This document shows positions 1 through 38,865 of a stretch of 38,865 bases of DNA, in pieces; position 1 is the stretch's first letter, and every line of letters starts with the position of its first letter. The notes beneath the pieces are model-generated. The model was not told the DNA's origin. It saw only the letters and a program-made list of their open reading frames with translations, and did not search any database. Made by a program: the position numbers and the translations under genes. The DNA is from Ruminococcus sp. (GTDB lineage: Bacteria; Bacillota; Clostridia; Oscillospirales; Ruminococcaceae), in NCBI GenBank assembly GCA_017534595.1, contig JAFXVY010000088.1:1-38865 (forward strand), read 5' to 3'.

Positions 1-2
1 AT

Positions 3-141
3 CAGATTTTTCGTCAGAGTGCATAAATTCGACGCAGGCGGGCTGACGCCCGGCAAGGAGAATTTGTGTGCTATGACGGAAAATATGCAAGCAGATGACG
101 TGCAGAGGCTTTAGCCGTGGGTTGTGCGGTGTTGCCTTTAT
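3..141. repeat. Left copy of 139-bp inverted end repeat
   Basis: These 139 bases are identical to the reverse complement of 38725-38863. The repeat holds a short perfect hairpin, CGGGC-TGAC-GCCCG, and a second small one, GGCT-TT-AGCC. Its inward edge reads TTGTGCGGTGTTGCC followed by TTTAT, which resembles the terminal inverted repeat of an insertion sequence or MITE, but no transposase is visible and the family cannot be named. Similarity stops at base 141. The outer limit is unknown because the contig ends here. Confidence 0.85.
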
Positions 142-226
142 TCTACAACATTTCCGGAAGATTATCAATCGGAAGTGTAGTGTATCGCTTCTGTTCTGCG
201 TCAGTATAAGTGACGGAGGTGTTGTT

Positions 227-1405
227 ATGAAAAGATCGCGGATCCTGTCGGTGATACTTGCCCTTGCGCTTTCTTCCTGCTCGGAGAGCTCATCACCGGG
301 CTATGTCGATGTGAGCAGTCTGGAAGAAAAATACGATTCCGCCCTGTCTCAGATCTTCACAGATACTGTTGATATCTGTGACAGCCCCCTTGTATTCGGT
401 CACTGGGGATGTTCCTATTCATCGGACAGCTTTATCATCTGTGAGTCCGGCAGCAAGGAGAGCATAGACCTTGCCTCGGGAGTGGTCAGCACAATGTGCG
501 ACGTCCCGGGCTGTGTACACGATGAGAACATCTCGAAGGACTGCTTTGTTTACCGCCATATAAACAACCCTGTCCTGACCCGGGAGGGGATGTACTTCAC
601 CGAGTATTCCGACAATACCAAAGGCAAGCTGTTCTATAAGTCCGGCGGAAAGACAGAGACCGTCTTCCGGAACGATTTCCGCTCCGACCTTGACCGCGAG
701 CTCGAGCCCGGCGGCATGGGCTCCTTCCGGTTTTTCATGCGCGACGGCGTGATGTATGTCATGGGGCTCAACTGGTTCTATACCGTTGATATATCATCAA
801 TGACAAAGACCTGCGAGCCGGTGCTGCTCGGCGGGTCGCAGATCTTCAATGCAGATGTTTACGGTGATGTGTTTTATTACTCCAACGAGAACCTCGAGCT
901 TTACAGCTATGATATGAAGACCGGCGGAAACAAAAAGCTCGCCGATAAGGTCTGGAAGCTCCAGCCCTGCAGGGACGGGCTTTATTACTTCGTGACGGAG
1001 GGCAGCAAGGGAAGCATAGAGCTCCTGCCATACGGCGCAAGCGAGTCGCAGCAGCTCCTGACAGATGTATATTCGGAGTTTTATGTGACCGATGAGAGCA
1101 TTTACTGCATCACCGATGAGGGGACGTATCTGTACAATAAATCGGACAGAAGCAAGACCAGGCTCGCGCTCTCCCTGACCTATGAGAACGGCGAGAGCTA
1201 CGCTTGCGAACGCCCGGAGCTGCTGAAGCTGATCTCCTGCCCCTCCTCGGGGTACGTCTGCCTGCTCGACAGCTCGAAGGAAACAGATGTCAGGGCGACG
1301 AACGCTCTTTTCTGCATAAAGAAGGACACCGCCGAGGTGCGGGCGATAAGTCTCGGTATCTATCTGCAGTCCGGCGGCGACAAGGGAAGGATAATAAGCA
1401 GGTGA
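227..1405 (+). CDS. Secreted lipoprotein, probable beta-propeller-like, ahead of an ABC transporter
   Basis: A 392-residue protein. The start is the ATG at 227, preceded by GGAGGT; an upstream in-frame extension to 95 would run into the end repeat and is rejected. The N-terminus is a lipoprotein signal peptide: Lys-Arg, a hydrophobic stretch, then a lipobox ending at Cys 18 (ALSSC). The mature part contains spaced Tyr/Asp-rich strands such as LYSYDMKTGG, GLYYFVTEG, SIYCITDEG and TYLYNKSDRS, the look of DUF5050-like beta-propeller blades; this is inference from pattern only. It ends 4 bp before the first permease gene, so it is almost certainly co-transcribed with the transporter and may be its extracellular sensor or accessory protein. 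A small inverted repeat (CTACA at 143, TGTAG at 176) lies upstream; no convincing promoter was seen. Confidence 0.75.
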   Translation: MKRSRILSVILALALSSCSESSSPGYVDVSSLEEKYDSALSQIFTDTVDICDSPLVFGHWGCSYSSDSFIICESGSKESIDLASGVVSTMCDVPGCVHDENISKDCFVYRHINNPVLTREGMYFTEYSDNTKGKLFYKSGGKTETVFRNDFRSDLDRELEPGGMGSFRFFMRDGVMYVMGLNWFYTVDISSMTKTCEPVLLGGSQIFNADVYGDVFYYSNENLELYSYDMKTGGNKKLADKVWKLQPCRDGLYYFVTEGSKGSIELLPYGASESQQLLTDVYSEFYVTDESIYCITDEGTYLYNKSDRSKTRLALSLTYENGESYACERPELLKLISCPSSGYVCLLDSSKETDVRATNALFCIKKDTAEVRAISLGIYLQSGGDKGRIISR

Positions 1406-1409
1406 TGCT

Positions 1410-2633
1410 ATGAGATACGAATTTAAAAAGCTGTTCGCATCAAGGCTGATGTGGGTCATGCTGCTGCTCACCTTCGGATATATGGTCTTTATCCCGCTGC
1501 GGGAGGTCTGGGGGGCTGCGGGTGAGCTGCGTCAGGAGGCGCGGGCTTACTCCGAAGCGCTGGAAGACGCCGTCTCGGAGGGGATCTCCGGCGACGGGCT
1601 CCGCGCCCGCGCAGACAGCTTCATCTCAACCGGGACGGAGGCTCTGATGCAGGACAGCAGTTATACCCCGAAATACGGCACCACCCCCATGGGAGACTTC
1701 CTTGCCATGCTCAAATCCTCGGACACCCTGCGCTATGTGCAGCGCAGCTTTGAATCTGACCGAGCCGAGCTGGTCAGGGGGATGGTCATACACAACGCCT
1801 CCGAGCGCAGAAAGCCGGTGCCGGACAGCTATCTTATCCGCGCAAACGAGAAAGCGATCGGGCTCTACAACCGCCGGGTCGCTCTCGAGCCGGTCAGCAC
1901 CGGCATCCGCGAGGATATAAGGTACAACTGCTTCAACTTCTCAAGCTGGGAATATGTGATGACCGCGCTCTGCGTGCTGATGACGGTGCGGCTGTTCACC
2001 CTTGAATACACCTCCGGCGCCTTTCGCCTTGTGAACACGAGCCGCCGCACGGTGCAGAGCCTGTTTCGGCGCAAGTATCTGACTGCTGTGCTGACCGCCT
2101 CGGCAGTGCTGACGGTGCAGGCAGTGTTCGAGCTTGTGTTCTGCGCTGCGGTCTTCGGGCTCGGCAACCTGACCCTGCCGCTCCAGCAGCTCCCGATGTT
2201 CGAGCTCTGCCCTTACAGCCTGAGCATAGCGGGGTTCTATGCCATTAAGCTGCCGCTGCGCATACTTGCGTACACGGCGGTCATCTCGGTCACGGCGCTC
2301 GTGACCTCGGCGGCAAGGCGTCCGCTCGTATCGCTGGCGGTATCCCTGCCGGTAACAGAATGTGCAGCGGCGGCGGTAAAGGTGCTGTATACGCTGCTCA
2401 GCGACTCGGAGTCTCCCCGCCGCAGCCTGCTCGGCATATACGATACGCTGCGCATACTGCTGCCTCAGAGCCTTACCGACCTCAGAAGCTACCTCACCGG
2501 CTTTGACTGCTTTTCGCTGTTCGGGTACCCCGTACCGAGGCTGGCGGGCTGTGCGGCGGCAGCGCTGCTGATATCTGCGGTCTGCGCGGCGGGAGGATAT
2601 TTCGCATCCGGCAGGATAAGGAGGAAAGCATAA
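1410..2633 (+). CDS. ABC-2 type transporter permease
   Basis: A 407-residue membrane protein. One membrane segment near residues 13-32 is followed by a hydrophilic region of about 145 residues (probably extracellular) and then about five more segments, ending with one near 380-402. This is the usual shape of ABC-2 (drug/antibiotic exporter) permeases. The stretch EYTSGAFRLVNTSRR after the second segment matches EYSSGSIALLLTSKR in the permease at 3501, so the two are probably diverged paralogues forming a heterodimer. The start codon lies 4 bp after the lipoprotein stop, and the stop shares one base with the ATPase start (TAATG), indicating translational coupling. The substrate is unknown. Confidence 0.8.
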   Translation: MRYEFKKLFASRLMWVMLLLTFGYMVFIPLREVWGAAGELRQEARAYSEALEDAVSEGISGDGLRARADSFISTGTEALMQDSSYTPKYGTTPMGDFLAMLKSSDTLRYVQRSFESDRAELVRGMVIHNASERRKPVPDSYLIRANEKAIGLYNRRVALEPVSTGIREDIRYNCFNFSSWEYVMTALCVLMTVRLFTLEYTSGAFRLVNTSRRTVQSLFRRKYLTAVLTASAVLTVQAVFELVFCAAVFGLGNLTLPLQQLPMFELCPYSLSIAGFYAIKLPLRILAYTAVISVTALVTSAARRPLVSLAVSLPVTECAAAAVKVLYTLLSDSESPRRSLLGIYDTLRILLPQSLTDLRSYLTGFDCFSLFGYPVPRLAGCAAAALLISAVCAAGGYFASGRIRRKA

Positions 2634-3523
2634 TGGAGCTTCGGTTTGAAAACATCACCAAGCGCTACGGCCAAAAGACAGCCCTCGACGGCTTTGACGT
2701 CACTCTCGGGGAGGGTATACACGCCCTGCTCGGGCCGAACGGTTCGGGCAAATCAACGCTTATGAACATTCTCGCGGGGCTGCTCGCACCCACCTCCGGC
2801 AGCGTGCGCCTTGACGGGCGGGATATCATCGCCATGGGTGGTGACTACCGCGCTATCCTCGGCTTTATGCCCCAGGACTGCGGCTTCTATCCCTCCTTCA
2901 CGGCGCAGCAGACCCTTGAATACTTCGCGGCGCTGCGGGAGGTGAAGAACGCACCTCAGAGGATCGACGAGCTGCTTGAGCTTGTGAACCTCGCGGATGA
3001 CCGCAGGCGCAGAGTGGGAGGGTTCAGCGGAGGCATGAAGCGCAGGCTCGGCATAGCTCTCGCTCTGCTCAACGACCCGAAAATACTTATCCTCGACGAG
3101 CCTACCGCCGGACTTGACCCGAAGGAGCGTATGCGTCTGCGGGCTGCACTGTCCCGCCTCAGCCGGGACAGGATGATACTGCTTGCGACACATATCGTCC
3201 CGGATATCGAGAGCATAAGCGACAGCGTACTGCTGCTGAAAAAAGGCAGGCTCATCGCTCACGGCACCCCGGAGGAGCTCTGCCGCAGCATAGACGGGCA
3301 GGTCTGGGAGATACCCGTGACCCCGCAGCAGGAAAAGGAAATGCTGCTCCCGGACAGCTGTGCAGGCATCGTCAGGCGTGAGAGCGGCGCGTTCCTGCAT
3401 ACCCTCTCGGAGCAGCGCCCCGCAGAGAATGCCCTGCCTGTCAAGCCGCAGCTCGAGGACGTCTATATGCACTGCTTCGGGGAGCTCCCGGAGGTGGCAC
3501 ATGATACGGATATTCATAGCTGA
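2633..3523 (+). CDS. ABC transporter ATP-binding protein (ABC-2 exporter type)
   Basis: A 296-residue nucleotide-binding subunit. Walker A is GPNGSGKST at residues 34-42, the Q-loop is at MPQDCG near 80, the signature is FSGGMKRR near 131-138, and Walker B is ILILDEP near 151-157 followed by the D-loop AGLDP. The H-loop is in ATHIVPDIE. About 80 residues follow the ATPase core and probably interact with the permeases or regulate the subunit, as in other CcmA/NatA-like ATPases. It overlaps the permease genes on both sides (1 base upstream, 23 bases downstream), so the three form one transporter. Export of a peptide, lipid or antibiotic is plausible but cannot be specified. Confidence 0.92.
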   Translation: MELRFENITKRYGQKTALDGFDVTLGEGIHALLGPNGSGKSTLMNILAGLLAPTSGSVRLDGRDIIAMGGDYRAILGFMPQDCGFYPSFTAQQTLEYFAALREVKNAPQRIDELLELVNLADDRRRRVGGFSGGMKRRLGIALALLNDPKILILDEPTAGLDPKERMRLRAALSRLSRDRMILLATHIVPDIESISDSVLLLKKGRLIAHGTPEELCRSIDGQVWEIPVTPQQEKEMLLPDSCAGIVRRESGAFLHTLSEQRPAENALPVKPQLEDVYMHCFGELPEVAHDTDIHS

Positions 3524-4544
3524 GCTGCGAAAGCTGATGCTGCCCCGGGGTCTGCTCATCCTTGCGGCAGCTGCGGCGGCAGGGCTCGTCTGGAGCCTGC
3601 TGCCGTCATACCGCGAGTTTCCCTGCTCGCCGGAGGTCTACGCGAAATACACGGCAGAGCTCGAGGGGGAGCTGACCGAGCCCAAGGCCGGGTACCTCCG
3701 GGCGCGGCTCGAGGAGACAGACAGGCTCCTTGAAGCCTACGGCGAAATGCGTCAGCGGTACCTTGACGGCGAGCTGACCCTTGAGGAATACTCGGCATTC
3801 ACAGAGCGCCACGGCACCGCCAAAGCTGAACGCGAAACGGTGGATTATCTCTGCCGGAGGTGCGAGACGCTGCTGTCCTGCTCGGGCTTTGAGCCGTATA
3901 TTTTCAACGACACCGACTGGAGCGGCCTGCTTGCGGGCATCGGCTTCGACCCGGTGATGCTGCTCGCGCTGCTGTGCCTGACGGTTCCGGTGTTTGACCG
4001 GGAGTATTCATCGGGAAGCATTGCTCTGCTGCTGACTTCCAAGCGCGGCAGGGGAAGCCTCGCGGCGGTAAAGGTGCTGACGGCGGCGGCAGCGGCATTT
4101 TGCCTGTCGCTGATGCTGAGCGGGATACGGCTCGGTATCTTTGCCTGCCGTTCGGGTCTCGGGTACGGCTCGCTGGCAGCTGGGAACGTCCTGCTGACAG
4201 ACTCTCTCGGGGACACATCCCTGATCGAGTATTACGCCTTTGATTCACTGCTGCGCGGGGCGGTGTATGCGCTGTACGGGGCGGGGATATGCCTGGTTTG
4301 CGTGATATGCAGGAATACGGTGTTCACGTTTGTGCTGTCTTTTATCATCTGCGCGGCGCCGGTGATCGCGGCGGGAAACCTTACCGGCACGGCTTCGGCG
4401 TATCTGCTGCCGGGAACACTGACGGTGAGGATGTATCCGGCGGGGCTGAGCATACCGGGAGAGCTTGTGATATGCGCACTACACGCGGCGGCGATAATGC
4501 TGATGACGGTGAGAATATGGAGAAAGAGAAGAAAGCGAGCATAG
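3501..4544 (+). CDS. Second ABC-2 type permease
   Basis: A 347-residue membrane protein. The ATG at 3501 follows GGAGGTGGC inside the end of the ATPase gene; a longer in-frame reading from 3360 would overlap the ATPase heavily and lacks a site, so it is rejected. The first membrane segment lies at about residues 12-30, followed by a charged extracellular loop of about 120 residues, then five or so hydrophobic segments rich in Ala and Leu. It carries the EYSSG...TSKR motif shared with the first permease. With the lipoprotein and ATPase it completes a four-gene operon. The protein ends in a basic stretch (RKRRKRA). A folded palindromic element begins 5 bp after the stop codon. Confidence 0.8.
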   Translation: MIRIFIAELRKLMLPRGLLILAAAAAAGLVWSLLPSYREFPCSPEVYAKYTAELEGELTEPKAGYLRARLEETDRLLEAYGEMRQRYLDGELTLEEYSAFTERHGTAKAERETVDYLCRRCETLLSCSGFEPYIFNDTDWSGLLAGIGFDPVMLLALLCLTVPVFDREYSSGSIALLLTSKRGRGSLAAVKVLTAAAAAFCLSLMLSGIRLGIFACRSGLGYGSLAAGNVLLTDSLGDTSLIEYYAFDSLLRGAVYALYGAGICLVCVICRNTVFTFVLSFIICAAPVIAAGNLTGTASAYLLPGTLTVRMYPAGLSIPGELVICALHAAAIMLMTVRIWRKRRKRA

Positions 4545-4548
4545 TGTG

Positions 4549-4654
4549 AGATCAAAACGCGAAACGAATGAAGGGTCAAGGGGGAAACGTCCCCCAATTT
4601 CTTCCGAGTTTATTCGAGGAAGAAATTTCCCCATTTCGCTTCGCGTTTTGGTCT
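4549..4654. repeat. Folded palindromic element with two internal hairpins
   Basis: Outer arms at 4549-4568 and 4635-4654 are complementary over 20 positions with two mismatches (core TCAAAACGCGAA). They enclose two perfect hairpins: GGGGGA-AACG-TCCCCC at 4580-4595, and a 10-bp stem AATTTCTTCC/GGAAGAAATT at 4596-4605 and 4618-4627. The whole can fold into a three-way junction on either strand. It sits between the convergent ABC operon and the histidine phosphatase, so it could stop transcription from both sides, but it lacks a U-tract. A small non-autonomous mobile element is equally possible. Confidence 0.7.
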
Positions 4655-4670
4655 TGCGGCTTTGGATTAT

Positions 4671-5366
4671 TTACTTCGCTTTCAGTTCTTTCTCCCTCTT
4701 CCCGCAGCTTATTCCCAGATGGGTCGTGTCGCCGTAGCCGTGCAGACGGAAATTTACATATTCCCCGAAACGGTCATCCGTACAAAGCGTCGCCACGGCC
4801 GTAGGGTCTGCACTGAAACCCTGTAACGTGAGCATAGGCGAGATACCCAGCAAATGCGCTGTGACAACACACCCCGCTCCGAAATGACAGAACAGCGCCA
4901 GCGTTTTGTCGGTGTCCCCCGCTCTGCGGAAGACCTCTCCCTCGCGCACAAGCCCGTGCTCCGCAAGCAGTCCGTCAAGGCCTTGCCTCACCTTCTCCGA
5001 GCGCTCGAACATTTCCGTCCCGGTGACCTCCGGGGCGTTTCTGTATTCCCGCCTGTCATACAGCAGGCCGCTTTTAGTCCAGTACTCCGGCCGCAGATCC
5101 CAGGTTATGACCCTCCTGCCGAGCTCGGTATCGTTCACCGCTACATCGAATTCGTGCAGCCACTCGCAGACGGCCGCCTCCTGCCCCGAAAGCCTGGTAT
5201 AGGCCTCGGCGGTCTCTCTTGCCCTGCCCATGGGAGAGGTATACACGGCGGCGATATCCTCACACATCAGCCGCTTTGCCAGCAGCTCCGCCTCTGCCCT
5301 GCCCTGCTCGGTGAGGCAGTCATGCTCATAGTCCGGTGTCCCGTGACGTATAACAAGAAGCTTCAT
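4671..5366 (-). CDS. Histidine phosphatase family protein (phosphoglycerate mutase-like)
   Basis: A 231-residue enzyme of the histidine phosphatase (PGM-like) superfamily. The phospho-accepting histidine is in RHG at residues 7-9. The family block VYTSPMGRARETAEAY follows at about 61-76, and the second histidine is in FCHFGAG near the C-terminal third, where many members have GH-G. Proteins of this family dephosphorylate sugar phosphates, nucleotides or cobalamin intermediates; the sequence does not tell which. The start is the ATG at 5366 with AGGAGG seven to eight bases upstream, and a consensus promoter lies at 5396-5424. It is transcribed in the same direction as rpoBC but has its own promoter downstream of the rpoC terminator. 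Confidence 0.85.
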   Translation of the reverse strand: MKLLVIRHGTPDYEHDCLTEQGRAEAELLAKRLMCEDIAAVYTSPMGRARETAEAYTRLSGQEAAVCEWLHEFDVAVNDTELGRRVITWDLRPEYWTKSGLLYDRREYRNAPEVTGTEMFERSEKVRQGLDGLLAEHGLVREGEVFRRAGDTDKTLALFCHFGAGCVVTAHLLGISPMLTLQGFSADPTAVATLCTDDRFGEYVNFRLHGYGDTTHLGISCGKREKELKAK

Positions 5367-5395
5367 CTTTATCCTCCTGTGATATATTTTATATA

Positions 5396-5424
5396 ATTAT
5401 ACCTAATGACCCCGTCTCTGTCAA
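5396..5424 (-). promoter_or_regulatory. Sigma-A promoter of the histidine phosphatase
   Basis: On the minus strand TTGACA (5419-5424) and TATAAT (5396-5401) are separated by exactly 17 bp, a full consensus promoter. The predicted transcript starts about 25 bases before the ribosome binding site. Confidence 0.85.
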
Positions 5425-5505
5425 CCGCATACCCAAAAACATCGCCGCACGCGATACCTTGATTCGTCATTCTTCATTATTCACTATTCATTAAGCGTAA
5501 GCGCG

Positions 5506-5540
5506 CAAAACACCCCCGCCGGTCTACCGGCAGAGGTGTC
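5506..5540 (-). terminator. Rho-independent terminator of rpoBC
   Basis: Read on the minus strand, ACACCTCTGCCGG and CCGGCGGGGGTGT form a 13-bp stem (three G-U pairs) around a TAGA loop, followed by TTTTG. It lies about 30 bp past the rpoC stop codon. Confidence 0.8.
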
Positions 5541-5570
5541 TGAAAAATTGCTTATTGCGTCCCGCCCGGA

Positions 5571-9140
<3,570 letters not shown>

Positions 9141-9197
9141 TAACGGTACCCTCTTTCTGTCTTTTGACTCAGCTTACCTGTTCCTTCTGCTTGACGA

Positions 9198-12100
9198 TCA
9201 GTCTTCGTCGTAATCGTCGTCGATATTTGCCAGCTCTTCGCCGTTCATATCTCTGATATAGTCGTCGTCGAGCTCGGATACGCCGTCCTCATCCTCGGCC
9301 ATGAAGCCGCTGGAGAGGTCGCCGTCATCGAGGGAGAAATCCATATCGTCATCGGCAGCGATCGTAGTCTTGGGGATATAGTCATCGTCTTCATCAAACG
9401 ACTGCTTGAGGTCTATGCTGTTGCCTTCATTGTCGAGAACGTTGATATCGAGGCCGAGGCTCTGCAGCTCCTTGACAAGAACTCTGAACGCTTCGGGGAT
9501 ACCGGGTGTGGGAACGTTCTGACCCTTGACGATAGCCTCATAGGTCTTGACTCTTCCGATCGTATCGTCGGACTTGACGGTAAGGATCTCCTGCAGGGTA
9601 TAGGCTGCGCCGTAGGCCTCGAGGGCCCAAACTTCCATCTCTCCGAATCTCTGGCCGCCGAACTGGGCTTTACCGCCGAGAGGCTGCTGAGTAACGAGAG
9701 AGTAGGGACCTACCGAACGTGCGTGGATCTTATCGTCAACGAGGTGGTGGAGCTTGAGGTAATACATATAGCCCACTGTTACCTTGTTATCGAACTTCTC
9801 GCCCGTTCTTCCGTCATACACGGTGAACTTGCCGTCCTCATGCATTTCGAGGGCGTGGGGGTTGATGACCTCATCCATTGTATGAAGGGTGAACTCATCG
9901 TTCTTATGCTCCTCGTGGAGCTTCTGAGCCTCACGGAAGCACTCTCTGATATCGGCTTCGTGAGCGCCGTCGAATACGGGGGTCATGATCTTCCAGCCAA
10001 GCGCCTTGCAGGCCATGCCGAGATGCACCTCGAGCACCTGACCGATATTCATACGCGAAGGAACGCCGAGGGGATTGAGCACGATGTCGAGCGGAGTACC
10101 GTCCTCGAGGAACGGCATATCCTCCTGCGGGAGGATGCGCGAAACAACGCCCTTGTTTCCGTGACGTCCGGCCATCTTATCGCCGACGGAGATCTTTCTC
10201 TTCTGAGCGATATAGCATCTTACGAGCATATTTACGCTGGGAGCGAGCTCGTCGCAGTTTTCTCTTGTGAACTTCTTGACATCTATAACGATGCCTGCCT
10301 CGCCGTGAGGAACCTTGAGGGAGTTATCCCTTACCTCTCTTGCCTTCTCGCCGAAGATAGCTCTGAGCAGTCTTTCCTCAGCGGTCAGGTCGGTCTCGCC
10401 CTTGGGCGTTACCTTGCCGACGAGTATATCGCCCGCTCTTACCTCTGCGCCGATACGGATGATACCGTTCTCGTCGAGGTCCTTGAGGGCTTCCTCACCG
10501 ACGTTGGGGATATCTCTTGTGATCTCCTCGGGTCCGAGCTTGGTGTCGCGGCACTCGATCTCGTACTCCTCGATATGGATGGAGGTATACTTATCCTGTC
10601 TTACGAGGTTCTCGTTGAGCAGAACGGCGTCCTCGTAGTTATAGCCTTCCCAGGTCATGAAGCCGATGAGGGCATTCTTTCCGAGGGAGAGCTCGCCGTT
10701 GGAGGTAGCGGGACCGTCGCCTATTACCTGACCGGCCTTGATCTTCTCGCCCTTATCGACGATAGGTCTCTGGTTGGTGCAGGTGCCGGCGTTGGAGCGC
10801 TTGAACTTGGTCATGGTGTAGGTGCGGGTGGTGCCGTCCTCCTCGCGGACAACGATCTTGTCGGCGTCAACGCTCTCAACGACGCCGTCGGCCTTGGCAA
10901 CTACGGCAACGCCGGAGTCAACGCAGGCCTTGTACTCCATACCGGTGCCGACGATAGGCGACTCGGTCTTGAGCAGCGGCACAGCCTGTCTCTGCATGTT
11001 GGAGCCCATGAGGGCACGGTTAGCGTCGTCGTTCTCGAGGAACGGGATGCAGGCGGTAGCGACGGAAACGACCATCTTGGGCGATACGTCCATGAAGTCG
11101 ATCTTGTCTCTTTCGATCTCGAGGATCTGCTCACGGTATCTGCCGTTTACCTTGGCTCTTGCGAACTTGTGATCCTCGGTAAGGGGCTCGTTGGCCTGTG
11201 CGACCATAAAGTTATCCTCTATGTCGGCGGTCATATAAACGACCTCATCGGTAACAACGCCGGTGGCCTTGTCTACCTTTCTGTAGGGAGCCTCGATGAA
11301 GCCGTACTCATTGATCCTTGCGAAGGATGCAAGGTAGGAGATAAGTCCGATGTTAGGACCTTCGGGGGTCTCGATGGGGCACATTCTTCCGTAGTGGGAA
11401 TAGTGAACGTCGCGGACCTCGAAGGATGCGCGGTCTCTTGACAGACCGCCGGGGCCCAATGCGGAGAGACGTCTCTTATGCGTCAGCTCTGCGAGGGGGT
11501 TGTTCTGGTCCATGAACTGAGACAGCGGCGAGGAGCCGAAGAACTCCTTGATCGCAGCGGTCACGGGTCTGGTGGTGATAAGGGATGCGGGAGTGAGCAC
11601 TTCCATATCCTGAGACTGGGTGTTCATCTTCTCGCGGACAACTCTTTCCATTCTGGTAAGGCCGATGCGCACCTGATTCTGGAGCAGCTCGCCTACCGAG
11701 CGGATACGTCTGTTGCCGAGGTGGTCTATATCGTCAACGTCGCCGACGCCCTCACAGAGGTTGAGGAAGTAGGAGATAGTTGCCACGATATCGTCGAGGG
11801 TTATATGCTTGGGAACGAGCTCATCGGCTCTTGCAGCGATGTTCTCTCTGAGCTGCTCGTCGTTCTCGCTCTCCTCGAGGATCTGTCTGAGCACGGGGAA
11901 GGATACCTTCTCGTTGATGCCGAGGTCTGTGCAGTCGAAGCTTACGAAGCCGGAGATATCGACCATGCTGTTGCCGATGATCTTGACTTCCTTCTCCTCG
12001 GTCTTGAAGGAGAGCTCGCCGGTAGCGGGATCGACGACAGTCTCTCTTACCTCTACCTTTACATAAGCTTCGGATACGCCGGCCTGCTCGATCTCCATAG

Positions 12101-13049
12101 CCTTGCTGTAGGAGATCATCTCGCCTGCGTCGGCGATCACCTCGCCGGTAAGGGGATTAACTGCGGGGCGGGAGAGCAGGTGACCGGAAAGTCTCGAGCC
12201 TACGCCCAGCTTCTTGTTGTACTTATATCTTCCGAAACGCGCAAGGTCGTATCTTCTCGCGTCGAAGAAGAGGTTGTTGAGCAGAGTGGTCGCGGAATCC
12301 ACGGTTGCGGGCTCGCCGGGACGGAGCTTTCTGTAAGCCTCGAGCAGAGCCTCCTCGTGATTTGCGGTATTGTCCTTGATGAGGATAGTCTGATTTATGC
12401 GCTCGTCAACGCCGAAGAGCTCCTCTATCTCCTCGTTGGTGCCGAAGCCGATCGCTCTTATAAAGGTAGTGAGGGGGATCTTCCTGTTCTTGTCGATACG
12501 GACATATACGACGTCGTTGGAATCCATCTCATACTCGAGCCAGGCTCCGCGGTTGGGGATGACGGTAGTGCTGAAAAGATCCTTGCCGTTCTTATCCTTG
12601 GTGCAGGCGTAGTAAACGCCGGGAGAACGGACGAGCTGTGAAACGATGACACGCTCCGCGCCGTTGATGATAAAGGTACCGCTGTCGGTCATGAGCGGGA
12701 AATCGCCCATATAGACCTCGGACTCCTTGATAACACCGGTCTCGGTGTTATTGAGCCTTGCTGTTACCTTGAGAGGCGTTGCATAGTTGACATCGCGCTC
12801 CTTGCACTCGGCTACGGAATACTTGGGCGTCTCGTCGAAACGGTAATCGACGAAGGTGAGCTCGAGGGTACCGTTGTAGTCGGTGATGGCGGCAATATCC
12901 CTGAATGCTTCTCTGAGTCCTTCCTCAATGAACCACTGATAGGACTTCTTCTGCACCTCGATCAGGTTGGGCATCTCCAGGATCTCGTTGATCTTGGCGA
13001 AGCTCTTTCGGGTATTCTTGCCAAGCTGCACTTCCTTGACATTCACCAT
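9198..13049 (-). CDS. rpoB: DNA-directed RNA polymerase subunit beta
   Basis: A 1283-residue beta subunit. The rifampicin-pocket region has the wild-type pattern [26 protein letters not shown], with the Asp, His and Ser residues of sensitive enzymes. Later blocks include [31 protein letters not shown] and [20 protein letters not shown]. It is about 90 residues longer than Bacillus RpoB, largely because of a very acidic C-terminal tail ending in DDDYDED, as seen in other clostridia. The ATG at 13049 is preferred: AAGGAG lies 11 bases upstream, whereas the alternative GTG at 13061 overlaps that site. rplJ/rplL are not upstream; a lipoprotein gene lies there instead. Confidence 0.98.
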
Positions 13050-13213
13050 AGGCTTGATCACTCCTTAACTTTATCGCTGAAACTCCGCTCCCGGGCACCT
13101 GTCCGAAGTGCTCCGCAGGCAGAAATTTACATTGTGCCGGACCTTCCGGACCCCCTTTTCACCCCCTCGGGGACACAAAAAAGGGCAGAAAATCCATTAT
13201 GATACATTTTACA
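13050..13213 (-). promoter_or_regulatory. Structured rpoBC 5' leader
   Basis: The region between the predicted start site (about 13207) and the rpoB start codon is about 158 nt and GC-rich, with several possible hairpins on the minus strand. These include CCCC-GA-GGGG flanked by pairing CCCTTTT/AAAAGGG tracts (about 13143-13186) and CCGGA-AGG-TCCGG (about 13137-13150). There is no U-tract, so it is not an obvious attenuator. It could carry feedback or stability control of RNA polymerase synthesis; this is inference. The rest of the 320-bp gap (13243-13369) holds no gene that I can support. Confidence 0.5.
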
Positions 13214-13242
13214 ATTATACAGCCTGTAATTGCAAATGTCAA
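13214..13242 (-). promoter_or_regulatory. Sigma-A promoter of rpoBC
   Basis: On the minus strand TTGACA (13237-13242) and TATAAT (13214-13219) are separated by 17 bp, a perfect consensus promoter fitting the high expression expected for RNA polymerase. Confidence 0.9.
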
Positions 13243-13369
13243 GGAATTTTCTGCCTTATAATATACGATTTGTAGGCTTGCACAAAGCCCTGTACCTTTA
13301 CACTCAAAAAGTTCTACAATTGATTTTCTGTGACATGAGCGTAACTTTTTTGTGAACAAGAGAACTGTT

Positions 13370-13990
13370 TCAATCCAGCTTTATGCTCGAAAGTATTGCT
13401 TTTACGTCCGCGTCTTCGAGGGAGAAGCTCAGATCTTTTCTCTCGGGAGAGAGATTCACTACCCAGAGGTGCCCGCCGTCCTCGGCGGTTATCGAAGCAC
13501 CGGGGACATCCATGCTCGAGAAGGTAAAGCCCTTCCAGGTCCTGCCGCCGAGCTCGAAGGGGTCGAGATCCTTCACGTTGTCATAGAAGCCCTTGGAGCT
13601 TGAATACCTGCTGCCGTTCTCGTAGTAGACCACCCATATATAAGGACAGTTTATCATATCCGCAGCGGAGGTGCCGCCCTTGATGACATAGCAGCCGTTG
13701 GGGTTCACCTTGCCGTCGTATTCCTTGAGGGTGTCGGGGACATTCACGGCTGTCCAGCCGTCGGGTGCGGAGATGCTGAACACGCCGGTGTCGAGGGTCG
13801 TCATGTCTCCGGAGGGCACGAAGTCATTCGCCGCCTCGGTGACGGTTACGGTCTCCTCCTGCGAGGCGGCATCTGATGCGGGAGCCTTTGAGCTTGACGG
13901 CTCACTGCTGCTGTCAGAGGATCCGCAGCCGGCTGCAAGCAAACAAACTGCCGAAAGAGCGGCTGCAAGTGCGATGATCTTTTTTGTCAT
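13370..13990 (-). CDS. Small secreted lipoprotein of unknown function
   Basis: A 206-residue protein. The ATG at 13990 follows AAGGA with proper spacing; a TTG six codons upstream lies over that site and is rejected. The signal peptide ends in a lipobox (LLAAGC, Cys near 22) followed by a Ser/Asp-rich linker, so it is exported and lipid-anchored. The mature domain begins with FSISAPDGWTAVNVP, a beta-strand opening seen in many small clostridial lipoproteins that carry a PsbP/DUF-like fold, and contains several aromatic strands. I do not recognise a function. It is the last gene of the hydrolase-yifB operon, starting 14 bp after the yifB stop. No terminator is obvious before the rpoBC promoter, so some read-through into rpoBC is possible. 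Confidence 0.75.
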   Translation of the reverse strand: MTKKIIALAAALSAVCLLAAGCGSSDSSSEPSSSKAPASDAASQEETVTVTEAANDFVPSGDMTTLDTGVFSISAPDGWTAVNVPDTLKEYDGKVNPNGCYVIKGGTSAADMINCPYIWVVYYENGSRYSSSKGFYDNVKDLDPFELGGRTWKGFTFSSMDVPGASITAEDGGHLWVVNLSPERKDLSFSLEDADVKAILSSIKLD

Positions 13991-14004
13991 GGTGTTTCTT
14001 CCTT

Positions 14005-15531
14005 TCAATCCCAGTATTTTCTGTCGAGGCTTCTGAACTGCACTGCCTGAGCGATGTGCTTGTCGGTGATGACTTCACTGGCGTCCATGTCGGCGCAGGT
14101 GCGGGCGACCTTGAGGATACGGTCGTATGCTCTTGCCGAGAGGCCGAGATGCTCGAACACTCCCCGGAGCATATCCGATGCCTTTTCAGTCATCGGGCAG
14201 ACCTGCTGGATGATATCGCTGGTTATCCGGGCGTTGCAGGTTATGCCGGTGCCGGCAAAGCGGCGGGTCTGGATGTCCCTTGCGGCCTGCACACGCGCTC
14301 TGATAGCGGCGGAGCTTTCCTCCTTCTCCTTGGAGGACAGGTCGGAGAACTCGACGGGCGCCACCTCAACGTGGATATCGAACCTGTCGAGCAGCGGTCC
14401 CGAGACCCTTGAAAGATAGGTCTTGACCTGCTTGGGGCTGCATATACACTTCCGGGTCGGGTGGCCGTAATAGCCGCAGGGACAGGGGTTCATGGCGGCG
14501 ATCAGCATGAACGAGCAGGGGTATGTAACGCTGCCCTGTGCGCGGGAGATCGTCACCTGCCTGTCCTCGAGGGGCTGACGCAGTATCTCCAGCGCGGGGC
14601 GGGAGAACTCCGCAAGCTCGTCTAAGAACAGCAGGCCGTTATGGGCGAGTGAGATCTCGCCGGGGCGGGGTATGGTGCCGCCGCCCGAAAGTCCCGCCGT
14701 AGAGACGGTGTGGTGCGGGGACCTGAACGGTCTCACGGTAACGAGGGGGGACTCCTTGTCGAGCAGCCCCGCAACCGAATGGATATTCGTGGTCTCTATC
14801 GACTCCTCGAAGGTCATCCTCGGGAGTATCGAGGGCATACGCTTGGCAAGCATAGACTTGCCGGAGCCGGGAGCGCCGATCATCAGCGCGTTGTGACCGC
14901 CCGCTGCGGCGATCTCGAGGGCTTTCTTGGCGTTCTGCTGACCCTTGACGTCGGCGAAATCGAGGGTGCCGAAATAGTCCGGCTCGCCGATGACCGCCGA
15001 GCTTGCGGGCATCATCACCGCCCTGCCCGAGAAGTGCATGGCGAGCTGCGCCACGCTCTCGACGCCGTAGACCTTGATGCCCTCTATGACCGCAGCCTCC
15101 CTTGCATTGTCAAAGGGGACATAGATCTCCTCGAGACCCATGCTGCGGGCGAGTATCGTCATCGGGAGCACTCCCGCGACGGCTCTTATCTCTCCCGAGA
15201 GGGAGACCTCTCCGATGAATGCGGCCTTTTCGGTCTGCTCGGGGGCGGTCAGACCGAGCACAGCGAGCAGCGCCACGGTTATTCCGAGGTCGTGTACCGA
15301 GCCGGACTTCTTCTTGTCTGCCGGGGCGAGGTTGACCATGATCTTGCGGGTCGGGAAACTGATCGAGGACGAGCGCAGCGCCGAGCGTATACGCTCTCTG
15401 CTCTCGCGCACGGCGACATCCGCGAGCCCGACGATATCGAAGCTCTGTATCCCCTTGCTCGACTCTATCTCCACCTCCACGGGGAAGGCGTTGAGCCCCA
15501 TGAGCCCGAGGCTGTTTATCTTTGCAAACAT
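14005..15531 (-). CDS. comM: YifB/ComM family Mg-chelatase-like AAA+ ATPase
   Basis: A 508-residue protein, the usual family length. An N-terminal ChlI-like domain (FDIVGLADVAVRESRERIRSA) is followed by the AAA+ module with Walker A GAPGSGKS at 219-226 and Walker B LLFLDE near 300-305. Family blocks RPFRSPHHT and AMNPCPCGYYG follow, then a C-terminal Mg_chelatase_C helix bundle. In Gram-negative bacteria ComM is a branch-migration helicase acting during natural transformation; the role in Firmicutes (YifB) is less certain. The start ATG at 15531 lies 23 bp after the hydrolase stop, so the genes are co-transcribed. Confidence 0.93.
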   Translation of the reverse strand: MFAKINSLGLMGLNAFPVEVEIESSKGIQSFDIVGLADVAVRESRERIRSALRSSSISFPTRKIMVNLAPADKKKSGSVHDLGITVALLAVLGLTAPEQTEKAAFIGEVSLSGEIRAVAGVLPMTILARSMGLEEIYVPFDNAREAAVIEGIKVYGVESVAQLAMHFSGRAVMMPASSAVIGEPDYFGTLDFADVKGQQNAKKALEIAAAGGHNALMIGAPGSGKSMLAKRMPSILPRMTFEESIETTNIHSVAGLLDKESPLVTVRPFRSPHHTVSTAGLSGGGTIPRPGEISLAHNGLLFLDELAEFSRPALEILRQPLEDRQVTISRAQGSVTYPCSFMLIAAMNPCPCGYYGHPTRKCICSPKQVKTYLSRVSGPLLDRFDIHVEVAPVEFSDLSSKEKEESSAAIRARVQAARDIQTRRFAGTGITCNARITSDIIQQVCPMTEKASDMLRGVFEHLGLSARAYDRILKVARTCADMDASEVITDKHIAQAVQFRSLDRKYWD

Positions 15532-15554
15532 ATTCTCAGCCCTTCCAAAGCAGC

Positions 15555-16490
15555 TCAGCTGCGGTCAGCGTTGTAGGTGTCGAGGAACTGCATGATGTCC
15601 GCGAACACCTCCTCCTTGTTGAGCTCGTTGGTGAGCTCGTGGCGGGCGCCCTCGTAGAGGCGTATCCTTGCCGCGCAGCAGTAGGAGATCAGCTTGTTGA
15701 ACACCTTTTTCACGCCCTCGCCGTAATCCCCGACGGGGTCCTCCTCGCCGGCGATAAGGAGTATGGGCAGATCCTTGCGCATAGTGGAGTACCACTTTTC
15801 CTGATTGACGAACCAGAGCAGCTTCATCAGGTTCTCGAAGCCGTTGACGGTAAAGCAGAAGCCGCATTTTTCGTCATTGATATAGGCATCGACCACATAG
15901 TCGTCGCGGGTGAGCCAGTCGAACTCCGTTCTGAGGTCGTCTATACGGACGTTGTACTTGCCGAAGGCGATCTTGTTGAGGCCGGCGCTGCGGGAATGAG
16001 CGCCCTCCTTCTTCTTCACGGCGTCTATTGCCAGCAGCAGAAGCTCGGTGCCCTTCACGGGCCCCGCCGTACCGCTTAAGATAACGCCGTCGAGCTCGCG
16101 GCCGAACCAGGTCATATAGGCTCTCGAGAGGAAGGAACCCATGCTGTGCCCGAAGAGGAAATATCTCAGCTCGGGATAGTTCTTCTTCATGATGAGGGTC
16201 AGCGAGTGCATATCCTTGACGACGGTCTCCCAACCGTTCCTGTCGGCGAAATAGCCGTAGTCATCGGGGGAACCGACACTGTCGCCGTGACCGAGATGAT
16301 CGTTTCCGCAGACGATATATCCCTTTGAGCAGAGGAACTTCGCAAATCCGTCGAAGCGCATGACATACTCGCACATACCGTGGGCGATCTGTACTATGCC
16401 GACCGGCTCGCCCTCCGGGAACCATACATGGTAGCAGATACGGTGCTTTCCGTCGCGGCTCTTGTAATATGAGGTCATCATGGTGCTCAT
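15555..16490 (-). CDS. Alpha/beta hydrolase (lysophospholipase / monoacylglycerol lipase-like)
   Basis: A 311-residue serine hydrolase of the S33/Hydrolase_4 group. HGMCEYVMRFDGFAKFL and GNDHLGHGDS are typical of lysophospholipase/monoglyceride lipase relatives. The nucleophile is Ser 117 in GHSMGS. A likely acid is Asp in GEEDPVGDYG, near residue 250, and the likely catalytic His is in GARHELTNE near 287. No signal peptide is visible, so it acts in the cytoplasm, probably on a lysolipid or other ester. The start ATG at 16490 has AAGGAG seven bases upstream and a consensus promoter at 16535-16563. It is the first gene of a three-gene operon with yifB/comM and a lipoprotein. Confidence 0.88.
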   Translation of the reverse strand: MSTMMTSYYKSRDGKHRICYHVWFPEGEPVGIVQIAHGMCEYVMRFDGFAKFLCSKGYIVCGNDHLGHGDSVGSPDDYGYFADRNGWETVVKDMHSLTLIMKKNYPELRYFLFGHSMGSFLSRAYMTWFGRELDGVILSGTAGPVKGTELLLLAIDAVKKKEGAHSRSAGLNKIAFGKYNVRIDDLRTEFDWLTRDDYVVDAYINDEKCGFCFTVNGFENLMKLLWFVNQEKWYSTMRKDLPILLIAGEEDPVGDYGEGVKKVFNKLISYCCAARIRLYEGARHELTNELNKEEVFADIMQFLDTYNADRS

Positions 16491-16534
16491 GGCTGTTCTC
16501 CTTTACTTTTAAAGTATCAGTACGATTTGTCTAT

Positions 16535-16563
16535 ATTTTATCACTTAGTTTATTATGTGTCAA
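16535..16563 (-). promoter_or_regulatory. Sigma-A promoter of the hydrolase-comM operon
   Basis: On the minus strand TTGACA (16558-16563) and TAAAAT (16535-16540) are separated by 17 bp. It is divergent from, and about 50 bp away from, the plus-strand promoter at 16614. Confidence 0.85.
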
Positions 16564-16613
16564 TAGCCGGAGTTCATTCTGCACAAAGGATAAACTTTTT
16601 CGTCAAAGATAGC

Positions 16614-16642
16614 TTTACATTTGAGAAGCGATGTGGTATAAT
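16614..16642 (+). promoter_or_regulatory. Sigma-A promoter of the envelope acyl-transfer cluster
   Basis: TTTACA (16614-16619) and TATAAT (16637-16642) are separated by 17 bp. A GC-rich hairpin (CCGGG/CCCGG, about 16668-16687) lies in the leader just before the AAAGGA site of the SGNH hydrolase gene. It is the only clear promoter before the long plus-strand gene run. Confidence 0.85.
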
Positions 16643-16704
16643 AACTTTGTATGTTTAAAAAACAGCAGCCCGGGCTCCCCTGCCCGGCGGAAAGGATATG
16701 AAAA

Positions 16705-17664
16705 ATGGCAAAATCCAAGATCAAGAAGCGTTCACGCGCCCTTCAGACCACGGTCGGGATCGTGTGTCTGGCTATGATAGGCTTTGTGCTGGTATGGGCG
16801 TCATACCGCGCCATTAAGGGCTTCGATGACAGCTCGGAGGCTGTTAAGGCCGAGGATATCTCCTCCCCGGCGCAGACTGTGACCTCCAAGCCGGATCAGA
16901 GCTCGGCTCCCGCCGAGAGCAAGTCCGATGCGGGCAGCTCCGACGATACGAGCAGCGTCGCGGAAAGCGCTCCCGACAGCTCCGCAGCTGACAGCATTGC
17001 GGCAGACAGCGCCGCCGAAAGCTCCGCTCCCGCGAGCACTGCTGAGAGCAGCGAGGCTCCCGGGGAGATCAAGTTCCCGACCTCCGACGAGATCGCCGAC
17101 GATTTCTCGGACGCCGTGTTCATCGGCAACTCGAGGACAGTGGGTCTCGGCATGAACTGCGGCAAGCCGCTGGCGACCTTCTACGCCTCCACCGGTCTCA
17201 ACGTCAACAGGATCTGGGACTCCTACGAGATCACCCTTGACAACGGCACCCTCGGCACCGCATTCGATGCTCTCAAGCAGCATCAGTTCAAGCGCGTTTA
17301 CCTGATGTTCGGCATCAACGAGATCGCATGGCCTTACCTCAACGTCTTCCAGGAGATGTACGAGAAGGTCATCAACGAGGTAAAGACGATCCAGCCCAAC
17401 GCTACGGTATACGTTCAGTCGGTGCTGCCGGTATCGCCTCTGGCGGTAAACACCAACGAGGTCTTCACCACCGCGAACGTTGACAATCTCAACGAGACCT
17501 ACATCAAGGGCGCTGCCGCCAATACCGGCGCCACCTACCTCGATGTCAACTCGGCGCTGCGCGACGCCACCGGCGGCCTTCCCCTCGACGCCTCGACAGA
17601 CGGCATACACCTCGGCAGGAATTACTGCCTGCTCTGGCTCAAATATCTTGCAGATCACGTTTAA
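16705..17664 (+). CDS. Membrane-anchored extracellular SGNH/GDSL-type hydrolase
   Basis: A 319-residue protein. A basic N-terminus and one membrane segment (about 14-34) are followed by a Ser/Ala/Asp-rich linker of about 80 residues and then an SGNH catalytic domain from about residue 125. Ser 143 lies in IGNSRTVGLG (block I), Asn 205 in MFGINE, and the Asp/His pair in DGIHLG at 299-302 (block V). The layout places the enzyme outside the membrane. Such proteins in this context act as O-acyl transferases or esterases on surface glycans. The next three genes (DUF4358-like lipoprotein, MBOAT, DHHW protein) support a role in O-acylation of an envelope polymer. The ATG at 16705 has AAAGGA upstream. 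Confidence 0.85.
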   Translation: MAKSKIKKRSRALQTTVGIVCLAMIGFVLVWASYRAIKGFDDSSEAVKAEDISSPAQTVTSKPDQSSAPAESKSDAGSSDDTSSVAESAPDSSAADSIAADSAAESSAPASTAESSEAPGEIKFPTSDEIADDFSDAVFIGNSRTVGLGMNCGKPLATFYASTGLNVNRIWDSYEITLDNGTLGTAFDALKQHQFKRVYLMFGINEIAWPYLNVFQEMYEKVINEVKTIQPNATVYVQSVLPVSPLAVNTNEVFTTANVDNLNETYIKGAAANTGATYLDVNSALRDATGGLPLDASTDGIHLGRNYCLLWLKYLADHV

Positions 17665-17688
17665 ACAAAAGAAAGGAAGAATCAAACC

Positions 17689-18195
17689 ATGAACAGAAAG
17701 ATCCTCGCTGCCGTAGCAGCACTCGCACTCAGCATCACCGCACTTACCGCCTGCGGCGGTTCGGACAGCTCCTCGAAGGCTGATACCGCTCCCGCTTCCC
17801 AGACAGAGACCAAGACCGAAAAGGATCCCGCAGCCATAGCCGATCAGCTCAAGAACGGCATCGCCTGGAAGGATCAGCTCAACGAGCTCGAGTCGAATAT
17901 GATCCAGAAGATCATCGGCGTCAAGGACGGCACCTACAAGTCCGGTAAGGTATATATCGGCTCCGGCGGAACCACTGCCGAGGAGATCGCCTGCTTCGAA
18001 GCCAACGACGAGGCTGCCGCCGACGAGATAAAGGCTTCCCTCGAGGCGCGTGTCGAGGCACAGAAGAAGGCATTTGAGAACTACGTTCCCGCCGAGATGG
18101 ACAAGCTCAACTCCGCTGTCATCAAGAAGCAGGGCTGCTATGTATTCATGTGCATTTCCGACGACAATACCAAGGCCGAGGAGATCATCGGCTGA
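17689..18195 (+). CDS. DUF4358-like lipoprotein
   Basis: A 168-residue exported lipoprotein. The signal peptide ends in LTAC with the lipid-bearing Cys 21, followed by a Gly/Ser-rich linker. The mature part contains strongly charged helices (DEAAADEIKASLEARVEAQK) and the C-terminal strand GCYVFMCISDDNTKAEEII, a pattern I associate with the DUF4358 family of clostridia; no biochemical function is established for it. The gene starts 24 bp after the SGNH hydrolase, with GAAAGGAAG upstream, and ends 15 bp before the MBOAT gene. Its place suggests an accessory role in the acyl-transfer cluster. Confidence 0.75.
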   Translation: MNRKILAAVAALALSITALTACGGSDSSSKADTAPASQTETKTEKDPAAIADQLKNGIAWKDQLNELESNMIQKIIGVKDGTYKSGKVYIGSGGTTAEEIACFEANDEAAADEIKASLEARVEAQKKAFENYVPAEMDKLNSAVIKKQGCYVFMCISDDNTKAEEIIG

Positions 18196-18210
18196 TACGG
18201 AGAGGTTTTT

Positions 18211-19623
18211 ATGCTTTTCAGCAGTACGACATTCCTATTCATATTTCTCCCGCTCGTGCTACTGAGCTATTATGTTGTGCCGCGTTTTCTGAAAAACGCG
18301 GTGCTGCTTTTATTCAGCTTGGTATTCTATGCGTGGGGCGAGCCGGTATATGTGCTGCTCATGCTGGGCTCGATAGTCGTCGCCTACCTGACGGGGCTGT
18401 TCTGCGACAGGGAGAAGCGAAAAAACAAGGTGCCGCTGATCGCGCTGATAACGGCGATAGTCTGGAACATCGGGCTGCTGATGTTCTTTAAGTATGCCAA
18501 CTTCTTTATCAATAACGCCAACTCCCTGTTTGACCTGAATATCTCCCCCCTCGGGCTGACGCTGCCGATAGGCATAAGCTTTTACAGCTTCCAGACCCTT
18601 TCCTACGTCATCGACGTTTACAGGGGCGAGGTCAAGCCGCAGCGCAATTTTCTCGACCTTGCGACCTACGTCACACTGTTCCCGCAGCTGATAGCAGGCC
18701 CTATCGTCCGCTATCAGACGATAGAGGATCAGCTCTCCGGCAGGAAGGAGAGCCTGGAGAAATTCTCGCGGGGCGTAAAGCGGTTCGCGGTGGGTCTCGG
18801 CAAGAAGGTCATACTCGCAAACAATATCGGTGCGCTGTTCGATGAGATCTCCAAGACCCCGCAGGCTGAGATGAGCGTCGCGGCGAGCTGGCTCGGGATC
18901 ATCGCCTTCACCTTCCAGATCTATTTCGACTTCTCCGGCTATTCGGATATGGCGATAGGTCTCGGAAAGATGTTCGGCTTCGACTTCCTCGAGAACTTCA
19001 ATTACCCCTATATCTCCGACTCGATCACCGAGTTCTGGAGAAGATGGCATATCTCGCTTTCAACCTGGTTCAGAGACTATGTCTACATCCCCCTCGGCGG
19101 CAACCGCAAGGGCAAGGTAAGGCAGTGCGTGAACATCATGGTCGTCTGGTTCCTCACCGGCTTCTGGCACGGCGCCAACTGGAACTTCATGATGTGGGGC
19201 GTATACTTCGGGATAATACTGCTCTGCGAGAAGCTGTTTCTGCTCAAAGCGCTGGGCAGGCTGCCGAAGGTGATAAAGCACATCTATGCGCTGCTGCTGA
19301 TAGTCATCGGCTGGGGCATCTTCGCCTTTGAAGATACCTCTGCGCTCATACAGAACCTTAAAAATATGTTCGGCTTCGGAGGGATCCCGTTTACCAACGG
19401 CTCCGCAGACCTCTTCCGCCTGACACAGAACGCCGTGCTGTTCGGGATACTCATCATCGCTTCCCTGCCGCTGTTCAGGAAGCTGGGCGAAAAGCTGGCG
19501 GTCAGGCTGCCCGCAGTTTACGGCTGCGTTATCGAGCCCTTATGCGTAGCGGGTCTGCTCATCATATCCACCGCCTACCTTGCAAGCAACTCGTTCAATC
19601 CGTTTTTGTATTTCAGGTTCTGA
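18211..19623 (+). CDS. MBOAT family membrane-bound O-acyltransferase (AlgI/DltB-like)
   Basis: A 470-residue polytopic membrane protein with about ten hydrophobic segments. The AlgI/DltB/PatA type signatures are present: FFKYANFF, LPIGISFYSFQTLSYVIDVYRG, FPQLIAGPIVRY, FWRRWHISLSTWFRDYVYIPLGG with His 280, and TGFWHGANWNF with the invariant His 320. These enzymes move an acyl group, usually acetyl, across the membrane for transfer to a surface glycan. The downstream DHHW protein would be its extracellular partner, as AlgJ/AlgX serves AlgI. The ATG at 18211 has GGAGAGG upstream. The glycan acceptor is not encoded nearby. Confidence 0.93.
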   Translation: MLFSSTTFLFIFLPLVLLSYYVVPRFLKNAVLLLFSLVFYAWGEPVYVLLMLGSIVVAYLTGLFCDREKRKNKVPLIALITAIVWNIGLLMFFKYANFFINNANSLFDLNISPLGLTLPIGISFYSFQTLSYVIDVYRGEVKPQRNFLDLATYVTLFPQLIAGPIVRYQTIEDQLSGRKESLEKFSRGVKRFAVGLGKKVILANNIGALFDEISKTPQAEMSVAASWLGIIAFTFQIYFDFSGYSDMAIGLGKMFGFDFLENFNYPYISDSITEFWRRWHISLSTWFRDYVYIPLGGNRKGKVRQCVNIMVVWFLTGFWHGANWNFMMWGVYFGIILLCEKLFLLKALGRLPKVIKHIYALLLIVIGWGIFAFEDTSALIQNLKNMFGFGGIPFTNGSADLFRLTQNAVLFGILIIASLPLFRKLGEKLAVRLPAVYGCVIEPLCVAGLLIISTAYLASNSFNPFLYFRF

Positions 19624-19668
19624 CGGGAGTGCGGCACACATGATCCTGATCTTCGTGAGGTGAAAGAC

Positions 19669-20814
19669 ATGAAAAAGAACAATGGACATCGGCGTGCAGC
19701 CGATATAATAACGGCGGCGGTGTTTGCGGTGTTCCTGTCGGTCTTCGCCGTAATGCTCATCGTCTCGAAGGACCGCGATTTCTCCGAAATGGAGAACCGC
19801 ACTCTGGCGCAGAAGCCGGAGGTATCCTTTGAGAACATCAAGTCGGGTAAGTTCACCGACGACCTTGAAAAGTATATCTCGGATCAGCTCTTCGCAAAGG
19901 ATCAGCTCGTCTCCCTCAAGACTGACTTTGACCGTCTGCTCGGGAAATCGTATCAGAACGGGGTGTATATCATCAAGGACGAGGGCACGGGAGACCTGCG
20001 CTTCGTTCAGCAGTACACCGAAAACAAAGCTCAGATAGACGAGAATATAGGTTATCTCAAAGAGTTCGCTCAGAGCATTGATATCCCCGCAGACCTTATA
20101 CTTGTCCCCAACGCCTCGGCGTTCATGAAGGACAGGCTGCCGACGGCTGCGGTATGTGACGATCAGCTCGGGAGCATTGAATATATCAGAGGGCTCGTCG
20201 GTGACAGCCTCGGCTTCTACCCGATGACGGATGCTCTCTCGGAAAAGCCGGAGCAGAACTACTACCGCACCGACCACCACTGGAACCGCACCGGCGCCAT
20301 GAGAGCCGTGACCGAGTATTTCAGCAAGTCGGGGCAGGCGGTGCCCGAGTACACGGATAATGTAAGCACCCTCAGAGGCAGCTTCTTCGGCACGCTCTAT
20401 TCAAAGGCTCCCTCGGCCTTCACCGAAGCCGACGACCTGACCTACGGCGACCCGGAGATCGAGTCGATCGAATGGGTGAGCGAGGGAAAGACCGCAGACA
20501 GTATCATCGACCGCTCCTTCCTTGACAAGAAGGACAAGTACGCTGCCCTGCTCGGGGGCAACTTCTCGCAGATCAGGATAAAGACCGGTCACGGGGGCGA
20601 AAAGGTACTCATTCTCAAGGACAGCTACGCCAACGCTGCCATGGAATTTCTCTGTGCCGGATACAGCGAGATCACGATGATCGACCTGAGATACTATCAT
20701 ATGCAGGAATACACTGTCGCGGAACTTTGCGAACAGTACGGCGCCGACAGGGTGATAATGCTCTACAACATGGACTTCATCAACGAGGATAAAAACTTCG
20801 TATGGCTGACCTGA
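19669..20814 (+). CDS. DHHW family protein (AlgJ/AlgX-like SGNH partner of MBOAT)
   Basis: A 381-residue protein with one N-terminal membrane segment (about 12-33) and an extracellular domain. The family motif Asp-His-His-Trp lies at about 202-205 within YYRTDHHWNRTGA, and the candidate nucleophile Ser 319 is in LILKDSYANA, the arrangement of AlgX/AlgJ-type acetyltransferases. FSEMENRTLAQKP near the start is also typical. It follows the MBOAT gene by 45 bp and is probably its extracellular transfer subunit. The ATG at 19669 is preceded by GAGGTG at correct spacing; the in-frame GTG at 19660 overlaps this site and is rejected. A second DHHW protein lies at 30879-32165. Confidence 0.88.
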   Translation: MKKNNGHRRAADIITAAVFAVFLSVFAVMLIVSKDRDFSEMENRTLAQKPEVSFENIKSGKFTDDLEKYISDQLFAKDQLVSLKTDFDRLLGKSYQNGVYIIKDEGTGDLRFVQQYTENKAQIDENIGYLKEFAQSIDIPADLILVPNASAFMKDRLPTAAVCDDQLGSIEYIRGLVGDSLGFYPMTDALSEKPEQNYYRTDHHWNRTGAMRAVTEYFSKSGQAVPEYTDNVSTLRGSFFGTLYSKAPSAFTEADDLTYGDPEIESIEWVSEGKTADSIIDRSFLDKKDKYAALLGGNFSQIRIKTGHGGEKVLILKDSYANAAMEFLCAGYSEITMIDLRYYHMQEYTVAELCEQYGADRVIMLYNMDFINEDKNFVWLT

Positions 20815-20832
20815 CGATCAAACGGAGAATAT

Positions 20833-21810
20833 ATGCTGGGATATGTTAAGATCGGAAATTTGAATATCGAGCGCACGGCTGCTTTAGCGCCCATGGCTTC
20901 GGTGGCGGACAAGGCCTACCGGCTGATGTGCAAGCGGTTCGGGGCGGCGTATCTCGTCAGTGAGATGATCTCCGCAAAAGGGCTCTGCTACGGCGACAGG
21001 AACACCGGCGTCCTCTGCGAGACCGAGCCGGAGGAGCATCCCATGGCCTTGCAGCTGTTCGGCGAGGATGCTCTGCACGTCGGCAAGGCGGCGTATCTGC
21101 TCAATAGGTACGAGCCGGATATCATCGACATAAACATGGGCTGCCCGGTGCCGAAGATAGTCTCAAACGGCAGCGGCTCGGCGCTTATGAAGACCCCGAA
21201 GCTGGCTGCGGATATCGTCCGCGAGACAGTCAGGAACGCGAACTGCCCCGTTACCGTGAAGATACGCGCCGGCTGGGACGCCGAGCATATCAACGCCGTT
21301 GAGGTCGCCAAGGCCGTCGAGCAGGCGGGTGCGGCGGCGATAACCGTTCACGGCAGGACGAGGACGCAGTTTTATTCCGGCAAGGCCGACTGGGACATCA
21401 TCAGGCAGGTCAAGGAGGCCGTGAGCTGTCCCGTCATCGGAAACGGAGACGTCTCCTCCGCCGAGGACTGCAGGGCTATGTACGAGCAGACCGGCTGCGA
21501 CCTTGTGATGATAGGCCGCGGGAGCTACGGCAGGCCGTGGATATTTGAGCAGGTGAAAAGATACCTTGAAACAGGTGAGCTGCTGCCCGAGCCGGAGGTC
21601 TCTGAGCGGATGAGGATAATGCTCGAGCACGCCGGGCTGCTCTGCCGGTACAAGGGCGAGCGTCAGGGCATCAAGGAGATGCGCCACAACTTCGCATGGT
21701 ACATAAAAGGGCTCCACGGTGCCGCAAAGCTCAGAGGTGCGTCGGGCGAGCTCAACACCCTTGACGATATGCGAAAGGCAGCGGAAAAGCTATTAGAAGC
21801 AAACAAGTGA
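20833..21810 (+). CDS. dusB: tRNA-dihydrouridine synthase
   Basis: A 325-residue flavoenzyme that reduces uridines in the tRNA D-loop using FMN and NADPH. LAPMASVADKAYR opens the TIM barrel. The catalytic Cys 104 is in NMGCPVPKIV. TVKIRAGWD, ITVHGRTRTQFYSGKADW, GNGDV and IGRGSYGRPWIF are FMN-binding and Dus signature blocks, closest to the DusB/NifR3 group. The C-terminal helical domain is complete. The start ATG at 20833 follows CGGAGA by a few bases, only 18 bp after the DHHW gene, so it may be co-transcribed with the envelope cluster. No separate promoter was found. Confidence 0.95.
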   Translation: MLGYVKIGNLNIERTAALAPMASVADKAYRLMCKRFGAAYLVSEMISAKGLCYGDRNTGVLCETEPEEHPMALQLFGEDALHVGKAAYLLNRYEPDIIDINMGCPVPKIVSNGSGSALMKTPKLAADIVRETVRNANCPVTVKIRAGWDAEHINAVEVAKAVEQAGAAAITVHGRTRTQFYSGKADWDIIRQVKEAVSCPVIGNGDVSSAEDCRAMYEQTGCDLVMIGRGSYGRPWIFEQVKRYLETGELLPEPEVSERMRIMLEHAGLLCRYKGERQGIKEMRHNFAWYIKGLHGAAKLRGASGELNTLDDMRKAAEKLLEANK

Positions 21811-21826
21811 CCGGGAGGCGGTGCAA

Positions 21827-22657
21827 ATGGGAAAGCTATACATTGTCGGGACGCCGATAGGCAATCTCGGGGATATGACCTTCCGCGCCGTAGAGACGCT
21901 GAAGACGGTTGATTTCATCTGCGCCGAGGACACCCGCGTTACCTCGAAGCTGCTCAGCCATTTTGAGATCAGAAAGCCGCTCGTCAGCTGCCATGAACAC
22001 AATATCCGGCAGGTGGGCGAGGGCATCTGCGAGCGCATACTCGCCGGCGAGAACGCTGCAGCCGTCACCGATGCGGGGATGCCCTGCATCTCCGACCCTG
22101 GCGAGGAGCTGGTAAGGATGTGCTGCGAGCGGGGGATATCCGTCGAGGTAGTCCCGGGACCCACAGCGGCGATGTCTGCGCTGGCGGTAAGCGGTCTGCC
22201 GACCGGGAGATTTCAGTTCGAGGGCTTCCTGCCCACAGATAAGAAGCCGAGACTCGAGCGGCTTGCGGCGGTCAAGGACAGCACGCCGACGCTGATCTTC
22301 TACGAGGCGCCCCACAAGCTGCGGCGCACTCTCGACGATCTGCACAGCTTCCTCGGTGACAGGCACATCTCCCTCTGCCGGGAGCTGACCAAGATACATG
22401 AGGAAGTGCAGCGCGTGACGCTTTCCGAGGCGTGCGCATACTACGCCGAGCACGAGCCGAGAGGAGAATATGTACTTATCGTTGAGGGGGCAGCCGAAAA
22501 GGCCTCCGCAGAGACGATAGAGGAAGCCTTCGCACAGGTGGAGGCACTTGTGGCGAAGGGCGTCAGGGGTGCCGACGCCTGCAAGCAGATCGCTAAGGCG
22601 ACAGGCTTCTCAAAGGGTGAGCTTTACTCTATGCTGCTTGATAAAAATACCGTATGA
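21827..22657 (+). CDS. rsmI: 16S rRNA (cytidine-1402-2'-O)-methyltransferase
   Basis: A 276-residue SAM-dependent enzyme that methylates the ribose of C1402 in the 16S rRNA decoding centre. The tetrapyrrole-methylase fold is marked by GKLYIVGTPIGNLGDMTFRA, CAEDTRVTSKLL, VTDAGMPCISDPG and VPGPTAAMSALAVSGLP; the C-terminal RsmI helical domain follows. The ATG at 21827 has GGGAGG eight bases upstream; an in-frame GTG at 21821 is too close to that site. The stop codon lies inside the first palindrome at 22645-22664. Its grouping with dusB, rimI and a TrmN6-like gene resembles the yabB-rsmI grouping of Bacillus. Confidence 0.95.
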   Translation: MGKLYIVGTPIGNLGDMTFRAVETLKTVDFICAEDTRVTSKLLSHFEIRKPLVSCHEHNIRQVGEGICERILAGENAAAVTDAGMPCISDPGEELVRMCCERGISVEVVPGPTAAMSALAVSGLPTGRFQFEGFLPTDKKPRLERLAAVKDSTPTLIFYEAPHKLRRTLDDLHSFLGDRHISLCRELTKIHEEVQRVTLSEACAYYAEHEPRGEYVLIVEGAAEKASAETIEEAFAQVEALVAKGVRGADACKQIAKATGFSKGELYSMLLDKNTV

Positions 22658-22696
22658 GGTATTTTTATTTACAGTGAAATACAATATACGGTATTT
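22645..22696. promoter_or_regulatory. Tandem palindrome pair before rimI
   Basis: Two 20-bp dyads, at 22645-22664 (AAATACC-GTATGA-GGTATTT, perfect arms) and 22677-22696 (AAATACA-ATATAC-GGTATTT, one arm mismatch), start exactly 32 bp apart. The first contains the rsmI stop codon. The second abuts the GGTGA ribosome binding site of rimI. Same arrangement as at 23872 and 25423. Possible operator pair or paired mRNA hairpins; no sigma-A promoter was recognised here. Confidence 0.8.
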
Positions 22697-22706
22697 GGTG
22701 ATATAA

Positions 22707-23153
22707 ATGCTTGTTATCAGAGATATGACCCTCGCCGACTGTGAGGCAGTAGCGGCGCTGGATAAGGAAGCCTTCTCGAAGCCTATGAGTGCCGAGGGAT
22801 ATCAGCGCGAATACACCAACCCCAACTCGACCACACTGATCGCAGACTTGGACGGCAGCGTGATCGGCTTTGCGAACATCTGGAACATCTGCGGGGACGT
22901 CACCCTCAACAACATCGCGGTGACGGCTTCTCAGCGCTCAAACGGCGCAGGTACGGTGCTTATGCGGGAGATGTTCGTGCGCTTCGCGGGCTGCGATTTC
23001 ATCACGCTTGAGGTCAGGGCGTCCAATGAGGGCGCGATACGCTTCTACAAGCGCTTCGGCTTCCGGCAGGTGGGGCTGCGCCGGGATTTCTACGATCTCC
23101 CGAAGGAGGACGCGCTGCTGATGACGGTATATCTTGAGGACGCACGGAGGTAA
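22707..23153 (+). CDS. rimI: Ribosomal protein S18 alanine N-acetyltransferase (RimI-like GNAT)
   Basis: A 148-residue single-domain GNAT acetyltransferase. The RimI pattern is clear in FITLEVRASNEGAIRFYKRFGFRQVGLRRDFY followed by EDALLMTVYL. The acetyl-CoA loop normally reading R-G-x-G is QRSNGAG here, near residues 73-79. In bacteria RimI acetylates the N-terminus of ribosomal protein S18 and is often encoded with tsaB and tsaD. Here tsaD is two genes downstream and no tsaB or tsaE is seen in the window. The ATG at 22707 has GGTGAT upstream, immediately after the second palindrome. The stop is 2 bp before the methyltransferase start. Confidence 0.88.
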   Translation: MLVIRDMTLADCEAVAALDKEAFSKPMSAEGYQREYTNPNSTTLIADLDGSVIGFANIWNICGDVTLNNIAVTASQRSNGAGTVLMREMFVRFAGCDFITLEVRASNEGAIRFYKRFGFRQVGLRRDFYDLPKEDALLMTVYLEDARR

Positions 23154-23155
23154 CT

Positions 23156-23872
23156 ATGGCTGAGATAGAAGGGCTTTCGGTCGAAAAGCTGCACGACGGC
23201 ATCGAGATCGTGATCTCAAAGGAGCACCGCTTCGGCACCGACGCCTTCCTGCTCGCAGACTTCGCCGCACCGCGGCACAAGGACAGCGTCTGCGATCTGT
23301 GTACCGGCAGCGGGATCATAGCGCTGCTGATGTATCAGAATTTCAAGCCGAAGCATATCGAAGCGGTGGAGATACAGCAGGAGGCTCACGAGCTTTTGAA
23401 AATGACCCTCTCCCGCACCGGGATAGACTGCATAACGCCGATCCTCGGGGATCTGAGAGAGTACCGCCCCGAAAAGGAGCTGGATCTCATCACCTGCAAC
23501 CCGCCCTACAAGATCAACGGGACCGGGGCGAAGAACGATACCGAGGCTTCGTCGATAGCGCGGCACGAGCTGATGTGTACGATCGGGGACGTGTGCGCGG
23601 CGGCAAAGCGTTCGCTGCGTTTCGGCGGGAGGCTGTGCGTCTGCAACAGACCCGAGCGGCTCTGTGATATAATGGTCGCGATGCGCGAAAACGGAATTGA
23701 GCCAAAGCGTGTACGGTTCGTCAGCAAGACCCCGGAGACGGCGCCGTGGCTCGTGCTTGTGGACGGCCGCAAGGGCGGCACGAGCTTTCTGAAGGTCGAG
23801 CCCCAGCTCTATACCATGAACCCCGACGGGACATTCACCGATGAATTGAAAAGGATATACAGACAGATATAA
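23156..23872 (+). CDS. TrmN6/YabB-like tRNA (adenine-N6)-methyltransferase
   Basis: A 238-residue Rossmann-fold methyltransferase. HRFGTDAFLLADFA near 22-35 and CDLCTGSGIIALLM (SAM-binding motif I) are typical of the TrmN6/YfiC/YabB group, and the catalytic motif NPPY lies in ITCNPPYKING. E. coli TrmN6 methylates A37 of tRNA1(Val); the target in this organism is inferred only. The start is 2 bp after rimI, giving a tightly coupled two-gene unit. The last base of the stop codon overlaps the next palindrome pair. Confidence 0.87.
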   Translation: MAEIEGLSVEKLHDGIEIVISKEHRFGTDAFLLADFAAPRHKDSVCDLCTGSGIIALLMYQNFKPKHIEAVEIQQEAHELLKMTLSRTGIDCITPILGDLREYRPEKELDLITCNPPYKINGTGAKNDTEASSIARHELMCTIGDVCAAAKRSLRFGGRLCVCNRPERLCDIMVAMRENGIEPKRVRFVSKTPETAPWLVLVDGRKGGTSFLKVEPQLYTMNPDGTFTDELKRIYRQI

Positions 23873-23923
23873 AATACCATATAAGGTATTTTGTGATTTA
23901 CATAAATACCTTATACGGTATTC
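23872..23923. promoter_or_regulatory. Tandem palindrome pair before tsaD
   Basis: Dyads at 23872-23891 (AAATACC-ATATAA-GGTATTT, perfect arms) and 23904-23923 (AAATACC-TTATAC-GGTATTC, one mismatch) again start 32 bp apart with a 12-bp spacer. The second is followed within one base by the GGAG site of tsaD. Confidence 0.8.
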
Positions 23924-23936
23924 CGGAGATGATACA

Positions 23937-24968
23937 ATGAGAATACTTGCAATAGAATCCTCCTGCGACGAGACCGCCTGCGCGATCGTCGAGGACGGTG
24001 TGAAGATACTTTCAAATATAGTTGCGACACAGATCTCGGAGCACAGGCTATACGGCGGTGTCGTTCCCGAGATCGCCTCGCGTATGCACGCCGAGTGCAT
24101 ATATCAGGTGGTCGAGGAGGCGCTTTGCGAGGCCTCCTGCACCCTTGCGAACATCGACGCGATAGCCGTGACCTACGCGCCGGGACTTATCGGTGCGCTG
24201 CTGGTCGGCATAAGCTTTGCCAAGGGTCTTGCTCTGTCCACCGGCAAGCCGCTCATACCCGTACACCACATCGCGGGGCACATCGCCGCGAACTACATCT
24301 CACACCCCGATCTCAGGCCGCCGTATCTCTGCCTTGTGGTCAGCGGCGGGCATTCGCATATCGTTGAGGTGCTGGATTATACCACCTATCACGTTGTCGG
24401 CAGGACCCATGACGACGCGGCGGGCGAGTGCTTTGACAAGGTCGCGCGCACACTCGGCTACGAGTACCCCGGCGGACGGTTCATCGACTCGGCGGCACGC
24501 TTCGGCAACCCGATAGCCTACCGCTTCCCCCACCCGAAGGTGGACGGCTGCGAGTATGATTTCTCATTCTCCGGGCTCAAGACGGCGGTGATAAACCTTG
24601 TCCACAACGCGGAGCAGAAGGGCGAAACACTGGTGCGCGAGGACATCGCCGCATCCTTCCAGCGGACTGTCTGCGAGATACTTGTGGGCAAGACGATGGC
24701 TGCCGCCGAGGCTCTCGGCTACAAGAACATCGGCCTCGCGGGGGGCGTATCCGCCAACTCGGGAGTCCGCAGCGCACTCAAACAGGCCTGCGATCAGCGC
24801 GGGTTCAGGCTGTTCATGCCCGAGCTGCGCTATTGCGGCGACAATGCGGCAATGATCGGCTGCCAGGCCTACTACGATTTTCTTGCCGGCAAGCGCGCCG
24901 ACCAGTCGCTCAACGGCATCGCAACGCTCTCCCTCGACAAGCTTGCTGCCGGTGAGGGAGGACTTTGA
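23937..24968 (+). CDS. tsaD: tRNA N6-adenosine threonylcarbamoyltransferase
   Basis: A 343-residue Kae1/TsaD protein that transfers threonylcarbamoyl to A37 of ANN-decoding tRNAs (t6A), working with TsaB and TsaE. LAIESSCDETACAIV opens the ASKHA ATPase fold. The metal-binding pair His 111 and His 115 lies in HHIAGHIAANY. LVVSGGHSHI, DDAAGECFDKVAR, YPGGRFIDSAA, FSFSGLKTA and GGVSANSGVR are all intact, so the enzyme should be active. The ATG at 23937 has GGAGA upstream. The stop codon directly abuts the next gene. tsaB and tsaE must lie elsewhere in the genome. Confidence 0.97.
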   Translation: MRILAIESSCDETACAIVEDGVKILSNIVATQISEHRLYGGVVPEIASRMHAECIYQVVEEALCEASCTLANIDAIAVTYAPGLIGALLVGISFAKGLALSTGKPLIPVHHIAGHIAANYISHPDLRPPYLCLVVSGGHSHIVEVLDYTTYHVVGRTHDDAAGECFDKVARTLGYEYPGGRFIDSAARFGNPIAYRFPHPKVDGCEYDFSFSGLKTAVINLVHNAEQKGETLVREDIAASFQRTVCEILVGKTMAAAEALGYKNIGLAGGVSANSGVRSALKQACDQRGFRLFMPELRYCGDNAAMIGCQAYYDFLAGKRADQSLNGIATLSLDKLAAGEGGL

Positions 24969-25424
24969 ATGGACGCCTTTGAAGATAAGCTCGGGGATGT
25001 CTTCATTGCCTTCGGGCGCGGACGCACTGCGGTGCTCTCCACAAGCGAGGGCGGGAGGGTATCCTCCCGAATGATGAGCGTCGTGCTGATCGACGGAGAG
25101 TTTTACTTCCAGACAGACCGCACGATGAGAAAGTACCGCCAGCTCTGCGCTGACCCTAATGCGGCACTGTGCGCGGACAACATACAGATAGAGGGAACGT
25201 GCAGAGAGCTCGGACACCCCGCCGGGCACCCGGAGTTCTGCGAGGCATTCAAAAGCACCTTTCGCGGCTCGTTTGACGCCTACACGAACCTCTCGAACGA
25301 AAGGCTCTTTGCGCTCACACCTGTATATATCAAGCGCTGGTTATATATCGACGGCAAGCCATATACCGAGACATTCGATATACCGGGCAGAGTATACGAG
25401 CTGAAAGCATACATAAGCGAGTAA
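24969..25424 (+). CDS. Pyridoxamine 5'-phosphate oxidase-like flavoprotein
   Basis: A 151-residue protein with the split-barrel FMN-binding fold of the PNPOx-like superfamily: TAVLSTSEGGRVSSRMMSVV, DGEFYFQTDRTMRKYRQL and NAALCADNIQIEGTCREL are the characteristic strands. It is too short for a classical PdxH, so it is better called a PNPOx-like or heme/F420-type relative with unknown substrate. The ATG follows the tsaD stop without a gap and GGTGAGGGAGG lies inside the tsaD end, so translation is probably coupled. A functional link to t6A formation is not evident. Its stop codon overlaps the third palindrome pair by two bases. Confidence 0.82.
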   Translation: MDAFEDKLGDVFIAFGRGRTAVLSTSEGGRVSSRMMSVVLIDGEFYFQTDRTMRKYRQLCADPNAALCADNIQIEGTCRELGHPAGHPEFCEAFKSTFRGSFDAYTNLSNERLFALTPVYIKRWLYIDGKPYTETFDIPGRVYELKAYISE

Positions 25425-25474
25425 ATACTGCATAAGGTATTTGCGTTATGATTAAAATACCGTATATGGTATTT
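25423..25474. promoter_or_regulatory. Tandem palindrome pair before polA
   Basis: Dyads at 25423-25442 (AAATACT-GCATAA-GGTATTT, one mismatch) and 25455-25474 (AAATACC-GTATAT-GGTATTT, perfect arms) start 32 bp apart with a 12-bp spacer. The second is followed by TGGAGG, the polA ribosome binding site. Confidence 0.8.
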
Positions 25475-25486
25475 TGGAGGTAGAGT

Positions 25487-28027
25487 ATGAAGCTTCTTGC
25501 AATAGACGGCAACAGTATAATGAACCGTGCATTCTACGGGATAAAGGCTCTTGCGAACTCAAAGGGTATCCCCACCAATGCGCTCACCGGTTTTATGAAC
25601 ATATATCTCAAGGAGATCGCCGAGGTGCAGCCCGACTGCGTCGCGGTGGCTTTTGATATGCGTGCGCCCACGTTCAGGCACAAGGCCTCCGCCGAGTACA
25701 AGGCCAACAGAAAGGGCATGCCGGAGGAGCTGGCTCAGCAGATGCCTCTCATCAAGCAGCTGCTCGGTCTGCTCGGGATAAAGACCGTCGAGTGCGAGGG
25801 CTATGAGGCCGACGATATCCTCGGCACTCTCTCCAAGACCGCTGCTGACAGCGGCAGCGAGTGCTGCATCCTGACCGGCGACCGCGACAGCCTCCAGCTC
25901 GTCTCGGACAAGGTCACGGTGCGGCTTGCCGGCACCAAGGAGACCAAGGTCTACACCCCCGAACGCATCAATGAGGAATACGGCATCGAGCCGAGGCAGT
26001 TCATCGAGGTCAAGGCGCTCATGGGCGACAGCTCCGACAACTACGGCGGAGTCAAGGGAATCGGCGAAAAGGGCGCATTCGAGCTTATCAGAAAGTACGG
26101 CTCGGTGGACGAGCTCTACACTCACCTTGATGAGATCAAGGCCGGTTCGGCGCTGAGAAACAACCTCGAGAGCGGTCATCAGGACGCCCTCGACAGCCGC
26201 TTTCTTGCAGAGATCTGCCTTACCGCTCCCATCGAATCCGCCACCGAGAGCTACCGCCTTGCCGCCCCGGACGCAGAGGGCGTGAAGCGTTTTCTTGCCG
26301 AGCTTGAGATGTTCAAGCTCATAGACCGCCTCGAGCTGGGCTCCGACGATGCGGCGCCGGTAACGGAAAACCGCGTAAAGGCTTCGGATCTGCCCGCGTT
26401 TGAGGTCTGTGAGCTGAGTAAGGATACCCTCACCGCTCACGGAAACGAATACAGCTGCTTTACCTGCTCAGACGGCAGGCTTGCCGTGGTCTGGGGGCAG
26501 AGCATATATCACACCGAAGACCCGGAGCTCATGCTTGAATATTTCTCCTGCGAGGGCGAGAAGAGCTGCCTCGAGGCCAAGGCCGCCCACAAGGCCGCCA
26601 TGCTCGCGGGCAGGGAGCTTCGCGGGCTGACCTTCGCCTGCGATCTGGCGGGCTACCTGCTCAATTCGCTGACCAAGACCTACACCGCCGAGAGCCTTGC
26701 GCTTTCCTACGGCGTGATCTACCGCTCGGATGCGGGAGAGTATTCCGACGCCGCAACGGTCCCTGCGCTGACGGAATGTCTGCGCCTGAAGCTCGAGGCG
26801 GAGGATATGATGAAGCTCTATAACGACATCGAGCTGCCCCTCTGCGAAGTGCTGGCTTCTATGGAGGTCTGCGGTGTCCGCGCCGATGCCGACGGCATCA
26901 GGGAATTCGGCGCCGCGCTGGAAAATGACATCTCCTCCCTCGAGGCTCAGATCTATGAGAATGCCGGCAAAGAGTTCAACATCCTCTCGCCCAAGCAGCT
27001 CGGAACGGTGCTGTTCGAGGATCTCGGCCTCCCCTGCCGCAAGAAGACCAAGTCCGGCTACTCCACCGATGCAGAGGTTCTCGAGGAGCTCGTCAACAGG
27101 CACCCGATAGTTCAGCAGGTGCTCGATTACCGTACCCTCACAAAGCTCAGATCCACCTATGTTGAGGGTCTGCTCAAGGAGATCCGCGAGGACGGTAGGG
27201 TACACTCCGTCTTCAAGCAGACCGAGACCCGTACCGGGCGCATATCCTCGGCGGAGCCCAATATGCAGAACATCCCCGTGCGCAAGGAGCTGGGGCGCAA
27301 TATGAGAAAATTCTTCATCGCCGCGGAGGGCTGCACCCTCGTCGATGCCGACTACAGCCAGATAGAGCTGCGTGTGCTCGCATCGGTCTGCGGGGATGAG
27401 AATATGCAGGCCGCCTTCAAGGAGGGGCGGGACATCCACCGCTCTACGGCGGCGCAGGTGTTCGACCTGCCCGAGGACTTCGTCTCGCCGGAGATGAGGT
27501 CAGCGGCAAAGGCCGTAAACTTCGGCATAATCTACGGCATAGGCCCCTTCTCGCTGGCAAAGGATATCGGCGTCTCGCAGAAGGAAGCCAAGCAGTATAT
27601 CCAGAGCTATCTTGCAAACTACCCCAAGGTCTCGCAGTTCATGGACAAGACCGTCGAGGACGGCATCAGGAACGGCTATGTCACCACGATCTTCGGCAGG
27701 CGCAGACCCATACCCGAGCTGCGTGCCGGCAACAAGACCGTTCAGGCCTTCGGCAAGCGTGCCGCCATGAACGCCCCGATACAGGGCGCTGCGGCGGATA
27801 TAATCAAGCTCGCCATGGTCAAGGTATACAGGAGATTGAAGTCCGAAAATTTGGACGCAAAGCTTATCCTGCAAGTACACGACGAGCTTATAATAGAATG
27901 CTCGGAGGAGCTGGCGGAGCGGGTATCCGCGCTGCTCAAGGAGGAAATGGAGAATGTTGTGAGCCTCGCCGTCCCCATGACGGCTGACGTCCACAGCGGA
28001 AAGAGCTGGTATATCGCCAAGGGGTGA
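25487..28027 (+). CDS. polA: DNA polymerase I
   Basis: An 846-residue family A polymerase for gap filling and primer removal. The N-terminal 5'-3' exonuclease (LAIDGNSIMNRAFYG, CEGYEADDILGTLS, LTGDRDSLQLV, GDSSDNYGGVKGIGEKGA) occupies about residues 1-290. The middle region has the spacing of a 3'-5' exonuclease domain but no recognisable DxE motif, so proofreading is probably lost, as in Bacillus and Thermus Pol I. The polymerase domain is intact: motif A DADYSQIELR, motif B KAVNFGIIYG, motif C QVHDELIIE. The ATG at 25487 follows GGAGG next to a palindrome pair. Confidence 0.97.
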   Translation: MKLLAIDGNSIMNRAFYGIKALANSKGIPTNALTGFMNIYLKEIAEVQPDCVAVAFDMRAPTFRHKASAEYKANRKGMPEELAQQMPLIKQLLGLLGIKTVECEGYEADDILGTLSKTAADSGSECCILTGDRDSLQLVSDKVTVRLAGTKETKVYTPERINEEYGIEPRQFIEVKALMGDSSDNYGGVKGIGEKGAFELIRKYGSVDELYTHLDEIKAGSALRNNLESGHQDALDSRFLAEICLTAPIESATESYRLAAPDAEGVKRFLAELEMFKLIDRLELGSDDAAPVTENRVKASDLPAFEVCELSKDTLTAHGNEYSCFTCSDGRLAVVWGQSIYHTEDPELMLEYFSCEGEKSCLEAKAAHKAAMLAGRELRGLTFACDLAGYLLNSLTKTYTAESLALSYGVIYRSDAGEYSDAATVPALTECLRLKLEAEDMMKLYNDIELPLCEVLASMEVCGVRADADGIREFGAALENDISSLEAQIYENAGKEFNILSPKQLGTVLFEDLGLPCRKKTKSGYSTDAEVLEELVNRHPIVQQVLDYRTLTKLRSTYVEGLLKEIREDGRVHSVFKQTETRTGRISSAEPNMQNIPVRKELGRNMRKFFIAAEGCTLVDADYSQIELRVLASVCGDENMQAAFKEGRDIHRSTAAQVFDLPEDFVSPEMRSAAKAVNFGIIYGIGPFSLAKDIGVSQKEAKQYIQSYLANYPKVSQFMDKTVEDGIRNGYVTTIFGRRRPIPELRAGNKTVQAFGKRAAMNAPIQGAAADIIKLAMVKVYRRLKSENLDAKLILQVHDELIIECSEELAERVSALLKEEMENVVSLAVPMTADVHSGKSWYIAKG

Positions 28028-28032
28028 TATCA

Positions 28033-29085
28033 ATGCACGATTACCGGCATGAGCTTTTGACAAGGAGAAAAATGATCTACTATACAGATGAACACGTAAC
28101 CGTCCGCGGGCTTAAGGAGAGCGACGCTGAATACTTCGCCTCCGAGGAGCGCACCCAGGGCTGGAACTCCACCCGCGAGAAATACGATATGCGCCTGCGG
28201 CATCAGGCCGAGGGCCGATGCCTTGCGCTGGTCGCAGATCTTGACGGCGTACCCGCGGGGTATATAAACCTGTATTTCAGCATGAGCGAGGGGCCCTTTG
28301 CCGGCAGCGAGTGGCCGGAGATCGTCGATTTCGGCGTGCTGCAAAAGTTTCAGAAGCGCGGCATAGGCACCATCCTCATGGACGCCGCAGAGCGCCTCGC
28401 AGCTGAGCGCTCCGACACGGTCTGCCTTGCGGTGGGGCTTCACAACGGCTACGGCTCCGCACAGCGGATGTACGCCAAGCGTGGGTATATCCCCGACGGG
28501 ACGGGAGCATGGTACGCAGGCAAGCCCTGCACCCCATACGACAGCGTCTGCACCGTCGATGACGATCTTGTGATCTTTATGTCGAAGCAGCTCAAAAGCG
28601 AAGCGGTCACAAGGTTTGAATCGGAGAACATCAGATATGTCGATGTTACCGAGCTCCTGACGGATGATTACCTCACGATGGTAAACGACCTCGAGAATGT
28701 GGGGAGGTTCATTTCAAGGCGTACCGAGCCCGTGACCAGAGCTGAGGAGCTGGGGTGGATACACGGCGTGATCACAGAGAAGCCGCCGCTGTTTTCTATG
28801 ATCGAGAAGCAGACCGGTGAATTCATCGGGAACATCGAGCTTCGAGCCCCCGACGGCACCTGTGCCGAGCTCGGCATCTCGATAACCGCCGCCAAGCAGG
28901 AACGAGGCTTCGGAAAGGAAGCTATCGCTGCGATCCTCGGATACGGCAGGAGAGAGCTGGGGCTTAAAAGAGTATTCCTGAAAGTATATCCGGAAAACGC
29001 ACGAGCTATCCATGTTTATGGAAAGTGCGGATTTTCCGAATATGACCGGACAGAGGATGAGATATTCATGGAGCAGGAGCTGTAA
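28033..29085 (+). CDS. Protein with two fused GNAT acetyltransferase domains
   Basis: A 350-residue protein built of two N-acetyltransferase folds. Domain 1 (about residues 15-175) has VTVRGLKESDAEYF, and LQKFQKRGIGTILMDAAERLA carries the acetyl-CoA loop. Domain 2 (about 195-350) has FIGNIELR, ELGISITAAKQERGFGKEAI and YPENARAIHVYGKCGFSEYDRTEDEIFM, close to RimJ/RimL-type acetyltransferases. Substrates are unknown. The ATG at 28033 has AAGGGGTGAT upstream, right after the polA stop; an alternative ATG at 28072 with AAGGAG also fits and would remove 13 residues. It continues the polA transcript. Confidence 0.8.
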   Translation: MHDYRHELLTRRKMIYYTDEHVTVRGLKESDAEYFASEERTQGWNSTREKYDMRLRHQAEGRCLALVADLDGVPAGYINLYFSMSEGPFAGSEWPEIVDFGVLQKFQKRGIGTILMDAAERLAAERSDTVCLAVGLHNGYGSAQRMYAKRGYIPDGTGAWYAGKPCTPYDSVCTVDDDLVIFMSKQLKSEAVTRFESENIRYVDVTELLTDDYLTMVNDLENVGRFISRRTEPVTRAEELGWIHGVITEKPPLFSMIEKQTGEFIGNIELRAPDGTCAELGISITAAKQERGFGKEAIAAILGYGRRELGLKRVFLKVYPENARAIHVYGKCGFSEYDRTEDEIFMEQEL

Positions 29086-29117
29086 AAAGCTATGCTCCGT
29101 GCGAACGGGAGTAAGCT

Positions 29118-29819
29118 ATGGCATTTGTTGAATTCAAGAACGTATACAAGCGCTACAAAATGGGCGAGATAATCATAAGCGCCAGCGACGGCGTCACCTT
29201 CGAGATCGAAAAGGGCGAGTTCGTCGTCATCGTCGGCGAGTCGGGTGCCGGAAAGACCACCATACTCAATATGCTGGGCGGCATGGATACCTGCGACGAG
29301 GGCGAGATCATCGTGGACGGGAACAATATCGCGGCCTTCAACCGGCGTCAGCTGACCTCCTACCGCCGGTTCGATATCGGCTTTGTGTTCCAGTTCTACA
29401 ACCTTGTGGGCAACCTGACCGCCAAGGAGAACGTGGAGCTTGCGGTGCAGATCTGCCGCGACGCCTCCGACCCGGTGGAGGTGCTCAGAGAGGTCGGCCT
29501 CGGCGAGAGGATAGACAACTTCCCCTCGCAGCTTTCGGGCGGCGAGCAGCAGAGGGTCTCGATAGCCCGTGCGCTTGCAAAAAATCCCAAGCTGCTGCTC
29601 TGCGACGAGCCCACCGGCGCTCTCGACTACAACACCGGCAAGACCATACTCAAGCTTTTGCAGGACACCTGCCGCCGCACAGGTATGACGGTCATAGTCA
29701 TAACCCACAACTCGGCGATAGCTCCCATGGCTGACAGGGTGATCCGCATAAAGAACAGCAAGGTACACAGCGTGACCCGCAGCAGCTCCCCCGCCGATGT
29801 TTCGACGATCGAATGGTAG
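29118..29819 (+). CDS. ABC transporter ATP-binding protein (MacB/LolD type) without a permease
   Basis: A 233-residue nucleotide-binding protein of the MacB/LolD/FtsE-like group. Walker A is GESGAGKTT at 40-48, the Q-loop is [19 protein letters not shown], the signature is [14 protein letters not shown] at about 139-152, and Walker B is [12 protein letters not shown]. Such ATPases normally pair with an FtsX/MacB-like permease for extrusion or lipoprotein release. No such permease lies next to it: upstream is the double GNAT gene and 21 bp downstream is an ion channel. The partner must be elsewhere or the protein has another role. The ATG at 29118 follows GGGAGT. Confidence 0.9.
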
Positions 29820-29840
29820 CCGACAGAAGGAGGCCGTGGC

Positions 29841-30809
29841 TTGAAAAAAAGGATCTTTGACATCATACAGATCGGCTATAAGGGTGACTTCCCGAGCCGC
29901 TTTTTCGATATCTTTATTTCCATAGTCATCATACTGAACATTCTTGCGATGTTCCTCTCGACCTTTGAAACGCTGTCTCCGGCCGAGCCGGTGTTCGAGG
30001 TGATAGAGCTCGTGACCGTGTCGGTGTTCTGCATCGAATACATCCTGCGTATCTGGACGGCGGACCTGCTCTATCCGGACAGCGGGCCGATACGCTCGCG
30101 CATAAGGTTTTTGTTTTCCTACGACGGCATCATCGACCTGCTGACGATACTCCCCTTCTACTTCCTCACGGGAATGATCGTGTTCAGGATGCTGAGAGTC
30201 GTGAGGATATTCAGGCTCTTCAAGATCAACTCCCAGCTTGACAGCTTCAATGTCATAACCAACGTCCTCAAGGAACGCCGCAATCAGATAATCTCATCGG
30301 TGTTCATCATACTGATCCTGATGCTCGCTTCCTCGATAGGTATGTACTCGGTGGAGCACGCCGCTCAGCCGGACAAGTTCGAGAACGCCTTTTCGGGCAT
30401 CTGGTGGAGCATCTCCACGCTTATGACCGTTGGCTACGGCGATATCTACCCGATAACCGTGGCCGGCAAGATAATGGCGATATTCACAGCGCTGCTCGGC
30501 GTCGGAGTGGTCGCTATACCCACAGGTATTATCAGTGCGGGATTTGTTGAGCAGTACAAGAAATCCGAGAGCGAGGCCTCCGGCAGGAAGCTGCGGGATG
30601 TCTCCTCGATAGCCGAGCTGCTCGCGGACAGCGAGAGCGGATTCCCCGGCAGGACAGTCGGTGAGCTCTCCGGCGAGAACGGCTTCCGCGTCTTTGTACT
30701 GATACGCGGCGATCTGACAGTCATCGCCTCAGACAGCGTGACCGTCGCCGAGGGGGATATACTCGTCGTGGAGAAGAAAGGGATCAAGAAGAAAAAAGGC
30801 CGGAAATAA
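29841..30809 (+). CDS. Voltage-gated-type potassium channel with C-terminal RCK_C/TrkA_C-like domain
   Basis: A 322-residue six-segment ion channel. Hydrophobic segments at about 21-41, 54-72, 94-112 and 150-170 precede a pore with the K+ selectivity filter TVGYGD at 196-201. Segment four carries regularly spaced Arg/Lys (RMLRVVRIFRLFK, 116-128), the voltage-sensor pattern. The last 70 residues (GELSGENGFRVFVLIRGDLTVIASDSVTVAEGDILVVEKK) match the beta-strand pattern of TrkA_C/RCK_C ligand-binding domains, suggesting cytoplasmic regulation. The start is TTG at 29841 with AAGGAGG seven bases upstream. The C-terminus is strongly basic. It ends the long plus-strand run and faces a bidirectional terminator. 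Confidence 0.9.
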   Translation: MKKRIFDIIQIGYKGDFPSRFFDIFISIVIILNILAMFLSTFETLSPAEPVFEVIELVTVSVFCIEYILRIWTADLLYPDSGPIRSRIRFLFSYDGIIDLLTILPFYFLTGMIVFRMLRVVRIFRLFKINSQLDSFNVITNVLKERRNQIISSVFIILILMLASSIGMYSVEHAAQPDKFENAFSGIWWSISTLMTVGYGDIYPITVAGKIMAIFTALLGVGVVAIPTGIISAGFVEQYKKSESEASGRKLRDVSSIAELLADSESGFPGRTVGELSGENGFRVFVLIRGDLTVIASDSVTVAEGDILVVEKKGIKKKKGRK

Positions 30810-30824
30810 CGAACAGTGAACAAA

Positions 30825-30859
30825 AAAGCACTTGTGTCATGCTCTGACATAAGTGCTTT
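30825..30859. terminator. Bidirectional terminator between convergent genes
   Basis: A 15-bp stem (AAAGCACTTGTGTCA pairing with TGACATAAGTGCTTT, one G-T pair) with a TGCTC loop. Read on the minus strand it is followed by TTTTTT, a strong terminator for the DHHW gene; on the plus strand it is followed by TATAAT, a weaker one for the channel gene. Confidence 0.88.
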
Positions 30860-30878
30860 ATAATATGTTTCATTCAGC

Positions 30879-32165
30879 TTACTGCATTATCGTTCTCATC
30901 CTGGCGATGTGAGTGTCGGCATACTCGCTCGAAAGGGACATACCGAAGAGGATATCCGTCGCGCCGACCTTCTTGAAGAAGTCCTTCATCTTGACCTGAA
31001 CGTGTCTGAAATCGACGACGTAGATCTTCTCAAAGCTGCCCACGAAGAAAGGCACCATGGCGTTTCCGTAGCTGTCCTTTATCAGCACGAGCACTCTGCC
31101 GTTGCCGACATCGGTCTTGATCTCGGCGATGTTGACATCGTTGCCGAGGATCGTGCAGTAGCAGCCGCTGCCCTGCAGGCTGTCATAGAACAGCGTGCCC
31201 GACTGAGCCCCGGTGAAGGAGCTGTTGTAGTAGGTGGTGGTATAGCTGTTCTTGGGCTTGTAGTAGATGTAGGTGTCGGGGTACTGCTTGAACTCGGGCG
31301 CATTGTTGCTGTAACCGTAGAGAGAGCCGGTGAACCCGGTCTTCTTGTATTCGGTCATCTGCGAGATATCGGTAAAAGGCACTCCCGCAGCGGCGGCAAA
31401 CTCCTTGGCGGCATAGTAGGCGCCGAGAGGCTGCCAGTGGTGATCGGTGCGGGTATAGATGTACTCCTCAACGTGAGCTGCAAGGGCGTCGTAGACGTCA
31501 ACATTGGTAACTCCCGAGAGATACTGCCCGATCATCTGGATATTCGATTTCTGATCGGTACACGGCTTCTGACCGTTGTTGCCGGTTATGGTCTTGGGGC
31601 AGTAATAAGCCGATGCGAGAGGACAGCCGAGGTTGTAGACATTCACTCCGCTGCCGACCATCTGCTTGTAGCTGTTGACTACGTTCGCAAAGGCCTGTGC
31701 GTTGCTGTTGAGCCCGTAGAACGGGGGAAGTCCCCTGACCCTTTCGCCCTCGTACCTGTCGCAGATCACGATATTCCCGACCCACTCGCCGTAGCTCGGC
31801 AGATAGGAAGTGTTCCCCGTGGATCTTGGGCGTGTGGTAGTAGTGGTAGTGGTCTTGGCCGCGGTAGTGGTGGTCGTTGTGGTAGTGGTCTCGGGGGTGG
31901 TGGTAGTCGTTGTGGTAGTCTCGGGGGTAGTCGTAGTCGTGGTAGTAGTCGTCTCCGGCTTTGCAGTTGTGGTGGTGGTCGCAGCCGACTCGGTCACGCT
32001 CTCTGCGGGAACGGAGGTCTGTGTCTCCGTGCTCCCGGACGTCACGGTAGTGGTCGTCGGGACAGTATTCGTGATATCACGGCTCTCGATCGTATTGCCG
32101 CAGCCCGCCATACCGAGGGTGAGCATTACTGCTGCCGCAGCGGCAATTATTCTCCTGTTCAACAT
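30879..32165 (-). CDS. Second DHHW family protein, a lipoprotein with Thr-rich repeat linker
   Basis: A 428-residue exported protein. The signal peptide ends in LGMAGC with the lipid-bearing Cys 22. A linker from about residue 63 to 111 is built of runs of seven to nine Thr separated by PE or similar, and probably crosses the cell wall. The globular part from about 120 has the DHHW motif (241-244, in YTRTDHHWQPLGAYYAAKEF) and Ser 365 in VLIKDSYGNAMVPF, matching the arrangement of the DHHW protein at 19669. It is thus a probable surface acyltransferase or esterase. No MBOAT is adjacent; the one at 18211 may serve both. The ATG at 32165 has AAGGA about ten bases upstream. Confidence 0.85.
   Translation of the reverse strand: MLNRRIIAAAAAVMLTLGMAGCGNTIESRDITNTVPTTTTVTSGSTETQTSVPAESVTESAATTTTTAKPETTTTTTTTTPETTTTTTTTPETTTTTTTTTAAKTTTTTTTRPRSTGNTSYLPSYGEWVGNIVICDRYEGERVRGLPPFYGLNSNAQAFANVVNSYKQMVGSGVNVYNLGCPLASAYYCPKTITGNNGQKPCTDQKSNIQMIGQYLSGVTNVDVYDALAAHVEEYIYTRTDHHWQPLGAYYAAKEFAAAAGVPFTDISQMTEYKKTGFTGSLYGYSNNAPEFKQYPDTYIYYKPKNSYTTTYYNSSFTGAQSGTLFYDSLQGSGCYCTILGNDVNIAEIKTDVGNGRVLVLIKDSYGNAMVPFFVGSFEKIYVVDFRHVQVKMKDFFKKVGATDILFGMSLSSEYADTHIARMRTIMQ
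31833..31979 (-). repeat. Thr-codon repeat tract in the DHHW lipoprotein
   Basis: About 49 codons, nearly all Thr (ACC/ACT mixed), broken by Pro-Glu pairs with a period of about ten codons (PE plus eight or nine Thr, three times). Such tracts can change length by slippage or unequal recombination, altering the linker without shifting the frame if whole codons are lost or gained. Confidence 0.85.
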
Positions 32166-32250
32166 TCAATTCACATCCTTGATAACTCAAACCGCGCAGA
32201 TGCGCTCTTTCTGTTCATACCTTCCCGGAGCGCGGGGCTCCGTACATTTC

Positions 32251-32279
32251 ATTATAGCACAGCTGCCCGGAAAAATCAA
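32251..32279 (-). promoter_or_regulatory. Sigma-A promoter of the DHHW lipoprotein
   Basis: On the minus strand TTGATT (32274-32279) and TATAAT (32251-32256) are 17 bp apart. The -35 overlaps the stop codon of the upstream membrane protein gene. A CGGAG/CTCCG hairpin lies in the leader. Confidence 0.85.
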
Positions 32280-32803
32280 GACTCCTGCTCCGGCGCCTCT
32301 GTTTCGGCCTGCTCCGGAGCCTCTTTTTCGGCTTCCGGCTCGGCGGGAGGTTCTGTACTCCCGGACTCTGCCTCGGCAGGGGTATCTGTGCTCTCTTCCT
32401 CTGCCTCGGCAGGGGTATCCGTGCTCTCAGGCTCTGCCTCGACGGGAGCTTCTTCGCTTTCCGCTTCCGGCTCGGAGGTCTTCTCCCCTGAGGTCTCGGG
32501 GCGGAGCGGGACGGGCTCCTCATAGCGCAGGCCGGCGTTCACGAGCATCAGCACAGAAACTATCGCAACGCCCGAAACGATGTAATAGACCACCTCGGGC
32601 ACACGCATGACCACGAGCAGCAGTCCGAGCGCCACGATGACTCCGAGCATGACAAGCACCACGAGCCACGGTTTGCTGCGGAACACCCTGAACCTGCCGA
32701 CGATACGCTCTCTGATATCAAGGCGCTCGTCGAGGCCCTTCCAGAGCACGAACGATATCCCCATGGAAATGACCAGCGTGATAAACGCTCCCATCCTGTT
32801 CAA
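32276..32803 (-). CDS. Small membrane protein with acidic repeat tail
   Basis: A 175-residue protein. The start chosen is TTG at 32803, with AAGGAGG exactly seven bases upstream; the ATG at 32794 is too far (16 bases), and a longer reading to 32860 runs through the serA terminator. Three hydrophobic segments (about residues 4-20, 46-65 and 70-88) are followed by a tail from about 95 rich in Glu, Pro, Ala and Thr. The decapeptide ESTDTPAEAE recurs there with variations (ESTDTPAEAE twice, then GSTEPPAEPE). I do not recognise the family. No promoter fits the short gap after serA, so it may depend on read-through past the terminator. Confidence 0.65.
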   Translation of the reverse strand: MNRMGAFITLVISMGISFVLWKGLDERLDIRERIVGRFRVFRSKPWLVVLVMLGVIVALGLLLVVMRVPEVVYYIVSGVAIVSVLMLVNAGLRYEEPVPLRPETSGEKTSEPEAESEEAPVEAEPESTDTPAEAEEESTDTPAEAESGSTEPPAEPEAEKEAPEQAETEAPEQES

Positions 32804-32821
32804 AGCAAGCCCTCCTTCAAG

Positions 32822-32851
32822 AAAAAGAGCCGCCCTTGAAAGCGGCTCTTT
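32822..32851 (-). terminator. Terminator after serA
   Basis: Read on the minus strand, AAAGAGCCGC and GCGGCTCTTT form a 10-bp perfect stem with an 8-base loop, followed by TTC. It lies 14 bp after the serA stop codon. Confidence 0.88.
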
Positions 32852-32865
32852 GTGTTTCATTCAGA

Positions 32866-34017
32866 TCAAAGCACGCGGACTCTTACAACGCCTTCGATGT
32901 TCTTGATAGCGTCGATATCGGCAGCGCCGGTAACGTCGAGGAGCGTGCAGCTCCAGTCCTTCTTGGACTTGTTCACCATATTCTCGATGTTTGCGCCCTT
33001 GTCGGCAACAGCGGTGGTGATCTGCGAGAGCAGTGCGGGAACGTTCTTATGCAGCACGCAAACGAGCTGGTCGCCGGTCTTAGCAAGCTCTGCATTCGGG
33101 AAGTTCACGGAATTGAGGATAGTGCCGCGCTCGATGTAAGCCTTGAGCTCGTCAGCTGCCATAACTGCGCAGTTGTCCTCGCTCTCCTCGGTGGAAGCGC
33201 CGAGGTGGGGGATAGCTACAACGTTCTCAACGCCGATGACCTCATCGCCGGGGAAGTCAACAACATATCTTGCTACCTTACCGGAGCCGAGAGCGTCGAT
33301 GATAGCTTCAGCGTTAACGAGCTCGCCTCTTGCAAAGTTGAGGAGCTTTACGCCGTCCTTGCAAAGAGCGATAGTGTCCTTGGTGATGGTGTCCTTGGTG
33401 TCTGCATTGTAGGGGAGGTGCAGGGAGATGTAATCAGCCTCTGCATAGATGTCGTTAACGTTGTTGGTGACCTTTACCTGGGGCTTGAGGTTAAGAGCAG
33501 CGCCTACGGACAGGAACGGATCGTAGCCGATAACGTTCATGCCGAGGGAGATAGCAGCATTGGCGAGCTTGCCGCCGATTGCGCCGAGGCCGATCAGACC
33601 GAGGGTCTTGCCCATGATCTCGCCGCCTGCGAAATTGCTCTTGCCTTTCTCTACCATCTTGCCGACCTCATCGCCGTTGCCCTTGAGGGTCTTGGCCCAC
33701 TCGATAGCCTCGGGGACCTTTCTTGCAGCGAGGAACAGACCGCAGAGAGCCAGCTCCTTAACAGCGTTGGCGTTTGCACCGGGGGTATTGAAAACTACGA
33801 TACCCTCTTCTGCGCACCTGTCAACGGGGATGTTGTTGGTGCCTGCGCCTGCACGGGCGATGGCAAGGAGATTGTCCTTGAACTCCATGTCGTGCATCTT
33901 GGCGGAACGTACCATTACAGCATCGGGAGCGTCGCATGTATCGGTAACGTTGTAATCAGCGCCGAGCCTGCTTGTGCCGACTGCGGCGATCTTGTTGAGC
34001 GTGAGTATATTGTACAT
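32866..34017 (-). CDS. serA: D-3-phosphoglycerate dehydrogenase
   Basis: A 383-residue NAD-dependent enzyme for the first step of serine synthesis from 3-phosphoglycerate, of the shorter form common in Bacteroidetes and clostridia. The nucleotide-binding motif GLIGLGAIGGKLANAA starts near residue 137. The substrate/catalytic blocks NFARGELVN (Arg) and IPHLGASTEES (His) are present. The last 70 residues (LVCVLHKNVPALLSQITTAVADKG) form an ACT domain, the usual site of serine feedback. The ATG at 34017 has AGAGGT about ten bases upstream. It follows serC by 77 bp, with a hairpin in between. Confidence 0.95.
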   Translation of the reverse strand: MYNILTLNKIAAVGTSRLGADYNVTDTCDAPDAVMVRSAKMHDMEFKDNLLAIARAGAGTNNIPVDRCAEEGIVVFNTPGANANAVKELALCGLFLAARKVPEAIEWAKTLKGNGDEVGKMVEKGKSNFAGGEIMGKTLGLIGLGAIGGKLANAAISLGMNVIGYDPFLSVGAALNLKPQVKVTNNVNDIYAEADYISLHLPYNADTKDTITKDTIALCKDGVKLLNFARGELVNAEAIIDALGSGKVARYVVDFPGDEVIGVENVVAIPHLGASTEESEDNCAVMAADELKAYIERGTILNSVNFPNAELAKTGDQLVCVLHKNVPALLSQITTAVADKGANIENMVNKSKKDWSCTLLDVTGAADIDAIKNIEGVVRVRVL

Positions 34018-34035
34018 TATAGATCGACCTCTTTC

Positions 34036-34080
34036 TTATAAAATAAGCGAGGGCAAGCTGCCGAAAGCAGCAGCCCCCGC
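34036..34080 (-). terminator. Hairpin with U-rich tail between serC and serA (possible attenuator)
   Basis: On the minus strand GCGGGGGC and GCCCTCGC pair (one G-U) around an inner GCTGC/GCAGC stem, spanning 34080 to 34047, followed by TTATTTTATAAG. No promoter is visible between this structure and serA, so serA expression must pass through it. Partial termination would lower serA relative to serC. Confidence 0.7.
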
Positions 34081-34094
34081 GTTTGATACATAGA

Positions 34095-35180
34095 TTATGC
34101 GTTCTCTTCCTCGAACTTCTTCATGAAAGCAACGAGCTTCTCTACGCCCTCGATAGGCATAGCGTTGTAGATCGAAGCTCTCATACCGCCGACGGTTCTG
34201 TGGCCCTTGAGGTTCTCGAAGCCTGCAGCCTTGGACTCTGCAACGAACTTCTTGTCAAGCTCCTCGTTGCCGGTAACGAAGGGAACGTTCATCAGAGATC
34301 TGTCCTCGGGTCTTACGGTGCCCTTGAACATCTTGCTGCTGTCGAGGAAATCATAGAGGATCTTGGCCTTCTTCTCGTTGTGAACCTTCATGCCCTCGAG
34401 ACCGCCCATCTTCTTGATCCACTTGAATACCTTGCCGCAGATATAGATGCCGTAGCAGGGAGGAGTATTGTAGAGCGAGTCATTCTCAGCCTGGATCTTC
34501 CAGTCCATCATGGTCGGGCACTGCTTGAAAGCGGGGCCGTCAGCGATGAGATCCTCACGGACGATAACGATCTGAACGCCGGCAGGGCCTACGTTCTTCT
34601 GAACGCCGCCGTAAACGACGCCGTACTTGGAAACGTCGATAGGCTCAGACAGGAAGCAGCTGGAAACATCGGCTACAAGGATATGGCCCTTGGTGTTGGG
34701 AAGGGTCTTGTACTTGGTGCCGTAGATGGTGTTGTTCTCGCAGATATAAACATAGTCTGCATCCTCGGGGATATCGAGGTCGGAGCAGTCGGGGATGTAG
34801 GAGAAGGTCTTGTCGGCAGACGAAGCAACTCTTACTACCTCGCCGTACTTCTCAGCTTCCTGAGCAGCCTTCTTAGCCCACTGACCGGTGATGATGTAAG
34901 CGGCCTTGCCGTTTCTCATCAGGTTCATAGGTACCTCTGCGAACTGCAGCGAAGCACCGCCCTGACGGAAGATCACCTTGTAGTTGTCGGGAATGCCCAT
35001 AAGGTCGCGGAGATCAGCCTCTGCTTCCTTGATGATCTGGTCATAAGCCTTGGAACGGTGGCTCATTTCCATTACGGACATACCTGTGCCCTTATAATCG
35101 AGCATCTCCTCGGCAGCCTCTTTGAGGACCTCCTCGGGGAGCACGGCAGGGCCTGCGCTGAAGTTATAAACTCTTCCCAT
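34095..35180 (-). CDS. serC: Phosphoserine aminotransferase
   Basis: A 361-residue class V PLP aminotransferase converting 3-phosphohydroxypyruvate and glutamate into phosphoserine. MGRVYNFSAGPAVLPEEVL is the family N-terminus. VADVSSCFLSEPIDVSKYGVVYGGVQKNVGPAG holds the PLP-binding Asp and the Schiff-base Lys (in GGVQKN). MRASIYNAMPIEGVEKL near the C-terminus is also diagnostic. The ATG at 35180 has GGAGGT seven bases upstream; the in-frame region before it reaches into the promoter and is rejected. It heads a serC-serA unit; a serB gene is not seen here. Confidence 0.97.
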   Translation of the reverse strand: MGRVYNFSAGPAVLPEEVLKEAAEEMLDYKGTGMSVMEMSHRSKAYDQIIKEAEADLRDLMGIPDNYKVIFRQGGASLQFAEVPMNLMRNGKAAYIITGQWAKKAAQEAEKYGEVVRVASSADKTFSYIPDCSDLDIPEDADYVYICENNTIYGTKYKTLPNTKGHILVADVSSCFLSEPIDVSKYGVVYGGVQKNVGPAGVQIVIVREDLIADGPAFKQCPTMMDWKIQAENDSLYNTPPCYGIYICGKVFKWIKKMGGLEGMKVHNEKKAKILYDFLDSSKMFKGTVRPEDRSLMNVPFVTGNEELDKKFVAESKAAGFENLKGHRTVGGMRASIYNAMPIEGVEKLVAFMKKFEEENA

Positions 35181-35217
35181 TTTGAAAACCTCCAATAAAA
35201 ATAAAATCAACACCATT

Positions 35218-35246
35218 ATTATATTACTTTTTCGCCTCAAAGTCAA
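35218..35246 (-). promoter_or_regulatory. Sigma-A promoter of serC-serA
   Basis: On the minus strand TTGACT (35241-35246) and TATAAT (35218-35223) are 17 bp apart. The leader is only about 30 nt, leaving no room for a riboswitch. Confidence 0.88.
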
Positions 35247-35391
35247 GAGACATAAGTGAAATCTTTGTGTACACAGGATGGCGTGATTTTGCAATTCAGC
35301 GGGTCACATCCTGCATTTTTCCGACATCTCCCGCAGTGCGGGGCTCCGCCGGGGCTTTGTAAACTTTTTTTGAATTTACGGATACGCCGCC

Positions 35392-36537
35392 TCAGAAGAA
35401 GCTCCAGCCGGTCAGCAGCAGTCCCGGGACGACCACGATCGCAAAGAACGCCCAGCTCACAAGAGTGAAGGTCTTGATGAACTTCCCGCCGCAGCCGGGG
35501 TACTCCCGCACATAGATGCGGTAATTTATCACCGAGGCCAGAGAGCCTATCAGCGAGCAGAGACCGGCGGTATCGGCGCCGTATATGAGCCCGGAGAAAT
35601 TGGTCGTGAACGGATAGAGGACTATCGACGCGGGGACGTTCGAGATCAGCTGGCTGAGGCCTATCGCCCACCAGTACTCGCTGCCGGAGACGGCTTTTCC
35701 GAGCAGCCCGGCGATATGCTCATTGGCGGCTATCGACGAGGAGAACACGAAGAAGCAGAAGAAGGTCACGATCAGCACATAATCGACCTTGAGAAACAGC
35801 CTCCTGTCAACAACAGCTATGACCGCCGCGACTGTTCCCGCGGCTGCCGGCCAGTAGGCCGTCCGGGTGACGATGGTGAGTATCACCAGCAGAAACAGCG
35901 AGATATAGGCGATCCTGCGGACGCGCCCCTCGGCGGGATCCCGAGCATCCGAGGTGTCGGGAGGGGTACCTATCTCCTCCTTGAGATCCTTGCGGTACAG
36001 GAAGAACACGAATATCACGAGCAGAACCGCCGACATAGCGCACAGCGGCAGCATATGGAGCATGAAGTGCCCGACGCTGACTCCGGCGCGGCCGTAGAGG
36101 AACAAATTCTGGGGGCTGCCGAAGGGGGTGAGCAGCGAGCCGCGTATTGCGGCGATGTTCTCCATAGAGATCACGGGGAGGATATACTTTTCCTTGCCTC
36201 CGCTGCGGAAGACGGTGATAGTCAGAGGGACGAAGATGATAAGCGAGACGTCGTTGGTAACGAGCATTGAAGTGAAAAAAACGCCGAAAATGAGGAACAG
36301 GGAGATGCCGGTCATCCGCTTGAGGCCGGAGGACAGCTTTATAACGGGTTTGAGGACATTTTCGCGTTTGAAGCCCTCGAGTACGCAGAGCATCATAAAC
36401 AGTGTCCCGAGGGTGCGCCAGTCGATATCCTTCCAGAGCTGAGAACTGGGGGGAGTGATAAAGAGAGATATCACTGCGGCGATAACAGAGATAGTGAGCA
36501 TCAATTCCTTACGGAGGAATGTTTTGACCTTATTCAT
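35392..36537 (-). CDS. SLC13/ArsB-superfamily anion permease
   Basis: A 381-residue membrane protein with about ten hydrophobic segments. TNDVSLIIFVPLTI and LTPFGSPQNLFLYGRAGV resemble the paired substrate-binding motifs of the ion transporter superfamily (SLC13 / CitM / ArsB / NhaD relatives, compare the S-N-T and G-S-P-x-N loops). A second half with LISNVPASIVLYPFT mirrors the first, as expected from the inverted-repeat fold. The substrate could be a carboxylate, sulfate or another anion; the sequence does not decide. The ATG at 36537 has AAGGAA about 11 bases upstream; an extension to 36606 lies over the promoter. It is monocistronic. Confidence 0.82.
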   Translation of the reverse strand: MNKVKTFLRKELMLTISVIAAVISLFITPPSSQLWKDIDWRTLGTLFMMLCVLEGFKRENVLKPVIKLSSGLKRMTGISLFLIFGVFFTSMLVTNDVSLIIFVPLTITVFRSGGKEKYILPVISMENIAAIRGSLLTPFGSPQNLFLYGRAGVSVGHFMLHMLPLCAMSAVLLVIFVFFLYRKDLKEEIGTPPDTSDARDPAEGRVRRIAYISLFLLVILTIVTRTAYWPAAAGTVAAVIAVVDRRLFLKVDYVLIVTFFCFFVFSSSIAANEHIAGLLGKAVSGSEYWWAIGLSQLISNVPASIVLYPFTTNFSGLIYGADTAGLCSLIGSLASVINYRIYVREYPGCGGKFIKTFTLVSWAFFAIVVVPGLLLTGWSFF

Positions 36538-36596
36538 TAAATCATACTTTCCTTGCGGCTGAGGATTGGCGATAGGCCGAAAAGCCGCCAAGGGGT

Positions 36597-36625
36597 ATAA
36601 TAGCACAAGGAAAATAAAAAGTCAA
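36597..36625 (-). promoter_or_regulatory. Sigma-A promoter of the anion permease
   Basis: On the minus strand TTGACT (36620-36625) and TATTAT (36597-36602) are 17 bp apart. The leader can form a hairpin (GGCGG...CCGCC-like pairing near 36565-36590). Confidence 0.8.
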
Positions 36626-36753
36626 TACAAAAAATATGAACCAAACGCACCAGCAGTCCTCGGCGCGGACGGCTTCGCAGCAGGAAGCAGGAGGCGGTTC
36701 TGAGAGTCACGCTCAAAGCATTATCATGGCCGAAAGACAGACACCCGCCCTGT

Positions 36754-36793
36754 TTCGGGGGCTTTCCGGTCGCCCCCGAACCCCTTCGGGGGC
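36754..36793. other. Three-segment alternative hairpin in a divergent intergenic region
   Basis: TTCGGGGGC (36754-36762), GCCCCCGAA (36772-36780) and TTCGGGGGC (36785-36793) allow the middle segment to pair with either neighbour over nine bases, giving two mutually exclusive hairpins. The structure lies between the promoters at 36597 and 36839, upstream of both, so neither predicted transcript contains it. The rest of 36626-36838 shows nothing I can support as a gene. Confidence 0.6.
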
Positions 36794-36838
36794 AAAACTG
36801 ACTCTTTTTTGCTTTCGTTTTTCTCCCCTCTGTTCCGA

Positions 36839-36867
36839 TTGACAATCCCGGAAAACTGTGATAGAAT
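36839..36867 (+). promoter_or_regulatory. Sigma-A promoter of the PP2C phosphatase operon
   Basis: TTGACA (36839-36844) and TAGAAT (36862-36867) are 17 bp apart. The leader carries a hairpin CAGCTTT/AAAGCTG at 36881-36901 shortly before the ribosome binding site. Confidence 0.87.
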
Positions 36868-36935
36868 ACTAACAGGCAGACAGCTTTGTTCCGTAAAGCT
36901 GGTATGCCTCAGAGGTCAGCAAGAGGAAAGCAGCT

Positions 36936-37883
36936 ATGAATTATTACATCTACGGCTATACCGATAAAGGCCCATACCGCCTCAAAAATGAGGACGCTAT
37001 GCTCGTCAACCGTGTCACCGTCACTAAGGGCGGGTACGGCTCTGTCTGCATCGCGCCTTTTTTGGCTGCTGTCTGCGACGGCGTCGGCGGTGAAAAGGCC
37101 GGCGAGCTCGCCTCTCAGATCTGCTGCTCTGCTCTTGCTTCCCTCGACTATGACTCCGGCACAGACCTCGACCACGAGATCATGTCTATACATAATAAGA
37201 TCATCCGCACCGGCGTCTCCGGCGACGAGACCATAAATATGCAGACTACCCTCTGTATGCTCGCCGTCGATGAGGACGGTACCGCCAACTGCTGCAACGT
37301 CGGCGACAGCAGGATGTACCGCTATGTTGACGGCAGCATCCGCCAGCTCTCCACCGACCAGACCTACAGCCGCTTTCTCTATGAGAAAGGCGCCATAGCC
37401 TCCCAGCGGGAGCTCGACCCCGAGCTGCGCAAGGCGATAGTTTCCTCTATCGGCAGCGTCGTGCAGGATCCCGATGTCGAGCATCTGAGATTTATGTCTT
37501 ACTTCGGCGAGCAGGAGGACGATACGGTGCTCATCTGCTCCGACGGCCTCTCGGACTTCATCACCAAGGACGAGCTCGAGATCGCCATGAAGATAACCTC
37601 CATGACCTTCGCCGAAAAGCTCGAGGCGCTCTGCCAGCTCGCAATAAGAAACGGCAGCACCGATAACGTCTCGATCGTCGGAATAAAGCCGTGGACCACA
37701 CCGGATCAGTACCGCGCCCTGACCGGTCTCGATTTCACACCCAAACGCGATGACTCCCAGGTAAAGGCGCAGCAGGAATGCCTCGCCTATGAGCAGCGCT
37801 TCCAGAGTGCCAAGCTTGAGGAGGAGGCCGAGAACAGCCTCGCCTCACTGTTTGCCGATCTCGAAAAATTCAAGAGCCTCTGA
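36936..37883 (+). CDS. PP2C family protein serine/threonine phosphatase
   Basis: A 315-residue metal-dependent phosphatase. The PPM motifs are in order: RLKNED (15-20), AVCDGVGGEKAGELAS (metal Asp 48), NVGDSRMYRY (121-130), ICSDGLSDF (Asp 203) and STDNVSIV (Asp 243). The catalytic domain ends near residue 252. A further 60 or so residues form a charged, probably helical tail (QQECLAYEQRFQSAKLEEEAENSL). Bacterial members usually reverse phosphorylation by PASTA kinases (PrkC) and are encoded next to them; here no kinase is present, only an RNA methyltransferase gene 14 bp downstream. The ATG at 36936 has AGAGGA upstream. Confidence 0.92.
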   Translation: MNYYIYGYTDKGPYRLKNEDAMLVNRVTVTKGGYGSVCIAPFLAAVCDGVGGEKAGELASQICCSALASLDYDSGTDLDHEIMSIHNKIIRTGVSGDETINMQTTLCMLAVDEDGTANCCNVGDSRMYRYVDGSIRQLSTDQTYSRFLYEKGAIASQRELDPELRKAIVSSIGSVVQDPDVEHLRFMSYFGEQEDDTVLICSDGLSDFITKDELEIAMKITSMTFAEKLEALCQLAIRNGSTDNVSIVGIKPWTTPDQYRALTGLDFTPKRDDSQVKAQQECLAYEQRFQSAKLEEEAENSLASLFADLEKFKSL

Positions 37884-37897
37884 GGAGGTACCGGACT

Positions 37898-38719
37898 ATG
37901 AAGGAAACAAGGGTCTTTTCAAGGAACAGCACCTACCAGAAGTTCGAGGTGCTCAAGACCAACCGCAACAAGCGCTATAAATACGGCGAATTTCTCGTCG
38001 AAGGGGTCAGGAGCCTCAATGAGGCCGTAAAGAACGGCTGGAGCATCCGCTCGTTCATCTATGACAGGGATGACCTGTCGGGCTGGGCAAGGGATATGAT
38101 CGCAAAAGTCCCGACGCAGGAGAATTTCTGCCTCACCCCCGAGCTGCTGGCTGAGCTCAGCGGCAAGTCGGATACCTCCGAGCTTATGGCTGTCATCGCC
38201 ATGCGCGAGGACTCGCTTGAAAGCGTGAAGCTCTCCGAGACGCCGTTCATCGTGCTGTTCGACCGCCCCTCCAACAAGGGCAACCTCGGAACGATGATCC
38301 GCTCCTGCGACGCCCTCGGCGCGGATATGCTCATACTCACCGGTCATTCGGTGGATCTCTACGACCCGGATGTTGTGGTCTCGGGTATGGGCTCCTTCTT
38401 CAATATGCCCGTCGTCAGGGTGAGCGATAACGAGCAGCTTTACAGCTATATCGAAGGTCTGAGGGCGAAGTACCCCGGCTTTGTCACCGTCGGCACCACC
38501 GCGCATCACGAGACCGCGATATACGACGCCGACCTGACCTCCCCGCTGATGCTGATGATCGGCAACGAGACCATGGGGCTCAACAAGGCCTTCAAGGAGT
38601 ACTGTGACCTGCTCTGCACCATTCCCATGGACGAGCAGTCCTACGCCACCTCCTTCAACGTCAGCTGCGCCGCCTCGATCATGATGTACGAGGTCACAAG
38701 GCAGCGCCGGAACAGGTGA
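37898..38719 (+). CDS. SpoU/TrmH family RNA 2'-O-methyltransferase
   Basis: A 273-residue SPOUT methyltransferase that methylates ribose in tRNA or 23S rRNA. The N-terminal substrate-binding domain has YKYGEFLVEGVRSLNEAV. The knotted SAM-binding domain has motif 1 SNKGNLGTMIRSCDALGAD, motif 2 LMLMIGNETMGLNKAF and motif 3 IPMDEQSYATSFNVSCAASIMMYE. The exact target is not deducible. The ATG at 37898 has GAGGAGG upstream and it is co-transcribed with the PP2C gene. The gene ends 5 bp before the right end repeat. Confidence 0.9.
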   Translation: MKETRVFSRNSTYQKFEVLKTNRNKRYKYGEFLVEGVRSLNEAVKNGWSIRSFIYDRDDLSGWARDMIAKVPTQENFCLTPELLAELSGKSDTSELMAVIAMREDSLESVKLSETPFIVLFDRPSNKGNLGTMIRSCDALGADMLILTGHSVDLYDPDVVVSGMGSFFNMPVVRVSDNEQLYSYIEGLRAKYPGFVTVGTTAHHETAIYDADLTSPLMLMIGNETMGLNKAFKEYCDLLCTIPMDEQSYATSFNVSCAASIMMYEVTRQRRNR

Positions 38720-38724
38720 CGCGC

Positions 38725-38863
38725 ATAAAGGCAACACCGCACAACCCACGGCTAAAGCCTCTGCACGTCATCTGCTTGCATATTTTCCGTCATAGCACAC
38801 AAATTCTCCTTGCCGGGCGTCAGCCCGCCTGCGTCGAATTTATGCACTCTGACGAAAAATCTG
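38725..38863. repeat. Right copy of 139-bp inverted end repeat
   Basis: Exact reverse complement of 3-141. Reading inward to outward it starts ATAAA then GGCAACACCGCACAA and runs to the contig end. The two copies therefore face each other with their likely element ends pointing into the contig. Confidence 0.85.
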
Positions 38864-38865
38864 TA

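Follow-up and report, generated by a model that had tools for sequence, protein, structure and literature searches.

Organization of the paired palindromes

The gene cluster dusB-rsmI-rimI-MTase-tsaD-polA of this Ruminococcus sp., one of a group of gut bacteria with such sites, carries a short palindrome twice before rimI, twice before tsaD and twice before polA, which raises the question of what these pairs are: binding sites on the DNA, structures in the mRNA, promoters or copies of a repeat. In the window (the whole stretch of DNA analysed, 38,865 nucleotides) the six boxes follow the pattern AAATACC-N6-GGTATTT, and all are given here on the forward strand. In the rimI pair, box 1 (22645..22664) has perfect arms and the core GTATGA and overlaps the rsmI stop codon, and box 2 (22677..22696) shows a C to A change at -4. 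Box 1 of the tsaD pair (23872..23891) also has perfect arms and has one base in common with the methyltransferase stop codon; box 2 (23904..23923) carries a T to C change at +10 and adjoins a CGGAG ribosome binding site. The polA pair consists of box 1 (25423..25442; C to T at -4, core GCATAA), which overlaps the stop codon of a pyridoxamine 5'-phosphate oxidase-like gene, and box 2 (25455..25474), which has perfect arms and adjoins a TGGAGG ribosome binding site. Thus, box 1 always overlaps the stop codon of the preceding gene (gene ends at 22657, 23872 and 25424) and box 2 always adjoins a Shine-Dalgarno-like sequence. The start-to-start distance is exactly 32 bp in all three pairs, as described in the initial annotation together with the differing 12-bp spacers, and the two core variants (C for the first core T, G for the last core A) had been named correctly. 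With up to three mismatches allowed, the window contains seven matches, the six boxes and a three-mismatch match at 19706; shuffled windows contained 0.57 matches on average, and none of 100 reached seven.

The genes concerned, all on the forward strand, are rimI (22707..23153; ribosomal protein S18-alanine N-acetyltransferase, TIGR01575 above cut-off), followed after 2 bp by a TrmN6-like methyltransferase with an MTS domain (MTase; 23156..23872), for which the TrmN equivalog model scored far below its cut-off; tsaD (23937..24968; tRNA t6A37 threonylcarbamoyltransferase subunit, TIGR03723 above cut-off); the oxidase-like gene (24969..25424), which lacks a homologue in the compared stretches of seven other genomes; and polA (25487..28027; DNA polymerase I, TIGR00593 above cut-off). 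The three pairs occupy the only junctions of the cluster with enough room in the window (49-64 bp).

Distribution and conservation

The expectation that the pairs should recur before the same genes in relatives was borne out: among 14 genomes of the genus having the locus, 11 carry the rimI and tsaD pairs. A clean polA pair is found in seven of these 11; G003 and G008 are without one, the polA pair of G001 is degenerate, and that of G005 has a period of 19 bp. The remaining three genomes with the locus (G004, G010, G011) show no pairs at all, and G004 has about 65 bp before polA without any box. The poorly resolved TsaD tree does not separate loss of the sites in these three genomes from their never having been present. 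Pairs are retained when the preceding gene differs, as with the oxidase-like gene before polA in G000 and, in G003 and G008, a gene of 115 aa ahead of rimI.

Spacing was searched between 28 and 36 bp, which leaves the 19-bp polA doublet of G005 outside both pair sets. Two pairs of G001, the degenerate one at polA and another that falls within a reading frame, were dropped from the set of 30 clean pairs and kept in the set of 32 used for spacing and identity. All 32 pairs, from 11 genomes, have a period of 32 bp (21 pairs), 31 bp (6) or 33 bp (5), so that the fixed phase with variable spacers extends beyond the window with G005 polA as the exception. Two other generalizations hold in the window but not throughout the genus. 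The combination of one perfect and one imperfect copy per pair is seen in 20 of the 30 clean pairs, with both copies perfect in two and neither in eight. Similarly, box 2 mostly adjoins the ribosome binding site, but the tsaD pair ends about 43 bp (G003) and about 71 bp (G008) before the start codon, away from it.

Sequence identity is 0.78-0.84 for the boxes and 0.30-0.40 for the spacers, where 0.30 is expected. All 64 boxes have C at -5 together with G at +5; A at +7 is present in 63 of them, G at +4 in 57 and C at -4 in 47. The base preferences are dyad-symmetric, including the core (dyad cosine 0.93-1.00 at positions ±1 to ±4). In addition, pairs of one genome tend to share a period (33 bp three times in G009, 31 bp twice each in G003 and G008), more so than in shuffles (P 0.002, or 0.0099 without G008, both uncorrected for kinship). 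The period thus looks as if it were tuned to each genome's version of a putative protein.

Outside the genus, a search for the 32-bp pair found none in 104 genomes, and the tsaD loci examined in other genera (n=24) showed neither NrdR-like nor cluster-like pairs under the cut-offs used. A class-wide search returned one weak pair match each (2 or 3 mismatches) in three of 391 genomes; a reversed control pattern likewise matched in two of 391. Of the three weak pairs, that of G274 lies between two reading frames outside the cluster and that of G415 follows a gene at the end of a contig, and both were set aside; that of G269, with the repeated unit TTACRGGGTA/TACCCTATAGGGTG, lies between divergent genes, upstream of one that by eye resembles a helix-turn-helix repressor. 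With respect to a phage link, IMG/VR yielded no match for the pair and two for the single box.

Operators, hairpins, promoters or repeats

Tandem DNA operators for a putative dimer-of-dimers regulator are in our view the probable explanation and the best one available. Each 20-bp dyad would hold one symmetric dimer of a single DNA-binding protein, and the two dimers, separated by about three helical turns (31-33 bp), would contact each other on one face of the DNA. The proposal of two dimers of one protein on the same face, already made in the initial annotation, gains support from the phasing, conservation and symmetry of the sites. The protein itself, its being one protein, its action as a tetramer and repression are what we infer from this pattern. 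The rimI-MTase genes, tsaD and polA would then probably be switched together, the bound protein either covering an internal start site or standing in the way of RNA polymerase that traverses the operon.

The main alternative named at the outset, paired mRNA hairpins, would have each box form a hairpin, or both boxes one long hairpin, by the ribosome binding site and thereby control translation or RNase processing. The proximity of box 2 to that site and the good folding of three natural stretches (z -3.9 to -4.4 against shuffles) are in line with this, yet complementary pairs at variable positions are not in excess within or between boxes (between boxes they are rather fewer than in shuffles), compensatory pairing changes were not found, recombined pairs gave a more stable fold than natural pairs in each of 30 trials, the would-be loop shows dyad-symmetric base preferences, and no Rfam family scored above its gathering score. 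The symmetric preferences, the absence of RNA covariation and the less stable folding of natural pairs favour DNA operators, and we regard hairpins as very unlikely. A special case, autogenous control by mimicry of the tRNA anticodon loop, was rejected because the loop, by reasoning, lacks the U33/A37 pattern and RNA covariation is absent. That the pairs are unusual internal promoter elements and bind no protein as operators is also highly improbable. Their TATA core, AT-richness and location directly upstream of genes would suit a promoter, but the spacers and the 15 bp before box 1 contain no conserved -35 element, a promoter scan gave three sites against 1.9 in shuffles, no conserved sigma-70 promoter was found in the putative operators, and a promoter has no need of paired dyads.

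REP elements are mobile and occur in tens to hundreds of copies. Like REP/REPIN palindrome pairs, those of the cluster are short and lie in gene junctions, and a local REP- or MITE-like element copied into three junctions without a regulatory role has to be considered. Junctions are tight in site-free relatives (rimI junction: G004 and G011; tsaD junction: G010 and G011), which makes the pairs look like insertions, and the G011 gene between tsaD and polA weakly resembles an IS200-type transposase (PF01797, 23.6 bits, cut-off 23). In contrast to REP/REPIN pairs, however, the cluster has three pairs only, at fixed genes: instead of the many copies at varied positions and random spacing of a dispersed repeat, the 2.88-Mb assembly has pairs nowhere but at these three sites, and across 11 genomes they are found at the same three genes with arms kept and spacers randomized. 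A mobile or repeated element is thus largely refuted and the least probable of the explanations considered.

Candidate regulators

Which protein might bind the proposed operators? Lac-type and other tetrameric repressors on phased operators usually form longer loops, and often have a linked regulator gene. Helical phasing would likewise allow one tetramer to hold two dyads here; in contrast to Lac-type systems, no linked regulator gene was seen among the genes common to the compared neighbourhoods. Single boxes elsewhere could point to an autoregulated gene. At least 19 extra single-box matches were listed (those of G007 and G015 fall outside this list). Eleven of the 19 fall within long reading frames, and a second box at 31-33 bp was looked for at 15 and found at none. 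No autoregulated regulator therefore stands out among the matches listed. AGATACC[CG]TATATGGTAAWW, a single site in five genomes, lies within one long reading frame (gyrA by eye), and we regard it as a coding coincidence and not as the mark of an autoregulated regulator; CAATACCCTATAGGGTGTTG and a near-mirror of it in G002 and G014 are located at a reading frame that is integrase-like by eye; the other 12 of the 19 are single-genome matches without a recurrent gene.

The NrdR box pairs are a known precedent for the geometry, one absent from the initial annotation. In published work, NrdR boxes are described as 16 bp each and 15-16 bp apart, with 14-17 bp tolerated (PMC12051234), as bound by a tetramer (PMC9110341, PMC12051234), and as read through GC pairs nine positions apart (PMC9110341). 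The likeness is close, with two palindromes about three turns apart, a tolerance of about ±1 bp, a central AT and a C and a G, nine positions from each other, that do not vary: the period of 31-33 bp leaves a gap of 15-17 bp, all 32 pairs (the 19-bp polA doublet of G005 is not among them) can be read as two 16-bp palindromes 14-17 bp apart, and the counterpart of the GC pairs, at -5/+5, is present in every box. If this dATP/ATP-sensing repressor, a single copy of which is present in the genome, bound the pairs, it would tie all three genes to the dNTP pool. Targets other than ribonucleotide reductase exist, as reported for topA in Pseudomonas (PMC4409342), and in some species nrdR is reported to lie in a cluster with polA and other genes (PMC4898720).

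Against this stands the comparison with nrdD in the 15 genomes of the genus having enough upstream sequence. In every one of the 15, the downstream box at nrdD, which is NrdR-like, shows A/T at -4, with T at +4 and G at +7; the cluster boxes instead mostly have C/G at ±4, together with A at +7. The NrdR consensus likewise has A/T at ±4. The cluster boxes further differ in having T/A rather than C/G at ±7 and extra AAA/TTT arms. Their spacing also does not track the nrdD spacing within a genome: the latter is 32 bp in 14 of 15 and 31 bp in G009, where the cluster has 33, and the cluster has 31 in G003 and G008. The paired cluster motif was not found at nrdD, and the pairs lie only at rimI, tsaD and polA and at no gene for ribonucleotide reductase or NrdR. 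At nrdD, a further pair near -590 with terminator-like arms in G000 was left out as an NrdR standard. The Zn-ribbon residues D15 and R17 are kept in five site-bearing genomes and in the site-free G011 and thus do not discriminate. Upstream of ATP-cone genes (24 loci from other genera and six of the genus), canonical NrdR pairs were within the cut-off at two of 30 loci, one of them G011, too few for a model. Because of the differences at ±4 and +7, NrdR is a rival rather than the answer; it is probably not the regulator, and we consider its binding to the pairs unlikely.

Biological significance

A search of the literature for papers that treat at least four of rimI, tsaD, polA, operator and repressor found none, and to our knowledge no described link joins t6A modification and RimI to transcription of DNA polymerase I. 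As a tentative reading, to which we give somewhat less credence than to the operators as such, the pairs may define a small, one-cluster regulon whose putative regulator has NrdR-like geometry and a sequence code of its own and controls rimI, the methyltransferase gene, tsaD and polA jointly, with the operator period tuned to that protein in each genome; translation upkeep and DNA gap repair would then be on one switch. If NrdR bound the pairs after all, its code would be widened, and polA and tsaD would join the dNTP-sensing regulon. If the operators are real, the cluster would offer a route to a new regulator and, with 31-, 32- and 33-bp versions in relatives, a compact natural experiment on how helical phase matters to an operator for a dimer of dimers.

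Paired boxes before rimI, tsaD and polA

Rechecking of the sequence bore out the initial annotation in that six copies of the 20-bp palindrome AAATACC-N6-GGTATTT (boxes) form three pairs with start-to-start periods of 32 bp before rimI, tsaD and polA. In every pair, box 1 overlaps the preceding gene's stop codon and box 2, as had been described, reaches into the following gene's ribosome binding site. At up to three mismatches the window contains seven box matches, compared with a mean of 0.57 in shuffled windows, of which 0 out of 100 reached seven. NCBIfam cut-offs are passed by dusB, rsmI, rimI, tsaD and polA. The TrmN match of the methyltransferase gene between rimI and tsaD (49.6 bits) is far below the cut-off of 350, so that its earlier name 'TrmN6' is not established.

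Across the entire assembly of 2.88 Mb (144 contigs, completeness 93%), a search for pairs with a 32-bp period and up to three mismatches found only three places, all in this cluster, and the reversed control pattern gave no match. Single boxes at up to three mismatches amount to seven, i.e. the six and one other. A dispersed repeat, for which hundreds of copies had been envisaged, is ruled out by these counts. The seventh box lies between two reading frames which are yqfD- and phoH-like by eye.

Conservation among relatives

Among 16 genomes of the genus, including that of the window, the full tsaD locus was found in 14 (G012 gave no match and G015 weak ones only). Pairs are present in 11 of these 14 genomes and absent from the locus in G004, G010 and G011; conservation at the same genes, which the initial annotation had suggested looking for, is thus seen in most of these relatives. 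All 11 pair-bearing genomes have a rimI pair (two in G005) and a tsaD pair, seven have a clean polA pair and G001 has a degenerate one; at the examined loci of G003 and G008 the polA pair is absent. At polA of G005, two boxes start 19 bp apart with no spacer (L040, 2607-2645, read on the reverse strand), a natural phasing variant that looks like the outcome of a spacer deletion. G001 also has a pair of 33-bp period within a reading frame located between tsaD and polA (L050, 2568-2620); a pair may here have been absorbed into a gene. In the box-free genome G011, the gene between tsaD and polA (L198, 693-1316) shows a weak match to an IS200-type transposase (PF01797).

When 120 genomes (16 of the genus and 104 others) were searched at exactly 32 bp with up to two mismatches, six matched, all of this genus; this figure is a floor, as the exact search missed five of the 11 genomes known to have pairs. 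A scan of 391 genomes of the class turned up one pair match in each of three further genomes, with two or three mismatches and in no case at this cluster; the reversed control pattern also matches two genomes of the same sample. One of the three sites is located between two reading frames and one at a contig end. The third, in G269 from another family of the class, is a weak pair containing TACCCTATAGGGTG (L155, 1501-1580). It occupies a divergent gap upstream of a repressor-like gene and is a possible operator type worth comparing.

A search over start distances of 28-36 bp gave 32 pairs, 21 of them with a period of 32 bp, six with 31 bp and five with 33 bp. From one genome to another, boxes preceding the same gene are 78-84% identical, whereas spacer identity is 30-40%, with 30% expected from composition, which indicates that arms and distance are kept while the intervening sequence is free. 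The fixed phase with variable spacers noted initially therefore holds with periods of 31 to 33 bp. Pairs of one genome tend to have equal periods (23 of 32 within-genome comparisons; P = 0.002 in a shuffling test, and 0.0099 without G008, possibly close kin of G003, other kinship being uncorrected).

Double-stranded site or RNA hairpin

Paired mRNA hairpins were the main alternative put forward in the initial annotation. In 60 boxes from 30 clean pairs, base preferences at positions ±1 to ±4 are mirror-symmetric, with cosines of 0.93-1.00 after complementing versus 0.00-0.59 without. The mirrored positions include those that would form the unpaired loop in RNA, where symmetry is what one would predict for a double-stranded site bound by a symmetric dimer. 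At the variable positions, complementary pairs are not enriched, either inside individual boxes or between the two boxes of a pair. From box 1 to box 2, fewer cells are complementary than in shuffles (508 of 600 versus 514.5; P for at least as many, 0.98). Mean folding energy is -14.54 kcal/mol for natural pairs versus -15.14 kcal/mol for pairs recombined across loci, the natural ones being less stable in 30 out of 30 cases. That the three natural pairs fold well is therefore attributable to their palindromic make-up, and these results speak against hairpins. The description of one perfect and one imperfect copy per pair applies to 20 of the 30 pairs but not to all; both copies are perfect in two (two-sided Fisher P = 0.057 for the tendency). 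If long hairpins next to the ribosome binding site were avoided, the scarcity of doubly perfect pairs would follow, but this is suggestive only.

Relation to NrdR boxes

The nearest precedent for the cluster pairs is the NrdR box, with the consensus acaCwAtATaTwGtgt. These 16-bp palindromes are reported to be paired 15-16 bp apart, with 14-17 bp tolerated (PMC12051234); a tetramer binds them, preferably when they are separated by an integer number of turns (PMC12051234, PMC9110341, PMC12176259). The genome of the window encodes one NrdR and one ATP-cone nrdD, and an NrdR-type pair precedes nrdD in 15 of 15 genus genomes with enough upstream sequence (in G015, the sixteenth, a contig end truncates the region). 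The pair consists of ATACTATATACTTG at the promoter, read as covering the -10 of nrdD, followed after 32 bp (31 bp in G009) by a second box near CCACAAGATGTTGTGG; in the window's genome the region is L013, 1762-1910, on contig C36.

Cluster boxes and nrdD boxes have the period in common, together with C at -5, G at +5 and a central AT. They differ at ±4 and ±7. Position -4 of the second nrdD box is A/T, +4 is T and +7 is G in all 15 genomes, and -7 is C in 14 of the 15; in the cluster boxes, -7 is T in 64 of 64 and +7 is A in 63 of 64, with C/G predominating at ±4. Moreover, nrdD spacing does not move with cluster spacing. The presence of two sequence codes side by side in these genomes, with independent spacings, argues for two proteins, one reading the cluster pairs and another the nrdD pair; a broadly tolerant NrdR that reads both is less likely. 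Upstream of nrdR itself (L012 and relatives), two box-like sequences lie 31-32 bp apart by eye, the first overlapping TGTGGTATAAT, which suggests NrdR autoregulation.

A putative regulator of the cluster

No regulator gene was found among the genes common to the neighbourhoods compared (the window's genome, G002, G003, G006, G008, G013, G014 and a 5-kb stretch of G011; family search of the window genome's copies only), which are lipase-like, DUF4358, MBOAT, DHHW, dusB, rsmI, rimI, the methyltransferase gene, tsaD, polA, an ABC ATPase and an ion channel. All 19 further single-box matches listed (a list that does not reach G007 and G015) were inspected. Long reading frames contain 11 of them, and a partner box 31-33 bp away was found for none of the 15 that were tested. 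G012 has a single box-like site, AAGTACCATATAGGGTATTA (L187, 1985-2004), flanked by a -10-like TATAAT on one side and, on the other, by a gene whose start is rubredoxin-like by eye.

A literature search found no paper joining rimI, tsaD and polA with an operator or repressor. By title, the matches listed included no bacterial regulon with the two arm sequences and, for regulon and comparative genomics literature, nothing on NrdR in Ruminococcus; nothing relevant appeared on tsaD/polA intergenic palindromes in Ruminococcus-type bacteria.

Taken together, we consider it fairly likely that the pairs are tandem operators for a putative dimer-of-dimers regulator. Since searches of the pairs revealed no conserved promoter, two modes of action remain options: the regulator might occlude an internal transcription start, or it might block the passing polymerase.
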